Of a stretch of DNA of 63,800 bases, positions 1-63,800 are shown one piece after another. Source of the stretch: a virus; IMG/VR virus record IMGVR_UViG_3300032282_004188, positions 1 to 63,800 of that record. One strand, written 5' to 3'. A program made the position numbers and the translations under genes. The notes below the pieces were generated by a model, which did no database searches, was not told where the DNA came from, and was given only the letters and a program-made list of their open reading frames with translations. Numbering within the stretch: the stretch's first letter is position 1; each line of letters opens with the position of its first letter.

Positions 1-3000
1 CAGCTTTTTCAGGTAAACTTGTCGCCGTTTGATTTGACATAATGTCCTTCATTAAAGCTGAAGATCCATGAGTATATTGAATTCCGCCAATCATCTGAGT
101 ACTTAAGGCGTCTGCAAGTGCATCTACCGAGATATTTCCTCCAGCGTTAATTCCACTGTTGGATGCCATTATATTATCCATATAGAATCTAGTGTCATTT
201 CTCATATTTTGCATGCTGAGCCATGAATGTATCCATGAAGACAAGAACCATTTAGAAGGGTCATTAACCGTAACTAGCGCGTTAGGTGTTACCGTGGTGA
301 CGTATCCCATCTCTGAAGTGAAGTGGTGAACCACTTGTTCTACCTCAAATATTCCATACATTCTATTGTAGACATCAGAAAGATACACTAAGTCATGTGG
401 CCTAATATCTGGATTTCCTATTATAGTTAGTTCTCCACCATAAATATCTTTAATTGATTCCTTTAAATGAGATAGTGCAACTCTTCTTGCCGAAAGTTCA
501 TCTGGAGTTCCCTGTAATGTTTTTGCGTATCCCCTAAATGTTTCCAAAGGGTGCATAAACGGATGAAGTACCCCGAGGAATCCAGAACCAATCATATTGT
601 CATAATATAGTCCCGTTTCAACTGTTGTTTCTGTTTGACGTTCTGATGGTGCGCCTTTGTCTAAAGCTACGGTTACTGGATTTTTTCCATCGGAAACAGC
701 TGTAATAACAGTTGAAACGTTATTTAAATTTTCTTGAATTTGGTTAGATATAATATGAGAAAAAGAACTTAAATAATGTATCCTCTGGAATGGTTGACGA
801 ATTTCCATTACGGGTTCTCCATATTCCCTAGTAAATGGATTGTCTACAGCTCTTAATAAGCTTCCTGGTCTACCAAGCGAATAGTATATAGAGTCATTTA
901 ATACCTTATTCAAAATGTGAGCTTGCTTACTAAAGTTTCCAACTTCGGAAAGTGCATACCCCATTTGCATCATGCTTAATTTGAACATGCCCAATAGCGC
1001 AGACAAGCCATCTCCAATGGCTCCAAGTATTGGTCCTATATTTGAATTGTAGAAGTCTGATACATCTTCATCTATTCCGCCGATAAATGTTGAGGAGTTG
1101 TTGCCTTCTCCTTTAGTAGAAACTAAAAGTTTTAAAAATCTACTATCCTCTTTAGCATATTGGCTATATGGATTAATGAATGCCTCAAATACCTTATCTA
1201 CCGGTTTAAAAGACCATTGTCCATCTTCGCCTCCTCCGCCAGGTGTAATGGCACCGCGCTTTCTATCTGGTTTAAGAACTAACCAAGCTCTACCATACGC
1301 GGAACTCCAAAGCTTTTGCCTGAATAATCCAACCATTAATAAAAATAGTTGATGTGGAGTTTTTATTACTTCTGATAATTTTATTGCAGTTGCTGGATTA
1401 TTTTTATTTTCAATTTCAATTGACAGCGCATTATCAATTACTCCCGTTTCAAAAAAGTTTGACTTAATGCCATCAAGTGATCTAGATATAACACTATTAA
1501 AATACTGTATAATTCCGGCATCACCTTGTATGCCCTTGCTCTGAAAGTCTATATAATTTGCTCTAATAAATTCTACAGCTTTTATTCGTGTCTCTGCGTT
1601 TGTTGTTGCTACACCCTGTCCCCCGAGTTGAGGATTACTTGGACCATTAAAAAAGTCTGAACCTAAAAGAATTGCCAATTCATCTACACCCGTAGCATCT
1701 GCTCTTCCAATTGTGGAAAGACCAGGAACATCTACTTCGCGATCTGAAAAATTACTGAATGGGCTGGCATTGCTGCCACCTAGTATTCGGGAAAACTCCG
1801 CAGGGAAGGGGTCTATGGAATCGGCATCCATGCCATATGTTTTTGTGAATATAGCTTTAACGCTATCATATGTATGGTATCCAAATCTAAATTGATCCCA
1901 AATATCTGATGCCTGATCAAGTGTTCTTCCATTTCCAGCTATTACTGAAACATTAGGGTCGAAATTTTCGTCATAGAAAGATCTAGCTTCAACTGATATG
2001 GAGTCTAGCGACGAATAAACTGCGCCAAAGCCAATTCTTCCGCTACCAGTCTTTTCGTCTCCCGTAGTATAAAGCTCAGCGTCGAGACGTTCATACAACT
2101 TACCCCTATCTAAGGCGTCATAATTTGCATCGATAACCGCTTTAAAGTATCCTGGATCGTCTCCACTTTTTATAACATTTCCGGCGTATTCATAATTTGG
2201 AATAGATACCATTGAATTTGATGCAACGTATTCTTCTATGGATGAAATATTTTTATCTAAATATCTTTCTGCGCTATCTGCGGACATGCCACCCGGCGCT
2301 TCAATGATCGCCTTTGAGGCGATAAATTTATTACTGTCTCCATTATCATTGATGGCGTAGTTCCCAAAGCCTATAATGTATGCCCTGGAGTCATTACTGT
2401 CGTAAAATCTTTTTGCTGGCGCCGCCTCTGATGATACTACTCCTAACGGAGTGTCATCAGGGACAAAACCAAAAAAACAATCAACGTCTCGGGGAAAGGA
2501 GCTTAATGCAGTTTCTTTTTCTATTTTTTTTAGAATAGAATTGTCAAGTCCTATGCCATCATATAACGACAAATTTGCCCATGCTGGCAAAGAATCTGCC
2601 AACTGGCTACCATCAATGGCTATTTTATCATCTATGGTAGAGACAAAAGTACCCAGATACCATGCTGCGTCAGGGGATACGACCGCTGCAACGTCGTCTT
2701 CATTATTTTCTCCCCACATAAAATACGCAGGGGCGCAAACAACTGCTCTTCCGGTTAATGGACTAAATACGAGTACTTTTCTTTTTTTATAATCACTTAC
2801 CGTTCCACTTAATGATGTATCAGGGTCTGGAAAATAAATATTTTTAAATTTAGCTAACGATGTTTCCGAAATGGAAGGTAGGTAGGGCCATCTCATTGCT
2901 ATGTAGAACTGCTCTTCCACGGCAGTGGTGGGACATCCCCATTCATCATATGAAATTTGATCAGTTAATTCATATTCAAAACTAAAATCATCTACGTTTT

Positions 3001-6000
3001 CTGGCAACTGAGCTGTAACACTATTGACCGCGGCAAAACCTATTGTTGAAAATTGATCTTTTTGAGGATTGGAAACTGATGGTAAGGGCATTCTGGCAAT
3101 AGTCGTTTGAGCTAGTCCTAAAAGACCTGTCCCAGAAGATTGAATCGTGTCCATAAAACTAGTAAAACCTAAGGGTCTATCCAATTCCAGTATACCAGAA
3201 CTAGGCTTTAAGGTTATTTTTGTTTCATTTAAAAACTCTGCCTCTAATTGAAGGAAATATATAAGATTAGCCGATAATAAAGCTCCACCTTGTGAGAAAG
3301 AATTTAACTGAGCTTCTTTAATTCTTTTATCTAGATTTTGTTTTTTTGATAGATTTGACAACTGCGATTCGTTACTATCTCCATCGTCAAAATGGTCCAC
3401 AATTCTAGCAGCGGGGGCAAAAGGATTTATAGATCCTTGAAAAAAATCAATGATCCCCGATGCTGTTGATCTTTGATCTCCTGCAATATCATTTAAGTAC
3501 TTACCAAATAATCCACCATCTCTAACTTCATAAGATTTTTTATCAAGAACTGTAGTTTCTGATATTGTATAATATGGATATTTAAATCTTGGAGGAAGAT
3601 TATCTAACTGTCTATGATCATAACTTGGAGTGAGAGTAGCGTAGGTTGTGGGCTCAGGGCTGACTGGTAAGTGAAAACCCATTTTAACTTTACCAATACT
3701 AACGGGGAGTTTAGAAACAATAATTTCATTTCCATCTTTATCTTTACTGGTTCTAGTTGTTGCTAAATTTGAATCAAAATTTAATAATTTTCCTGCTAAT
3801 TTTTGCGTTGGCGCGTATACCCCTTTTGATGATGCTTGATCCTGTGCCAATCCAGCCATAACATCACTAAGTTCTTCGGATCTTTTAAATGCTTCATAAT
3901 CTGCTAACGAGTTTGACTGTTTATTAACATTATTCATAATCGTTTGAATATCTTCATTGGGACTTCTATACTTAGGATATCCTTGCAGTTGTAATTCATT
4001 TGCTTTTTTTACACTTGGAAAACCTGTGGTTATTGGAATTACGCCAGAAGTATATAACCAATGTGGTTTTCCGTAAAAAATAGTAGACCTATCTTCAAAG
4101 GGTCTTACTGCTACAATATAATTGGGCAGTAGTCTTGCACATATCTGAAAAAGATCCCATACAGTTCTCATATATGTTTGTGCCCGGAAAGATACTTCAT
4201 CAAATCCGCTTAAATCATCATCAGCGTTTGGCGCTATGATTCCCATTGTCCGGAATACGTTATTTCCCCCTCTTCCACTTAGTAGGCCCGTAAGTGCCGC
4301 TCCTCCCGCCAATCCCGCAATAACATTAACTCCAGGTATCGCGGCAATTCCGGCTGTTACCCCTCCCATTAAAACGTTTTTTACAGCCCCTGCTCTTCCT
4401 TCAGCTGAAACCAGTTTATTATCTTCGACATAAGAATCTATTGTATTACTAGATGACACTGAACCATTTTGCGCCTCTACTATTAGCCTGTTCCATGATC
4501 TATCCGTTCCATTTTCCAGATATTGTTGTCCTGCTAAGACTTTTCCATCATCCTTGACCATAGAAGAAGCGGTTAACCAGCCATCGTCCAAGTCTCCACC
4601 TAAGAACTGCGCAAATCCTGTTCCATTTCCAGGGTAAATATTTCTTTTATATAGTTCTAAATCAACTTCTGAACAAAAATTAGACATTAGCTGACCCATG
4701 CTAGTCATGATATTTCCGTTTCCGAAAAATGCATTAACGGGGTTTCTTTGAAAAATATTTGTTGATAATTTAAACGTAGCAGCATTTGCGGTTCCGCCTA
4801 TATCTCCCTGACCCGCGTTTGCGTAAGCGTTGGTAACAACATTCCTTAGTCCATCAGCTCTTTGTTTTTCAACCTCATTAAGAGGTTCGTATAGAATGGT
4901 GCCAAAATGTCTAATGCCAAATCTATTTTCGGAAAATACAGTTCCAAGAGTTGACCTTGCTATAGCCTCACGAACCCTAGAAGCTCCCATGCTCAGTAGT
5001 CTGACCATTAAATCTCTTGGCTCAGAAAGATACATTCCAGTATCTACTCCACCATCTATTTTTCCCGAATCGCCTTTTTTATTTGTTGAGTTTACAATGG
5101 CTCCAAGTTCAATAGCGTCAGACTGTGCCGTGACCGTAACTATCTCCCCCTCTTCAACATTTGTTATTACCCCATTAAATAATGTTTGCAGTGAGTTTGG
5201 ATTAGAGCCATACCCACCTCTTAAGTGAACTCTAACTCCGGGCTTTAATCTAATATTATTAATGTCTACTACATAATCATTTCTCATTCCTGAGACAATA
5301 TTTTTAGCTATATTTAAGGTGCGATCTAAAATGGCACTAATTCCATCCGTAGAGTTTAAAGGGTCAGAATTAAAGTCGTCATTGCGTGCGTTAAATATGT
5401 CTGTAGATGGGCGCGTCGTTAATTTAGAGTACATATTTGAAACTCTTAGTATTAGAGTGTCTCCCAGTAAGTCCTCAGATGATACAACTGAAAAATCTAT
5501 AACAGACTGAAGTCCATAGAAATTATCAAATAACTTGACTCCTGCAAACATTCCTCCTTCATCTATTAGCCACAGCATATAGGTTGGAAATGCTCTGAGC
5601 ATTCGTCCAGATATATCCCTATACTGAACGTCATTGAGCATTTTTTCTATATGGTTATTAAATGATCCATCATAAGCTTTTTGATATGATGAAAGTGGTT
5701 GAGCGCCACTAATTCCAGTAAGGGAATTTTTACATCCTGTATCTGGAGTTTGCGTGTCTACTGTATGATTACTTGCTAGTTTTTTAGCTCCGTCACTTTC
5801 GACTTTAACATTACTACCCTCTATTGTCAGGTAAAATCTTCCAGTATCTTTATTAATGTAACCAAAATGTGTACCGAGGGCACTGTACATGATTGCCGGT
5901 ATTTCATTTGGCTGATCTTTTTCCGGGTTAGTCAGCGGCATAAGGTTAATAATTTTATGGAATTCTACCTCGTCTGGATTAAAACTAACAAATTCTTCTT

Positions 6001-9000
6001 CTGCCAAATGGGACGTAGCTAACACCTGCTTAATTATGTCTTCTGTTTGGGCACTTGTTATTCCTATGTTGCCTATAACATATGGTGATCCATTGATTTC
6101 TTCAAAAAATTGTTTATCTTCAGAAGATTGTGAAGCTAAAAATATATAATCAGTTAAGAGCGCGCGCTTTGAATTGTTATTAATGGTGTCATTATCATTT
6201 TCTTTTATGATTTGTTGAAAAATATAAACAAAATTATGGATACTAATTCCAGTTGAGTTTACATAATCTATTAGTTCGTTAATTAAATCTTCATTTTTTT
6301 GTCGTCTAGATTCAATGGCAACTGGGTTTGCTGCGTCAGTAAAAGAATATCTTCTAATAAAATTTATAGTACTATTTTTTACCGACTGAAGCCTACTTTC
6401 CAGGGAATCTACTGATCCCTGCGCCCATTCATCTGCACTGTCGAAAGTAAAACCCTTGGTTAGATCCATTTGGATTGTTGTATTATTTATAATGTCACGA
6501 TCAAACATTTCAAAACTTCTAAAATAGAAATCTGGATCCATATTGCCAACAATATCTCCGTTAACATCCTTTATTCCCAGTGGCAAATCTGGATATGCAT
6601 TGAAGGATCCCCACAACTGCTTTATTCTTAGAAATGGATTTCTTTTTGTACCAAAATGTTCAATTAATTCTTTTTGTTGCTTTGAGGATATTTTCTCTCT
6701 TTGCTGTTGGAATATATCAAAGTCAACTAGGCTTAATTGTACGGAGTAAACGTGTGGATAATTCGGTATTGTATCAACCTTATAATTAAGCGGTAAGACA
6801 TATTTAATACCAGATAGCGCAGTTATAATGTTTTTAATTCCAAGGAATCCTATAACGCCAGTAGAATGCTCCAATCTTGCTAGCGCATTCACATGGTCAA
6901 ATACAGATTTAATTTTTAATAATTCTTTTTCACCAAAAACTGTCATAGATACATTAATATAACTATCTTTTCCGCCAATATATTGATAGCTTGGCTCATC
7001 TTGCATCTGGATTTGCAACTTAGCTAGATTGTTTCCCATTGATACGCTAACGCCGTTAACTATAGCGTTTTTTGGATCTAAATCTATTCGATTCATTGGG
7101 ACTTCCCACTCGTTAAAGTGATAATCTCCATCTCTTAATCTGACGGCGTCCATCATATCCTTAACAAATCCGTCAGAAAAAAATCTCTCATACATGTTTA
7201 CTTGAAAAGCGTCAGTGACCTGTTGTTTAATTTTTTCCCTATCTGGTTCTATTCCAGCGCTTTTAGTTTGTCTAATGAATTCTTCATCAATTAATTTTTC
7301 TAATATAGTTCCAGATTGCTTAGATCTTTCATAAAGTCTCATCTTAATTTCATTCAAACTTAAATCACTTACAAGTACATCATCTAGAAAATAAGATTCG
7401 TTAGTACTGGAGTATTGAGAAAAATATCCTGCTGTTTTACGACTTTCTTCATCGCTTGCATAATTTAAAAACCAATTTACTTGTTCATTATCTAATCTTA
7501 TTTTATTGGCATTTACGAAAGAGGTTGCTAAGTAAAGATAAACTTTTTCTCTTTCGTCAGAAGTAGATATGCCTGCGGTGAGGATATCAATTGCTTGTCT
7601 AATAAATGATTTTGTAGAATTTGAAAAAGTATTTTCCGTAGCCATTGATTTAACTTTATCAATGTCTTTGATCAGAGGAGTATTGACAGAGCGCTCTATA
7701 CCAAAGGAAGTCAGCAGCCTATCCCATAGCCCAGTTGCTGTATCGTTTAATATTTTCTCTTGATCACTTCTAAATGAAGTATTATCTGGTAGAAATATTT
7801 TTGTCTGCGTTTCAGCTGGGGTAAATAAAGTTATGTTACTTCCATCTCTCCATTGAGAAATTATATTAGTTGACATAACGTCATTGTTAAACGAATTAAA
7901 ATACGTGAGTTGCGTATCCTCTGGAAGCACGTCTAAGTTAAAGTTTTCAGATAGAGCTTCAATCCCCGCCGCTGTTTGTTCCTGCATATTTACAACGGTG
8001 TCTACCGTTTTATTATCTGAAGTTTTAAGTAGGAAACTTTCATTCACATACTTATGCATTTCTCCCGCTGCTTTGCCCATGTATTGGCGATATTTACCCC
8101 AATGTATTGCTTGATTGAAATCTTTAAGCATTGGGAGAAACGGTTTATGATTAAAGTGCACCATTTCCAAATCGATAACAAGGGCAAATGGGTAATTTGG
8201 AACTGTCGATATAGACATATTCGAGAGTCCAACAGCAGAGATTCCATGTGCAGAATTAAGATAACTGTTTTTAATTGGGAGGATTGGAGAGTATTTGAAC
8301 GCTGCGACTAAACCTCTCAGAGATGAGAGAAATTTATCTATTTTTTGTTCGTCATCTCCACCATTTTTAAAATCAATTGTAAAACTGTTATTTAGATTAA
8401 TCGATGCGGCATCTTCTATGGACAGCCCCCATATTTCTTCATAATTCGGGAAAAATAATCGCATGGATATTGTAGTTTCTTTATATCCCGTATTGAACTT
8501 GGGCGTATTTTTTTGCCTGATTGCCCCGCCTGTTAATGATCCAGTTTTAAAGTTAGAATTTACACTAATTGAAACCGGAGGAACATAGAAATTAGCGGCT
8601 CCCAACCTAAGATGAAAAATATCTGGTTTTCTGGGAGGAATATTCTCCCTAAAAGGAAAGTCAATAATAGCCTGCTTAATTCGCTGTGCCGTATTTTGTA
8701 CTTTAAAGGCTAATGTAAATATTGCCTGGCCACCTTTAGTAACTCCAAAGGCTTTTTCTAGTGAGTCAATTGCATCGGCTTCATTATTTAGGGTATCTTC
8801 CATTCCACCGCCTTGGCCGTCATTAGAGTAATCACCCACCGCTGCTAATGCGTCGAAAAGAAATATAACTAAACTTGGGAAATAAAAATTTATAATAGAA
8901 AATGCAATTGGATCTTTTTGAAGATTGTAAACTACTTCACTTAATATTGTTAACCAAGGCGTATCAACTTCTGGAACGATATAATCATTCATGGAATTTT

Positions 9001-9916
9001 TAACTGTTGCAACGCTTTGCAACCTTTTCTTTGCAAACTCGCTAATTTCATATGCGAATGATGCTAACTGCAGTAGTCCGCTTGCCTCTAACTTCGCATA
9101 GACAGATTTAGATGTTGTAATATCTAATTGTATAGAACCAAGAGCGCCTAATCCAAAAACTCTACTAGTTACCCCTTTTGATATATCATTAGCTGTGTAA
9201 TTTACTCCCCTTGTTGACAAGAAGTATTTATCTATTGCCCCATTAATATCGTTAAGTTCATTTATCGGATCACTACCATATACGTTGTTTAAAAATATTC
9301 TAAACTCCGTTAGATAATCTTTGGAATTTTCATCTTGTGTATTGTTATCTTCTAGTTCTTTATCTTTTTCTGTTGTATTAATTACTTCATTTGTTTCAAT
9401 TGCTGCCAGGTCTTCATCAGTTATTCCGTTTTCGCCTATGTAACTTTTCCAGATATTAAGCCTGTCAATAATAATTGACTTAGCTGTTTGCATTGTGATT
9501 TTTTTTGGAAAATTGTTAGGTAAGTAGGCGTAAAAAAACCAACTTAGTGCTTCTTCTATTTTTGGAACATTTATCGTAGCGTATCCGAAATTAACTGCCC
9601 ATGCCTGAAATGTTTCAAGTACAAATAATGAATTTGAATCTTTATCTAAAACTTCGCAGTTTGCCAAACGAAGCATTGACAAATACGCGTACTGGTCGCC
9701 TGTACTTTTGAAGTCATCATCGATTGCATAAATAAGGGCTTTTCCACCTTGATTATTATCATGACCAATTATATCCGGGTAAGATCCTGGCAAAATTAAG
9801 AACGAGTACATCTCGTTTTCATTGAAACCCGTAATATCTTCAATTATTGAATTAATACGATCTTCATTTTCAGATAGATACTTTAAGAGATCTTTTGCTA
9901 TTGGATTAATTGCCAT
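1..9916 (-). CDS. Giant baseplate hub-type tail protein (partial, over 3305 aa)
   Basis: An open frame with no stop from the ATG at 9916 to the left edge; AGGAAAG is upstream. Residues 1-500 (MAINPIAKDLLKYLSENEDR) are helical and of unknown family. From about 440 there are strand-rich segments (PPVSISVNSNFKTGSLTGGA) that resemble tail-core domains, and about 970 an SYQYIGGKDSYINVSMTVFG stretch. Near 1557-1605, KPGVRVHLRGGYGSNPN, LFNGVITNVEEGEIVTVTAQ match the first barrel of gpD/gp27-like hubs. Near 3155, GGELTIIGNPDIRPHDLVYL and YGIFEVEQVVHHFTSEMGYV match the last barrel. Residues about 1845-1885 hold a glycine-rich hydrophobic hairpin. It probably forms the tail tip that contacts the tube. 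Confidence 0.7.
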   Translation of the reverse strand, partial: MAINPIAKDLLKYLSENEDRINSIIEDITGFNENEMYSFLILPGSYPDIIGHDNNQGGKALIYAIDDDFKSTGDQYAYLSMLRLANCEVLDKDSNSLFVLETFQAWAVNFGYATINVPKIEEALSWFFYAYLPNNFPKKITMQTAKSIIIDRLNIWKSYIGENGITDEDLAAIETNEVINTTEKDKELEDNNTQDENSKDYLTEFRIFLNNVYGSDPINELNDINGAIDKYFLSTRGVNYTANDISKGVTSRVFGLGALGSIQLDITTSKSVYAKLEASGLLQLASFAYEISEFAKKRLQSVATVKNSMNDYIVPEVDTPWLTILSEVVYNLQKDPIAFSIINFYFPSLVIFLFDALAAVGDYSNDGQGGGMEDTLNNEADAIDSLEKAFGVTKGGQAIFTLAFKVQNTAQRIKQAIIDFPFRENIPPRKPDIFHLRLGAANFYVPPVSISVNSNFKTGSLTGGAIRQKNTPKFNTGYKETTISMRLFFPNYEEIWGLSIEDAASINLNNSFTIDFKNGGDDEQKIDKFLSSLRGLVAAFKYSPILPIKNSYLNSAHGISAVGLSNMSISTVPNYPFALVIDLEMVHFNHKPFLPMLKDFNQAIHWGKYRQYMGKAAGEMHKYVNESFLLKTSDNKTVDTVVNMQEQTAAGIEALSENFNLDVLPEDTQLTYFNSFNNDVMSTNIISQWRDGSNITLFTPAETQTKIFLPDNTSFRSDQEKILNDTATGLWDRLLTSFGIERSVNTPLIKDIDKVKSMATENTFSNSTKSFIRQAIDILTAGISTSDEREKVYLYLATSFVNANKIRLDNEQVNWFLNYASDEESRKTAGYFSQYSSTNESYFLDDVLVSDLSLNEIKMRLYERSKQSGTILEKLIDEEFIRQTKSAGIEPDREKIKQQVTDAFQVNMYERFFSDGFVKDMMDAVRLRDGDYHFNEWEVPMNRIDLDPKNAIVNGVSVSMGNNLAKLQIQMQDEPSYQYIGGKDSYINVSMTVFGEKELLKIKSVFDHVNALARLEHSTGVIGFLGIKNIITALSGIKYVLPLNYKVDTIPNYPHVYSVQLSLVDFDIFQQQREKISSKQQKELIEHFGTKRNPFLRIKQLWGSFNAYPDLPLGIKDVNGDIVGNMDPDFYFRSFEMFDRDIINNTTIQMDLTKGFTFDSADEWAQGSVDSLESRLQSVKNSTINFIRRYSFTDAANPVAIESRRQKNEDLINELIDYVNSTGISIHNFVYIFQQIIKENDNDTINNNSKRALLTDYIFLASQSSEDKQFFEEINGSPYVIGNIGITSAQTEDIIKQVLATSHLAEEEFVSFNPDEVEFHKIINLMPLTNPEKDQPNEIPAIMYSALGTHFGYINKDTGRFYLTIEGSNVKVESDGAKKLASNHTVDTQTPDTGCKNSLTGISGAQPLSSYQKAYDGSFNNHIEKMLNDVQYRDISGRMLRAFPTYMLWLIDEGGMFAGVKLFDNFYGLQSVIDFSVVSSEDLLGDTLILRVSNMYSKLTTRPSTDIFNARNDDFNSDPLNSTDGISAILDRTLNIAKNIVSGMRNDYVVDINNIRLKPGVRVHLRGGYGSNPNSLQTLFNGVITNVEEGEIVTVTAQSDAIELGAIVNSTNKKGDSGKIDGGVDTGMYLSEPRDLMVRLLSMGASRVREAIARSTLGTVFSENRFGIRHFGTILYEPLNEVEKQRADGLRNVVTNAYANAGQGDIGGTANAATFKLSTNIFQRNPVNAFFGNGNIMTSMGQLMSNFCSEVDLELYKRNIYPGNGTGFAQFLGGDLDDGWLTASSMVKDDGKVLAGQQYLENGTDRSWNRLIVEAQNGSVSSSNTIDSYVEDNKLVSAEGRAGAVKNVLMGGVTAGIAAIPGVNVIAGLAGGAALTGLLSGRGGNNVFRTMGIIAPNADDDLSGFDEVSFRAQTYMRTVWDLFQICARLLPNYIVAVRPFEDRSTIFYGKPHWLYTSGVIPITTGFPSVKKANELQLQGYPKYRSPNEDIQTIMNNVNKQSNSLADYEAFKRSEELSDVMAGLAQDQASSKGVYAPTQKLAGKLLNFDSNLATTRTSKDKDGNEIIVSKLPVSIGKVKMGFHLPVSPEPTTYATLTPSYDHRQLDNLPPRFKYPYYTISETTVLDKKSYEVRDGGLFGKYLNDIAGDQRSTASGIIDFFQGSINPFAPAARIVDHFDDGDSNESQLSNLSKKQNLDKRIKEAQLNSFSQGGALLSANLIYFLQLEAEFLNETKITLKPSSGILELDRPLGFTSFMDTIQSSGTGLLGLAQTTIARMPLPSVSNPQKDQFSTIGFAAVNSVTAQLPENVDDFSFEYELTDQISYDEWGCPTTAVEEQFYIAMRWPYLPSISETSLAKFKNIYFPDPDTSLSGTVSDYKKRKVLVFSPLTGRAVVCAPAYFMWGENNEDDVAAVVSPDAAWYLGTFVSTIDDKIAIDGSQLADSLPAWANLSLYDGIGLDNSILKKIEKETALSSFPRDVDCFFGFVPDDTPLGVVSSEAAPAKRFYDSNDSRAYIIGFGNYAINDNGDSNKFIASKAIIEAPGGMSADSAERYLDKNISSIEEYVASNSMVSIPNYEYAGNVIKSGDDPGYFKAVIDANYDALDRGKLYERLDAELYTTGDEKTGSGRIGFGAVYSSLDSISVEARSFYDENFDPNVSVIAGNGRTLDQASDIWDQFRFGYHTYDSVKAIFTKTYGMDADSIDPFPAEFSRILGGSNASPFSNFSDREVDVPGLSTIGRADATGVDELAILLGSDFFNGPSNPQLGGQGVATTNAETRIKAVEFIRANYIDFQSKGIQGDAGIIQYFNSVISRSLDGIKSNFFETGVIDNALSIEIENKNNPATAIKLSEVIKTPHQLFLLMVGLFRQKLWSSAYGRAWLVLKPDRKRGAITPGGGGEDGQWSFKPVDKVFEAFINPYSQYAKEDSRFLKLLVSTKGEGNNSSTFIGGIDEDVSDFYNSNIGPILGAIGDGLSALLGMFKLSMMQMGYALSEVGNFSKQAHILNKVLNDSIYYSLGRPGSLLRAVDNPFTREYGEPVMEIRQPFQRIHYLSSFSHIISNQIQENLNNVSTVITAVSDGKNPVTVALDKGAPSERQTETTVETGLYYDNMIGSGFLGVLHPFMHPLETFRGYAKTLQGTPDELSARRVALSHLKESIKDIYGGELTIIGNPDIRPHDLVYLSDVYNRMYGIFEVEQVVHHFTSEMGYVTTVTPNALVTVNDPSKWFLSSWIHSWLSMQNMRNDTRFYMDNIMASNSGINAGGNISVDALADALSTQMIGGIQYTHGSSALMKDIMSNQTATSLPEKA

Positions 9917-9925
9917 TGGACTTTC

Positions 9926-10375
9926 CTATTTAAACATCATATTGTTACGAACAATAGTTCTAAGTCTATCACTTGAAGAATCTTTCATGGTAACAGAAGT
10001 ATAGTTATTCATTATACTAGACTTTGTTTCTTTTTTGAAGGAATCTAAGGTAAAATTTTGCTTTTTTGTTTGCAGGTCTTTATTATATCTAGCTTGCTGG
10101 TGTCTTTTACCACTGTATCCGCTGCCATTCATCTCAAGACGGGTAGTCGGAGCGTCATCTAAACCTTCTTTGGAGTATTTGACCTTATCGGACTTTCCTG
10201 ATGCTTGTATCTTTTGACGCGATTCACTGACTACATTTTGGGTTGGACTTTTACTGGAAGCTATCTTTGCTGCGTATTTGTTTGCCGTTAAGGATCTATG
10301 AGATGTATCTTTGGGCTGTTTTGCAGCAGCGCTTAATGCCTTGTTTTGGTCCTTGACATTTAAAATCATATACAT
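9926..10375 (-). CDS. Basic, disordered 149-aa linker or accessory protein
   Basis: Starts MYMILNVKDQNKALSAAAKQ; the second ATG (10369) has better spacing from AAGG, so the start is open. The composition is Lys/Ser/Asn/Gln-rich with few hydrophobics and no folded domain is seen. The end LRTIVRNNMMFK leads directly to the giant hub gene, whose ATG is ten bases downstream of the stop. It may be a chaperone or a linker for the tail core, or bind DNA. No family is recognised. Confidence 0.55.
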   Translation of the reverse strand: MYMILNVKDQNKALSAAAKQPKDTSHRSLTANKYAAKIASSKSPTQNVVSESRQKIQASGKSDKVKYSKEGLDDAPTTRLEMNGSGYSGKRHQQARYNKDLQTKKQNFTLDSFKKETKSSIMNNYTSVTMKDSSSDRLRTIVRNNMMFK

Positions 10376-10381
10376 TTAACC

Positions 10382-13300
10382 TTAATAAGATTGAGCCATC
10401 GATTGATATGGATCTCTTGCCACATCCGGGATTCTATTATACATAGTACTGTTAATACTTCCATTAGTAAGTCCTGATGCTGCTGTGCTGAACTTTTGTA
10501 TTTGATCTCTATCTCCGAACAGGGACACCTTATAGTTCATGCCAGCAGTGTAGCCTTGACCTCTGGCCTGAGGAATCTCTGGTGACCTTCTCGGGTAGTC
10601 GGATTCATAGGCAGATCCGCCTGGCAAAAGTGGTGGACCAGAAATGTCTTCCTTAGTGTGATCTTTTTTGTTTTGATATAGAAAGCTAGCTGCTATTGCC
10701 AATCCGGCACCTATTGCTGCCTTGCGAACATTCGACTTTCCAAACTGTTCAGCCAAATATTCTTTATTGATCCTTTTATAGGCTGTTTTAGTGGCTGAAG
10801 ATTGACCATGACCTGATAAGTCCCTAAGCGTGTCGGCTACAATTTTAGAAGTTTGATCTGTAATATCGCCTGCAGATTTGAGAACACTACCTGAAGCTAA
10901 ATCTCCATTTAGGAACGCAGCAGCTTCCTTATCAGCTTGTGCGGTTTGTTCAAAAATTGTTTTACTCCTTAAACCATTAGCTATCTGTCGTTCTTCAGTA
11001 CTTCCCAATCCTTCAGCACTTTGGCCTTTTATCAATGAAGAAATCACGGAAGAGTCGTTGTTCGTTCCAAAAAAGTCATCTGCAAAAATTAGGTCCAAAT
11101 CTTTTTCTAAAGTGCCCGCTTTTTGCGCATCGGTCATTTGACCAAAAATGTTATCAACATACTGCCTGAGCTCAACGTTTTTAGTTTGTCTTTCGTATAT
11201 AGCTTTTTGTTCTGAAATTTGCATGTATCTATGAAAAAGATTAGCACTTCCCCCTTCTGCATTTACTGACGAGTCTGGAAGTTTAGTGAAAAATTCTGGG
11301 GCTAATTTTCTTTTGATTCCACTATACTGAAGAGCGCCCGTTAGCTCATGCCCAGATATGCCCATTGATCTTTGCACTTCGTGCATACTTTCTAGTAGTC
11401 TATCGCCTAATTCTATTCTTTTTACTTCTAATGTCGCTTTTACTATTTCCCCTCCTTCATCTTTAGCCACTGTGTCGCCTAGTTCTTGTATTGATTTGAT
11501 TAGGTTTGCATTTTCATCTAATATTTTTTCTGAAGCAACTCGAGAACGCTGTGTAATCCTGGATGCTAGTTCTTGTTCTCTGGATATTTGTGAATTTGCA
11601 CTTAATCTTTTCATTGCGTTAAGGTAATAGTCTGAAGTAGAAGCTATATCTATCATTTCGGAAAGAGATCCCTTATCTATAATTCCTCTAGCTCTCAAGA
11701 CTTGTTCTACTTTGTCAAATTGTCCAGATCCTACGGCCGTATTAATGTCGGCTACATCTGCGCCAGTATCTGCTAATGCCATTCCCTCTGATAAACTCCT
11801 TGCAAAATTTATAAGATCATTATTATTCATTTTTCCACTAGTTAAAAAAGCCTCATCTATTATTCCCGCAAAAGTTCCTCCATGTTTTTGCTTTAAATAA
11901 CCAAACATTTTTCCATACTGATTCATTGTATTTTCGCCTAGTTTATTTAGGTCGGTACTTTCTCCATACAACATTTTAAGTGCTCTATCAGCCTGTCCGG
12001 CATCTGTGTTCAGTATCTCGGACGTATATTGCATCATCATTCTTCCGGAAGTAAAAGTTTGAGTCATGTCAATGACACTTTCAGCGGAGGGGAAACCTAG
12101 CATTAGTTCTTTGCTAAGTAAGTCTTTTTCTATTCCAGGAATTCCTCCTAACATATCTTCCATTTGCCTCATTCCGTGGCCCACTACAGTAGCTCTATTT
12201 ATGTATTGTCCAAGTATGTTCTTATTTGCTATTGCCGTATCAATGCTTTTATTTATAAAAGTTTTACCAAATGCAGCGGCTTTTTGCTCTGCGTTAAGTC
12301 CCAAGTTTTGAATTTCAGCGTAAAATTTTTCAGATAAATCGTCTATTGCTTGCGAACTTCCGTTTGAAAGATTTTTCCTCTGTACTTCTAAGTCTTTTAC
12401 TATCTTACTTAATCCTGTTTTTTGTCCCGTAGTTATCATGCCATCCAGACTTGATAATACATCGGCTTCAAGTGGCATGTCAGCTATTTCTGCTTTTAGC
12501 CTTTGAAATCCAAGCGACATTAATGATGGATCTTCATTTCCTAACGCAATTAATTTTGTTGCAGAAAAATTGGTTATTTCATTTTCGCCAGATTTTAATA
12601 CTCCTAATTTTTCAAAAAAGTTTCTATTGAAATCTCGCATTCCGCCAGTTCTAACACCATTTGAGTCAAACTTAGCGCCACTCATCATGTCATTAACATC
12701 AATAGTCAGTTGCTCTAGCATGCCCATTGTATTCGGATTAAAAAGGTCGTCTGACATTCCAGTTCCATCAAGAGCGCTCGATAAAACTTTATATTTAGAA
12801 TCTTTTTCAGCCATCTCATTTAAGGTATTCATAAAGAATCTATTGTTACCAAATATCTCGCGATAACTTTCTATGTCTTCAAATCTAGTAAGACCAATAA
12901 CTTCACCCATTGAAGTAGGTTGACGAACCATGGCAGCGGCTAGTTTGCGCTTACCTTCAGACATATAAGTTCCAAGTATAGGAAGGCCCTTGTCGTCTAG
13001 GTCGAAACCACCAAGTGCATGATAGAACTTTCTGATATCTTTTTCGCTAAATAAGATATTATGATTGGATACTCTAAATTGCGTAATTTGTGCAGAGATT
13101 TCATTGCCAACTTCACCTATTTTTTCTTCAATTGGATTTCCTGATAATATTTTTCTTCCAGTAGTTCCGGTCATTGCATTTGTTTCGGAGTTAAGGGCAA
13201 ATCTATACACGTCACCAACGACTGGGAGCTTCTGCCCATTCTTGGTTTTGTACAACTCAGATTGATACCATTTAGATAATAAATTTATATATTCTGGAGA

Positions 13301-15133
13301 ATCATTAATACTTACTCCAGTATTATGTAAATCTAGAATCCTTTGTTGGAAATCTTTGCTCAACATTTTTGAGAACTGCTGAGGCTCTAAGAAGTCTTCT
13401 ACGTCCTGCTCTGCGCCTTTCCTAATTGCTTGCAAGACCTTACTATCTTCTGTTAAATACCCTCTGGATAATATTCCTTCAAATTCATTTAATACATTTC
13501 TTGAATGAGCTTTAGCTATTAGTCTATCTTCCTCATTCCCAAACGCTGCATTATGAAAAGCTACTAGCATTGGATCGGTATACACCCTAGAGGTGGATTC
13601 AGCTAATCCGCTAAAATTCACAATTGGAGTTCCGGCTCCTATTCCTGTTTCTTTTTTTAATCCACTAATTGCAGTAATGATTCCATATTTATCAAATCTA
13701 TCTGAAAACTTTTTAATCTGAGCTGCCGTTTTATAGGAATAATCTATTTTGCCAATTCGGACAGAACCTCGAATTGTACCCTGGGATAATCCTATTGCTT
13801 CTCCGTCCTTGCCTATAGTTATTTCGGCTAATTGTCTTCTTAATTCAACCTTACGAATCATTGATTGTTCGTCTCTGTTTTGTGTAAGACCTAATAATTC
13901 CTCTTGTAAGTTTTCCCTTAATCTTTTCGCGTACTTTACGTTCACTAGTGACGATCCATCTCGACCTTTTTCTAGTTCACTAAAAAGACCTTTGAGAACA
14001 TCTTTAGTGTCTTTATCTGATTCATTTTTTAGTAAATTTTTTACTTGCTCGATACCATATCTTCCCTCTGCGGCATCTATGTCTCCAGTTCTAATGGCTT
14101 CGCTTATTAGATCCCTCAGTGAACTTTTTATTTCGGCAGATTTTGAACCAAGCTTTTTTGATTCAATTATTTCATTTAAAACCTCGTCAACATACTTTTC
14201 TGCTTCTTGACTTGCTGTTCTGGCACCGTCGTATTGAAATTCAAAAGATTCCCTTACATATGCTGCTACATCTTGTTGCTTAAGTGATTTTCCTAGTGAT
14301 GTATCTTCTCCAAATGCTAAGGCCATTGTTTCAAATACGCTATCAACATTAAGCGTTACGTCTGACAGCTGTTTCATTAAATGTTCAGATCCGACTCCTG
14401 TAGTATTAAAAGGAATTTTAGGCCCAAGAAAGGCTTGCATAAGATCGCCAGATATAGATACATCTCTTGGGGATAGAATGCCTTTTAATCTTTTTGGAAG
14501 TTTTGCAAATAATTTAGATAACCCTGCGTTTCCGTTTTTCAATGCCTCATTCAATTCGCCTGGGGTAAATAAAGGTTTTCCGCTCTTTGACATTGCCTCA
14601 AGTGTTTCTTGCATTGATAGAACCCGATCACCTTGATAAAGACTAAGAGCCATTCCACCATCATCAGTGGGGAAAACTAATCCGGTTCCTTGTTCTTTCA
14701 TTTTTGTTAGAAAATCTCCAACACTCTTAGATCCAACTTCTGCTTTATGAATTTTAATTTGCGCACCATATTGCTGATCTCCAGTTAATCCAAGTGTTTG
14801 ATTAATATCTTTTAGCACTTGAGCATAGCCTCTATACTCTGATGGGCCAAGGGATCCTGGTTTAATGTCAGCTAGTTCAGTAATTCCGTGACCAGATAAA
14901 TAATCCATAGATTCTTGTAGCGAGTCAGAAACAAGTTGTGCTGACTGCCCCTGATTTAACCTCAAGGAGTCAATGTAAGTTGATTTAAATTTTAATTTTC
15001 CATCAACTTCTATAGGTTCTATTAAACCTTTTTGGCCAAAATATGTTTTACTTAAAGCTTGTTTAGCTAAAAGTATTTGTCTCTCCATGGGCATAGGAGA
15101 AAGATAGGACGTAATATAATCACTTAAGGACAT
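10382..15133 (-). CDS. Giant helical virion protein with C-terminal membrane anchor (1583 aa)
   Basis: The start MSLSDYITSYLSPMPMERQI overlaps the previous stop as TAATG. The chain is helical throughout, with many charged segments. A hydrophobic helix at about 1472-1486 (AAIGAGLAIAASFLY) is followed by QNKKDH and a 91-residue Gly/Pro/Tyr-rich tail ending YQSMAQSY. The same helix plus basic plus flexible tail ends the 1173-aa and 332-aa proteins. The segment FYHALGGFDLDDKGLPILG near 740 is striking but I do not know its meaning. It may be a second tape-measure or an internal virion protein that enters the membrane on infection. No enzyme motif is certain. Confidence 0.5.
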   Translation of the reverse strand: MSLSDYITSYLSPMPMERQILLAKQALSKTYFGQKGLIEPIEVDGKLKFKSTYIDSLRLNQGQSAQLVSDSLQESMDYLSGHGITELADIKPGSLGPSEYRGYAQVLKDINQTLGLTGDQQYGAQIKIHKAEVGSKSVGDFLTKMKEQGTGLVFPTDDGGMALSLYQGDRVLSMQETLEAMSKSGKPLFTPGELNEALKNGNAGLSKLFAKLPKRLKGILSPRDVSISGDLMQAFLGPKIPFNTTGVGSEHLMKQLSDVTLNVDSVFETMALAFGEDTSLGKSLKQQDVAAYVRESFEFQYDGARTASQEAEKYVDEVLNEIIESKKLGSKSAEIKSSLRDLISEAIRTGDIDAAEGRYGIEQVKNLLKNESDKDTKDVLKGLFSELEKGRDGSSLVNVKYAKRLRENLQEELLGLTQNRDEQSMIRKVELRRQLAEITIGKDGEAIGLSQGTIRGSVRIGKIDYSYKTAAQIKKFSDRFDKYGIITAISGLKKETGIGAGTPIVNFSGLAESTSRVYTDPMLVAFHNAAFGNEEDRLIAKAHSRNVLNEFEGILSRGYLTEDSKVLQAIRKGAEQDVEDFLEPQQFSKMLSKDFQQRILDLHNTGVSINDSPEYINLLSKWYQSELYKTKNGQKLPVVGDVYRFALNSETNAMTGTTGRKILSGNPIEEKIGEVGNEISAQITQFRVSNHNILFSEKDIRKFYHALGGFDLDDKGLPILGTYMSEGKRKLAAAMVRQPTSMGEVIGLTRFEDIESYREIFGNNRFFMNTLNEMAEKDSKYKVLSSALDGTGMSDDLFNPNTMGMLEQLTIDVNDMMSGAKFDSNGVRTGGMRDFNRNFFEKLGVLKSGENEITNFSATKLIALGNEDPSLMSLGFQRLKAEIADMPLEADVLSSLDGMITTGQKTGLSKIVKDLEVQRKNLSNGSSQAIDDLSEKFYAEIQNLGLNAEQKAAAFGKTFINKSIDTAIANKNILGQYINRATVVGHGMRQMEDMLGGIPGIEKDLLSKELMLGFPSAESVIDMTQTFTSGRMMMQYTSEILNTDAGQADRALKMLYGESTDLNKLGENTMNQYGKMFGYLKQKHGGTFAGIIDEAFLTSGKMNNNDLINFARSLSEGMALADTGADVADINTAVGSGQFDKVEQVLRARGIIDKGSLSEMIDIASTSDYYLNAMKRLSANSQISREQELASRITQRSRVASEKILDENANLIKSIQELGDTVAKDEGGEIVKATLEVKRIELGDRLLESMHEVQRSMGISGHELTGALQYSGIKRKLAPEFFTKLPDSSVNAEGGSANLFHRYMQISEQKAIYERQTKNVELRQYVDNIFGQMTDAQKAGTLEKDLDLIFADDFFGTNNDSSVISSLIKGQSAEGLGSTEERQIANGLRSKTIFEQTAQADKEAAAFLNGDLASGSVLKSAGDITDQTSKIVADTLRDLSGHGQSSATKTAYKRINKEYLAEQFGKSNVRKAAIGAGLAIAASFLYQNKKDHTKEDISGPPLLPGGSAYESDYPRRSPEIPQARGQGYTAGMNYKVSLFGDRDQIQKFSTAASGLTNGSINSTMYNRIPDVARDPYQSMAQSY

Positions 15134-18100
15134 TATCTAACACCTGCATTAATATCAATTTGCTCCGATCCAAAAGGATTCATAACTGGAATAACAGATC
15201 CTGAAACTCCCATACCACTCATTAAGGACCTTAATCTTGATGCAGTATCTGTCTGAGATCCAGATCCACCACCAAATCTAGGATAACTAGGATTTGCCAA
15301 GTTAGCTTCTTGTAGCTGTTGAGGATAGTAACCCATTTGAGACATTTCTAGACCCATATTTTGGCCAATTTTTATTTTAACTTGATCCATGTTGGTATTT
15401 GGGTGCCAACCTTCCCAGTTTTCGCTTGGGAGTTCATGCTTAGAAAAGTAATCGGTCAATTCTGGTTTTTTTTCTACATCCATGCCCCATGCAGCTTCGT
15501 ATATTCTTCTTTCAAGTCTTCCGGCTGTAGATAATATTCTTCCTCTTTCATCTACGGGGGCATTAATCATGGCTTTAAAATGTTCTCGTTTTCTTTTTGG
15601 TATAGATAAAGAAAGTGACTCTATATCTGTTCCGTATTTTCCTGAATTTATATCCTCTATTGGGGCACCATACATTGTTCTTTTTGCAGCTGACTCATAT
15701 TGAAAGGCTGCACCTTTGTCTCCAGCCATATTTGCCATTTTAGCTAATCTAGTATTTTTAGTATAATTCAATATGTCTGCATACTCTTCTAGTGCAAGTT
15801 CCTTTTTCCTAGTCCTTGGCATGAACTGCTCTCCTGTAACTGCCTTATTTGCTGAGTGAAATGAGGAAACGCTTAAACCGGTTACCGCCCCAAGTGTTGA
15901 CATTATAAATTTGCCTTTGCCTGATTCTCCAAAAAATGTACCAGCTACAGCCAATGTGGCTGCTGCAGTTATTGGATTTCTATTACCCGCTTTATTAATC
16001 ATTGGAGCTACAAAACTCTCAAAAGGCCTCTGCCATTCGGGGAACGTTGCCCCGTATACATTATTTCTTTCCCAATCCTCTGTAGCTGTTTGTTTATTTA
16101 TAAACTTTTTATTAATAAAAGTATCTCTATGCGCTAGCATTTCGCCTGCTCTGCTCAGTGCATGAACAGTGGGGTGCATTCCCATTTCTCCTGGAGTGCT
16201 ATTTTTATATTTATATTCAGTAAAATTTTTTTTCTGTTGTATTGATGCTGCGCGCTCTCGAAGTTCTTGGACTCTTAATTTATCTGTAGGACTACTTACC
16301 ATGGAGTCTATTGTTTTATCTAGTGACCTAAACTGTTTAGAGTAGGGTGCAACGTCACCAAGTATTTTATATTGGTCTAATACGCCGTATTGACCAGTGG
16401 CATCGGGGCTTAGTTTATTTAATCGTTCATATGCTACTCCTGGCAGCCTCAACTCTCCTTCTGCGACCTTTGTAAAAGGGTCACCCGTAGTAAAGTCAGT
16501 AAAGTATTCTGATCCTGGAAGAAATGGATATTGTTTGCCCATTGCATTCTTAATTGGATTTATATAGTCAATTCCAGATCTTTCCTTGGGTATGAATCTT
16601 CTTGTTATTTCTGAGAATTCAATAGAGCCTATCTGCCTCCCGCCCAACATGGGTATATCTCCTAATCCCCCCAGGTTAAGGTCCCAGAATTGCCTTCCCG
16701 TTCCGTATCCCTTAGAGGCTGATTGAAGAACTGATCTTTGCGGCGTTAAGTCTGTTTGTCCTAATCCAAAATTTTCTCGCAAATTACTAGCAGCAAAACC
16801 GTAAATGCCTAGCATTTCTTGAGTTCTATATCCAAGTTCTTGTGCTTGAATTTGCGGACTTCCAACGTTCACTGGACTACCAGCAGGGACAATGCGTTGT
16901 GGCATGACTCCAGTAACCTTAGGTGGTCCATAGGCCATCTGCATGTATTGATTATTAATGCCAGATATTGTATTTCGAGTTTCATTTCTTGCAGTATTCA
17001 GAGATCCAGCTCTTCCAGCTAACATTGCATTAGAAGATGCCTGTGTGCCGTTTGGGGGGCCTCCAAATCCTCCCATGGCCATTCCACCAGCAACTCCACC
17101 CATACCCCCAAAAACGCCACCTCTGCCATTAATATATGGATCTGCATTATATGCTCCAGATTGACCAGCTGGTACATAATTTGCTAGTCCAGCAGTTACT
17201 TCTTGCTGATGCATCATGGTCTGCGGTTTAAGCACTTTTCCAACGGTTGCATTAAGTGCGGGAACAAGAGGGCCAAATGGTCCACTGAAATATTCTCCAG
17301 ATACAGGATATGGCCTATCTTCAAAGTGTTTACGCTCAAAGCGATATGGATCTAATGGTCTAAGTGGGGAAATGTCAGTATAGAATAACGCTCTTTCTAT
17401 TGGGCTCCCCATACTTTCTGAGGTGAACATTGCTCCAGCTTCTAGTTTGCGGTATATACTCGGGCGGTAATACATAATCTTTCCGCCCATAAATGGAGTG
17501 TTGCCTAGTGGCCAGAATCGACCCTGCCTAATTGCCACTTCACCTTCAAATAACTGCTCTTTCTTTTCTTGAAAATTCATTCCGCCAGGAGTGATTCCAG
17601 ATCCAAGGGCTTGTAAATTGCCCGCTGCTTTTGCTGCGCCACCAATGAAAAATGGCGAGTAGACTCTTTCGCCTCTACTGTCTTTTTCGTTTACCATACC
17701 GCCGATAGTTCTATCGACAGTCATTATTCCTAGGCCAGCACCGTATATGGGCAGGATTCGTTTACCTACCATTCCGCTTGTAAATAAACTTAATGGGGAA
17801 CCATATTGAGAAACGTCTAGCTGTAAACCAATAGTTCCAAAATATTTATTTAATCTTTCAACACTATGAGATACCGCTGCTGATGCATTAGAGTAACTTT
17901 CTGTACTATTATAGGTATTAATTCCTAGGGCACTTTTTATTGCACCATATGGATTCTTTGCAAAAACAGTGCCGAAAGTTGGAACTAATAAAACATCTGC
18001 ACCGGGGCCCCTAGTTGATCCAAGAACATCTGTTGCCGATTCAGATATTCTATAAGGAGCTGTGCTTAGTCTAGGATATAATGCCTTTTTAATTAATCCA

Positions 18101-21100
18101 GATTTTCCTACTTCTGCTACTCTTTGTACGGATCCGGTAACGAAAGGATCAACTAATCCTTCTGCCCCTTTTAATGCTTCTACCGAATTTTTAAATGCAC
18201 CTCTTTGCACTGCAAGTTCACTTAATCCGGCCCTATTTGCTTTCATGGAACTCAGATTAAATATTGTTGCAAGTCCTGCTGCTTGTGCTTCCGCTAACTG
18301 TCCAGCTGGCAAATCCTTTGCCATTGAAGTGATGATTTCATTCATCTGAATAAAAGTATTAGAAAAATTTGCCCCTACTGCACCGGCTGAGCCCGATGCT
18401 AATAATTCATTTCTTTGAACTAAATACTTGAATAGCTCATCTTGAAGTTTATCTCCCCTTGTAAGAATTGTGGGACTTCTTGACTTAATGTGAGATCCAG
18501 ACATTAAGTCAGCTTCTTCTAACAGATTTCTAAGACTACTGCCCATTTCATGCAGAGTATCTGTTTCATAACCTAAACTTCTTATCCTTGAGGCGTCATG
18601 CGTTGCAGAAGCAAGCACGTCGTTTGTCATTTGAATTCTATCTTGAACATTGCTAAGCGAAGAGACTCTTCTACCATTAAATGTTCCTATGCCATTATCC
18701 TCAAGAGCTTTCATTACCCTCTTGGGCATGGCAAAGCCACGAGTTTGTTTTCTAAAGTTTTCAAATGACCTTAGCATCTCGCCTTCGGAGATCATTTCAC
18801 TTGAAGCGCCAGGAGATCTGGCAGTTACTGCGCCAGTATCGTCTGCAAAATCTAATTTAAATTGCTTGCCCTCAGCTTCAATTGTTTCATTCTTAAGAAG
18901 TCGCCCAAAAAAAGCTGGGTTTTCTGGATCGGTTTTTCTTTTGGCAAATCTTGAAAATAAGCGCCCAATTGAATTCGGCTGCTCATAATCAACATCGAAT
19001 CTTTGTCTAAGGGCAAGTTCTCTTTCTGGACTAACTCCAAGTCTTTTTAATAAATTTGATCTATTTTTTCCATCAGCAAATTCAACTTCATTCAGCGATT
19101 TTGCCTTGCTTTCCGAAGCTGCGTTTCTTGCAGCCCTTGAGAGCATTTCGTTACTTCTTCTTGATAGGGGCCTATAAAATCCTTCTAATTCTTTTGATTG
19201 ATATTGACCAGTAATTGCCTCCTCAGTAAAAGACATTACTTTTTGCTTACTTCTGCCTCCGCTGTATGTTATAAAGAAATCTGCATTTCTGTCTGCCTGA
19301 GAAAGAAAAGGTTGAGATATTTTTCCCTGCACTAACTGAAAAGGTGCGCGACCTGACATTTCATCAAATGAGCCTTTTCCAAGCATCCGCGCTGGATTAA
19401 AATTAAGTATGGGAATTTTTAAATCATTAGATAAAAAGTTGCCAGCATTTCTTACCGATTGTTTGACTCCAGAAAAATCTAATACATTTCCAGAACGGGT
19501 TGTATATATATCTTTCATTACGGAAACGCTAGAAGACGTAGTTGTTGGATCTGCTAGTGCCATTCTTTTAGATATTTCGCCCAGCATTGTTTGAGCATCG
19601 TCGTTAAGTCCCGCAAATAACCCTTTACCAATTCCTTCATCTAATGTCATTGACTTTAGGCCAAGGATATTGAATCCTCCACTAAATATGCCAGTGCCTA
19701 TTTGTTTTTCTCTAACTAAAAAACTTCTTAAACTGTCCAGATTATTAGTATCTAAACCTCTTTTTCCTAAATTTTGGGCAAGGACCGCATTAGATACTTC
19801 TCTGCCATTCGCATCTTTTAGATTTATCCCGAGTCTTTGGGCTGATCTTTTAATTAAGAAATCTTTTTTAGAAACTGATATATTATTTAGGTCTGCAAAG
19901 TCCTCAAAATCTGCTTTTTTAATCTTTAGTACTTTCCCGCCTGCGCGTGGAATTCCATTTTCTACTACAGAATTCCATCCTTTTTCTGCCTTTAATTTCA
20001 GTGCAGCGCGAAATTCTTTGCCTTCAAATATCATATTAGTATTCTCTATGGATGTTTTTAGTGCGTCTGCACTAATGAACCCTTGCTCTATAGAGCCATC
20101 TACTGTCGTAGAGAATCTTTTTAATATTTCTTCAAAAGCTTGATCACCTTCTTTGATGATTTTAGTTTTTCCAATAGTAACTTTTCTGCTAACTTCTGTA
20201 GCTGAGGAATTGATATTAATATCATCTATAAACTTTCCTAATGCCCCAGAAAATCCTTCGCGTGCGGAATTTGGCGTTCTATCCAATATCTGCTTATGAA
20301 GAAGTTTTTTGTATTCTTGTTGTTCAATTGTTCTAAAAAATTCTGAATCACTAAATGACTGACTACCTACTCCACCTCCTCCAGTTGTAGCAAGTTTCTC
20401 AGCTAACTTGGACACCCTGCCAGAGAGGTTAGCTTGTACATTTTTAACGGCGTCTGTTAATTCAGCTGGGTTCATGCCAGTTTTACGAATTGCTGCGTCA
20501 AAGCTTATTGCTTTATTTACTACGTCGTAGCCAACTCCAGTTTTTCTAAACGTATTAATGCCTTGATTAACTGCTGATCCAATTCCTCTTAGACCAGGCA
20601 CTAGGTCTATGTATCCAAAATTTCCATCTGCTCCATCACCAAAGGCTAACGTTCGACCAAATATGGCAGCCCTTTTTAGGGCGCTTTTTCCTGCCGAATT
20701 AGCTAAGGCTTGTCTTGCCCCGGTATTTCTAACACTGTGCATAATCGCATTAATGTTGGGACGTTGCTCAACATAATTTTCTGTTGCTGCTTTGACTCCG
20801 GCTGACCCTTGAGCTGAAACCTTGAGTGCCTGGTTTGTTATCTTGCTAAGGTCATGACCAACTTCTCCTAGAATATCATCTAGGTCAGCAAATCGTTGAG
20901 CTGCCATTGTTTTGAAAGAGCTAACTCCAGACGACCTTGCAACATCGCCCATTGATTGCCTAAAATTATGAAGAGAAGATCTTGCATTTCCCGCTGCTGC
21001 GCCAGCTGCCTCAAATGGCAGGATTGTTGTAGCCAAAGCTATTGAAGATTCTTTTACGAAATCCGTAACAACATCTACCGGGTTGTACCAGTTAACTTTG

Positions 21101-21738
21101 GATTTTTTATCTTTACCGCCAAATATTGGGTCGATTAAAGCTTTTTGACCAACGTATAATGCGGGGAGTTCGTATGGCATGCGCCTTGCGGAGGCCACCA
21201 TCCTCGTCTGAATAGAATCTCTGAGTGACCATATTGCTGCTGGCTCATTTTCTATACCCCTGCCTGCCTGATTAAGCTCTGCGGAAGTAAAGTAATCTCC
21301 CTGATCAGTTAACTTCGTTTGGCCTGCGCTCAATCTCCCATTGCTCTCAAATACTAAATTACTATATGGATCCAGTTGATCTGGACTCATTCCATCTATA
21401 GCTCTTGAGACACCTTGTAGCTCATCTAGCTGTTTTCTTAGGCCCGTAAGACTTTTTACGGCTTTTGATGAAAACCCTTCTGGATTAACAGATGCTTGAT
21501 CTTGCAGTGTTTTAGCAAGTTTTAGGCCACCTTCTTTAGTAATCTTACTGAGAACAAACATTGCCCCCAATGTGGCCCCACTTGTTGCGAGAAACCTTAA
21601 TACTGGGTGCCCATTTAATGCTTTACTTATAAAGCTGGAATTGGGAGCGTCACCGCGCTCCTCATCATTCATTGTTGGCAAGTCTCTAGACGTTACGCTG
21701 TAACCTAAGTTTTGTATAGGTCCTGGATCTCTTACCAC
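15133..21738 (-). CDS. Giant virion protein in tape-measure position (2201 aa)
   Basis: Starts on GTG (MVRDPGPIQNLGYS) with AAGGA seven bases upstream. Residues about 44-68 are a membrane-like helix (HPVLRFLATSGATLGAMFVL), with another near 1940-1980 (PITAAATLAVAGTFFG). Most of the rest is helical and polar, with Gly/Pro-rich segments such as residues 1480-1640. A block PYRFERKHFEDRPYPVSGEY (near 1420) and HELPSENWEGWHPNTNMDQV (near 2100) recall large uncharacterised virion proteins that I have seen in huge phages. It is placed after the tail chaperones, where the tape-measure protein normally is. No peptidase or muramidase motif was found. The stop overlaps the next start as TAATG. Confidence 0.55.
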   Translation of the reverse strand: MVRDPGPIQNLGYSVTSRDLPTMNDEERGDAPNSSFISKALNGHPVLRFLATSGATLGAMFVLSKITKEGGLKLAKTLQDQASVNPEGFSSKAVKSLTGLRKQLDELQGVSRAIDGMSPDQLDPYSNLVFESNGRLSAGQTKLTDQGDYFTSAELNQAGRGIENEPAAIWSLRDSIQTRMVASARRMPYELPALYVGQKALIDPIFGGKDKKSKVNWYNPVDVVTDFVKESSIALATTILPFEAAGAAAGNARSSLHNFRQSMGDVARSSGVSSFKTMAAQRFADLDDILGEVGHDLSKITNQALKVSAQGSAGVKAATENYVEQRPNINAIMHSVRNTGARQALANSAGKSALKRAAIFGRTLAFGDGADGNFGYIDLVPGLRGIGSAVNQGINTFRKTGVGYDVVNKAISFDAAIRKTGMNPAELTDAVKNVQANLSGRVSKLAEKLATTGGGGVGSQSFSDSEFFRTIEQQEYKKLLHKQILDRTPNSAREGFSGALGKFIDDININSSATEVSRKVTIGKTKIIKEGDQAFEEILKRFSTTVDGSIEQGFISADALKTSIENTNMIFEGKEFRAALKLKAEKGWNSVVENGIPRAGGKVLKIKKADFEDFADLNNISVSKKDFLIKRSAQRLGINLKDANGREVSNAVLAQNLGKRGLDTNNLDSLRSFLVREKQIGTGIFSGGFNILGLKSMTLDEGIGKGLFAGLNDDAQTMLGEISKRMALADPTTTSSSVSVMKDIYTTRSGNVLDFSGVKQSVRNAGNFLSNDLKIPILNFNPARMLGKGSFDEMSGRAPFQLVQGKISQPFLSQADRNADFFITYSGGRSKQKVMSFTEEAITGQYQSKELEGFYRPLSRRSNEMLSRAARNAASESKAKSLNEVEFADGKNRSNLLKRLGVSPERELALRQRFDVDYEQPNSIGRLFSRFAKRKTDPENPAFFGRLLKNETIEAEGKQFKLDFADDTGAVTARSPGASSEMISEGEMLRSFENFRKQTRGFAMPKRVMKALEDNGIGTFNGRRVSSLSNVQDRIQMTNDVLASATHDASRIRSLGYETDTLHEMGSSLRNLLEEADLMSGSHIKSRSPTILTRGDKLQDELFKYLVQRNELLASGSAGAVGANFSNTFIQMNEIITSMAKDLPAGQLAEAQAAGLATIFNLSSMKANRAGLSELAVQRGAFKNSVEALKGAEGLVDPFVTGSVQRVAEVGKSGLIKKALYPRLSTAPYRISESATDVLGSTRGPGADVLLVPTFGTVFAKNPYGAIKSALGINTYNSTESYSNASAAVSHSVERLNKYFGTIGLQLDVSQYGSPLSLFTSGMVGKRILPIYGAGLGIMTVDRTIGGMVNEKDSRGERVYSPFFIGGAAKAAGNLQALGSGITPGGMNFQEKKEQLFEGEVAIRQGRFWPLGNTPFMGGKIMYYRPSIYRKLEAGAMFTSESMGSPIERALFYTDISPLRPLDPYRFERKHFEDRPYPVSGEYFSGPFGPLVPALNATVGKVLKPQTMMHQQEVTAGLANYVPAGQSGAYNADPYINGRGGVFGGMGGVAGGMAMGGFGGPPNGTQASSNAMLAGRAGSLNTARNETRNTISGINNQYMQMAYGPPKVTGVMPQRIVPAGSPVNVGSPQIQAQELGYRTQEMLGIYGFAASNLRENFGLGQTDLTPQRSVLQSASKGYGTGRQFWDLNLGGLGDIPMLGGRQIGSIEFSEITRRFIPKERSGIDYINPIKNAMGKQYPFLPGSEYFTDFTTGDPFTKVAEGELRLPGVAYERLNKLSPDATGQYGVLDQYKILGDVAPYSKQFRSLDKTIDSMVSSPTDKLRVQELRERAASIQQKKNFTEYKYKNSTPGEMGMHPTVHALSRAGEMLAHRDTFINKKFINKQTATEDWERNNVYGATFPEWQRPFESFVAPMINKAGNRNPITAAATLAVAGTFFGESGKGKFIMSTLGAVTGLSVSSFHSANKAVTGEQFMPRTRKKELALEEYADILNYTKNTRLAKMANMAGDKGAAFQYESAAKRTMYGAPIEDINSGKYGTDIESLSLSIPKRKREHFKAMINAPVDERGRILSTAGRLERRIYEAAWGMDVEKKPELTDYFSKHELPSENWEGWHPNTNMDQVKIKIGQNMGLEMSQMGYYPQQLQEANLANPSYPRFGGGSGSQTDTASRLRSLMSGMGVSGSVIPVMNPFGSEQIDINAGVR

Positions 21739-21752
21739 GGTTTTTCCTTAGC

Positions 21753-22382
21753 CTAGCCTGATCCCCACAGCTTGTGCGCAATGGGGTCTTGATAAGCTGC
21801 TTCTCCTTCTTTTTTGGAAAGATTATGACGAGCAGCTGTAATTTTTTGTTTCTGTACTTCTTCCTCTGGGTCAATCAATTGAAGCGTTAGATTGGTAGGT
21901 TCCATGCCATTCATATTTTGCTTAATTTCAATTATTTTTTCTGAAAGAGCTACATTTTCAGCTAATTCAGAGAATGTCATATTTTCTAAATCATCTGGGG
22001 TGTATGTAGATATAGTAGCGAGAACAAAGGCTTTCATTAAATTTTTCACCTCAGTAGCTTCATATCTTTTTGCCTCAAGAATATTTTTAGCTAAAGATAC
22101 AGTAAAAAAACCTGATATATTTAATATCTCCTGGGACAATGACGAGACTGCCCCAGGAGATATTGACATTAAATCAAAATTTTCCGGATAGATAATAGCA
22201 TATGAGAGAATCAGGTCTTCCATATCAGCGGAAGAAAAACCATCCAAACCCTGAAGATATAATATCTTATTATATTCTTTAAAAGTTAATTCTCTGAAAA
22301 CTAAAGTTTGACTTTTTACATCAACGCTATAGATGTTTCCATATTTACTTTTTAAGGTAAATACTAACTCTGGGTCTATCAT
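21753..22382 (-). CDS. Tail assembly chaperone 2
   Basis: A 209-residue paralogue of the preceding protein. Matching parts are SKYGNIYSVDVKSQTLVFRE to KKQYGDIYVTSITYDKHIVW, TFKEYNKIL to NRAEYKQI, and SQEILNISGFF to AQEVLEASGF. It has an extra C-terminal region of about 110 residues with a coiled-coil look. This G and GT-like pair, one short and one extended, is common. The start is in frame with the stop of chaperone 1, five residues apart at most, with no good ribosome binding site, so it could be made by reinitiation or stop-codon readthrough. It ends 15 bases before the 2201-aa gene. Confidence 0.65.
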   Translation of the reverse strand: MIDPELVFTLKSKYGNIYSVDVKSQTLVFRELTFKEYNKILYLQGLDGFSSADMEDLILSYAIIYPENFDLMSISPGAVSSLSQEILNISGFFTVSLAKNILEAKRYEATEVKNLMKAFVLATISTYTPDDLENMTFSELAENVALSEKIIEIKQNMNGMEPTNLTLQLIDPEEEVQKQKITAARHNLSKKEGEAAYQDPIAHKLWGSG

Positions 22383-22385
22383 AAA

Positions 22386-22943
22386 TTACAGCTGTCTTAC
22401 CTCTAAGGCAACGAATCCTGAAGCTTCCAATACTTCTTGCGCAATCAATGAAGGAAGACCTGCCATGAATCCGGCAGAGTTATTCTTGTCAAATTGCGGA
22501 TAGAGCATGCATAATTCGGAGATTGTTTCTTCGTTCCAAAGATTAGCTTCCGCTGTAGTTAATTGTCCGGCTTGAACTAGCTGTTCCATTTTTTTGACAA
22601 TTTGTTTGTATTCAGCGCGATTTAAAACTCTCCATACGATATGCTTGTCATAAGTAATAGAGGTTACGTAGATATCGCCATATTGTTTTTTCCAAGCTTT
22701 AACCGTTCCGGCCAATGGTCCACCTTCCCAAATTGGCTCTTCATCGGGAACATCTTCTATTTCCTGGTAATCAGCATCTACTACTGTTTGCCCTTCTTCG
22801 TCTTCTAAATCTGGAGAATAACCAGATGCAAGATCGCTTACTTTAGGGTCATCTGACATCTCTAAATCTACCGTAGTAGTTTCAAAGTCTGTACCAGATT
22901 CAATATCTAAATTCTTAACAACAACTTTTCTTTTAGAATCCAT
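22386..22943 (-). CDS. Tail assembly chaperone 1
   Basis: A 185-residue protein starting MDSKRKVVVKNLDIESGTDF. The first 75 residues are acidic and likely disordered; residues about 80-185 form a domain with KKQYGDIYVTSITYDKHIVW, LNRAEYKQIVKKM, MLYPQF and LIAQEVLEASGF. The next gene repeats this domain. The place between tube and tape-measure genes is the usual place for tail assembly chaperones, which bind the tape-measure protein. The stop codon TAA is followed in the same frame by TTT and the ATG of the next gene. Confidence 0.65.
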   Translation of the reverse strand: MDSKRKVVVKNLDIESGTDFETTTVDLEMSDDPKVSDLASGYSPDLEDEEGQTVVDADYQEIEDVPDEEPIWEGGPLAGTVKAWKKQYGDIYVTSITYDKHIVWRVLNRAEYKQIVKKMEQLVQAGQLTTAEANLWNEETISELCMLYPQFDKNNSAGFMAGLPSLIAQEVLEASGFVALEVRQL

Positions 22944-22971
22944 AATTACTCTCTTTCACTTGAATCAATTC

Positions 22972-23000
22972 ATTATATCATATAACGACTACTGAGGCAA
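22972..23000 (-). promoter_or_regulatory. Sigma-70-like promoter before the tail-assembly chaperones
   Basis: TTGCCT (23000-22995), a 17-base spacer and a perfect TATAAT (22977-22972) on the minus strand, 29 bases before the ATG of the first chaperone. It would drive the chaperone, tape-measure and hub genes. The -35 matches four of six consensus bases. Confidence 0.5.
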
Positions 23001-23026
23001 TATGTTCAAACACTCAAGTATTGCCT
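22995..23026 (-). other. Eight-bp hairpin between tube and chaperone genes
   Basis: AGGCAATA (on the RNA from 23026) pairs with TATTGCCT (to 22995) with a 16-base loop. No U-tract follows, so a rho-independent terminator is unlikely. Part of the 3' arm is the -35 element of the promoter call below. It may be an RNA processing or attenuation structure. Confidence 0.4.
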
Positions 23027-23040
23027 TGTATTTCTTATTA

Positions 23041-23973
23041 TTAATCTGATAGATTGCCGCTAGTAGAAGTTGCGGTTCCTGCTGCTTTAGCTGACTCTCC
23101 GGCTGATGAAGTATTTGAGGTTATTCTTGTCTTAACGAAAGAAAGATCACCTTCCGTAAAGTAATGATCCCTTGCCATAAACTGGTAGCTTTCACCAATA
23201 GGTTGACCACCCGGCCCATAAGATATTGCCATGCTTGTTAAGTTAACCTCTTGAATAACTATTTTCATTGGCTGAGTAATGCCATCTGATTTAACAGTTC
23301 TTTGGTTAACGTCAGAAATCATCATTCTATCTATATTATCAGAAATGTTAATATCTTCAGATTGATAAACATTTAATGGGGACAACGCAACTTCTTCCAG
23401 TCCATATACTATAATTAAGTTAAATGGCGGATGAGCGCTGAAAATATTTCTATTAGAATTCTCAACATTTTTAGCAAAAGGGTCATCTGTCGCCCTATCC
23501 AACTGTCCTCTAGCCCAATATTTTTCTATTAATTTTTCATCATCTTCTGTTTCAAAAGTGGATCTTAAATTAGACATAACTGACTCAGCAGGGTATTTAT
23601 CTTTTGCTGCGCGAGCCCTAACATTTGCGGCCTTTTCAAGAAGTTCTGTCATTCTTCTTGGATATTTAGAGAACATTGTTAATTCTCCACTGATAATTCT
23701 AGTTCCGTACATCATGGCATCGTAGTTGTATGACCAGAACCCATATAGGGGTTGCTTCTCTTGTCTGACATTAAACGCAAAGGATGCAATGTCAAGTTCA
23801 TCTTCAGGAGAAAATAGTCCATCAATATATATTCTGATATCTTCTCCGCTAAAATAATAATCATAATAATTACTAAAGCGTAAATCTTCCTTTTTGCCAC
23901 CACTCCATAATGCATCTATTGTTGCGTGGATTGGATTGAACTCTCTTGTGTTGTTTATGTTTGAAATAGTCAT
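23041..23973 (-). CDS. Tail tube-like protein 3
   Basis: A 310-residue protein with the same layout as the two tube genes but more diverged: YYFSGEDIRIYIDG, then RIISGELTMFSKYPRRMTEL, HPPFNLIIVYG, and LTSMAISYGPGGQPIGESYQ with FMARDH. It lies downstream in an ATGA overlap with tube-like protein 2. A longer middle insertion (about 130-185) is charged and helical. I infer a tube extension ring or hub-adaptor. The C-terminus is Ser/Thr/Gly-rich. It is the last gene before a hairpin and a promoter. Confidence 0.55.
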   Translation of the reverse strand: MTISNINNTREFNPIHATIDALWSGGKKEDLRFSNYYDYYFSGEDIRIYIDGLFSPEDELDIASFAFNVRQEKQPLYGFWSYNYDAMMYGTRIISGELTMFSKYPRRMTELLEKAANVRARAAKDKYPAESVMSNLRSTFETEDDEKLIEKYWARGQLDRATDDPFAKNVENSNRNIFSAHPPFNLIIVYGLEEVALSPLNVYQSEDINISDNIDRMMISDVNQRTVKSDGITQPMKIVIQEVNLTSMAISYGPGGQPIGESYQFMARDHYFTEGDLSFVKTRITSNTSSAGESAKAAGTATSTSGNLSD

Positions 23974-24755
23974 GCTGGGGGCTTTACCTGAGTTGTGTTT
24001 GTTTCATTCTTTTTAGGATTATATTTTGCCTGATAATAATCTGATTCATTTAACTCAGCTAGTTCCTGCACTATTAAGTCTCCAAATATATTAGATCCTA
24101 TATTCATATCCCTAGTTTTCATTTCTTGAGTATAGGATGGATCCGTTGGCACTAAACTATCATTAGGCATTTTGACTAGGGGCTGAATTCCTCTAGCCAT
24201 ATAAGTATAAGTCTGTTCCGTTATTAAGTCGTCTATAGATAAGGTCTGACCTTCATCTACTATTGTAATTCCAAAGATTTTCATCTTAGCCCCAATACCG
24301 TATTCGTTAAAAAAGGTAATTACAATATCGAAAGGTGGCAGCATGTCTGCTAGTGGAGCAAAAAAGCCCTGTTTTCTAGCAAGGTATTCTCTAAATTGTT
24401 TTATTCTATAAAAAGCGTACTCGTTAAATACGGTGAATATTAAACTTCCTGCAATTGTTCTTCCGCCTTTGACAAAACCTCTAACATTTACATGGCCCAA
24501 TGTTCTTATGGGGGAATTTTCTCTATGTATAGAGTAAGAAATTGTTTGAAGCTCTCCAAGATTTATTACATCTCCCCGGGGTTCAACATTTCCAGTTTTA
24601 CCTATTACTGGAATTATCATTGTTGCTACTGCGTCAGCTCCAGAGAAAGACATATTTGACATATACTTATCAAAGTCAAATAAATCATGCCCCGTATTCG
24701 GCTGACTTTCTTCTTTTCTGGTTAGCTTAAAAGGGAACGATTGCCCTTGTGCCAT
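23970..24755 (-). CDS. Tail tube-like protein 2
   Basis: A 261-residue relative of the main tube protein. Shared segments are FSGADAVATM versus FSGADIVATF, GGRTIAGSLIFTVFNEYAFY versus GKRGIAGSLIFTVFDRPALY, and LPPFDIVITFFNEYG versus IPPFDITVTFANEYG. It has extra residues at both ends. AGGAG lies seven bases before the ATG, just after the tube terminator, and its stop overlaps the next gene as ATGA. It could be the tube-initiator or a ring at the baseplate end, since such parts are often tube-like in other contractile tails. Not in one-to-one order with known genes. Confidence 0.65.
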   Translation of the reverse strand: MAQGQSFPFKLTRKEESQPNTGHDLFDFDKYMSNMSFSGADAVATMIIPVIGKTGNVEPRGDVINLGELQTISYSIHRENSPIRTLGHVNVRGFVKGGRTIAGSLIFTVFNEYAFYRIKQFREYLARKQGFFAPLADMLPPFDIVITFFNEYGIGAKMKIFGITIVDEGQTLSIDDLITEQTYTYMARGIQPLVKMPNDSLVPTDPSYTQEMKTRDMNIGSNIFGDLIVQELAELNESDYYQAKYNPKKNETNTTQVKPPA

Positions 24756-24770
24756 ATTATTCTCCTATAA

Positions 24771-24810
24771 ATAAAAAGGTGCATGGAAGAAGCCTCCCAT
24801 GCACCTTTCA
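24771..24810 (-). terminator. Strong intrinsic terminator after the main tube gene
   Basis: A 12-pair perfect stem, AAAGGTGCATGG with CCATGCACCTTT (bases 24775-24786 and 24797-24808), a ten-base loop, then TTTTTATTTA in the minus direction. It lies between the main tube gene and the second tube-like gene. It would make the tube and sheath transcript much more abundant than the downstream genes, or act as a partial barrier. Confidence 0.85.
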
Positions 24811-24827
24811 CGTAAAATTACACTCTA

Positions 24828-25490
24828 TCAGGGTCTGATAATTGTGGTGTTCAATCCCTCAGGTGGAATACCTACCAGGTTAGTCGGATCGACAAGAGTA
24901 TCATTTCTGATAACATACATCGGTCCAAGTTCACGGGCTACGTAAGTCATTGTTTCTTCGATAACGATGTCATCCATCGATGCTCCTGAACCTTCGTTCA
25001 AAAGCTCAACACCAAAGATTGATCTCACTGCAGCCTGACCATATTCATTAGCAAATGTAACGGTAATGTCAAAAGGAGGAATCTGATCAGCATAGTAGGG
25101 AACTTTTCTTACTACGCCGGTCTTCTGCTCATTAACATCAGCAATACCGCGTCGATGGCCATTATCACCTGGCAATGTGTTGTGACTTCTTGTGTAGAAG
25201 TCCATGGGTCTATTTTGTGTATAGTTTTGTTCCAACATCTTATAAAGTGCAGGACGATCAAAAACTGTAAAGATTAAGGAGCCAGCTATTCCTCTTTTTC
25301 CTCTTGAGAAAGAACGAGGATTAGGTGATCCCATGGTGTAGATTGGGGCCTTTTCTCTAGTAACAGAGAAAGTAATGCCTGATAAGGCACCGATTTCTAC
25401 GCCACCAAATGTGGCTACAATGTCTGCTCCTGAGAACGTGGTGTAAGTATTGAGATACTTATTAACTGATGTATATTCTTCTGCTGCCAT
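24828..25490 (-). CDS. Tail tube protein (main)
   Basis: A 220-residue protein starting MAAEEYTSVNKYLNTYTTFS, with AGGAGGG before the ATG. Residues about 20-90 carry FSGADIVATFGGVEIGALSG and RGIAGSLIFTVFDRPALYKM; residues about 145-205 carry IPPFDITVTFANEYGQAAVR and EETMTYVARELGPM. These are the strands of a tube subunit. Two following genes share this layout. It stacks in rings to form the DNA channel. A strong terminator directly follows, so more transcript is made of this gene than of the next ones. Codon use is GC-rich. Confidence 0.75.
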   Translation of the reverse strand: MAAEEYTSVNKYLNTYTTFSGADIVATFGGVEIGALSGITFSVTREKAPIYTMGSPNPRSFSRGKRGIAGSLIFTVFDRPALYKMLEQNYTQNRPMDFYTRSHNTLPGDNGHRRGIADVNEQKTGVVRKVPYYADQIPPFDITVTFANEYGQAAVRSIFGVELLNEGSGASMDDIVIEETMTYVARELGPMYVIRNDTLVDPTNLVGIPPEGLNTTIIRP

Positions 25491-25516
25491 TTAAGTTACC
25501 CTCCTAGTCGGTAAAT

Positions 25517-26755
25517 TTATAGACTAATGGCCACTCTGACTTCGATCTCTTTGAGTTCGAAGGCAGGTGTTAAAATAAGGTCTACAACCGCCTTGTTTTC
25601 GTTCGGAATATAAGAGACCGTAAAGTCACTACCGAGCAAGGCTCCTACAATTTGCATACCTCTCAAGCCAGAAGTAATTGCTGTTTCCATCGCATTTCTT
25701 GTTTGGATATTTGATGGCTCACCAACGAATCTCTGGCAGGCTTGTCTGACAACCGACGTAGCATCATTGATGATTCTCTTGGTTGAAAGACGAGTATAAT
25801 CTGATGTTGACCAACTAAAAGTCAATCCATCTCCGAATACCGGAATCTTGTTAAAGTTAATAACAATGCTATTAACGCCCTTATCTGACAAAGCAGCTTG
25901 TTGTGTTCTAGTGGGAGAATATCTGATAGCCTCCACGTTGTACGCTGCTTTATTCACAACTGAGCTATATGATGGCAGTATGCTTATGGTCGCTGCTAAG
26001 TGTGTGGCACCGTTTGCGTAACCAAAATCAACGTTTCCAGAGGAGTAATTAACGGGTTTAATTTCCGTAGCAACAATTACCACATAAGGACCAGTTTCTT
26101 TCAAGAGTGCGCTATCATTTCTTACGGGAAGATTAGTGAGACCTAAGTGCGTGTTTACGTTTCCTGGAGTCATAGCTTCTGATCCGCTAACATATGGCTT
26201 AACGCCCATAATGGCTATACAGGGATTGATATTTTCCGAAATGTCTTTGACTTTCTCGGAAACTTTATATGCCCAATTATTAGCCACGGTAACCGCATTG
26301 TCTGCGTAAAAGCCATAAGAAGAAGCAGTAGGCGAATCTGGCGTTGCAGCCCATTCGCTTGGATGTCCACCACGGCCCCAGGGGACAATGATGTCTGGGA
26401 TGCAAGATTCTGCTGCCACAAATGCGTCATCAAAAATATCTACTGCGCTACTAGTGACGGCACCAGTAGCAGGGACGAATACGGTGTCGCTTGGTAGCGG
26501 GACAATATATACTCTTCCTGCTCCAGCAATGAGCAATTCGAGGAATGCTCTGTGTGCGTCTGAACCATCGCCAAATGCAGTGATAACGTCAGCTTCGTTT
26601 GAAACTCGGACGACGTCCAGATCTGCTACGCCACCAGTACCACTGGCGGTACTACGCTTTGCGATTGCGACAATTCTAGGACCAGCTGGCGCGTCCTGAC
26701 GTGAGACGCTATAAAAGCGATCTCTGATTAAAGTTTTTACTCCAGGTATAGCCAT
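25517..26755 (-). CDS. Tail sheath protein (main)
   Basis: A 412-residue sheath subunit starting MAIPGVKTLIRDRFYSVSRQ. This ATG is preferred to a TTG six codons upstream that lies in the GGAGG. Typical features are RIVAIAKRSTASGTGG, AFLELLIAGAGRVYIVPLPS, SVVNKAAYNVEAIRYSPTRT, and a C-terminal beta domain ending KEIEVRVAISL. Many copies form the contractile sleeve round the tube. The base composition is GC-rich like the capsid gene, as expected for an abundant protein. It follows a gap with a promoter-like motif, so it can be transcribed separately from the upstream neck genes. The tube gene follows within 27 bases. Confidence 0.8.
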   Translation of the reverse strand: MAIPGVKTLIRDRFYSVSRQDAPAGPRIVAIAKRSTASGTGGVADLDVVRVSNEADVITAFGDGSDAHRAFLELLIAGAGRVYIVPLPSDTVFVPATGAVTSSAVDIFDDAFVAAESCIPDIIVPWGRGGHPSEWAATPDSPTASSYGFYADNAVTVANNWAYKVSEKVKDISENINPCIAIMGVKPYVSGSEAMTPGNVNTHLGLTNLPVRNDSALLKETGPYVVIVATEIKPVNYSSGNVDFGYANGATHLAATISILPSYSSVVNKAAYNVEAIRYSPTRTQQAALSDKGVNSIVINFNKIPVFGDGLTFSWSTSDYTRLSTKRIINDATSVVRQACQRFVGEPSNIQTRNAMETAITSGLRGMQIVGALLGSDFTVSYIPNENKAVVDLILTPAFELKEIEVRVAISL

Positions 26756-26801
26756 TTTATTTTTATCCTCCAAATTTCAAAACTCTATTTGAATCTTTCC
26801 T

Positions 26802-26823
26802 TATAGTAACACACAAGTTATAA
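26802..26823 (-). promoter_or_regulatory. Shared motif TTATAA-N9-TACTATA upstream of sheath gene
   Basis: TTATAA, nine bases, TACTATA on the minus strand, 47 bases before the sheath ATG, in a 96-base AT-rich gap. A loose sigma-70 reading is also possible: TTGTTT, 18 bases, TATAAG. The same pair with equal spacing precedes the protease/capsid operon. Confidence 0.4.
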
Positions 26824-26868
26824 AAACAACTACAAACTTAATTTTGAAGAAGATTAATATATACCATT

Positions 26869-27732
26869 CTACTCATTGGGTGTTGCACCCTGGAAGAGGT
26901 CTATCATATTCCCTTCTGTTCCAGAGTAGTTTGGCGTTGATAATTGATTTCGAATAAGTTCCTTTTCATATGCCATCCAAGTTCTTGCATCAACAGAAAT
27001 TTTTTCAATTCTATTATTAGCTATTGCAAATGTTTTTTCAGTAGTCAACATGTACGTGACTGTTCTTTTATGTATGTCCTTGCCTTCTCTATTTATTTCT
27101 GAGTCTGACAACCTTCTAGAATAGACTAACTCTGCAGCCCCTGCTGCCTTAAAAATTGAAGTATACTCTAACATGAAATCCTCAAAAGCTTCTATTACCT
27201 GGTCACAAAGTACGGCAGCATCGAGGTCATCTCTAGTTGTTGTGCTATTTGGTCCTTGAAAAGTTCCAACTTTACTCATGACCGTAAATCCAACAACGTT
27301 TTGAAATTTTTGACCATATATTGTTACCGAGTTGGACAGTACATTTTGACGCATTCTCGGCTTAGGCTCCGTGGTATGAGCTTTTCTTAGTTCTAAATGA
27401 TAACCAATTATTGCAGGGAACTCGTTCAATTGTACGGAATCGGAAGATGGAGCAGAGGATATGTCACCAGATCTAATTTCGGTTCCACCATTATCCTTGT
27501 ATGTTACTGAAGTGTCTCTGTTTATGTTTAATGGTAGTATCGGTATTGTTGGGTAGCTTTCTTCCCATATTTTTTTTACTAAACTAATAAATTCTAAATA
27601 AGTTAAATTACCAGTGTATATCTCTTCTATTCCATCGCTATCTAATCTTCGATACCCGGGTGACTGTAAAGCGGGAAGTCCATATCGTGCATTTTCTGAA
27701 AAATGGGGAAATTCTCTATTTATATAACTCAT
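26869..27732 (-). CDS. Tail terminator or neck-completion protein
   Basis: A 287-residue protein between two sheath genes. It starts MSYINREFPHFSENARYGLP after AGGAG at seven bases. Residues about 90-180 include LNEFPAIIGYHLELRKAHTT and NVVGFTVMSKVGTFQG, strands typical of tail-completion proteins (gp15/gp3-like). Residues about 200-260 are helical (QVIEAFEDFMLEYTSIFKAA), followed by a strand-rich end. Such proteins cap the sheath and tube at the head end. It overlaps the end of the first sheath gene. The family call is by position and fold pattern only. Confidence 0.5.
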   Translation of the reverse strand: MSYINREFPHFSENARYGLPALQSPGYRRLDSDGIEEIYTGNLTYLEFISLVKKIWEESYPTIPILPLNINRDTSVTYKDNGGTEIRSGDISSAPSSDSVQLNEFPAIIGYHLELRKAHTTEPKPRMRQNVLSNSVTIYGQKFQNVVGFTVMSKVGTFQGPNSTTTRDDLDAAVLCDQVIEAFEDFMLEYTSIFKAAGAAELVYSRRLSDSEINREGKDIHKRTVTYMLTTEKTFAIANNRIEKISVDARTWMAYEKELIRNQLSTPNYSGTEGNMIDLFQGATPNE

Positions 27733-27733
27733 A

Positions 27734-29332
27734 CTATGCTCCTGGTCCAGCTGCTAATGAAAAGTCTACTCTTTTTAGTCCAAGTGCGGAAAGAAGTTCT
27801 ACTTCAAAAATAAAGACACCTCTTTCTGTTTCGGATATTTTAACATTAAAAGAGTAATCATTTATTACCGAGTTCTTTTTAAGAAGTTCTAAAAACTCTT
27901 TTGTTTCGGAAACTATTTGATCAAAGGACATGATATCAAAATGAGATAATGCTATTCCCTTTATTTCGCTCACCACAAGAGACACTAATCTCATTTGTGA
28001 AAGTTTAGTAAAAGTTGAGGTTGCATTAGCCATTGTATATTCATTAGTTATGTACACCTCAAATGGCACTGCTCTTCTTGTTTTGCTTCCTCGGTATAAC
28101 GTATTAACGCCGATGCTTTCCAATCTCTGATACTCTGCCTGAGTGAGATCATTACCAAATAAAGACATAGCTCCTGGTATTCTATTCCTAATTAAAGCCC
28201 TATTAATTGGCATAGAAGATATCATTCCAGCAACGGCTGCTGCTGCACTTGAGGTATAGCTTAATTTTATTTGAGGGTGCTGAAAAACCATTTCCCCATA
28301 TATTGGGACTATGTATCGACCCTTATCTGAGGTTATTTGTCCAGTCGAACTATTATAAACTGTAAATTTCTCAGTAAAAATAGGATTTTGTTCTAGTATA
28401 TTTATGTCTGATGCCTTAAGGCCATTGGTTTTGGAGCCGATAATTCCTATTTGAACATTTCCAGTATTATTATGAAAATCGGAACAATAGGTTGCTAGTT
28501 GCGTCACAAAATCTACTTCTCCTGTACTCATAATAGATGTTTCAAGTGGCACAATTATATCCACAAAATCTAAATCCATTATATCTTGATAAGTTTGCTC
28601 TAGTCTTTCGTAATACTTTTCATAAAAAGTCTGAGAACTAGGAGTAGATTGATCCCGGTTGAATACGGTAGTGGATATGAGTCTTCCCCCATAGCTGTCA
28701 ACATATTCTGTCATCGGCGCCGATGCACAAATCATTATATCCCTTGCTCCGCAAGAATAAGCGTCTAAGACTCCTCGTAAAAGTGGACTATTGATATCAG
28801 CCTGTAACAAGTCAACTGCTTGCTGTATGGAATTAATTTTTACCGGATAATTTAATTGCACTCCGTCCGCGTGGCCTATTAATAAAATGGTGCTTGTATT
28901 GCTTTTATCTAATTGCTGATATGTTGGCCTATAATTTATGACGCTAGACTTTGGAGATACTATGGTAGCTGGAGATAATGTATTAGTGGATGACCTTACT
29001 TGAAATACTGAACTTATCGTAATATCTTTTATTGAACTATTTGTTCTAGCTAAAACGGTATAATTATATTCATATAGATTATCAGGAACAGTATAATGAA
29101 AAATATATTCTCCATTAGAAACTTTTTCAATCCTATTGCCTGTAGCTTCTGGATCCTGAGCAAGATAAAAATATGGACCATTAATTACGGGCCCCGCTCC
29201 ACCTTCACCTCTCAGCACATATATGCCTATATCTATGGGCGTGGCCGAACTTACTGGATCATAAAGTGTTCCATCGGTATCGGTAAATATAAATTTAAAC
29301 TGAGCAGTTTGCCCCTTAGATAAAACTAACAT
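27734..29332 (-). CDS. Tail sheath-like protein 1
   Basis: A 532-residue protein with an N-terminal Ig-like part (residues 1-115) and a sheath-type core: YRPTYQQLDKSNTSTILLIG, then SCGARDIMICASAP, VQIGIIGSKTNG, GRYIVPIYGEMVFQHPQIKL, SSAAAAVAGMISSMPINRA, and a C-terminal beta domain with VFIFEVELLSALGLKRVDFS. The AAxVAGMIS helix and the final strand pair are typical of contractile sheath subunits. The second sheath gene (412 aa) is two genes downstream. The extra Ig-like domain suggests a special position, such as the collar-proximal ring, or a second sheath. Translation seems coupled to the previous gene. Confidence 0.7.
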   Translation of the reverse strand: MLVLSKGQTAQFKFIFTDTDGTLYDPVSSATPIDIGIYVLRGEGGAGPVINGPYFYLAQDPEATGNRIEKVSNGEYIFHYTVPDNLYEYNYTVLARTNSSIKDITISSVFQVRSSTNTLSPATIVSPKSSVINYRPTYQQLDKSNTSTILLIGHADGVQLNYPVKINSIQQAVDLLQADINSPLLRGVLDAYSCGARDIMICASAPMTEYVDSYGGRLISTTVFNRDQSTPSSQTFYEKYYERLEQTYQDIMDLDFVDIIVPLETSIMSTGEVDFVTQLATYCSDFHNNTGNVQIGIIGSKTNGLKASDINILEQNPIFTEKFTVYNSSTGQITSDKGRYIVPIYGEMVFQHPQIKLSYTSSAAAAVAGMISSMPINRALIRNRIPGAMSLFGNDLTQAEYQRLESIGVNTLYRGSKTRRAVPFEVYITNEYTMANATSTFTKLSQMRLVSLVVSEIKGIALSHFDIMSFDQIVSETKEFLELLKKNSVINDYSFNVKISETERGVFIFEVELLSALGLKRVDFSLAAGPGA

Positions 29333-29335
29333 TAC

Positions 29336-29707
29336 TTACTTCTCTCTCGTAGCACCGACAACCCAATAGCTTATTTTACCCATTCTCCCCCTGACTGCAC
29401 TTGCAGCGTCCACTAGGAACATAGTATAATTTTTTGCAGCTTTGAGGGAATAATTCTCATATATTCTATCACCCTCTTTGGGGAAAACAGTGTCTTGAAA
29501 ATAATATACGGCGTCATAATTTGTGTATAATCCACTTTGTAATTCTACTGTAGATTGATAATTAGCTGCTCCAGATTGGGCCACCTGTCTAGTGGTTATT
29601 CTTTCAAATTGGCTAGAATGATTGCCATTTGCAAGTATTCTTTGAAGATATATATCATGACCCCATTCTCGCAAGATTTTATTAAATGAACGCTTTGCAT
29701 CAATCAC
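29336..29707 (-). CDS. Neck or head-completion protein, 123 aa
   Basis: Starts on GTG (MIDAKRSFNKILREWGHDIY), overlapping the stop of the adaptor gene. It has a helical front and then strands (GDRIYENYSLKAAKNYTMFL) ending ISYWVVGATREK. The size and location fit a head-completion or stopper protein, which closes the portal channel before the tail attaches. The family is not recognised by motif. No strong ribosome binding site is seen, so it is probably translated by coupling with the gene before it. Confidence 0.55.
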   Translation of the reverse strand: MIDAKRSFNKILREWGHDIYLQRILANGNHSSQFERITTRQVAQSGAANYQSTVELQSGLYTNYDAVYYFQDTVFPKEGDRIYENYSLKAAKNYTMFLVDAASAVRGRMGKISYWVVGATREK

Positions 29708-30602
29708 GACTTCTAAAGCCTCTGTTTGGCATGGGGTCTTGCTTGGCGGGTATTGTTCTTACGGGGCCATACAATTCTCTATCTGTCAAATAGGCAATCT
29801 TGCCACCATCTACTTGCGGCATCTTCCCAGCTGAATAAACTGGGCCAACACTTGGAAGACCTTTCATCTGGAAACCTAAAGGACTAACTTTATTTGCTAG
29901 CATTTCTTTTCTTAACGCTGCGGCAATTTGGCACCAGGTTGTTGCATTATCTCTTGTTACTTTATTTCTAGGTATTGATTTATTGGTAATATTAAGATCG
30001 CCAAGTCGCAGAGATATTTCATCATCTCCACCATACCCATAATTTCTACTTAGTTCACACGCTGTAGCAGCTTTGATGTATTCTAAAATAATAAATGCTA
30101 AACCACTACCATCTTCACTATCTAATAGTCCGTGTATACCTTTTATTTCATTGGAATAATTATGTATTATTTCTCCAATTTCCAATGGACTAGCGTCGGG
30201 AAAGTAAGACAATAATTGCTCCGGATCTAAATAAAGTGGTATTACATCAGGGGCAAAAGTTATAGTTTCATCATTTTTAAGAATTACCGTTGGCTGGTAT
30301 TCTTCGACTGTTGAACTGACATATAATCTTTGCTCTACTACTACAGAATTACCATTTGCTAGTAGTCCGGTAAACTTTACCGTATAAGTATCGGCTATAG
30401 TCGGAGTGTAATCATAATAATATATTGAACTAGATATCTGACTAGAGATATCGTCTAAAACTGTTTCATTTGAAGAATTCTTAATTAATACTGATGGATT
30501 TGTTTCAGGAACTAGATCTATTTCATTTCCATTGGCGTCAGTATCCTTGAATCTAACTGTGATTCTAACGGTATCACTAACTAATACTCTATCTGTTGAC
30601 AT
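29700..30602 (-). CDS. Head-tail connector/adaptor protein with Ig-like N-terminus
   Basis: A 300-residue protein. Residues 1-95 are an Ig-like strand set (ITVRFKDTDANGNEIDLVPE, YTVKFTGLLANGNSVVVEQR). Residues about 110-220 are helical (DPEQLLSYFPDASPLEIGEI, SGLAFIILEYIKAATACELS), the pattern of the small all-helical adaptor that docks to the portal. The C-terminus is Pro/Gly-rich. AGAGG lies seven bases before the ATG. It is the first of a run of short neck genes in the normal order: adaptor, completion protein, sheath. An Ig-like front is unusual. It probably seals the portal and joins the tail. Confidence 0.55.
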   Translation of the reverse strand: MSTDRVLVSDTVRITVRFKDTDANGNEIDLVPETNPSVLIKNSSNETVLDDISSQISSSIYYYDYTPTIADTYTVKFTGLLANGNSVVVEQRLYVSSTVEEYQPTVILKNDETITFAPDVIPLYLDPEQLLSYFPDASPLEIGEIIHNYSNEIKGIHGLLDSEDGSGLAFIILEYIKAATACELSRNYGYGGDDEISLRLGDLNITNKSIPRNKVTRDNATTWCQIAAALRKEMLANKVSPLGFQMKGLPSVGPVYSAGKMPQVDGGKIAYLTDRELYGPVRTIPAKQDPMPNRGFRSRD

Positions 30603-30617
30603 CGTAAACCTCTTAAT

Positions 30618-30989
30618 TTAATTGTTAGACATTATAGTAACATCTATAGTTCCAGCCGAATTATTCTCCAAGATAATACTTTCTGCACTAGAAATGGCAT
30701 AAGCTTCATCTTTTCTAATTGAAAAAGCTATAACTCCAGAACTATAAGAAGAAAATGATATATTTGATAAAGTTTCTGTATTCTCTATAACTGTAGTCGA
30801 AACTATCAGCGAATGAGTATTGACAAACACTAAAGTGCTGTCTATGGAGGGCGGAGATAATACTACAACTGCTAATACTTTTTGATTGCCTAAATTAGTA
30901 TTAATGCCAAAAGATTCTGGCGATACTACATAGGCTCCTGAATAGGAATATGTAGTATCGTCATATTCTATATCTACATCATAATTCAC
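30618..30989 (-). CDS. Beta-rich 123-aa protein, unknown
   Basis: Starts on GTG (MNYDVDIEYDDTTYSYSGAY), with AAGG seven bases upstream. The sequence alternates hydrophobic and polar residues (VLAVVVLSPPSIDSTLVFV, SGVIAFSIRKDEAYA) and looks like a small beta-sandwich. No cysteine, membrane helix or catalytic motif is seen. It lies between the repeat fibre and the adaptor gene. It may be a small fibre or collar domain. I do not recognise a family. Confidence 0.45.
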   Translation of the reverse strand: MNYDVDIEYDDTTYSYSGAYVVSPESFGINTNLGNQKVLAVVVLSPPSIDSTLVFVNTHSLIVSTTVIENTETLSNISFSSYSSGVIAFSIRKDEAYAISSAESIILENNSAGTIDVTIMSNN

Positions 30990-31003
30990 TGGAAAACCTT
31001 ATA

Positions 31004-33223
31004 TCAGAATGTTCCGCAGTCGAATGTTATACCTTCAATTGAACCGCCAGTAATAGAAACATTGCTTGAACTTTGCGTAGCGATTGATCCTAGACCTAAA
31101 GTTGTTCTTGCCGTTGAAGCATCTGTGTCGTCAACTAATGATCGTCCAAATGAGGAAAAATCTGCAAGAGCTGCGGTGCCTGAACCAGAAAAGTACGGAA
31201 GCTTATCTGCTGCTGATGTCAATCCTGCTATTGCAGCAAGTTCTGCATCGTACGCTTGGACATTTGTCCCAATTGCTAAACCAAGAGCGGTTCGAGCATC
31301 TGAAGCGGTTGTTGAGCCAGTTCCACCATTAGCAATAGCTATTGCTGTACCGTTCCAAGTTCCTGCTGTAATAGTTCCAACAGTTGCAATGCTATCGTCA
31401 CCAGTGTAAGTTCCGCCAGCTACTGCTGCAAGTGTAGAGTTGTACGCTTGAACATTTGTCCCAATTGCCAAACCAAGAGCGGTGCGGGCATCTGAGGCGG
31501 TTGTTGAGCCAGTTCCGCCGTTAGCAATTGCTATGGTTGTACCGTTCCATGTACCGGATGTAATTGTTCCAACTGATGTAAGGCTTGAGCCAGTTACTCC
31601 TGAACCAAGAGCGGACGTACTAAGAACCTCAGTTCCATTAATCTTAAGAACTTTACCTGAGGCGATATCGATGTTTTCAGAAGAAGTCCAAGAAAGCGAG
31701 TTTTTAACCCAATTAAATGTCTTATCTGTCGTGCCCTTAAGAGTAAGGCCGCCACCATCAGCGGTATCATTGTCGGGACTTTCTACTGAACCAAGTTCAA
31801 GATTCTTGTCATCAACGTTAATAGTTGTACTGGAAATGCTCGTTGTTGTGCCGCTAACTGTTAAGTTACCCGCAATTGTTACTGTTTTACCGGCAACGCC
31901 CATATTAATATCTGCTGCGCCACCAAAGTTAATGGTTGTAGCGGTAGCGTTCAAAAGATCAAACGAAGTACTTGCAGTAGTTAATGAAGTGGTAATAGCT
32001 GGGCTGGTACCGAATACTAAAGCGCCAGAACCTGTTTCGTCAGAGATGACTCCAGCAAGTTCAGATGAAGATGTTGCAGCGAAGGCTGAAAGCTTATCTG
32101 CTGTAAGGGCTACAGTTCCGGTTGCATCTGGAAGGGTGATAGTACGATCTACTGTTGGATTACCAGCGGATAATGTGGTTTCAAACGCATCATCTGTGAC
32201 TCCTTCAAAGACTATTGTTCCGGCAGCATTGAGGTTAAGTCCATTAAACGATGGACTAGCGGAAGTTGCGACACTTTGACCAATTGCAATTGTTGGAGTT
32301 CCGCCTTCTGTTGCTGTGTCATTCGAAAGTGTTACGCCAGTACCAGCGACAAGCGAGGTTACATAGTTCCCACTAGTATTAGTTCCAAGTGCAATTTCTA
32401 TAGTTGTTTCACTAGCTGAGGTCAAGCGACCCTGCTGGTCAACTGTAAATGTTCCAGTTTTAGCTGCGCCACCGTATGAGCCCGGCGTTACTGCGGTATT
32501 GTCAAGATTCAAAGTAAGTGTATCAGTTGCAGAGGCTACCGATGTTAAGCCTGTGCCACCAACTATGGTAAAAGTGTCTCCACCGGAAATTGTTAAATCA
32601 GAACCACTATCTGCATCTACTGTAAAAGAAGTTGTGATAGAGGCTGTTCCAGCTGCGGTTAAACGACCTTGAGCGTCAACTGTAAAGGTTGGAATTGCAG
32701 TAGCTGAACCATAGGAACCAGCTGTTACGGCTGTATTGTCAAGATTAATTGTAACTGTATCTGTAGCAGAAGCTACTGAGCTTAAGCCTGTGCCACCAGA
32801 AATTGTAAGAGTGTCACCGCTGGCAATTGACTGAGTAGTTCCAGTATCTCCCGCAAAGGATAATCCACTGAATTGACCTACTCCACTTATTGCTGAGTCT
32901 ACGTATGCTGTAGTTGCTACTGAGGTAGAGTTATTGCCCGAAGACTTTGTAGTTGCGGTTGCAGAACCGCCAAGGGCTACAGTGCCAGAAAATGTTTTAT
33001 TGCCAGTAATTGTTTGAGTACCCGATAAACCGACATACGCGCCGAGGCCACCGATGGCTTCAACCGTTGTAGCGGAACCGCCTGCTCCACCCGTTCCCTT
33101 GCCGTAGTAAAGAACGTCATCAGCTTCGTTATACGCTAACTCTGCATTTTCTAGACTTGATGGGGCTCCAGCGGCGCCACCAGATGCTCTTCTTTTAATT
33201 CTTATTGTATTAGTTCCGGCCAT
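31004..33223 (-). CDS. Long repeat-rich tail fibre protein, 739 aa
   Basis: A Ser/Thr/Gly-rich protein with a phage-fibre N-terminus (MAGTNTIRIKRRASGGAAG, ELAYNEADDVLYYGKG). The body is repeated units such as GTWNGTTIAIANGGTGST followed by TASDARTALGLAIGTN, and GDTFTIVGGTGLTSVA; this is common in fibres of aquatic phages. It ends SIEGITFDCGTF. The DNA holds a 132-base direct repeat in this region (31250 and 31442). GGAGG lies upstream of the ATG. The gene is relatively GC-rich, so it may be abundant. The protein probably forms a trimeric fibre on the head, collar or tail; which is not clear from order alone. Confidence 0.65.
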   Translation of the reverse strand: MAGTNTIRIKRRASGGAAGAPSSLENAELAYNEADDVLYYGKGTGGAGGSATTVEAIGGLGAYVGLSGTQTITGNKTFSGTVALGGSATATTKSSGNNSTSVATTAYVDSAISGVGQFSGLSFAGDTGTTQSIASGDTLTISGGTGLSSVASATDTVTINLDNTAVTAGSYGSATAIPTFTVDAQGRLTAAGTASITTSFTVDADSGSDLTISGGDTFTIVGGTGLTSVASATDTLTLNLDNTAVTPGSYGGAAKTGTFTVDQQGRLTSASETTIEIALGTNTSGNYVTSLVAGTGVTLSNDTATEGGTPTIAIGQSVATSASPSFNGLNLNAAGTIVFEGVTDDAFETTLSAGNPTVDRTITLPDATGTVALTADKLSAFAATSSSELAGVISDETGSGALVFGTSPAITTSLTTASTSFDLLNATATTINFGGAADINMGVAGKTVTIAGNLTVSGTTTSISSTTINVDDKNLELGSVESPDNDTADGGGLTLKGTTDKTFNWVKNSLSWTSSENIDIASGKVLKINGTEVLSTSALGSGVTGSSLTSVGTITSGTWNGTTIAIANGGTGSTTASDARTALGLAIGTNVQAYNSTLAAVAGGTYTGDDSIATVGTITAGTWNGTAIAIANGGTGSTTASDARTALGLAIGTNVQAYDAELAAIAGLTSAADKLPYFSGSGTAALADFSSFGRSLVDDTDASTARTTLGLGSIATQSSSNVSITGGSIEGITFDCGTF
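31250..31573 (-). repeat. 132-bp direct repeat pair in the fibre gene
   Basis: The stretches at 31250-31381 and 31442-31573 are closely similar and lie 192 bases (64 codons) apart. Both begin GTACGCTTG and end GTTCCAAC. They encode two copies of the fibre unit GTWNGT plus NGGTGSTTASDARTALGL. Such pairs can recombine to change fibre length. Confidence 0.75.
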
Positions 33224-33225
33224 GA

Positions 33226-33564
33226 TTAAAAATTTCCTCCATCAGTGAGATTTTTTTCTGTATAATTTACCCAAATAGACCCGTTATAGCGCAAAATATC
33301 GCCAGAGTTTACCGTGGTTATAGTAACGTCGGTTAATCCATTTAAACTAGATTGACCGCTAATTGCACTTTCTGCTGCTATTATTCTATCTTTGACAGTT
33401 AGATGTGTCCCTGCTGGGCTCAATCCTAGGACTGTTTCAATGGCTTCTACCGCATCGTTGAGGTCTGCGTGCTGCTTATGATGTGGTACGGAAACGGAAT
33501 TTAATTTATCATCTTTAGTGGGATTGATAAAATCATCTAGACTAGAGGGGTAGGCTGTTGACAT
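33226..33564 (-). CDS. Fibre-type virion protein, 112 aa
   Basis: Starts MSTAYPSSLDDFINPTKDDK, contains VPHHKQHADLNDAVEAIETV and ends with NGSIWVNYTEKNLTDGGNF. The YPSSLDDF front and HADLNDAVEAIE block are typical of short phage fibre or fibre-base proteins. AAGGAATAA precedes the ATG by six bases. The stop is just before the large repeat-fibre gene, with which it is likely to form one structure. It may be an adaptor between virion and fibre. Confidence is moderate because the family's role is not established. Confidence 0.55.
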   Translation of the reverse strand: MSTAYPSSLDDFINPTKDDKLNSVSVPHHKQHADLNDAVEAIETVLGLSPAGTHLTVKDRIIAAESAISGQSSLNGLTDVTITTVNSGDILRYNGSIWVNYTEKNLTDGGNF

Positions 33565-33572
33565 GTTATTCC

Positions 33573-33983
33573 TTACAGACTAAATATCTTGTATTGTTCA
33601 TTACTCCAGCTTATAGTGATTGAAATTGGCGCTGGTGTTGCGGGCACTGGCAGTCCTGCTGCTGTATCTATGTATGCTAAAAGTCTAGATGTAGATCTAC
33701 TGCCAGTATCCTTATATATAACTAAGGAAGAAAATCCACTAGTTCCATAATTTTCAATAGTTATGTTATCTGCATCAAAAATGCCCAATTCAGTAGATTT
33801 ACTAGTTAATAAGTCCGTAGTGGCAGCTACTGAGGCTTCTGGAATATCTGATAAAAATTCATGAGTATTAATATTTACCGAGTATGTACCTTTTAGTAAA
33901 GCCACTTTCATCGCATTATCGGTTAAATCAAAAAGTCCTTCTAGTAAAGATTTTTTAGCTTTTATATAAAGCCCATTTGACAT
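33573..33983 (-). CDS. Small virion protein, 136 aa
   Basis: Begins MSNGLYIKAKKSLLEGLFDL and has the order NAMKVALLKGTYSVN, then a beta-rich end. I recognise a common small structural family of phages from this start (a MANGLY-like N-terminus with a Lys-rich helix and a KVALL strand). Members occur next to fibre and collar genes. It overlaps the previous gene as TAATG and is followed by a 112-aa protein of fibre type. It is probably a fibre or head-associated subunit. The exact role is not shown. Confidence 0.6.
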   Translation of the reverse strand: MSNGLYIKAKKSLLEGLFDLTDNAMKVALLKGTYSVNINTHEFLSDIPEASVAATTDLLTSKSTELGIFDADNITIENYGTSGFSSLVIYKDTGSRSTSRLLAYIDTAAGLPVPATPAPISITISWSNEQYKIFSL

Positions 33984-34756
33984 TATGCGCCAACCTCCGC
34001 GGATACGATTACTCTATATTTATAACCGGTTTCAAAATAAATTTTATTATCGATATAGTAAACTGGAGTTGCGTCAGTTGATGGAAAATCTATATAAACA
34101 TCTGGTTTCCAAGAATGCATAGATATTTGCGCTGGCATTGTTTCCCACCTTGATGGTGTTTTTTGGATTTTCTTACGTTGTGCCTTAAAATATTTACTAG
34201 TTAAGAAGTTAGACGCTGGACGAGAACTGAAGACTATTGTTGTTCTCCCGTTGTACTCGTCATTGGCGATATAGAAGTCTCCATTTGCGGGTGTGACAGA
34301 TTCTATATAAAAATTAGGATTTTTAGCCAATATTTGATAACCGGTTTCAATATCTGTTCTAATAGACTTATCTTCTACTAAAACTTCATTTAAAACTGTA
34401 GCTTGGCTTTGCTGAAGAATTGAAGGCGTTGCGGAATTTGCCTGACTAGTAAAGGTGATTCTTTCTTCTGGAATAGTTAACCCAGAAGAATCTACAATAT
34501 TGTTTATTTTAATAATATAATCAGTATTTGATGCTAAAACTACATCCCAGTATAGGGTAATGGTCCTGCTTATTTGATTATAATCAGTAATTGTATTTAT
34601 GATTCTAAATGGCGAACCAACTTGGACAGGCGTAACAGCGTCAGTAAAGACGGTAAAGTTTGTATTAACCAAAGATGCTATTTTAACAGTTCTGCCAAAC
34701 TTAACATTAACGGTATTAATACTTACTGTTGCACTATCGATTAAATATAAAGCCAC
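33983..34756 (-). CDS. Beta-rich neck or virion protein, 257 aa
   Basis: Starts on GTG (MALYLIDSATVSINTVNV) with GGAG eight bases before. The protein is made of alternating strands with Ig-like pattern (VQVGSPFRIINTITDYNQ, ITLYWDVVLASNTDYIIKIN) and later a Thr/Val-rich part. It is the first gene after the capsid terminator and overlaps the next gene as TAATG. There is no enzymatic motif. It may be a head fibre, a collar protein or a domain that binds the outside of the head. No family is recognised. Confidence 0.5.
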   Translation of the reverse strand: MALYLIDSATVSINTVNVKFGRTVKIASLVNTNFTVFTDAVTPVQVGSPFRIINTITDYNQISRTITLYWDVVLASNTDYIIKINNIVDSSGLTIPEERITFTSQANSATPSILQQSQATVLNEVLVEDKSIRTDIETGYQILAKNPNFYIESVTPANGDFYIANDEYNGRTTIVFSSRPASNFLTSKYFKAQRKKIQKTPSRWETMPAQISMHSWKPDVYIDFPSTDATPVYYIDNKIYFETGYKYRVIVSAEVGA

Positions 34757-34804
34757 TCAACACACTCCAAAGTCAAACCTAATTTAATAGTAATAAATTA
34801 ATTG

Positions 34805-34848
34805 GAATAAAAGCAGAGGGGGCAGCAGATTTCTCCACTGCCCCCAAG
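34805..34848 (-). terminator. Intrinsic terminator after the major capsid gene
   Basis: The minus-strand transcript folds GGGGGCAG (from 34845 down) on CTGCCCCC (34825 to 34818), an eight-pair GC-rich stem with a 12-base loop, followed by TCTGCTTTTATT. This is a typical rho-independent terminator. It would end or thin out the capsid operon transcript before the neck and fibre genes. Confidence 0.75.
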
Positions 34849-34889
34849 CTTCAGGGTAATTTGTAACTATAACGACCCTAAGGTTTTTA

Positions 34890-35948
34890 TCAGGCTGTTT
34901 CGTTAGTAACCATGACTTCGTAGTTACGGCTGAGTCTGACGTTCTTAGCAACAGTGATACCTTCACCGTCACCCAGCATGATGATGTCATAACGCTCTTT
35001 CATCTTGAGCTGGCGAATGTCGCGGCCCGGATCGTCAAACTGATCGGTGCTCATCTCGTCTTTGACAAGAATTGTACCAACTTCATTGCGATCAATGAGG
35101 AAGAGGTCTGACTTAGCTGCTGTTGCGCCACTCTTAGCCGTGAAGCTAACGAAAGGAGAAACAATAACGTTCAGTCCCATAGGGGCAGTCTGATTCAACG
35201 AACCCTCTGGCGACTGAGGACGATATCCCCAGCTTGTTCCAACGCCCGATGCCGAACCGCCGTGATGGAAGATAGCATCCTTAAGGAAGATCGACCACAT
35301 GAGGGGGTGCAGAATAAAGTCTGTCGGGATATGATTTTCAGCCATAAGGACGGCAGCCATGTCAATGATATCGTCCCACTTGACTGTCTTATTGGCAGAG
35401 CCGTTAATGTCAAGACCGGTTGTGTCATCATAGCCAGCGTCATCGTTATCAAAAACGATTGTAGCTGCATCTTTAAATCGGCTCAGAGCAATTTGCTCCT
35501 TAAGGCGAGCCATAGCACGGCCAGCTGCGCGAACATGCAGACCAACAATGTCCCAAAGTGAATCAGCGATCACTTCTTCTGTGAAAGAAAGCTTAACGCC
35601 CTTTTTCGAGACTTTGCCCTCTACCTGCTTTGCGAAAGCGAGTGCTTGTTCTGGATACTCTTGTCCTTCTGGGATCTCAGCAGCTTGAATAGCATTGACG
35701 GCCGGGAATTCCAATGAACGTCCCTTGCCGAGACGAACAGTGGAAAGCAATGGAGTCACTAAAAGCTGTGGCTCTGCTGCTTCTCTGAGCGTACGTGAGA
35801 GAACTTTCGGAAAAAGCGCTGCTGCATCTGACGATGCAAAAGCTTCCTTGATTGTTACTCTATTGTCTGCGTCGATATACCCGTCCTCGGTCATTGCTGT
35901 CTCCCAAGCTGGGAGACCCGAGAGGAGCTCTTGGATTGTCTTAGTCAT
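34890..35948 (-). CDS. Major capsid protein, HK97-like
   Basis: A 352-residue protein starting MTKTIQELLSGLPAWETAMT. The first 60 residues are a helical arm (VLSRTLREAAEPQLLVTPLL), as in HK97-fold capsid proteins. Later it has the strand-rich spine and peripheral domains (LEFPAVNAIQAAEIPEGQEY, GLNVIVSPFVSF, DLFLIDRNEVGTILVKDEM, YDIIMLGDGEGITVAKN). The size, the location after the prohead protease and before the neck genes, and a GC-rich codon pattern fit the most abundant virion protein. It forms the icosahedral shell after proteolytic maturation. A terminator follows the gene. AGGAGG is about 12 bases before the ATG. Confidence 0.85.
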   Translation of the reverse strand: MTKTIQELLSGLPAWETAMTEDGYIDADNRVTIKEAFASSDAAALFPKVLSRTLREAAEPQLLVTPLLSTVRLGKGRSLEFPAVNAIQAAEIPEGQEYPEQALAFAKQVEGKVSKKGVKLSFTEEVIADSLWDIVGLHVRAAGRAMARLKEQIALSRFKDAATIVFDNDDAGYDDTTGLDINGSANKTVKWDDIIDMAAVLMAENHIPTDFILHPLMWSIFLKDAIFHHGGSASGVGTSWGYRPQSPEGSLNQTAPMGLNVIVSPFVSFTAKSGATAAKSDLFLIDRNEVGTILVKDEMSTDQFDDPGRDIRQLKMKERYDIIMLGDGEGITVAKNVRLSRNYEVMVTNETA

Positions 35949-35952
35949 CTTA

Positions 35953-35964
35953 GGAATATTCCTC
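35953..35964 (-). promoter_or_regulatory. Perfect palindrome between ribosome binding site and capsid start
   Basis: AGGAATATTCCT is a 12-base perfect palindrome just downstream of AGGAGG and just before the major capsid ATG. The spacing from the ribosome binding site to the start is about 12 bases, longer than usual. Folding of the palindrome could shorten the effective spacing, or the site could bind a repressor protein. It is too short to be sure. Confidence 0.35.
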
Positions 35965-35986
35965 CTGTGTTATTGTTTCTTATTTA

Positions 35987-36760
35987 TTAGAGTGTCAGGT
36001 TGACGCGGAATGCACCAATGACATTAGTTACATCTAGATTCGAACGAATACCGAGCTTACCATTATAAGGACCAGCCTTAGTAAGTTCATAAACGGTCTT
36101 CAACGCACCCGGATCTGATGGGAGTTGCATGTAGCTGAGGAGGCCATCATCAAAGTTTGTAGCAAACTTTTCGACTTCGACAACCTTACCTACTTGCAAG
36201 TAGCTGTACACGGCACTGCTGTTGTAAAAATCGCCAGCAGCGGCCAATACTGGACGTCCCATTACGTCGGAACGAACTACTGAACCAACCGTCACATCGG
36301 CGTTAATACCGCTGACCATTGGATACTCTACATAGCCATGAGTGATAAATCCTGCACCTTGTGAGGTACCTTTATCAAAGGGTCTGTAGAGATCATACTG
36401 CGCGCAACCGATAGGGATCGAACGAGCAGGAACAACAACTGAATCAACCGCTCCAGATGAATAATCTGGTGTTGCGCCATCCGAAGGGGCCCATGTGGTT
36501 GGCATGGAGTCGCCCCAGGTCTTGCTTGAGCTTGTACCGTTAGCGGGAACAACGCGAGCGTCACCATTCGAATCGGCTACGACTGAAAGGATGGTTCCCT
36601 TCGGAATGACAATTTCAAAACGATTGTCTTCTGTGTCATAATACCATGTGGGAAGACCGGGGTGTGGCAACAAGTATGCTGCGGGAGCTATGCCCTCAGA
36701 AACGACGAAGCGACCAGCACCGGTCTTACTATGTACTTTGCGAAATTTTGCTAAACTCAT
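35987..36760 (-). CDS. Probable capsid decoration or minor head protein
   Basis: A 257-residue beta-rich protein that starts MSLAKFRKVHSKTGAGRF after a strong AAGGAGAT. It contains SGINADVTVGSVVRSD and KVVEVEKFATNFDDG, and ends GAFRVNLTL. The gene lies directly before the major capsid gene, and its base composition is clearly more GC-rich than most of the window, as for the capsid and sheath genes, so it is probably made in large amounts. Many large myoviruses encode a protein in this position that coats the capsid surface or sits at its vertices. No motif proves the role; the call rests on place and composition. Confidence 0.6.
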   Translation of the reverse strand: MSLAKFRKVHSKTGAGRFVVSEGIAPAAYLLPHPGLPTWYYDTEDNRFEIVIPKGTILSVVADSNGDARVVPANGTSSSKTWGDSMPTTWAPSDGATPDYSSGAVDSVVVPARSIPIGCAQYDLYRPFDKGTSQGAGFITHGYVEYPMVSGINADVTVGSVVRSDVMGRPVLAAAGDFYNSSAVYSYLQVGKVVEVEKFATNFDDGLLSYMQLPSDPGALKTVYELTKAGPYNGKLGIRSNLDVTNVIGAFRVNLTL

Positions 36761-36778
36761 TTTTTATCTCCTTAAATA

Positions 36779-38812
36779 TTAAAGTTTACGTCTACCCATA
36801 AGGGCATCAACTAGAACTTGCTCAAAAGATTCTTTGGGATCTGAAGCCTTAATGGGCTCCTCTTCCATGTCTACAGTAAGCACGTTATCTTCTTTTGCCG
36901 AAACTTCGGCTTCTGAAGTAATTGTGGGCATGTTTAACATCTCGCCAATTCTTTTACCAAACTTACTTGGTGTCTTAGCGAGGTCTCTCAGGCTATCGGC
37001 CAAAGAAGATGCTGTTCTTGTAGCATACTCTTCAATTAGTTTTTCGCGATCATCTGAAAGCTCAAAACCAAGTCCAATCTTAGTATCAACGACTCTTTCG
37101 ACCAATGTTCTATGTAATGCACTCTTGAGTTTTTTATTCTCCTCTTCAAGGGACTGAATTCTAGCTTTTTCATTTGCATCCTGCTCAGAGACTGCATTTG
37201 TGTCAGTGAGGTTTGCTTCTGATACTTCTTTCCCTTGATCTTCTTCGGCCTTAGATGAATTAGCTGAATCAACTTCTTGATTACCTAGTTCTTCTGCCTT
37301 TTCAAGCAAAGCCTTAGATCCATTTTCTCTCCACTCAGATTCTTCGGAAGACGCTGCTTCCATCTTCAGTGAAGATCTGAGCTGCCAAGCCCACTTCTTA
37401 TGCTTGTCATCGCGTTCTGCCAAGAAATTAGCAATACCCTGCTCATTGGCAGCAGTTGCTGCGCCAAAGGCTGATAACACTGAATCGTTAACCATATTAT
37501 TCTTAGTTAAAAGATCGCCAGCCAACATTAACGCATCTGTCCCTGATGCGTCATCCTTAAACGATGCATCCATAACAATTTGTGTTAAGTTAATCGGGAA
37601 AGCTTGAAGCTTTCTAAGATTTTCTGCAATGTCGTCAATTGAACCAATTGCATCTTCATAAATCATTGAGAACAATTGATGGAATTCCGTAAAATCTTCA
37701 CCCTCTACGTTCCAGTGAGCTCTATGGGCTGCGAAGTAAAATGCTAAAGTGTCTGCTAAAACTTTTTGAAGACCGGTAACAGTACTTGATGTGTCTGCTT
37801 CTACGGCAGTGACTTCTGCTTCACTAATGGTAACTTCTTCCTCTATAATATCTTCAGATTCTTTAGCTACTGACATTGTAGAAAGATCATCACTTAATTC
37901 TTGAACTGCAGCGAGGATGTCGTCGCCGTTAGTGTCTTGATCCATATTGGAATTCTCCTGACAATTATCGATATTTTCATTCTGATCAGATAGTAATGCA
38001 CTATCCTTGTATTTGTAATTTTCATTCTCCTGTATAGACAGGGCCGTCAAAAACGCCCCCTTCAATTGAAGGTAAATGGGCTTAGATTCTTTTTTCTTCA
38101 TCTCTGAAAAAATTGACTTATTCTCTGCGATGGAAATAATATCTTCATTATCCATACTAAGCATAAACGCGTTACTTCGAGCAACCCAGCCTTCTGATCC
38201 GGTAAGTTCGGCTTTTCCATCAGTAGATTTTAATGCTCTAACTCCAGATTTTTGATCTGCTGGTTGATTTACGAATGAATACTCTTTGAAGCTAATGTCT
38301 TGCATTTCTACGTAAGCGAGTTTGCCCTTATAGACTTTGCCTCTTTTATACTTTGCGACCCTGGGCCTGCCGGATGCGTCTTCTGACGCAAGGTCTTCCC
38401 CAGAAACGCTACAAACTGCTTTTCCGGCCCTTCCGCCAACAGAACCAGTTAAGTATCTCTTGTCAAGAACTTTCTGTGCAGCGACCGGATCGGTGATTGC
38501 TATTTGCAAGCGGACAAAAGAAGAACCATCTTCTTCTTTGTCCATTTTAGCAGCGATGACCCTGCCAATGGCTTCTGTATTTAAATCGTGATTAAGAATA
38601 ATTGGCTTTGGATATGGATCTACCCATGATTGAAGTGCCTTTTCCAATTCTTCTGCAGAATAATTATTATAATTAGAAGTAAGGCCTTCATGAATTGCAG
38701 CGACTTCTATAATTAAACCATGCTTTGAATTGAATGATTCCGAAAAATCAATATCCGACTTTGAAAAGTCAGGAAGTTCTAATGTAAAATTTTCAGTAAA
38801 ATCAAACGACAT
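36779..38812 (-). CDS. Prohead protease fused to Dps/ferritin-like domain and coiled-coil scaffold
   Basis: A 677-residue protein with three parts. Residues 1-200 are a prohead serine protease: NHDLNTEAIGRV (His75) and YLTGSVGGRAG (Ser124), 49 residues apart as expected, cut scaffold and capsid proteins in maturation. Residues about 345-485 resemble Dps: HWNVEGEDFTEFH gives His366 and His378 12 residues apart, and DDIAEN gives Asp393 (15 further) and Glu397 (4 further), matching the ferroxidase spacing of known Dps. Residues 500-677 are an acidic coiled coil, like phage scaffold proteins. AGGTGA lies five bases before the ATG. The gene leads the decoration and capsid genes. Dps activity, and release by self-cleavage, are inferences. 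Confidence 0.85.
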   Translation of the reverse strand: MSFDFTENFTLELPDFSKSDIDFSESFNSKHGLIIEVAAIHEGLTSNYNNYSAEELEKALQSWVDPYPKPIILNHDLNTEAIGRVIAAKMDKEEDGSSFVRLQIAITDPVAAQKVLDKRYLTGSVGGRAGKAVCSVSGEDLASEDASGRPRVAKYKRGKVYKGKLAYVEMQDISFKEYSFVNQPADQKSGVRALKSTDGKAELTGSEGWVARSNAFMLSMDNEDIISIAENKSIFSEMKKKESKPIYLQLKGAFLTALSIQENENYKYKDSALLSDQNENIDNCQENSNMDQDTNGDDILAAVQELSDDLSTMSVAKESEDIIEEEVTISEAEVTAVEADTSSTVTGLQKVLADTLAFYFAAHRAHWNVEGEDFTEFHQLFSMIYEDAIGSIDDIAENLRKLQAFPINLTQIVMDASFKDDASGTDALMLAGDLLTKNNMVNDSVLSAFGAATAANEQGIANFLAERDDKHKKWAWQLRSSLKMEAASSEESEWRENGSKALLEKAEELGNQEVDSANSSKAEEDQGKEVSEANLTDTNAVSEQDANEKARIQSLEEENKKLKSALHRTLVERVVDTKIGLGFELSDDREKLIEEYATRTASSLADSLRDLAKTPSKFGKRIGEMLNMPTITSEAEVSAKEDNVLTVDMEEEPIKASDPKESFEQVLVDALMGRRKL
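37358..37780 (-). other. Dps/ferritin-like domain within the protease gene
   Basis: This marks residues about 345-485 of the 677-aa protein. The first helix TGLQKVLADTLAFYFAAHRA, the HWNVEG turn, a second helix with HQLFSMIYEDAIGSIDDIAE, and the later helical pair ending DDKHKKWAWQLRS follow the four-helix order of Dps. The two ferroxidase histidines, the Asp and the Glu are all in place. Dps proteins assemble into 12-subunit shells that oxidise iron and often protect DNA. Confidence 0.75.
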
Positions 38813-38842
38813 AAATCACCTATTAGTTGATTGTTCTTTTTC

Positions 38843-38864
38843 TATAGTAAGTTTATTTTTATAA
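38843..38864 (-). promoter_or_regulatory. Shared motif TTATAA-N9-TACTATA upstream of protease/capsid operon
   Basis: The minus strand reads TTATAA, nine bases, then TACTATA, 31 bases before the protease ATG. The same pair with the same nine-base gap occurs upstream of the sheath gene (26802-26823). It could be a late promoter of the capsid operon. This is based on two copies only. Confidence 0.4.
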
Positions 38865-38889
38865 CATTGAACAAATTTATATAAATTTA

Positions 38890-39669
38890 TCAGACTTTAG
38901 CATAGTTTTCAAAAAGTAAATCATATCTATTATCTCCGTTTGCTAAGAATGATTGATAAAGACTTTCTGACATAATATGTGGAGCGTAAATATACGAAGC
39001 ACAGTATAGTTTAAAATCTTGCTGTTTGCAAGCGAGAGACCAACCTACATCTTCGCCCTGCTCATGAAGTGTATAGTTAATATTGCTATAAACATCTTTG
39101 CTCATCATTTTTGCAGCCATAATTACATCAGACTGAAAATAGGTTCCTAATTGATATTTTTCTTCTCTATATGCTTTATTGGGAATATCTGATCTCCAGT
39201 TCATAACGCTTGGATACATAGTGCCAAAAGGAGTCATGAACATTAAAGGGTTAACAGCGTCTGCCCCTGATTTAATGTGAGCTATTAACAGTTCTATTGT
39301 ATTGGGATTCGTTAATAAAATATCCGAATCAAGACTCAGGTAATAATCGGGCTGAACATCTCTAACAGTTTGTAATAAAGAATTTCTTAGTGAAACCATA
39401 TTGATATATTTTGACATAGTCCATTGTCTACCATTATTTTCGTGTTCAAAATGAGGTATATCATCTCTAATTTTTATTTCAAAATAAGGTATATTTTTAT
39501 CAAATGATTTCCATGCTTCTAGCGAAGATATAGTTTCTTTATCATCTGGAGAAACTTCAAAAACAAAACCAATTTCTTTAAAATTAATTGACTGATTAAC
39601 CAGGCAGCGTATCCAGTGGGGAAGAATCCAAGATCTTTTATAAATTGGCGTTCCAATCAAAAGTTTCAT
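38890..39669 (-). CDS. GT-A fold glycosyltransferase (GT2-like)
   Basis: A 259-residue enzyme. The N-terminus MKLLIGTPIYKRSWILPHWI is the usual start of nucleotide-sugar binding glycosyltransferases. The metal-binding DxD motif is LSLDSDILL (Asp114 and Asp116), EDVGWSLACK (206-215) is a likely acceptor and catalytic-base region, and His231 could complete the metal site. It transfers a sugar from a nucleotide donor; the acceptor is unknown. The gene is inside the head cluster between the portal group and the prohead protease, which is an unusual place. It suggests glycosylation of a capsid or fibre protein, or of the host surface. The ribosome binding site is weak. Confidence 0.75.
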   Translation of the reverse strand: MKLLIGTPIYKRSWILPHWIRCLVNQSINFKEIGFVFEVSPDDKETISSLEAWKSFDKNIPYFEIKIRDDIPHFEHENNGRQWTMSKYINMVSLRNSLLQTVRDVQPDYYLSLDSDILLTNPNTIELLIAHIKSGADAVNPLMFMTPFGTMYPSVMNWRSDIPNKAYREEKYQLGTYFQSDVIMAAKMMSKDVYSNINYTLHEQGEDVGWSLACKQQDFKLYCASYIYAPHIMSESLYQSFLANGDNRYDLLFENYAKV

Positions 39670-39672
39670 GAA

Positions 39673-39966
39673 TTACTTTTTTTCTTCCTCTAATATTTCA
39701 TTAATAGATTCTTTAGCTTTTGTAATTGTCTTCACTTGCGCGGGAGATGGAGCTGGTACGACATCAATAGTTAAGTCTTTTTGTTTGGATGCATCTTCTT
39801 CAAGGTGATCAATTCTCTCAAATAACTGAGTAAGAATATCAAAAACTACTTCAAGGGCCAATCTAGTTTGACCATTTTCTACAACTTTTTGCAGACCCTT
39901 AATAGCATCGTGTGTTCCTAGGTATTCCGATACTCTATCATTTTTTATTGTCATCTTTTTCGACAT
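39673..39966 (-). CDS. 97-aa coiled-coil protein downstream of portal
   Basis: Starts MSKKMTIKNDRVSEYLGTHD inside the end of the portal gene, with AAGGATG nine bases before the ATG. The body is helical, with a likely coiled coil around ALEVVFDILTQLFERIDHLE (residues 37-56), then a Pro-rich linker and a charged helix ending EEEKK. The size and place after a portal gene resemble scaffold-like or chaperone proteins in other phages, but no family is recognised. A second Met at residue 5 is a weaker start candidate. Confidence 0.6.
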   Translation of the reverse strand: MSKKMTIKNDRVSEYLGTHDAIKGLQKVVENGQTRLALEVVFDILTQLFERIDHLEEDASKQKDLTIDVVPAPSPAQVKTITKAKESINEILEEEKK

Positions 39967-41599
39967 TCAGTTCATCCTTTTCATCATTTGTATAAACTAT
40001 AGTATACTCTGACTCAAGAGCATTTTCAACTAACGTAAGCCACGCGTTATCAGATCTTTTAATATTTGGAGAAGTATTTCTTCCCTGTTGATTAGTCGGA
40101 CGAATTACATTACCTGCGCCTTTTCTTTTATTTGGCAAATTTCTTTGACCCTTTTGGGCAGGGTCTTGTTTATCAGCATTCAAAGCAACGTCTTTAGACT
40201 TTAACGAAGCGTTAAGCTCATTCTGCTTTTTGCTCATATCTATTTGTATTTGTGCCTGAATAGCCGCATAAAATTCTTTAGGATTATGCTCTGCGTCCAT
40301 ACCTAATTCTATTCTTGCTTCTGAAAGGCCAATTAAATTGCTTGTAAATTTTTGAATAGTATGAGTTTCTTTTTTTACTTGAGTATCAACATCTATCTCA
40401 TTAAATTTAAAATAACAACGATCTGAAACGCCATCTTCGAGTGGATTAGTTATAGGGTCAAAACCACCCTCTAAAAGAAGTTCATTAAATAAGTGAACTC
40501 TTACCATCTCAGAGAAAAGCTTTTGATACTGCTTAACTTTGTCATAAAGTGCAGTATCTAGTCTATCTGTCATTGATCTATTGCCTCCGCCCATCGACAT
40601 GCCAAGATGGTGAGGGGCAACGCCTAAGCCAACAGAAACTCTTTCCTTAAAGTGATCAAGATATTTAGATGCATCCAGTGCTGCGTTATTTGCTCCAATG
40701 ACTTCAATATTGTGACGGAACGGTAAAATTAATCCGCCTTCTGCCCTAAGATTTTCTAGCTCTTCACCAGCTGTACTAATTTCATGAGGTTCGGCTGGCT
40801 GATCTGCTGTTCCTATTGTATATTTATACAATGGAAACAGTTCTCTATGCACTAGGTTTTGAATATCTTCTTCTATTTGACGAAGGGCAACAATATCATC
40901 CAGGGCTGCTTCCATAAATGGCGTTCCAAATGCTCTGCCAGTTTTTTTATCAATGTAGACATGAATAACCTTATCGGCAGTCCAAACAGGGTCGCGATCT
41001 GTAGGCATATATGTAAGTGGATCAGTACGCTGTTGATACTTTTGGGGTCTATTATGCTTATCTCTTAATATCCGCACCTGTTCAGTAGGTATTAGGTAAT
41101 ATCCAACAACCGGTTGTTCCGTATTAACCCCCTCTAAAGGGGTCGGAAAATATTCTGATATGTCGCCACGTGCCTTAACAATAAAGGCGTTTCCATATTT
41201 AAAGAGATGATCTGTAACTTCTATTAAGAAGTCTAGGAAGGGACGTTTCATTGCCATTTCCATGTAATCTATTCTTTGATACAAGTAAGAAATTGCTTCT
41301 GGATTTTCTCCTACAATTTTCCAATTCTCTTTCCAGAATAACTCTTTATACTTATTTAAAGCTTGCTTTACATAAGAATCAGTATCAGCTGCCTGCATGA
41401 TTCTATAGAAATCATAAGGAGAGGGCTCAAAAGTTGATCTTTTACTGAAAAAATAAGTATTTCCCTGAAACCCAAGTGCTAGCGATGCAACTTTCATTGA
41501 TCTGCTAACTGATTTAATTTCTTCACCATCCAGTGCTTTGGCTGTAAAATTATTATTTTTATCAACTTGCCTAAAGGGCAAATAATCAAAGACTGCCAT
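39938..41599 (-). CDS. Portal protein
   Basis: A 553-residue portal. The ATG at 41599 is chosen because GGAGAG is five to six bases upstream; a TTG four codons earlier overlaps that site. The order of segments fits the family: an N-terminal arm, a helix-rich wing with FGTPFMEAALDDIVALRQIE, the clip and stem region with YLDHFKERVSVGLGVAPHHL, GMSMGGGNRSMTDRLDTALY, then a helical crown with ASNLIGLSEARIELGMD-type helices. It forms the ring at one capsid vertex through which DNA enters and leaves. The last residues overlap the start of the next gene by 29 bases. Basic Gln/Asn-rich residues near 480-510 may be exposed. Confidence 0.88.
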   Translation of the reverse strand: MAVFDYLPFRQVDKNNNFTAKALDGEEIKSVSRSMKVASLALGFQGNTYFFSKRSTFEPSPYDFYRIMQAADTDSYVKQALNKYKELFWKENWKIVGENPEAISYLYQRIDYMEMAMKRPFLDFLIEVTDHLFKYGNAFIVKARGDISEYFPTPLEGVNTEQPVVGYYLIPTEQVRILRDKHNRPQKYQQRTDPLTYMPTDRDPVWTADKVIHVYIDKKTGRAFGTPFMEAALDDIVALRQIEEDIQNLVHRELFPLYKYTIGTADQPAEPHEISTAGEELENLRAEGGLILPFRHNIEVIGANNAALDASKYLDHFKERVSVGLGVAPHHLGMSMGGGNRSMTDRLDTALYDKVKQYQKLFSEMVRVHLFNELLLEGGFDPITNPLEDGVSDRCYFKFNEIDVDTQVKKETHTIQKFTSNLIGLSEARIELGMDAEHNPKEFYAAIQAQIQIDMSKKQNELNASLKSKDVALNADKQDPAQKGQRNLPNKRKGAGNVIRPTNQQGRNTSPNIKRSDNAWLTLVENALESEYTIVYTNDEKDELNVEKDDNKK

Positions 41600-41658
41600 G
41601 TATCTCTCCAATATGAAAACTATATATAATAGTAGTTAAAGTGCTGTTTTTTTATAAG

Positions 41659-41871
41659 TTACTCAGATTGGGTCTGATTAACCTTATCAAAGGCATTTTT
41701 CAAGATTAGCGTCTTAACTGATTCCATCCAGAAAATTGTTTCAGCTTCATTAAAATCACTCTTGTATTGAAGGTTTGCGTTTGAAATCTTAATTTCAATA
41801 ATAAATTCTTTAACTTCTACTGGCTCAGTTGTTTCAATTTCTTCAATTACTTCAGTTGTTTCATCCGACAT
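41659..41871 (-). CDS. Small acidic protein, 70 aa
   Basis: The chosen start, MSDETTEVIEEIETTEP, has GAGGT with about seven bases of spacing; an upstream TTG six codons earlier lacks this. The first 25 residues are very acidic, followed by a strand-helix part (KEFIIEIKISNANLQYKSDF, WMESVKTLILKNAFDKV). It overlaps nothing and ends about 60 bases before the portal start. No family is recognised. The acidic N-terminus and the place between coiled-coil protein and portal would suit a small assembly factor. Confidence 0.55.
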   Translation of the reverse strand: MSDETTEVIEEIETTEPVEVKEFIIEIKISNANLQYKSDFNEAETIFWMESVKTLILKNAFDKVNQTQSE

Positions 41872-41881
41872 TTTATTTACC

Positions 41882-42073
41882 TCACTCAAAGTTGTCTGTT
41901 TTTGTTTGTTTAATTAATTTTTCTGTTTTACCTGGTTGCGTCATGGCAGTTAGAGTTGCAACTTTTGCACTTAGTTGTTTAATTGTTGCCTCTTTAACTA
42001 CCAAGTCAGTCACTAGTTGACCAATTTTTTCGCTAAATGTTTGAACTAAAATATTAATATCTAGGTCGTCCAT
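41882..42073 (-). CDS. Small coiled-coil protein, 63 aa
   Basis: The sequence MDDLDINILVQTFSEKIGQL, then VTDLVVKEATIKQLSAKVAT shows a heptad-like spacing of Leu, Ile and Val, so a short coiled coil is likely. The tail is Lys/Thr-rich. AAGGAAAGG lies five bases before the ATG. The gene sits just upstream of another small acidic gene and of the portal gene. Small helical proteins in this position may assist scaffold or portal assembly, but that is inference. The start codon is inside a hairpin. No family is recognised. Confidence 0.6.
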   Translation of the reverse strand: MDDLDINILVQTFSEKIGQLVTDLVVKEATIKQLSAKVATLTAMTQPGKTEKLIKQTKTDNFE

Positions 42074-42105
42074 ATTTGCCTTTCCTTACAGTCTTAGGCA
42101 AATAT
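42072..42105 (-). promoter_or_regulatory. Ten-base-pair hairpin over the start codon of the 63-aa gene
   Basis: Bases 42072-42081 and 42096-42105 form a perfect 10-bp inverted repeat (ATATTTGCCT in the RNA pairs with AGGCAAATAT), with a 14-base loop. The 3' arm contains the A and T of the ATG and part of the AAGGAAAGG ribosome binding site. There is no U-tract, so it is unlikely to be a terminator. It probably limits translation of the small gene or blocks ribosomes reading through from upstream. Confidence 0.5.
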
Positions 42106-42109
42106 TATA

Positions 42110-42913
42110 TCACATTGGGTAGCTTAAATGAGCATATGACTGGTTGATGTTTATCGGAAATCCTTTATTTCTTTCTCTATAATCATAGTATACATCTGAG
42201 ATCCATAATCTAAACGACTCTGGCATCTCTGCTTCAATATCGTATTCCTGAAGTGCACTGGCATCTCCCAGTATGAATCTTCCAACCTGTTGTGGTCTTA
42301 TTCCGATTAAGTCATCCCTTACATTTTTTGGCATTTGGACTATTTGTAAAATATTGTGGCAGAGTTTAGCCATTGGTTCTGTATTTTGGAATTCTGTATA
42401 ACCATATGCCCATTCTATGATCAATCTAAATAATTCATGAATTGTTCTGGACGTGCATTGTGGGTGCATGCCATATACCGTCTGAAATGCATCCAAAGTT
42501 TTCTCTGCTGTCTCCGAATAGGAAATAACTCCCAGAGGTGCAAGATCTATCACAGTGTAATGCTTTGTTATGATTGGAAATGTAACTTCATTATTTTCTG
42601 TAGAAATTACAAGTTGATCTATATCTTTATCTCCGTGCGTGATTTCTTGCATAGATTTGATTGCATATTCAGTAGTTGAGCATGCCTTGCCGAAGGATGA
42701 GTTATCATTTTTTTCTTCAACACCCCAAAGCTGAAAGCCTCGCAACAATCTATTGGGATTTATTTGGCATTCCGATATCCATTTATTGTCAACTTCATCC
42801 CATTCGGAATTAAATTTTGAAGTTGGTAGTTGTATATTTGGATATTGCCATTTATGGCGATTGGGATTCCATACCCAATCTGCGAATGGTCTTTCTGTAT
42901 CTATTTCTGACAT
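42110..42913 (-). CDS. 267-aa protein with tryptophan-rich N-terminus, function unknown
   Basis: Begins MSEIDTERPFADWVWNPNRH, KWQYPNIQLPTS, and continues with more Trp-containing turns. The short 'PFADWVWNPNRHKWQYP' type segment recurs at the front of several phage fibre-associated proteins that I know from marine myoviruses. Residues about 150-200 are helical (TIHELFRLIIEWAYG). The C-terminus ends YAHLSYPM. There is no catalytic motif. GAGGT lies five bases before the ATG. It closes the fibre cluster, and a hairpin separates it from the small gene that follows. I would call it a fibre-linked or minor virion protein, with little certainty. Confidence 0.45.
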   Translation of the reverse strand: MSEIDTERPFADWVWNPNRHKWQYPNIQLPTSKFNSEWDEVDNKWISECQINPNRLLRGFQLWGVEEKNDNSSFGKACSTTEYAIKSMQEITHGDKDIDQLVISTENNEVTFPIITKHYTVIDLAPLGVISYSETAEKTLDAFQTVYGMHPQCTSRTIHELFRLIIEWAYGYTEFQNTEPMAKLCHNILQIVQMPKNVRDDLIGIRPQQVGRFILGDASALQEYDIEAEMPESFRLWISDVYYDYRERNKGFPININQSYAHLSYPM

Positions 42914-42920
42914 ATTAACC

Positions 42921-44918
42921 TCACGTTACTCCGTCGTCATAATTTAAAGTAAAATATCTAAATTTTAATTTTACTTCTTGAACCTTAGCGTACCAGCCGA
43001 AACCAGTATCTACTCTTGCTACTTCTAGTTTAACATAGAATGCCGTGTCTTTAAACTCTGATGCGTAGGTTGCATACATAGTTGTAGACGGCGCAAAATT
43101 TCTTGTTTGATTTATGCCGAAAGATTCATCACCTACGTTTATTTGTGTGTTATTTAAATAGACTTTAATAGTTGTTGCAAGATCACCGTTTGTGACTGAT
43201 ACAAAATTATCGTTGGCTTCTATTTTTGCATAAGAGTAATCACTCTTGACATTGAAATACGCATTAAGCGTTTCTGTTCCATAGTCTTTATCAACTAATC
43301 CTGTGAGGCCCATGGTTGGGGTATTTGTGCCGTCCCCTAAAACTTCAGTGAGGCTAAATTGCAGAGTTGTTCCAACATCTGCTGTTGCAATTTTGACCGT
43401 TGAACCACCCACCACATCCATTGCCCCTCCTTTATCTTTGATGTTAAGATTGCTAACAGCACTGCCTCCGGAAGTTGCACTAGTAATTGTTCCAGTATCG
43501 CTTTTATAGGCGCTATCGAACGCAGATACAAATGAAATATAACGCAATTCATTATCAGCAATTCTTTTATTAAGATCTTTTGTGCCATTAGTTACAGAAT
43601 CTGATAGTCCAGCAATTGTTACACTGTTGTCGCTGGCATTAAACGGATAAATAGTGCTGCCTCCACCTTTTATGTTGACATAATAGGTGCTGCCTCCTGC
43701 GTTTTCGCGTTTTGTAGTTAGAATATTACCCCTTAGTCTGTTTATGTTACTAACAGTAACGTTTGTTACACTTTTTACAGATGTCAACCCTGAGCCCGAA
43801 TAATATACATATGATCCATCTCTTTTTATGCTCGTCACTGTTGTAGAAAATGGCAGCTCTACCGATGGATTAGAAAGCCAAACTGTGCCACTGTTTCCAT
43901 CCGAAGCTTTAGCTGGAGTGGTGTTGCTATCATAGTTTGAGCTTGCGCTAATTTCACTCTTATCTGTACCAGTTCCTATTTCTCTAAAGTAGGTGGTATC
44001 ATTCATTGCCGCAAAAGTTCCTATTACTTCTGGCTTACTGTATAGAGGCCTAATGAAGTTAGAATAACTGCCCCAGGCTCCAACTTCTGAATTACTATTT
44101 CCTAGCCCGGAATATACTACTCGTGCTCGAAACCGATATTCCTTATCATTGTCCAATGAAGTAAAATACCTTCCTCGGTTATCATTTGATTGATTATCTG
44201 TGAAAGCGTTTGATGAATCATCTACCGTGCCTAGGTCCGTCCATGCACTGCCGCTTCCCGCATTTCTACTTTGATATTGCCATCTTAACCATGCGTCCCC
44301 GTTATTGTATGCATTACCTTCGGCGTACAGATATAGTTGAGTGCTTGTTTTAAGGGCTACGCCGAAATATGATGCTAACGATACTGGTTTGCCTGCTGTG
44401 AAATACGGATGTGTTGTAACAGTTAACGTATTTCCAGCCACTGACTTAATAAGACCATTAGAGCTATTGTAGAACTGTGCTACAGATGCTATGTAATATG
44501 TTGCGTCTTCATCTAGTACACTGTTGTAAGTATTGGATCCAAAGGTTTCAATTTGACCAGAATAAGTTGTTGTGGTGTATCCTGTATTAGGGTGTATTTG
44601 CGTACTTATAGGGGATAAGAAAACTGGCGGATTTACATCATCTATATATGCTAGGACTATTACATTGTCGCCACTTGAATTATTATGCTGTACGGTAATT
44701 CTTATTCTTCTACTACTCTTATCTGACAGGGCAATTACTGGTGCTGCGGCAGTTCCGCCATTTCCAACTGATCTAATGTAGAAAACTTCCCAACCAGATC
44801 CTGTGTATATTTCTCCTTTTTGTATATTAGTAAACGTACCAGATCCTGCTGCGGACGTGCATATTTCAGGGTCATCCACATCTTGCCAACTGCTTCCATT
44901 ATATATTTCAATAGCCAT
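42921..44918 (-). CDS. Tail fibre or adhesin-type protein, 665 aa
   Basis: Starts MAIEIYNGSSWQDVDDPEIC after AGGA at six bases. The N-terminal 60 residues carry two copies of a short 'xYxGSxWxxV' strand (YNGSSWQDV, YTGSGWEVF), a feature of phage virion-attached proteins. After this comes a beta-rich body with a fibronectin-like stretch (DKEYRFRARVVYSG near residue 250) and, further on, strands rich in Thr, Val and Asn. There is no membrane helix. The end, VKLKFRYFTLNYDDGVT, is a hydrophobic strand. It lies between another fibre gene and the small head-proximal genes. A host-binding or fibre role is inferred from composition and location. Confidence 0.5.
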   Translation of the reverse strand: MAIEIYNGSSWQDVDDPEICTSAAGSGTFTNIQKGEIYTGSGWEVFYIRSVGNGGTAAAPVIALSDKSSRRIRITVQHNNSSGDNVIVLAYIDDVNPPVFLSPISTQIHPNTGYTTTTYSGQIETFGSNTYNSVLDEDATYYIASVAQFYNSSNGLIKSVAGNTLTVTTHPYFTAGKPVSLASYFGVALKTSTQLYLYAEGNAYNNGDAWLRWQYQSRNAGSGSAWTDLGTVDDSSNAFTDNQSNDNRGRYFTSLDNDKEYRFRARVVYSGLGNSNSEVGAWGSYSNFIRPLYSKPEVIGTFAAMNDTTYFREIGTGTDKSEISASSNYDSNTTPAKASDGNSGTVWLSNPSVELPFSTTVTSIKRDGSYVYYSGSGLTSVKSVTNVTVSNINRLRGNILTTKRENAGGSTYYVNIKGGGSTIYPFNASDNSVTIAGLSDSVTNGTKDLNKRIADNELRYISFVSAFDSAYKSDTGTITSATSGGSAVSNLNIKDKGGAMDVVGGSTVKIATADVGTTLQFSLTEVLGDGTNTPTMGLTGLVDKDYGTETLNAYFNVKSDYSYAKIEANDNFVSVTNGDLATTIKVYLNNTQINVGDESFGINQTRNFAPSTTMYATYASEFKDTAFYVKLEVARVDTGFGWYAKVQEVKLKFRYFTLNYDDGVT

Positions 44919-44926
44919 AATTAATC

Positions 44927-46564
44927 CTAAGAAAAATAAATATCTCCGACAGATGGAGATCCTGGCTTAGTTCCGCCATACTGAATATTTCTTATAAACA
45001 TACCTTGTAGTCCTCCACCTGAACTTGAAGTTCCTGAACCATAACCACTTATGAGCGGAGTTATAATCCTTGAAGAGAACCATGCCCAACCACCAGGCGC
45101 AATTGCGCTCAAAGAAGATCCAGAACCACTATATAAAGCTCCACTTAATGCGCCACTACCATTTTGATCTACAATTCCTATATTCCATCCACCTAATACC
45201 CCAGATGTTGCAGTCATTTCTCCAGCTGGAGTAACTCTAAATGGGGCAGAAAGAAATGTTGTTCCATGACCTAAATAAATCCCATTGGAATCAGCTTTAA
45301 ATATATTATTACCTGATCCAATTGATATAGTTCCACCAGATAGTGCACCAGTAAATGTACCTCCACCGTTAATTGTTAAATTTGTTCCATCAAATGTTAG
45401 AGAGTTAGTAGAACTTGCAATTCTTACTTTCCCATCTGCTCCAAAATAAAAACCATTTCCAGCTGTAGCTGTTGTACTTCCAGTATTAATGTAGGTTCCT
45501 GCGTCTGCAGAGGTTCCAACAATTTTTATCTTATTGGTTCCAGTGCCAACTTGCAGTGTTCCAGATGTTGCCCCACCAACTGTTACCGTACTTGTAAAAG
45601 TTCCTGCGTTAGCGTTAACAGTTCCAGTAAAAGTTCCAGAAGTTGCAGTAATAGCTCCTGTCACGTTTACGCCAGTTGCCGTTAATGCGCCAGCACTTGT
45701 AACCTTGAAAGGTGGTGACGCAGAAAAAGTTGATGCACCTAGCCACATATTTCCACTGGAATCTACATGGAATGAAGTTGTACCTGATCCGCCAATATCA
45801 ATTGTTCCACCATCTATTGCACCTCTTGCAACTATATTATTAAATTCGGCTCTACCATCTCCTGATATAATCCAACCAGCTGATCCGCTAGTCCATATGT
45901 CTGTTGTATTATTATATGCACCATTATAATCAGAAGATCTAAGGATCGCTTTATTGTCAGGACTAGTTATTGTTGTGGCAGTTCCTGGTTGAGTTAGTAT
46001 TATCTCATGTGCGCCAATTGTTCCAGCAGTTATTTTTCCTGCTGTCAAAGAACCAATAAACTTTTCATCGATCAATGGAGTGTCACCTGAGGCGACTATT
46101 GATGTCCAGCCACTGATGTTGCCTGATGTATCAATTGTTCTTACTCTTCCATAATACTTTACTGGATTAGTAGTAGATGAAGTGCTAGTTGTTGTGCTGT
46201 TATCGTCTACTGAAACAACAAAAACATTAGTCTGAACAAAACCAGTTCTATGTGGGGTTTGTCCAGAAATAATTGAATTTAAACCACTGACAATTTGTAT
46301 TTGGGCTTGCTTGTATAGTTCATATTCATACTTTCCTGCATCTTCGTCAACACTGTCTGTATACTTAAATAATACATTAAGAAAAGATGCTGCGAGAACA
46401 AGGTTTGATGGCGCATTAGGTATTGTTGAATCTGTTGGAGTTCTAAATCTTACTGAATCTGTGTAGCCTGATAAAACATTAATGTCATTATTTTTTGCGC
46501 GAACAGTAACAATATACTCTTTATTTGGTTTTAAGTTTTCTATATTTTTAGATACAATACTCAT
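44927..46564 (-). CDS. Tail fibre protein with fibronectin-like N-terminus
   Basis: A 545-residue protein. Residues 1-60 look like a fibronectin type III strand set (NLKPNKEYIVTVRAKN, YTDSVRFRTPTD). The middle (about 190-460) holds repeated short glycine/threonine units such as GTFTGTVNANAGTF and TITSP-type strands that are typical of trimeric fibre shafts in aquatic phages. The C-terminus, GYGSGTSSSGGGLQG to GDIYFS, is a glycine-rich tip. The start overlaps the previous stop as TAATG. I infer a side or whisker fibre. Repeats make the exact start of each domain uncertain. Confidence 0.6.
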   Translation of the reverse strand: MSIVSKNIENLKPNKEYIVTVRAKNNDINVLSGYTDSVRFRTPTDSTIPNAPSNLVLAASFLNVLFKYTDSVDEDAGKYEYELYKQAQIQIVSGLNSIISGQTPHRTGFVQTNVFVVSVDDNSTTTSTSSTTNPVKYYGRVRTIDTSGNISGWTSIVASGDTPLIDEKFIGSLTAGKITAGTIGAHEIILTQPGTATTITSPDNKAILRSSDYNGAYNNTTDIWTSGSAGWIISGDGRAEFNNIVARGAIDGGTIDIGGSGTTSFHVDSSGNMWLGASTFSASPPFKVTSAGALTATGVNVTGAITATSGTFTGTVNANAGTFTSTVTVGGATSGTLQVGTGTNKIKIVGTSADAGTYINTGSTTATAGNGFYFGADGKVRIASSTNSLTFDGTNLTINGGGTFTGALSGGTISIGSGNNIFKADSNGIYLGHGTTFLSAPFRVTPAGEMTATSGVLGGWNIGIVDQNGSGALSGALYSGSGSSLSAIAPGGWAWFSSRIITPLISGYGSGTSSSGGGLQGMFIRNIQYGGTKPGSPSVGDIYFS

Positions 46565-47097
46565 TATCTTATGCCACCTATCAGCGTAAATGTATTATTG
46601 GATTGATTAACTATTTCATTTCCAATTGTTAAATATAGATTATAGCTAAATGAATAAGAAGTTATTTTAATATTATTTCCATTTGAAAGAACATTTTTAT
46701 CATATAATGTTTCTATCTCGACAAAATAATCTCTTTCTTCAAAATCTGTCTTTGCAAAAAGCTGTTGATTATCAGAGTAGGTTCTAGCAAATGAATCAAT
46801 TGTTTGCCAATCTAAAGCTAAAGAATTATTCGTATTTACATTATCGGAAAGTGCCGTAAATTTAATTCTAAATTTTCCATAATTAGGACCCTTACCTCCA
46901 TATAAAGTAAACTTAGGGCCAGTAAAATTCATATATAACTTAGATGCTGGCTTTGAAGATAATCCATTATTCCAATCTGTCATTGGATTGATAAATGAAA
47001 AATTATATGATGAATCTGAATTTAAGTCAACTAAATATTGATCTGTATTTACATTGGAATAGAATCCATAATAAGGATTAGAATATGTCACTGTCAT
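46564..47097 (-). CDS. Beta-rich 177-aa protein in the fibre cluster
   Basis: Begins MTVTYSNPYYGFYSNVN and continues as alternating hydrophobic and polar strands with several aromatic residues (LYMNFTGPKFTLYGGKGPNY, then FRIKFTALSDN). No signal peptide, membrane helix or catalytic motif is seen. The gene starts on an ATGA overlap with the MSHWAQ gene and ends on a TAATG overlap with the next fibre gene, so it belongs to the same translation unit. The composition and the context suggest a fibre subunit or a fibre-bound protein. No family is recognised. Confidence 0.5.
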   Translation of the reverse strand: MTVTYSNPYYGFYSNVNTDQYLVDLNSDSSYNFSFINPMTDWNNGLSSKPASKLYMNFTGPKFTLYGGKGPNYGKFRIKFTALSDNVNTNNSLALDWQTIDSFARTYSDNQQLFAKTDFEERDYFVEIETLYDKNVLSNGNNIKITSYSFSYNLYLTIGNEIVNQSNNTFTLIGGIR

Positions 47098-47435
47098 TGT
47101 GGCTCACCTTCTTGCTCTGGTAATGCTGGTTCTTCTTCTTCAACAATGTCCCATTGACATGTTGTTTCGTTTAAAACCCATTCGTATTCTTCGGGCTTTG
47201 GCGGGATGAAAGCATCCCGTGTTTCATCATAGGCATAACCGATGCCAGCGTAGTTAAACCGCACTGGCTCTTTACCTTGTGAGTGTTCGCCAGCAAAAGT
47301 ATTGACAGATGTCTTAATCCAACGCCCACCAAGGTTGTCAATTAACCATTGATAGCCTTCGTCGGGTTCGTCATTATTACCTACTGTAATATTGATAACA
47401 ATATTATTTTCATCTATTTGTGCCCAATGACTCAT
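47094..47435 (-). CDS. Conserved fibre-associated protein (MSHWAQ family)
   Basis: A 113-residue protein starting MSHWAQIDENNIVINITVG, followed by NNDEPDEGYQWLIDNLGGRW, NYAGIGYAYDETRDAF, IPPKPEEYEWVLNETTCQWD and an acidic tail. I recognise this pattern from many cyanophages and other aquatic myoviruses, where it sits beside tail-fibre genes. Its function is not established. A fibre-assembly or minor virion role is usual speculation. The ATG at 47435 overlaps the TGA of the adhesin as ATGA, which is why it is preferred over a GTG three codons upstream. The stop overlaps the next start in the same way, so this block is translated as a coupled series. Confidence 0.7.
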   Translation of the reverse strand: MSHWAQIDENNIVINITVGNNDEPDEGYQWLIDNLGGRWIKTSVNTFAGEHSQGKEPVRFNYAGIGYAYDETRDAFIPPKPEEYEWVLNETTCQWDIVEEEEPALPEQEGEPQ

Positions 47436-50400
47436 GTTAACCACCTTAAGAAAACTATTCCAGCCCTACCCCCAGATGCTGTGGACCCACCGCTTCCGAC
47501 TCCTCCTCCACCAGAGCCTAAATCATTGGATGTAGTTCCAGCCGTAGAGGCGCCTCCGCTTCCGCCTTGACCGACAGTAAATGTTGAGGCTATGGTTGGA
47601 TTTAATGCTACTCCGCCCGCGCCACGAGTATTTAATGATGCGGCTTCACCACTGCCGCCAATTCCTGCACCTCCGCCACCAGCCCTAAAGATGCCACTGC
47701 CTGAAGCGCTGGCTCCAGCACCTCCCAAATAATGATTATTAGAAGAACCATTACCGCCACTAGCGCCGTAGGCCCCGCCCCCTCCTGGGGACCCACCACT
47801 AGGCCCTGAACTGCTGACTATGGTGGAACCTGAATAAACTATTGAAGTGGTACCACCACTACTGCCGCCGGTGCCAGTATAGGTAAGACTAGGATTACTA
47901 CCAGAAATATATGTACCACGGCTTCCACCGCCACCAATAGTAATTACGTAATCACCCGTGCTGCCACTTGTTAGTGTTCCAGATGTGTAGTTTCCACCCG
48001 CTCCTCCTCCACCGCCACCACGGTTAGCGAGACCAGTGTTATTACCTCCGCCTCCACCTCCTGAACCACCACTCAAAGCAAAATATCCAATATCTTTAGC
48101 GCCAGTTGAAATTGTAAAAGTACCGTTAGCAGTAAAGTACACACCAGTATATCCAGCACCAGCATCATATGAAGTGCCACCTGAGGTCGTAAAAGGAATC
48201 GCTATTGACCAAGTAAATTCTTTAGTGACATTACCCGCGGTATTTTCTGCCCTAACAGTAAATGTATAGGAAAAAGAAGAGCCATTAACAGGTGTTGTAT
48301 ACGTCCCAGTAATTGCTCCAGTAGAAGAATTAATACTGAATCCGCTGGGCAAAGATCCAGCACTAATGCTATATGTTATTAGTGTAGGATAGGCTGTGTT
48401 GCTTGATACTCCATCTGAATAGGCGGTATTGTATGTTGGAGTTCCTAGTGTTTCGTCATTCCATGTTGGAGCCCTATTAACGTTGAAACTAAAAGATTTA
48501 TTTATACTTCCTTCACTATTGGTGGCGGTTATTGTAAAACTGTGATTGCCAGTTGCGGTGGACGTTCCACTCAATGTGCCAGAAGAGCTCAATGTTAGCC
48601 CCGTTGGTAACGAGCCAGAGGTAACTGAAAATGTAGCTACTGGATAAGACAAAGTAGAAAGCGAATCCGAATATGCGGTATTATACAATGCATCTGCTAA
48701 GGTTTCATCATTCCATGTTGGAACCTTATTAATTGCGCCGGAAAATGATTGTGTGACAGATCCAGTTTCATTAACTGCCTGAATAGTGAATGAATATGCT
48801 CCGTAATAAGTTGGGATACCAGCAATTGCTCCATAAGCTGGGGTGCCAGTAATTACTTCATTTACATCAAAAGACCGCACTGCGCGCACTCGGTTTTGGT
48901 AATTTTTGTAGTTAGCGTTCTGAAAGCCGTCGACAAAACTTTGATTATACGCGCTGCTGGGGCCATCTTCAGAAGAACTCCAATAGGGCTGACTTGTCGC
49001 GAAATCAGCATTTAAAGCAGCCCTGTTTATGTATATTTGGTCTAGTTCATGAACTGAAGGCAAGAACCAATCTGATTTTCCTCCATAAACTAACTCACTA
49101 CAATACACGGCAGCCGAGTTCGCTGCCACATTTCCTGATTGGTTCACAATATTAATAGTGTTCTGTTCGCCAGTACCGATGTCGTTATCATTAGGCCCCG
49201 TCGCCGTCACTAGCCAATTTGACCCAGTCGCCCATTCTCTTAAAGCGTCCGTAGAAACTGGTGCTACCTCAAAATACTTACCTGTGGAGTTTCCAGCCGT
49301 AGACGGAGTAATGAATACCTTGCCTCCACCAGGACCAGTATCGCCAACATTAAGTGTCAAAGGGTTTAAAGAAAGCCCCGTTGGTAAAGTTCCAGAACTA
49401 ATTGTATATGTTGGACTTCCCGTAGCGACTACTTGATCAGAGTAGGCTGTATTGTATGTGAATGTTGCCAGTGTATTATCCGTCCATGCGGGAGTCACAA
49501 ACAAGCTGTCAGTAAATGATTGAGTAACACTACTAACTGCATTTTCCGCTCTTACAGTGAAAGAATATGATCCAGCTGTTGTTGAAGTTCCAGTAATTGC
49601 ACCAGTCGAAGAATTTAGAGTTATCCCAGATGGAAGTGCTCCGGCAGAAATAGAATATGTCACTGCGGGATAACCTGAAGCTGCAACTGCGTCACTATAA
49701 GCCTGCCCGTAAATCATATTTGCAATTGTTGAATCAGTCCACGCTGGAGCTGTGTATATCGTTCCGCTAAAAGCTTTTTCGGCGTAGCCCCAAGTGTTAG
49801 TTGCACGAATTGTAAAACTATAAGAACCAGTAGAACTAGTTGTTCCAGTTATTGCTCCAGTAGATGTATTGAGCGATAATCCAGTTGGTAGTGATCCAGA
49901 ATAGACGGAGTAAACTATAGTTGCAGTGCCTGTGGCTGAAATGCCATTGCTATACACTACGCCTTGCGTAATGATACCGAGTGTTTCATCCGACCAAGAT
50001 GGTGGCGTTTGAATAGTTCCTGAAAAAGATTGAGTAACATTACCAGCGGTATTTTCTGCTCTTATAGTAAAACTGTATGATCCGCTCTGCGTTGAAGTTC
50101 CAGTTACTGCGCCAGTAGAAGTGTTTAAACTTATGCCAGTGGGAAGTGCTCCCGACGAAATTGAATACGTTATTGTAGGATACCCTATGGCTGCTACTGA
50201 ATCTGAATATGCGATATTGTAATTAATATTTACTAAGGTATTGTCTGTCCAACTTGGAGTTCTATTAATTGCGCCGGAAAATGATTGAGTGACAGATCCA
50301 GTTTCATTAGCTGCTTGGACAGTGAAGGAGTATGCTCCATAATATGTTGGAGTACCTGTTACTGCTCCAGTGGAAGAATTTAATGATAATCCTGTTGGTA

Positions 50401-51943
50401 AAGTTCCAGAACTAATTGTATATGTTGGACTTCCCGTAGCGACTACTTGATTAGAATAAGCAGCATTGTACGTAAAGGCAGCTAGAATATTGTCTGTCCA
50501 TGCAGGCGTTACATATAGGTCATCGGTGAATAATTGAGTAACATTGCTGACCGCATTTTCCGCTTTTACGGTGAATGAGTATGACCCAGCTGTTATTGAG
50601 GTTCCAGCGATTGCGCCAGTAGAAGAATTTAATGTTATTCCAGATGGAAGTGCCCCAGCAGAAATGGAATATGTTACTGCGGGATAACCAGAGGCCGCAA
50701 CTGCGTCACTATACGCTTGGCCGTAAATCATATTTGTGATTGTAGAATCTGTCCATGCAGGAGCTGTATATATAGTTCCAGTAAAAGCCTTGGATGTATG
50801 ACCCCAAGAGTTTGTTGCGCGAATTGTAAAATTATATGACCCAGTTGAGCCAGTTGTTCCGGTTATTACTCCTGTAGAACTATTGAGTGACAGTCCAGAT
50901 GGTAGAGAACCAGAATAAACGGAATAGGTTATTGTTGCCGTACCAGTAGCGGAAATACCATCGCTATATGCTACGCCTTGGATAATGGCACCAAGTGTTT
51001 GATCAGACCAAGATGGCGGAGATTGTACTGTTCCAGAAAAAGATTGAGTTATTGATCCAATTGCATTTTCTGCTTTAATCGTAAAGGAATATGCTCCACT
51101 GTCTAATGTAGTGCCACTAACTAATCCAGTTACTGAATTAAGAGTAATGCCTGATGGGAGTTCTCCAGAAGAAATTGAATATGTAGCAGCAGGATATCCA
51201 TCAGCCCAAACTGAATCTGAATAGGCTGTGTTATAATTAATATTAGCTAAAGTAGAATCTACCCATTCTAGATATTCATAAACTGTTCCAGAAAAACTTG
51301 CTTCGTTATAATGCTTTCCATCATCAGTTGTAGCTCTAGCCGTAAAAGAATATGCGCCACTAGAGTTAACAGTACCTGTTATTTGCCCAGTAGATGAGTT
51401 AATTGACAAACCTATAGGCAGGGCGCCAGAGGATATTGAATATACTGTTCCTATTGCGGAAGGTCCATCTAAATATGAATCTCCATAGATAAATGGAGCG
51501 AGTTCTAAATCTTCCCAAACGGGTGCAAGATTTACTTGATAGTCATCTGTTCCGGCATTATCTACTTCATTTAATTTTCTTAAATTCGGCGTATTATAAT
51601 ACGCTGCATACTGTCCAACTATTTCTTCTGCTGCTGTATGTATCTCATATGTTTTAAAATATATATAGTCGCCTTCTATAACCGTTTCAACGGGATATAC
51701 ATTGTCACCTTTCTCGTAAGTAACAATGTATGATGTTTCATCTGTTTGATCTCCTAGAGAGGTGTCTTTATATGTATTGATATTAATATCTGATATGTTA
51801 GCAAATATCCAAGTTCCAGAACTTATTGTATCCCTTGGGGTGAATCTACCTATAAACCTCTTGCAATAGGGGTATGAGTAAGCGGTATTGGCTGTAGTTG
51901 AGTTTATATTTTCAGTAGATTTAAAATATTTAAACCAAGCCAT
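47432..51943 (-). CDS. Giant tail adhesin: Ig-like repeat array with inserted lectin-like domain and glycine-rich tip
   Basis: A 1503-residue fibre protein. Residues 1-140 are a distinct N-terminal head starting MAWFKYFKSTENI. From about 150 to 1210 come at least ten putative Ig repeats of about 84 residues, each with a core like LPTGLSLNSSTGAVTGT and SGAYSFTIRAENTAG (He_PIG/cadherin-like). At about 863-1024 one repeat is interrupted by a DUF1566/Lcl-type domain starting GDTGPGGGKVF and ending RVRAVRSF, with GGKSDWFLPSVHEL and YWSSSEDG. The last 230 residues are glycine-rich, ending GGRAGIVFLRWLT, as in phage adhesin tips. The order shaft, lectin domain, tip suggests host-receptor binding. 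DNA of the shaft carries a long tandem duplication. Confidence 0.8.
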   Translation of the reverse strand: MAWFKYFKSTENINSTTANTAYSYPYCKRFIGRFTPRDTISSGTWIFANISDININTYKDTSLGDQTDETSYIVTYEKGDNVYPVETVIEGDYIYFKTYEIHTAAEEIVGQYAAYYNTPNLRKLNEVDNAGTDDYQVNLAPVWEDLELAPFIYGDSYLDGPSAIGTVYSISSGALPIGLSINSSTGQITGTVNSSGAYSFTARATTDDGKHYNEASFSGTVYEYLEWVDSTLANINYNTAYSDSVWADGYPAATYSISSGELPSGITLNSVTGLVSGTTLDSGAYSFTIKAENAIGSITQSFSGTVQSPPSWSDQTLGAIIQGVAYSDGISATGTATITYSVYSGSLPSGLSLNSSTGVITGTTGSTGSYNFTIRATNSWGHTSKAFTGTIYTAPAWTDSTITNMIYGQAYSDAVAASGYPAVTYSISAGALPSGITLNSSTGAIAGTSITAGSYSFTVKAENAVSNVTQLFTDDLYVTPAWTDNILAAFTYNAAYSNQVVATGSPTYTISSGTLPTGLSLNSSTGAVTGTPTYYGAYSFTVQAANETGSVTQSFSGAINRTPSWTDNTLVNINYNIAYSDSVAAIGYPTITYSISSGALPTGISLNTSTGAVTGTSTQSGSYSFTIRAENTAGNVTQSFSGTIQTPPSWSDETLGIITQGVVYSNGISATGTATIVYSVYSGSLPTGLSLNTSTGAITGTTSSTGSYSFTIRATNTWGYAEKAFSGTIYTAPAWTDSTIANMIYGQAYSDAVAASGYPAVTYSISAGALPSGITLNSSTGAITGTSTTAGSYSFTVRAENAVSSVTQSFTDSLFVTPAWTDNTLATFTYNTAYSDQVVATGSPTYTISSGTLPTGLSLNPLTLNVGDTGPGGGKVFITPSTAGNSTGKYFEVAPVSTDALREWATGSNWLVTATGPNDNDIGTGEQNTINIVNQSGNVAANSAAVYCSELVYGGKSDWFLPSVHELDQIYINRAALNADFATSQPYWSSSEDGPSSAYNQSFVDGFQNANYKNYQNRVRAVRSFDVNEVITGTPAYGAIAGIPTYYGAYSFTIQAVNETGSVTQSFSGAINKVPTWNDETLADALYNTAYSDSLSTLSYPVATFSVTSGSLPTGLTLSSSGTLSGTSTATGNHSFTITATNSEGSINKSFSFNVNRAPTWNDETLGTPTYNTAYSDGVSSNTAYPTLITYSISAGSLPSGFSINSSTGAITGTYTTPVNGSSFSYTFTVRAENTAGNVTKEFTWSIAIPFTTSGGTSYDAGAGYTGVYFTANGTFTISTGAKDIGYFALSGGSGGGGGGNNTGLANRGGGGGGAGGNYTSGTLTSGSTGDYVITIGGGGSRGTYISGSNPSLTYTGTGGSSGGTTSIVYSGSTIVSSSGPSGGSPGGGGAYGASGGNGSSNNHYLGGAGASASGSGIFRAGGGGAGIGGSGEAASLNTRGAGGVALNPTIASTFTVGQGGSGGASTAGTTSNDLGSGGGGVGSGGSTASGGRAGIVFLRWLT
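48870..49357 (-). other. DUF1566/Lcl-type (lectin-like) domain inserted in an Ig repeat
   Basis: This is a domain within the 1503-aa adhesin, residues about 863-1024. Motifs read in order are GDTGPGGGKVFI, a Trp-rich strand, the GGKSDWFLPSVHEL box, YWSSSEDG and RVRAVRSF. These are the hallmarks of DUF1566, the C-terminal domain of Legionella collagen-like adhesin, which has a C-type-lectin-like fold in the related Fib_succ_major group. The flanking halves of an Ig repeat lie 522 bases (174 codons) further apart than the 1014-base period predicts, so the domain is an in-frame insertion. Confidence 0.75.
49367..51397 (-). repeat. Tandem duplication of a 1014-bp, four-Ig-domain block
   Basis: Matching points in the adhesin gene lie exactly 1014 bases apart: AAGTTCCAGAACTAATTG at 49387 and 50401, GTATATGTTGGACTTCCC at 49404 and 50418, and GATGGAAGTG at 49629 and 50643. 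The unit is 338 codons, or four Ig domains. The edges are approximate, near 49367, 50381 and 51397. Identity is highest in the first 400 bases of each unit and falls off further right. Confidence 0.85.
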
Positions 51944-51944
51944 G

Positions 51945-53720
51945 TCATGTTACTTCCGTATATATTATTTCGTATTCATGATTATCTAAAATATTATCAT
52001 CAATTTCTATATTGACTACTGCATCGCACCTAGGTACGCCATTTACAATATCAACATTAAATTGTGAAATAGCTATTGACATAGGGGCAGTTACAGCGTT
52101 CTTTATTATATCAGAATTTCTTGCTGTTTGATAATCTATATCAAGGGAAGAAATTTTAGTAGATCCATCCGTGCCAGTATGCTTATGCTGATTAAGATCT
52201 ACTCCATCAATAGTAATGCCTTCTGCAACAAGAATATCCCCTATTATTCTTCCGCCGTCCCTTAATAAATACTGGGGGTGGTGATCCTCATCTAGCCCTT
52301 GCAATAGGCTGTGACTGGATTTTAAATCATCTTTTCTAGTAGGGCTTATTATAACCTGTTTAAATAAAGAAGATGCCCAGTCATCAGAAATGGGTAAGAG
52401 TAAATTTGGTTTTTGGACTCCCCTAAAAGATAATTGCGCAATAAAATTTGCATATTTTCTTTTTTCATGAACAAGCCTGAGCAGTGCGTCTGTTTTACCT
52501 ATAACAGTGTGGTGTCTATCAATGATATCCGCAACTACGGAAGTAAAGTTTCCCTTCATTAGAACTGAAGCTATTAATAATTCTTCAGCTAAAAATGGAA
52601 TACTTTTTCCAACTGATGTTGTTTGATAGTCTAACTCTAGAGGACTTGAAATCTCTGAAGAAAACTTTAAAGCTGGATTTATGTATCTTGTATAAAAAAT
52701 TTCAGAGTTATCTGAAAGATCTCTTTTTAAAGAACTTAAAATATCTTCAATTTCAGAGTTTACAGCATTTAATTTAATCGCAAAAAAAGCTTGGAATTTA
52801 GAGGCTTGTTCCTTTGATATCTGATCCAATTCGGTTCCGGGAATTTCTCCTGGCTTTGATATGATTGTTTTTGCAATCCTGCTCGTATAGTGTAAGGCTG
52901 TTTTGCCCCACGAGTCATAATGGACTGCGATTTTTTGCTGTAACTCATTTTCATAGGCATCTCCGAAATCTGTAGCTAATGATATCTGTATTGATTTAAC
53001 TTCATTTAATAAATGATTTAAAAGTTTCCTAAATTGAAAGAAATAAGAAAAGGTTGAATGTGCTATTGATTGCTCATATTCTTGTAAAAATTTACGAGAA
53101 ATTGTTGAATTCATTCTCTCGGCAAAAGAAATTTCTTCATAACAAATATAAGAAGGAATTGATATTTTTATATTTGACGGCTTATCAAACGGCGGTGGAT
53201 ATGGCTGAATTGTAATAGATTCTCCATCAGAAGATGATGGATTATCATTTATAATTTTTGGAAAATCTTCTAAATTAGGATCTTGTGCAGAGTCGGTTAT
53301 ATTCTGCGTGGAAGTAGAAGAATATAAACTATTGTTTATTTTTTTATTAAAGAATTCAATGATTTGTGGAGATTCTATTCTTAAAGTTTTATTTAATTCA
53401 TCCCATAAATTTTGATGACATACTAATAAATCTAAATTTAAATTTGGATTTATAAAAACTTTTTTCATCAGATCTTCAATATCTTTAGTTGTATCCAAAA
53501 TTACTTGTTCAGCTAAAGATGTTTGCCTTCTAACGAAATCAAGTGGAATAGAGTACGTTTCCATGACGGAAGAGTTTGCATTTTTTCCATATCTATTCAT
53601 CATTGCTTGCGCATATACCTGATTATCTGATGTATTAACAAATGATGAGTCAGAGAACTTATAGTCTCCGTGGATCTCATTATTAACTTCAGTATATTGA
53701 TTAGTGCTATTTACGGACAT
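51945..53720 (-). CDS. Tail or neck fibre-type structural protein
   Basis: A 591-residue protein with a mostly helical first two thirds and a C-terminal segment typical of phage fibre proteins: GLDEDHHPQYLLRDGGR near residues 473-489, then GITIDGVDLNQHKHTGTDG. The pattern DDHPQYLL followed by a His-rich turn is common where fibre or collar proteins attach to a virion. The last 60 residues look beta-rich. The gene starts on ATG with AGGAA seven bases upstream, right after the large terminase, and is followed directly by the giant adhesin. I infer an attachment or collar subunit that carries the downstream fibre. The exact position in the particle is not shown. Confidence 0.55.
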   Translation of the reverse strand: MSVNSTNQYTEVNNEIHGDYKFSDSSFVNTSDNQVYAQAMMNRYGKNANSSVMETYSIPLDFVRRQTSLAEQVILDTTKDIEDLMKKVFINPNLNLDLLVCHQNLWDELNKTLRIESPQIIEFFNKKINNSLYSSTSTQNITDSAQDPNLEDFPKIINDNPSSSDGESITIQPYPPPFDKPSNIKISIPSYICYEEISFAERMNSTISRKFLQEYEQSIAHSTFSYFFQFRKLLNHLLNEVKSIQISLATDFGDAYENELQQKIAVHYDSWGKTALHYTSRIAKTIISKPGEIPGTELDQISKEQASKFQAFFAIKLNAVNSEIEDILSSLKRDLSDNSEIFYTRYINPALKFSSEISSPLELDYQTTSVGKSIPFLAEELLIASVLMKGNFTSVVADIIDRHHTVIGKTDALLRLVHEKRKYANFIAQLSFRGVQKPNLLLPISDDWASSLFKQVIISPTRKDDLKSSHSLLQGLDEDHHPQYLLRDGGRIIGDILVAEGITIDGVDLNQHKHTGTDGSTKISSLDIDYQTARNSDIIKNAVTAPMSIAISQFNVDIVNGVPRCDAVVNIEIDDNILDNHEYEIIYTEVT

Positions 53721-53728
53721 ATTTATTC

Positions 53729-55582
53729 CTAAAACATTTTTCTAATTTTTTTAGAACTAGTTGATCTCTTAAAGCTTCCAGTTGACTCTAATGCGCTTGC
53801 TCTACCAGTCATCATAAATTTTGGTTTTTCATCTTCTAAATCTGGATTATTTTGTTTAGTCATAAAAAATTCATTAGAGAAACTTTCTGTTCTATTAGCA
53901 TAATTTCCTTGAGAAAATTCTCCATAATTCTGGGTTATAGCCAACAGCGCAAGCATTAATGCGTCGTGTGCGTGATCCATAGCGGATCCTGCTGCTTCAA
54001 AAACTGGGCGTCCAGTTTGAGTAGTTCTAATGACTACATAAGATATTAGTTGCATGTAAATTTCTTCATCTGATTCTGGAATAAGTATTCTTTCTTTTTC
54101 CAAGAACTGTCTAAGGTTATCAACCATAAAAGGTTTCATTTCCTTTTTAATCATCAATTTAGTATAAGGATCTCTTACGTCAATACTTTCTCCAAATCCA
54201 ATACCTTTAACTTTATCTTTAAGGCCAGAGTGTGGATTTTCTACTCCATGTTTCTTCAAAAGTTCAACTTGCACTTCTCCGTATCCACGATCAACATAAA
54301 TATGCTTGGGATTAAATGCTCGGTTTAATTCAATTATTCTATCTACAGCTTTTGTTAACGTATATTCTGATCGAGCTATTTCTTCTCTATAGCAAATCCT
54401 GCTTTTACCCCTAAACCTAGAATCTTCATAGTTTTCTGCACAAGTTTCCACTATAACTATATTAGTTCCCGCGCCATATTTATCCCAGTCAACACCAATT
54501 GTATGGAAAGATCTTGCTGAAGTAATTTCAGGAATATAATCCCAAGATGGCGAAATAAAAGCTCTATCAACAAACTTTCTTGGATAAACTCCTTCTGAAT
54601 CCTCCCCCCAGTCGGCCTCTATTTCATGTCGATATCCACTTGGTGAATATTGTTCTCTAAATTCTTCTTCTTGTTCTTTGGAAAAATAAGGGTTACAGTA
54701 ACTTGGGAACCAGAACTCGGTAAATCTTGGCGATCTACACCATTCCCAAAATCTTTCTCTACGACCAGTAGGAGTAGAAGCACCAATCATAACTTTGTCA
54801 GGTTGATCCTCTGCTGTTTTCTGGAGCATAGCGTATAGCGCGTCCAGATCGTCCGCGTGCATGTAATCCATTTCATCAAGAACAATTAAGTGAGCTTCTT
54901 GACCACGGGCAACATCACTTTTTCCGCCACTTTTCATGCCGGAAGTAAAGAATCTAATTGTTGATCCATTTGAAAATTGAATCATAAATTGTGGACTCGT
55001 AACTTTTCTACTAATAGAGTTAGTTACAACTTCATTCTTAGAAGATATCCTCAATATCTCCTGATAGATAAGTTCAACTTGAGTTTTCATTGGTGCAATA
55101 ACCAATGATCTTCCATCCTTATGCGTATAGCTGTAATGTAATAACATTATTGCTAAACTAAATGTTTTACCTAGACGACGACCAGCTCTGAGAACTTTTC
55201 TTAATCCTGGATCCCTTAAAATTAATATTTGATATACTCTAAGTTCTGCTCCAAGAAATTGCTTAGCCCATACTACTGGATCTCTTGAGATATGCAGCTG
55301 TCTTTGATGTTCAGCACTGACACCTGCCGCCAATAAATCAAGATCTATTTCAAATGGCTCATCTACTAAAAGAGCTAGTTCTTTATTGGTTAACTTTCTT
55401 TCAATTACTGGAGTTCCATCACTCCACGAAATATGGTTTAATTTATTTTCAAAAACCCATTCAATTCTATTAATTTGTTTTATTAATTCAGGATCTTGAT
55501 CTTTAATTATCTCAAATAAATCTTCTCTAGAAAGAGCTCCTAAAGCTTCTCTGAATTCTTGTGTTTTGCTAAAAATTCCCAT
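53729..55582 (-). CDS. terL: Terminase large subunit (ATPase-nuclease packaging motor)
   Basis: A 617-residue terminase. Residue numbers here count from the GTG two codons upstream. The Walker A is RAGRRLGKT at 134-142, Walker B is LIVLDEMD at 234-241 with Asp238 and Glu239, and the coupling motif is GASTPTGR at 269-276. The C-terminal RNase H-like nuclease starts TIGVDWD (Asp367), continues IYVDRGYG and ends with MDHAHDALMLAL. Together these give the ATPase that drives DNA into the prohead and the nuclease that cuts the concatemer. Length is normal for the family. The ATG at 55582 has a GGGTGAT just before it and overlaps the stop region of the upstream gene; a GTG at 55588 is a second candidate. 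This is one of the safest calls in the window. Confidence 0.96.
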   Translation of the reverse strand: MGIFSKTQEFREALGALSREDLFEIIKDQDPELIKQINRIEWVFENKLNHISWSDGTPVIERKLTNKELALLVDEPFEIDLDLLAAGVSAEHQRQLHISRDPVVWAKQFLGAELRVYQILILRDPGLRKVLRAGRRLGKTFSLAIMLLHYSYTHKDGRSLVIAPMKTQVELIYQEILRISSKNEVVTNSISRKVTSPQFMIQFSNGSTIRFFTSGMKSGGKSDVARGQEAHLIVLDEMDYMHADDLDALYAMLQKTAEDQPDKVMIGASTPTGRRERFWEWCRSPRFTEFWFPSYCNPYFSKEQEEEFREQYSPSGYRHEIEADWGEDSEGVYPRKFVDRAFISPSWDYIPEITSARSFHTIGVDWDKYGAGTNIVIVETCAENYEDSRFRGKSRICYREEIARSEYTLTKAVDRIIELNRAFNPKHIYVDRGYGEVQVELLKKHGVENPHSGLKDKVKGIGFGESIDVRDPYTKLMIKKEMKPFMVDNLRQFLEKERILIPESDEEIYMQLISYVVIRTTQTGRPVFEAAGSAMDHAHDALMLALLAITQNYGEFSQGNYANRTESFSNEFFMTKQNNPDLEDEKPKFMMTGRASALESTGSFKRSTSSKKIRKMF

Positions 55583-55584
55583 AA

Positions 55585-56934
55585 TCACCCATAATGTGCT
55601 GCCATCATTGCACCCTCTGTTCCAAGGGCACTTCTTGCATTAAGTCTAGAATTTTGAATTGCTTGAACACCTCTAGATCTAGAGGTTGCTGCTGCTTCTG
55701 TATCTTTATAACCCATCCCAAAAGATGGTTTAGCTATTGAGCCCTGCAATGACTTATTAGCATCTTTGGCTAAGTTTATCCCACTTTTGACTACTTCGCC
55801 AGCCATTTGACCGAGATCATAAACCATTGAGGCTGCGGCAAGTATTTGAACGCCAGGAATTGCCATTGCTGCTGCTCTTCCTGCTAACACTTTTCCAGCA
55901 CCTTCAACTGCTAATTTTTTTGTAGCACTAGCTCCTAGTTCGCTAAATAGTTTTTTACCACCACTTGCCCTTAAAAGATCTATGGCTCCCTCTGAACCTT
56001 TTATAAGTTTGCCTCCAACTTTTAGTCCATCTTCACCAAATGCTTTTGCGAATGCGGTACCAAAAGACTGTTCTGCTTTTGCGGCCCCTTCCAATGCCCT
56101 TCCGGTTAGTCCCTCAACGCCACCAAAACCCTGTGCACCCCTGATGTATCCTCCAATATATTGAGTGCCTGCTCCAGACATCGATGAGGCGTACATATTG
56201 CCCCTAACCCCTTGAGTTCCGACCGCTCCAGCCTGTGCGGGTATTCCACCAAGAGCTTTGGCGCCTAATTGCCCACCTTGAGGAACTGGCACTTTATTCA
56301 TATTGCCTAACATGTTCAGTGCTCTATCCGACTTAGCTAATTTTGCAGCTGCTCTTGAGCTACCTTTCATGGCTTTTGCTTCCAGCATGTCTATTCTTCT
56401 GCCTGCACTTATGCCAGATATCAGTCCTGGTCCAAAGGCGGATTCACCTTCTTTAAGGTCTATTCCCATATTCGATATTGCAGTTTTTCCAAATTTGCTA
56501 TTTCCTATGAATCCAGAAGCGCCAAATGGTGTATACGCATTTTCTGCGGAGTCTGCGAAGACGCTGAGAGAATGATATCTTCCTAAATTTCTAGGCCTTA
56601 GACTTGCATTATTAAGTCTAGATGATCTAAGGAATGGAGTTTTTCTGGCATCACCGGTAAGACTTGCCATTGTTTTATTTCTTTTTGCGCCACCAAAAAA
56701 TTGTTTAGTGGCAGATTCATAGCTATTCATGGTTCCAGATTGTAAAGTTCTAAATTTCGCCGCCCTTCTGGCATCTACCCCTTTGCCTAGCCTGGACGCA
56801 CTGTCCATATATCCGCCACGCAATAGGGTATTAGAACCTCTCATTGAGCTAAAACCAGCTGATGTAGCCATTCCTGGCATTGATTCTGACATGCGCGCCC
56901 ACAAGGGAGCTTCAGGGGTACCTTCTTCCATCAT
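55585..56934 (-). CDS. Gly/Ala-rich probable structural protein next to large terminase
   Basis: A 449-residue protein starting MMEEGTPEAPLWARM. This start follows AAGGGGA by ten bases and lies just after the stop of the preceding gene. It is rich in Gly, Ala, Ser and basic residues, with short helices, for example a repeated AAKLAKSDRALNML type stretch. One hydrophobic segment lies near residue 360-380 (AAAMAIPGVQILAAASMVY). The C-terminus ends AMMAAHYG. It resembles its neighbour (219 aa) and the 2201-aa protein in composition. No catalytic motif is seen. It ends inside the start region of the large terminase, so the two are probably translated together. Likely a virion protein of unknown function. 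Confidence 0.5.
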   Translation of the reverse strand: MMEEGTPEAPLWARMSESMPGMATSAGFSSMRGSNTLLRGGYMDSASRLGKGVDARRAAKFRTLQSGTMNSYESATKQFFGGAKRNKTMASLTGDARKTPFLRSSRLNNASLRPRNLGRYHSLSVFADSAENAYTPFGASGFIGNSKFGKTAISNMGIDLKEGESAFGPGLISGISAGRRIDMLEAKAMKGSSRAAAKLAKSDRALNMLGNMNKVPVPQGGQLGAKALGGIPAQAGAVGTQGVRGNMYASSMSGAGTQYIGGYIRGAQGFGGVEGLTGRALEGAAKAEQSFGTAFAKAFGEDGLKVGGKLIKGSEGAIDLLRASGGKKLFSELGASATKKLAVEGAGKVLAGRAAAMAIPGVQILAAASMVYDLGQMAGEVVKSGINLAKDANKSLQGSIAKPSFGMGYKDTEAAATSRSRGVQAIQNSRLNARSALGTEGAMMAAHYG

Positions 56935-56938
56935 GTTA

Positions 56939-57598
56939 CTAGTATCCCCTTCTTGAATTGTGCATTCCGAGAACAATATCACCAGATGCGCTTAATTGAC
57001 TAGCTGTTGATGATGACGACGAATAAGGTGATTGCCTATAAAATTCTTGGTTATTGGTAATATGCCCACCTATGAGCCCAGCTGATGGAAGTGATCCACC
57101 TAGTGCTGCTCCAGCTAATCCACCAATTGCCCCACCTGCAACTTTGCCAAATGTGCCCATCGAAAATGCCGTGCCTATAGCTCCGCCTATAGCTGAGCCA
57201 GCTACTCCACCCACAACACCTCCTGAAACTCCGCCTGCAGCCGTAGCTGCTAACATTGTAGTTCCGCCACCTGGAACCCCAGCGTGTGTAGCCATGAAGT
57301 CACCCGGCGCAGAAGCTTGGAGCATTCCCCCTCCGACTCCTCCCATCATACTTCCAACTAAAGTCCTAGCATTTAGATCTCTTCCAGTAAAGTACCTATC
57401 AGCATTCTCGTCCCCAAAAGCTGCTCCCAGTACTGCATCTTTGGTTGCTGGACCAACTTTTGAGCCAACGCCAAGAGCAAACACGCCAGCGCCTAAGGCT
57501 CCCATTGCAGCTCTGCTAGACATAATGCTAGCTGGAGCTCTGCCTAGTCGTTCTGCAGCGCCCATTGCTACTTTCTTTCCAAAGTTTAGCATTCCCAT
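56939..57598 (-). CDS. Glycine-zipper hydrophobic protein, possible membrane-active virion protein
   Basis: A 219-residue protein starting MGMLNFGKK. This ATG is chosen because GGAGG lies six bases upstream; an upstream GTG overlaps the previous stop. Residues about 30-50 are hydrophobic (AAMGALGAGVFALGVGS). Residues about 112-170 are a long glycine zipper with repeated GGVxGG and GGAIGG units. Such segments pack tightly in membranes and are common in pore-forming and internal virion proteins. The tail is Ser-rich and ends NSRRGY. It lies between the exonuclease-anchor gene and another glycine-rich protein, upstream of the large terminase. I infer a role in the virion or in membrane penetration. 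No family is certain. Confidence 0.5.
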   Translation of the reverse strand: MGMLNFGKKVAMGAAERLGRAPASIMSSRAAMGALGAGVFALGVGSKVGPATKDAVLGAAFGDENADRYFTGRDLNARTLVGSMMGGVGGGMLQASAPGDFMATHAGVPGGGTTMLAATAAGGVSGGVVGGVAGSAIGGAIGTAFSMGTFGKVAGGAIGGLAGAALGGSLPSAGLIGGHITNNQEFYRQSPYSSSSSTASQLSASGDIVLGMHNSRRGY

Positions 57599-57600
57599 TT

Positions 57601-60600
57601 TCACCCTCCATAAAGGTGGTTATACTTATTATTGCCCATTTGTGTGTGACCTATTTTTCTATTATCTAGATTGCCGACCACTCCAGCTGTCACTAAGGGG
57701 TCTCTTCTAGCAGAATTTAAAGACGGCACTGAGGAACCATAATTGCTAGACGCGTTTTGGCGAAATGACTCAGTTGGCTGCTGTTGCAGAGTTTCATCAT
57801 ATAAATTTGTTTCCTTTTTTCTCTTACCTATATAGTAACCTGCAGCAAGCGCTGTTAACCCCAATGCTGCTATTCCTGCTGGTCCTTTGAATTTATGATA
57901 ACTTTCTACGGCTGTTGATATTGGGGTTTGTCTTCTACCAGATCTTAGATTTGTTACGGCTCTGTGTAATAAATTATTATCACCCAATAATGCTTCCCCA
58001 ACTTTTGAAGCGTCTTCCATTGCGGATTTATTTGCGCCCATTAATCTATTTCTAGCTGTTGCCCCTCCTGCATCGATGACTTTTTTATCATATACGTGCC
58101 CGAGAGCTAGAGTGTCACCTGCCTCACCAAGGATGTTAGCCTGAAGGCTGGATGTATCGTTAGCTATGTCCATTCCATTTTTACTTATAGCTTCCGTCAT
58201 GCTCTCAACTACATCTTGATTATACTTATCCCCAAAGCTGGCAATACCAACACCGCGCTCCTCTATGGATTCAGTAATTGCTTGAATTGATTTTTCCCTG
58301 TTTTCTGCTACTGTTAATCCTGGTTGTTCTTTATATGTTTCTTTAAACATCGCTGCTTGCGTATGAAGCTCGTCCATATCATCTAGGGAGGTTATTTTAC
58401 CTTTGAAATCATCTGACGCAATAAAGTCTGCGTGCAGTTGTTCTGCAATTGATCTGGCAGTTAATCCAGATTCATCTTGCCCCTGTTTCCATACAAGGTT
58501 TAAGGTTTTAAACATTTCGCCTTGATCTTTTCTTTCTGCAACGCTAAAAGAAACGGCAAGGTTCCCTTCTGCAATCTTTTCTCCCACGCTTATCGTGCTA
58601 GGTATTGCTCCTGTCGCTGCTCCTACTGCTGACGATGGTGGTGACACGCTTAGGCTTTTAAAATAATCATAATCTAAAAGAATTTTCTTAGCCTGACCTT
58701 GTTCTCCTGCCAATCTAAATGATGATTGTTTCTTGTAATGGCTAATTCCAAATTGAGAAGTAACATCTGCTATTTCATTACTTGCGGCATAGGCAAACCT
58801 CTCGGTTATTTGTGCTGATAGGCCAGTTCCTAAATCTTCAAATCCTCCTAGATTAGCCTTATTATAGACTTCAGTAGCTAGTGATGAAGTTCCGCTAGCC
58901 AGTATATTACTTATAACGGTTGGCTTTACTCCTAGAAATCCATATTTATTACCAGAAGCTAAAGATGATTCTGCGTGCGAGATAAGCTTACCGGTTACAT
59001 CACTAGCTGAATCTTTGCCTAGATTTAATCCAGTAGCAAAATTCATTTTTGTTTCAAAGGATCCGTTACCCCTCATGATGTCTCTAAATTGTAGTTTACT
59101 TGGAGTTTCTGCAAAATTCTTATAAAGATTTGCAATATTATCTACATATTTTTCAGGATCAACCTCTGCAGCCGCCGTGCCTAATGTTCGATTCATTATT
59201 TCCATAGCAGTGTTTTGTTCAAATGAAATTCCAAGGGACATTATCTGTTTTTCCGCTCGATTATATTTAAATTTTTGACCAAGAGCGCTTATTTCTCCCA
59301 TGTTAGTATCATTCTTAGCTTGAGCTATTAAACTTCTTAAATGACTTTCAGCTTTAGATTGTTCTAGAGCTATTCCCTCTTGTTCTGCTCCTGTGAATAA
59401 TTTAAATTTACCTTCTTCTGATTTTATAAATCCTTGAGCAATATTATTATTCATCTGATTCTGTACTGTTGAAATTTTTGCAGGATCTGCTAGTAGGTCT
59501 CCCGCTAAGACATCTTGAAGCGAAATAGTAGCTCGAACCCCAGAAAGACCTTCACCTTGGGCATAGGATAGAGCCGTATCTGTTAACAACTTTGGGTCTG
59601 CAATATTTGTTACTGCAGTTGTTGCTGCTGATTTAAAAACTGTTCTTCTTGCTATATCTAATAGTTCAGCGGGAACATTTTTGGATACGTTAGATGCGTT
59701 GCGAAAATCTAGTTTGCCCGTATGCATATACTTCAATATATGGTCTTGGAGCATTGTGTCAGTTTCTGCGACGTGAGATCCTGCTAATATTTTTTCAAAT
59801 ATCTGGGGAGCGTGTTGTTCGTCTGCCATTAAATCAATTAGATTAGTATTCATCACAAAATTTTCCACGCCCGCGTACGTAGATTTGCCACCTGTTGTTA
59901 CATCAGCTAAAGATTCTGTTGAAAAAAATTGCTTAATATATTTCTCCCCACGAACAACTGAGTCCGGTTCGTTACCTATCGCCTGCTGAGCTTTATCAGT
60001 AATGTAAGCTCTACCTAATTCTAGCGTATCTATAAGGAATGATTTATTATTTTTTTTCTTATCAAGAAAAGTAGATACTAAACCTTTTAATTCTTCGTCT
60101 GCGTGATATCCCTTCATGCCGCTCATAGTTCTTAGCATCTGCGTTATGTCGAAGTTTACATTATGGCCAGTTACTTGATCTGAGTCATTTAAGGTTTTCA
60201 TAACTTTTTTCATATTTTGTAAAAAATGTTCTTCATTATTCGCTAGAGATCCCATATTTTCTGACTTAGCGATAAAACCACTTAATGTATCGCTGAGTTG
60301 TGGACCAGCTAGAATTCCTCCCATTCTAGGAGAATTATATCCAAATTTTTCTACAGTTTCAGCCATGCCATCTAAACTTGTTCTTTGAGCAAGTGATACT
60401 GACCTCACTTGTGACATTGATCCAAGTCCAGTTGTTTCAACGTCAAATGTTACTACTTTTTTCAAGGAGCCGTCAGCATTGGGGGTAAAGTCTAATAAGC
60501 CGCTAACACCTTGGGCATCTCTTTTTCTCATTTCTCCTATTTGAAAAAGATTCCTTTCAAGGTCGTCAGCAGATGTGATATTTGTTGAACCAAATCTAAC

Positions 60601-61122
60601 GTCAGCAACGGAGTTGGATGTTGGGTCAATATTGAATATCATTTTATTCAGCATGACTTGTGCCGGATGCTCAAGACCCTGCTCTACCTCAAACATTGCA
60701 GGTGTTCTATATGGACTGGAAGATGGAAGGTGTCTTGCTGGCAACCCTGCGTTAGCAAAAAGGTCTTCTATTTTAAGGACTGACCCGGCAAATACGTTTT
60801 CAAGTTTTTTTCTTGATTCAAGATTAAGAATACTTAAATCTATTGATCCAGTATTTCGCATCATGTCAACATCTAAATTTTTAGCAAAAGATTTTCTAAC
60901 ATTTTTAATGTCAGATAACTCTTCATAATATTGCCTTTCAAAATCTCGATACTTTCCCATAAAGGTGTCGCTATCGCCATATATTTGATTAGCTAGGCCG
61001 CTATCAACTATTCTTTCGCCTATTCCTCTATTGGCTGGATTTGTTGCGGTTGATCTAAAAATACCTTTTTGAATAGTTTCAATTAGATTTTGGAATTTTT
61101 CGTGAATAGGTTTTATTGCCAT
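57601..61122 (-). CDS. Large DEDDh exonuclease-domain protein with C-terminal membrane anchor
   Basis: An 1173-residue protein. Residues about 222-460 form a DnaQ-like 3'-5' exonuclease domain with all three motifs: VVTFDVETTGLG (Asp227, Glu229), GHNVNFD (Asp325) and SHVAETD (His450, Asp455). These are the four acidic residues and the histidine that bind the two catalytic metals in DEDDh enzymes. The N-terminal 220 residues and the long middle region (460-1070) match nothing I know. Residues about 1080-1099 are a membrane helix, followed by KRKKE and a 69-residue Asn/Ser/Gly-rich tail ending HLYGG. No polymerase motifs are present. Location between the probable small terminase and large terminase, on a coupled TAATG start, suggests a virion or packaging protein that trims DNA ends or attacks host DNA on entry. 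This role is inferred. Confidence 0.75.
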   Translation of the reverse strand: MAIKPIHEKFQNLIETIQKGIFRSTATNPANRGIGERIVDSGLANQIYGDSDTFMGKYRDFERQYYEELSDIKNVRKSFAKNLDVDMMRNTGSIDLSILNLESRKKLENVFAGSVLKIEDLFANAGLPARHLPSSSPYRTPAMFEVEQGLEHPAQVMLNKMIFNIDPTSNSVADVRFGSTNITSADDLERNLFQIGEMRKRDAQGVSGLLDFTPNADGSLKKVVTFDVETTGLGSMSQVRSVSLAQRTSLDGMAETVEKFGYNSPRMGGILAGPQLSDTLSGFIAKSENMGSLANNEEHFLQNMKKVMKTLNDSDQVTGHNVNFDITQMLRTMSGMKGYHADEELKGLVSTFLDKKKNNKSFLIDTLELGRAYITDKAQQAIGNEPDSVVRGEKYIKQFFSTESLADVTTGGKSTYAGVENFVMNTNLIDLMADEQHAPQIFEKILAGSHVAETDTMLQDHILKYMHTGKLDFRNASNVSKNVPAELLDIARRTVFKSAATTAVTNIADPKLLTDTALSYAQGEGLSGVRATISLQDVLAGDLLADPAKISTVQNQMNNNIAQGFIKSEEGKFKLFTGAEQEGIALEQSKAESHLRSLIAQAKNDTNMGEISALGQKFKYNRAEKQIMSLGISFEQNTAMEIMNRTLGTAAAEVDPEKYVDNIANLYKNFAETPSKLQFRDIMRGNGSFETKMNFATGLNLGKDSASDVTGKLISHAESSLASGNKYGFLGVKPTVISNILASGTSSLATEVYNKANLGGFEDLGTGLSAQITERFAYAASNEIADVTSQFGISHYKKQSSFRLAGEQGQAKKILLDYDYFKSLSVSPPSSAVGAATGAIPSTISVGEKIAEGNLAVSFSVAERKDQGEMFKTLNLVWKQGQDESGLTARSIAEQLHADFIASDDFKGKITSLDDMDELHTQAAMFKETYKEQPGLTVAENREKSIQAITESIEERGVGIASFGDKYNQDVVESMTEAISKNGMDIANDTSSLQANILGEAGDTLALGHVYDKKVIDAGGATARNRLMGANKSAMEDASKVGEALLGDNNLLHRAVTNLRSGRRQTPISTAVESYHKFKGPAGIAALGLTALAAGYYIGKRKKETNLYDETLQQQPTESFRQNASSNYGSSVPSLNSARRDPLVTAGVVGNLDNRKIGHTQMGNNKYNHLYGG

Positions 61123-61838
61123 TATTCTTTAGTTTCTGGACTCTGTATCTCTATGTATTCATCTTTGTCGTAAATGCCAAGTTTTTGCTTTAAGAGTTTT
61201 TCTCTTTGATTTTCCAGTGACTGAACTTTGAATAATATATCAGATATAGCTTGCGCGCTATCTAGTTGAGTTTGTCCAACTTTAGCTTTAGCTTCTCTTG
61301 TTGCAAGTAATTGATTTCTTAAATCTTTTCTGCGCCGATGAAGTCTATCTTCAAGTTCCACGGCTAAGTGAAGTTCCTTCTTGAGTATGGGCATACCGTC
61401 GTTATCTATTCCAACAATGTTTTCTTGGATAAAATGTTCTTTAGCGAGAAGTTTAGTCTTGCGAATATACTGCACTTCTTGATCCACTAGATCCCTGATC
61501 ATCGATACTTCCACTAGATTGTCGGGATGCACGTCTAGTTGTTCCATATACTCCGCTGTAAATTGCGAAACAATAGACATTTCTATTGGACACGGTTTTC
61601 CGCGAGGAGCTAAATTCTCTTTTAGTAAAGGGCAAGTATCTGCGAAGGTGCACTTAGATGCTTCACAGTTCATTGGAATAGATGAAAACATTGACGTTCT
61701 AGTCTTTTGTGGCCGGACTAATTCAACAGCCTTTTCCCTTTGTTCATCTGTCCAAGTTTCGGGGAAAAATAAATCTGGTCTTAAAGATTCAAAATTATTT
61801 AAAAATTTACTCTTATCACTTTTTTCAATATTACTCAT
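61122..61838 (-). CDS. Probable terminase small subunit
   Basis: A 238-residue protein with a cysteine-rich N-terminal segment (MNCEASKCTFADTCPLLKEN, residues 56-75, then PCPIE), followed by long charged helices ending in coiled coil. In several large phages a protein with this Cys-x4-Cys-x5-Cys pattern followed by GxPCP and helices with an LLATREAK-type stretch lies just upstream of the large terminase and is taken as the small subunit, which recognises viral DNA and hands it to the motor. I recall the pattern and cannot search it. Here the large terminase is three genes downstream. The stop codon overlaps the start of the exonuclease gene as TAATG. It could instead be a zinc-binding regulator. 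Confidence 0.5.
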   Translation of the reverse strand: MSNIEKSDKSKFLNNFESLRPDLFFPETWTDEQREKAVELVRPQKTRTSMFSSIPMNCEASKCTFADTCPLLKENLAPRGKPCPIEMSIVSQFTAEYMEQLDVHPDNLVEVSMIRDLVDQEVQYIRKTKLLAKEHFIQENIVGIDNDGMPILKKELHLAVELEDRLHRRRKDLRNQLLATREAKAKVGQTQLDSAQAISDILFKVQSLENQREKLLKQKLGIYDKDEYIEIQSPETKE

Positions 61839-62001
61839 TTAAATCTATCCATTCAGTACTGTATGAACTATCGGAATAAAACTTTTGTATAGTTACACTT
61901 TTGCAGTAACTACAATAACTATCTCTAATAAGGCAGTCGGTAGTAAAATCAAAATACTCACTAACTACTTCAGTTTTCTTGTCACATCTCGGACAGTTCA
62001 T
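61831..62001 (-). CDS. 56-aa zinc-ribbon-like protein
   Basis: A short frame beginning MNCPRCDKK, with a second pair CSYC at residues 30-33, giving CxxC, 23 residues, CxxC. This is the usual layout of a small zinc ribbon. The C-terminus ends WIDLNE. The start lies inside the last codons of the 139-aa gene, in another frame, and its stop overlaps the ATG of the 238-aa gene in the arrangement ATGAGTAA, so translation of the three genes is probably coupled. No strong ribosome binding site is seen. The paired Cys motifs and the tight overlaps on both sides are the evidence that this is a real gene. Zinc ribbons of this size often bind DNA or RNA. Confidence 0.6.
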   Translation of the reverse strand: MNCPRCDKKTEVVSEYFDFTTDCLIRDSYCSYCKSVTIQKFYSDSSYSTEWIDLNE

Positions 62002-62401
62002 CTAGGGCTTTCATTAAGCTTTTTTGAAGCTTGCCTGCCAACTCTGCGTTTTGTGCGGCGTTAAAGAAGATTCCCACTTCTCTAATTTCATCAGAAGTCA
62101 AGTATGAAGACAACTTATATCTAGACCCCTTGCAAACATCGCAGTAAAAATCTCTTTCTTCTGTAAGGCATGTGCACTTTTCAATAATATCAAAAAACTC
62201 TAGAGAGTCTGCGAGTTCAAACCATTTATTTTTAAATAACTTCTTTATCTGTTCTTTGTATGCTCTTAGCTTTTGTTGATCACTAGATAAGAGTGTTCCC
62301 ATATCTAAAGATTGCTTCATTAAATCATTTATGCTTTTATATAGGAAATTTGCTAATTGAAAATCCCCATTAATATCTGTGAATTTTTTCCAATCATTCA
62401 T
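61982..62401 (-). CDS. 139-aa protein with a CxC/CxxC cysteine cluster
   Basis: The protein is mostly helical, with a short cysteine-rich segment near residues 76-92 of the form CTC, eleven residues, then CDVC. This spacing could bind one zinc ion, as in zinc-ribbon proteins. The N-terminus MNDWKKFTDINGDF and the C-terminus LMKALDELSEM are both amphipathic. No family is recognised. Its 3' end overlaps the start of another small cysteine protein, and both precede the probable small terminase, so a role in DNA packaging or late regulation is possible. The ribosome binding site is weak, which may mean it is coupled to the 51-aa gene upstream. Confidence 0.55.
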   Translation of the reverse strand: MNDWKKFTDINGDFQLANFLYKSINDLMKQSLDMGTLLSSDQQKLRAYKEQIKKLFKNKWFELADSLEFFDIIEKCTCLTEERDFYCDVCKGSRYKLSSYLTSDEIREVGIFFNAAQNAELAGKLQKSLMKALDELSEM

Positions 62402-62406
62402 TGTAA

Positions 62407-62562
62407 TTAATTCTTTTTGTATATCTTAATTGATTTTTTTAAATCTTTTTTTATTTTTTTAAGCTCTTTCTTTTTTTCGCTTATTGTATTTTTTAAGATT
62501 ATATTTAAATCTTTTCTTGTCGGTCCATATTCAATTTCTTTATCTTTTTTCATCGTAAACAT
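62407..62562 (-). CDS. Lysine-rich 51-aa helical protein
   Basis: A small gene in the gap between the Arg-rich protein and the 139-aa protein. The protein begins MFTMKKDKEIEYGPTR and continues as an amphipathic Lys/Ile/Leu helix ending IYKKN. An AAAGGA sits about seven bases before the ATG. About two residues in five are lysine, so it is strongly basic. The reading frame closes just six bases before the next gene starts, as expected for a cotranscribed gene. No family is recognised. A nucleic-acid-binding or packaging-accessory role is possible from charge and location only. An alternative start is the in-frame ATG at 62553. Confidence 0.55.
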   Translation of the reverse strand: MFTMKKDKEIEYGPTRKDLNIILKNTISEKKKELKKIKKDLKKSIKIYKKN

Positions 62563-62592
62563 ATTATATCCTTTACATATTTCATTTTTAAT

Positions 62593-62600
62593 TATTTATA
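62593..62600 (-). promoter_or_regulatory. TATAAATA box, possible late promoter
   Basis: On the minus strand the octamer TATAAATA lies 31 bases upstream of the 51-aa gene. It is identical to the T4 late-promoter core, but the region is extremely AT-rich, so a chance match is likely. No sigma factor that would read it is seen in the window. Confidence 0.2.
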
Positions 62601-62612
62601 ATTCATATTATA

Positions 62613-63611
62613 CTAATATCTAGCGCCTGTTTGTCTTCCGGAAGATTGATTGTTATTTTTTCTACTCGCAACAACACCTGCTGCGACGGCAAGGCCAAGG
62701 CCTATTCCCACTTTTGAATGAGTGCTCATTTTGCTAAATTTTTCCATATATTTGCCACCTTTAAATGCTCCTGAGCCAGAATTTTCTGTAGCTGCTACTA
62801 ATGGTCTTCTTGGTGTGACTGAAACTGGGGTGTGAGTTGTATTTCTCATTCTATCTATAACTGATTGAGATCCTGCACGCTGTGCTGCTACGCGTGCTCT
62901 TTCAGCTCTACCTGCGCCACTTGTTGCTACATTTGCCCTGACACGGTCTCCTACTATTTTGCTATATTCTGCTCTGCCAGGACCATGCGGAGCCATAGAC
63001 ATTCCTTCTCTAAAGCCACCAGTTCTACCGGCCCTACTGGACTCTATGTTTGCCAAGACTCGCTGACGTCGTCCAGCTAACTGCTCTGATCTCCTACCTG
63101 CCAGGGCATCGGCTCTCGATGCTCCAGCGCCAGATCCAGCTCTTGCTCTGTTGGCATCGAGGTTCTCAAGAATTCTTGATCTTTGAGCTGCTCGATCTCT
63201 ATTAACTCCAGCCAACTCTGCTCTTCCCGGACCATGCATTGGGCCTGGTGCCATTCTGGTACCCGGCATCGCTCTTGAGCCTCTTCCCTCTAGGCCTCCG
63301 CCTACGGGCCTAGCGCCTCTACCGGGGGCTCCCCTTGTCCCCCTAGTAGATAGGCCAGGATCTGCTGCTGCCAATTTAGCCTGTCTCCTTGCCTCTAGGA
63401 CCGGACCATAATTAGACATACTTGTTCGTCCTCCGGCTGGACCAGATTTAATTCCATTTCCATTTCTCATACCAGTACCAAATGCGCTATTGGAATACTG
63501 GCCCAGTGCTGCATTATCTCCACCGTGAGATCCTATGAACACTCTCGGACGAGAACCTACGTCTTTATTTACGTCACCAAGTGGAAGTCTAGCTCCAGGA
63601 ATAAATCCCAT
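62613..63611 (-). CDS. Arg/Gly/Ala-rich repeat protein with C-terminal membrane helix, probable virion protein
   Basis: A 332-residue protein of no family I recognise. Residues 1 to 295 are low complexity, very rich in Arg, Gly and Ala, and probably disordered. The motif HGPGRAE occurs at 126-132 and 209-215, and a diverged unit of the type RxRVLxNxE recurs near 144, 182 and 222. Residues 301-316 form a hydrophobic helix, followed by a short basic, polar tail ending in GARY. The ATG has a clear AGGAG six bases upstream. The strong positive charge would suit nucleic-acid binding and the helix would suit membrane insertion. The same helix plus polar tail closes the 1173-aa and 1583-aa proteins of this window, so a shared virion location or ejection role is inferred, not shown. 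Confidence 0.55.
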   Translation of the reverse strand: MGFIPGARLPLGDVNKDVGSRPRVFIGSHGGDNAALGQYSNSAFGTGMRNGNGIKSGPAGGRTSMSNYGPVLEARRQAKLAAADPGLSTRGTRGAPGRGARPVGGGLEGRGSRAMPGTRMAPGPMHGPGRAELAGVNRDRAAQRSRILENLDANRARAGSGAGASRADALAGRRSEQLAGRRQRVLANIESSRAGRTGGFREGMSMAPHGPGRAEYSKIVGDRVRANVATSGAGRAERARVAAQRAGSQSVIDRMRNTTHTPVSVTPRRPLVAATENSGSGAFKGGKYMEKFSKMSTHSKVGIGLGLAVAAGVVASRKNNNQSSGRQTGARY

Positions 63612-63662
63612 TTGTTTCTCCTAAGAATATAATAATTTGAGATAACAATAAGAATTATAAAG

Positions 63663-63800
63663 TTAAATTAGCGTATCTACCGGCTGCTTTATTTTTCTTA
63701 CTGGTTTTTGAAAATCAAAGATAAAGTTATCGTTAAGATAGTCAATATAGAATATAGTACCTTTTGGAATATTGCTATTAACAATTGTTTTAGCAAGTGG
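63663..63800 (-). CDS. C-terminal end of a possible Clp/Hsp100-type AAA+ ATPase (partial)
   Basis: Only the last 45 codons and the TAA stop are inside the window; the rest lies to the right. The visible peptide starts PLAKTIV, continues NIPKGTIFYIDYLNDNFIFD and ends VDTLI. A Pro-Leu-Ala stretch, a short loop, Lys-Gly, a hydrophobic strand ending in Asp and a final Phe-rich strand resemble the last small domain of ClpA/B/C ATPases, where a similar order closes the second AAA+ module. This match is from memory of the family and the fragment is short, so it is tentative. It is read in the same direction as all other genes, about 50 bases upstream of the next start. If correct, it could be a phage chaperone or unfoldase. 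Confidence 0.4.
   Translation of the reverse strand, partial: PLAKTIVNSNIPKGTIFYIDYLNDNFIFDFQKPVRKIKQPVDTLI

Follow-up and report, generated by a model that had tools for sequence, protein, structure and literature searches.

A Dps domain within a head-protease and scaffold gene

In the window, by which we mean the whole stretch of 63,800 nucleotides of viral DNA that was analysed, one gene of the head module encodes a head protease, a Dps domain and a coiled-coil scaffold tail in a single frame of 677 amino acids, placed between the genes for the portal and the major capsid protein (MCP) (Table 1). An earlier note on this DNA had seen a Dps/ferritin-like domain inside this gene and had proposed a profile search and a structure prediction as checks. 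Both match Dps, and the presence of the domain is confirmed by Pfam, PHROG, PDB, AlphaFold and Foldseek. Residues 347-482 matched Pfam Ferritin with an E-value of 1.3e-11 and 45 bits (cut-off 24.5), residues 340-483 matched PHROG_3636, labelled 'DNA binding protein' (E 1.1e-21), and residues 336-482 matched the solved P. aeruginosa Dps 8ff9 (E 1.3e-15). When residues 340-488 were modelled by AlphaFold with 26 aligned sequences, the pLDDT was 94.8 and the pTM 0.89. The model contains the short BC-loop helix of Dps (domain residues 70-76) and lacks a fifth (E) helix, as a Dps-type four-helix bundle does, and the top Foldseek matches listed were all members of the Dps family (MrgA, Dps1, PA0962 Dps and others), with TM values to the query of 0.86-0.91. 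Residues 341-485 are a Dps domain, whose start lies at about residue 341 and not at residue 345 as first placed. The profile, PDB, AlphaFold and Foldseek matches rule out a chance resemblance to Dps, and a dead ferritin relic is ruled out by the low dN/dS and the invariant ligands described below.

Table 1. Features of the fusion gene and of neighbouring head genes in the window
Feature	Position	Strand	Basis or note
Protease / Dps / scaffold fusion, 677 aa	36779..38812	-	ORF, Pfam and PHROG matches
Head-maturation protease domain (by homology), residues ~33-195; His75, Ser124, Glu177 invariant	38228..38716	-	homology
Acidic hypervariable linker, residues 200-339, ending in AVE/A (candidate cut at the slash) at the conserved [ILV]xEA position	37796..38215	-	
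Dps domain, residues 341-485, four-helix bundle with BC helix	37358..37792	-	profile and structure matches
Ferroxidase ligands region	37622..37717	-	alignment
His366	37715-37717	-	ferroxidase ligand
His378	37679-37681	-	ferroxidase ligand
Asp393	37634-37636	-	ferroxidase ligand
Glu397	37622-37624	-	ferroxidase ligand
Acidic C-side linker, residues 486-541	37190..37357	-	
Coiled-coil scaffold tail, residues 543-677, ending in ...DALMGRRKL	36782..37186	-	
Conserved 257-aa protein between scaffold and MCP	35987..36760	-	
Major capsid protein	34890..35948	-	Phage_capsid_4; PHROG_3922
Portal protein	39938..41611	-	PHROG_9232

The front half of the chain is, by homology and gene position, a head-maturation protease, and the place between portal and MCP is that expected of such an enzyme. 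The two residues named for it in the earlier note, His75 and Ser124, hold up together with Glu177, and all three are invariant across 11 sequences, out to Moorella, Bacillus and Gordonia phages. The front matched PHROG_18299 weakly (E 0.003) and is clearly similar to proteins annotated as proteases in Bacillus KLEB27-3 and Gordonia Stormageddon, with a value of 6e-8 against the capsid maturation protease of the latter, which itself matched PHROG_18299 at 1e-16. It is also similar to a protein of Moorella MTATph1, and hhalign of the protease set against the S78-type set gave 89% with an E-value of 2e-6. As to the fold of the protease, the full-length model was poor in this region, and the profile search of the PDB gave no match. 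The coiled-coil scaffold tail, which had likewise been proposed, is found as a predicted coiled coil at the C-terminus, where helix 543-580 is predicted at high confidence. The Moorella and Bacillus relatives gave no Dps match, and the Moorella one consists of protease and coiled coil; because these relatives are without Dps, the protease-scaffold is probably the older state, into which Dps was inserted later.

Elsewhere in the window, a glycosyltransferase-like gene lies directly upstream of the protease gene (38890-39669; its Pfam matches are weak and below the cut-off), and a 259-aa ORF of the same kind occupies the equivalent place in L158. An open frame of 3305 amino acids on the minus strand (2-9916) runs off the left end of the window.

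The ferroxidase site

His366, His378, Asp393 and Glu397 are the equivalents of His51, His63, Asp78 and Glu82 of Dps, and their spacing of 12/15/4, given in the earlier note as that of E. coli Dps, was borne out. The four ligands are invariant in 26/26 distinct members of the family in the alignment, and in all 61 Dps domains that we compared, bacterial and free-standing phage domains included. The site had also been called complete, but the word is overstated, since the fifth canonical ligand, Asp67 of E. coli Dps, is Ser382 here. The position holds S/A/G across the window family, A/G/E/K/Q in other phage contexts and E/M/Q in the seven bacterial plasmid Dps proteins examined. Because it varies in bacterial Dps too, Ser382 leaves membership of the Dps family intact, while the loss of Asp67 may weaken the second iron site.

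His378 lies 15 residues from Asp393 and 19 residues from Glu397 on one predicted helical stretch (374-401), which is too far apart for one iron in a single chain, and therefore the ligands would meet only across a Dps-type two-fold dimer. On the model, joint conservation of the ligands thus implies that such a dimer is formed. The Dps family is known to form dodecamers, and the domain may form one as well. Judged by its sequence, it would also oxidise Fe(II).

An optional module under purifying selection

When relatives of the fusion gene were collected from IMG/VR, 180 were found and 80 were kept. The Dps domain is present in about 28 of these first 80 loci, which come from many samples and rule out an assembly chimera or an artefact of a single contig; the remainder are without it. 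Some relatives lack exactly the Dps domain and keep the same flanks on either side, as in L031, which is 88% identical to residues 1-345 and 85% identical to residues 480-677, with nothing between. On a gene tree of 45 rows built without the Dps domain, its presence or absence changes at least seven times, as forced by supported branches. Alleles have also been swapped. Between L013 and L019, dS is 0.39 in the protease, 1.35 in Dps and 0.18 in the tail, and between L009 and L015 the corresponding values are 0.53, 0.02 and 0.04. Based on these state changes and allele swaps, we regard Dps as an optional module. The median dN/dS, calculated by a simple counting method, is 0.10 for Dps, 0.08 for the protease, 0.19 for the middle and 0.23 for the tail, and the Dps domain is thus under purifying selection. 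No further ferritin-family gene, free-standing ones included, was found in 20 related contigs of up to 268 kb, which are mostly fragments. Among about 137 homologs, judged by length and by reading of the sequence, no other cargo domain occupies the Dps slot, which otherwise holds the acidic linker and coiled coil alone.

In many relatives, with or without Dps (L006, L007, L011, L013, L015, L018, L057, L077 and others), the protease gene passes into the +1 frame after its first ~42 codons, about 130 bases from its start (for example L007 8108-8155). The shift falls at the CGG of ...GAR CGG A...; a sub-clade has it four codons further on, at the CGG of ...ACA CGG A.... Skipping the C of CGG gives GGA (Gly), which matches unshifted homologs such as the window, and, with 8 occurrences among 82,507 codons, no codon there is used less than CGG. 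These sequences suggest a programmed +1 frameshift that is conserved and placed at a rare codon; no report of such a frameshift was found in the open-access literature searched.

Recurrence in other head genes

A search with a Dps-only profile found 170 viral loci, of which 80 were kept. In L134, L135, L145 and L146, a PHROG_9427 protease is joined to DUF6321 and Dps with a different C-terminus, while Dps follows an S78 protease in L161 and a PHROG_3270 protease in L156. ORFs of 276-478 amino acids with Dps and an acidic tail lie between the MCP gene and a protease or PHROG_2859-containing gene (L125, L127), a PHROG_2859-Dps protein adjoins an XkdF-type protease (L141, L153), and a short Dps ORF stands between the MCP gene and a DUF6321 gene (L155). 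As for close cellular homologs, a first genome scan gave none and a second gave two MAG contigs that carry phage head genes: L163, with the order reversed, Dps preceding an S78 protease in one protein and an MCP-like gene following directly, and L162, with a short Dps ORF directly after the MCP gene.

When these domains were placed on a tree, 51/51 head-context Dps domains fell in one clade (support 100/100), which excludes bacterial Dps as well as the three Dps proteins of free-standing phage genes that were included (S-SRM01, BS162P1 and BUCT695). That they form a single clade is due in part to the search, whose patterns were derived from the window family. The different protease partners and the reversed order suggest that the fusion arose more than once. 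Among the cultured phages of INPHARED, free-standing Dps relatives alone were found at the limits used, and the Dps-carrying viruses are a group of mostly uncultured bacterial viruses.

In L141, a head-module ORF of 1552 amino acids (L141:394-5049) near the Dps ORF carries Mu F-like and ADP-ribosyltransferase domains, and may be another capsid cargo, like T4 Alt.

Linkers and a candidate cleavage site

Although the linker before Dps is otherwise acidic and hypervariable, most members have an EA pair 11 residues ahead of the Dps core. Of the 32 distinct linkers, 27 carry the motif [ILV]xEA within the last 22 residues, against a mean of 5.4 and a maximum of 14 after shuffling. This count is inflated by the relatedness of the linkers, and the window's own AVEA is a weaker form of the motif. 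In T4, the head protease gp21 cleaves after [IL]xE and leaves internal proteins (IPI-III and Alt) in the capsid. The motif before Dps is similar, although the T4 internal proteins are encoded by separate genes and none is a Dps, and the cleavage considered here is a predicted one. An [IV]xEA at the N-terminus of the MCP was set aside as proof of the specificity of the protease, because this stretch is shared among MCPs, possibly for structural reasons.

The net charge of the Dps domain is about -10 across the family, it lies between acidic linkers, and the DNA-binding basic tails of some Dps proteins are absent. Protection, if there is any, would therefore be through iron and peroxide chemistry. 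The earlier note had supposed that the protease cuts Dps subunits out, to stay in the capsid as a DNA-protecting or iron-scavenging particle. The position in the protease/scaffold gene, the constraint, the recurrence and the cleavage-like motif agree with packaging in the virion, but direct binding of DNA has become less likely.

Comparison with known systems

The domain resembles bacterial Dps (B. subtilis MrgA 2chp, P. aeruginosa Dps 8ff9 and E. coli Dps) in its fold (TM 0.88-0.91), its BC helix and its four ligand equivalents, but differs in being embedded in a protease/scaffold polyprotein, in belonging to a phage-specific clade, in having Ser at the Asp67 position and in being without basic tails. 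Free-standing Dps proteins (Lactobacillus phages, Gratiaviridae, SU10/Privateer, S-SRM01) are also carried by phages, but as separate genes, outside the head-protease/scaffold gene where the context was seen. Those of Privateer (PMC7881722) and SU10 (PMC4281155; sample not gradient-purified) are reported from virion preparations by mass spectrometry, as is a ferritin-like protein from virions of a Vi01-like phage (PMC10892097). In encapsulins, a shell of the HK97 fold is described as holding an enzyme of the ferritin superfamily (PMC8346489, PMC6668986), a combination that would be shared here; however, this is a tailed phage with a portal and a maturation protease, its Dps is fused to protease and scaffold, a cargo-loading peptide is absent, and it does not belong to the encapsulins. 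The earlier note knew of no described scaffold containing a Dps domain. This agrees with the open-access literature that we searched, where no description of a phage scaffold or protease with a Dps domain was found, but UniProt/BFVD holds predicted proteins of this fold, automatically named 'Prohead protease [uncultured Caudovirales phage]', and sequences of the fusion type have thus already been deposited.

Discussion

We suggest that Dps is an optional cargo between the prohead protease and the scaffold tail, joined to them by acidic linkers. Membership of the scaffold would bring the domain into the procapsid, where the maturing protease would cut the linkers, with [ILV]xE/A just before Dps as the likely site, and Dps dimers or a dodecamer would remain in the head alongside the DNA. 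The domain could use peroxide or oxygen to oxidise Fe(II), which would limit Fenton damage, whether in the head, in the cell after injection or during assembly. We infer cleavage, retention in the virion, oligomerisation, catalysis and benefit. Many phage scaffolds are degraded and expelled, so that retention of Dps is not assured. Since a conserved ferroxidase module follows head-protease genes and can be absent, capsid cargo is the simplest account, and a capsid-targeted Dps freed by the maturation protease is the reading that we favour and consider somewhat probable.

The Dps domain might instead act in the infected cell before or during assembly, detoxifying iron or peroxide, with the scaffold fusion giving late expression and the domain being lost on maturation. 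In the loci inspected, the free-standing Dps genes of phages are found in replication or accessory regions, and protection of the host during infection has been proposed as their role (PMC8008677, PMC6669764). We nevertheless consider such a role unlikely, because the head-module clade is separate from the three free-standing genes on the tree, and every representative examined is part of, or next to, a gene for a head protease, scaffold or MCP, a placement that expression timing alone does not need.

It is less probable still that the domain is a structural module which nucleates the scaffold core as a 12-mer and keeps its iron site for folding or stability. The dodecamers of the family, the position between protease and coiled-coil tail, and the dimer interface that ligand conservation implies would all suit such a module; however, since Dps is absent from relatives whose flanks are up to 88% identical, the core does not need it, and exact conservation of four metal ligands exceeds what a bundle needs. 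We give very little credence to a Dps that, as some cellular members of the family do, binds the packaged genome and condenses it: family membership and the PHROG_3636 label point that way, but the acidic character of domain and linkers and the missing basic tails point against it.

Returning to the capsid-cargo reading, we see an even chance that a transferable lineage of capsid-cargo Dps has been spliced into the head-protease/scaffold genes of several phage lineages, and that their virions carry a protease-released, active ferroxidase cage, as a viral counterpart of ferritin-loaded encapsulins. If this is true, the scaffold would supply virions with an enzyme against iron and peroxide damage, or with an iron store, and phage assembly would be linked to the biology of iron and oxidative stress. 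It would also be a natural case of an HK97-type capsid with a ferritin-family cargo, as in encapsulins, and iron in phage particles becomes testable with a specific gene and natural pairs with and without it.
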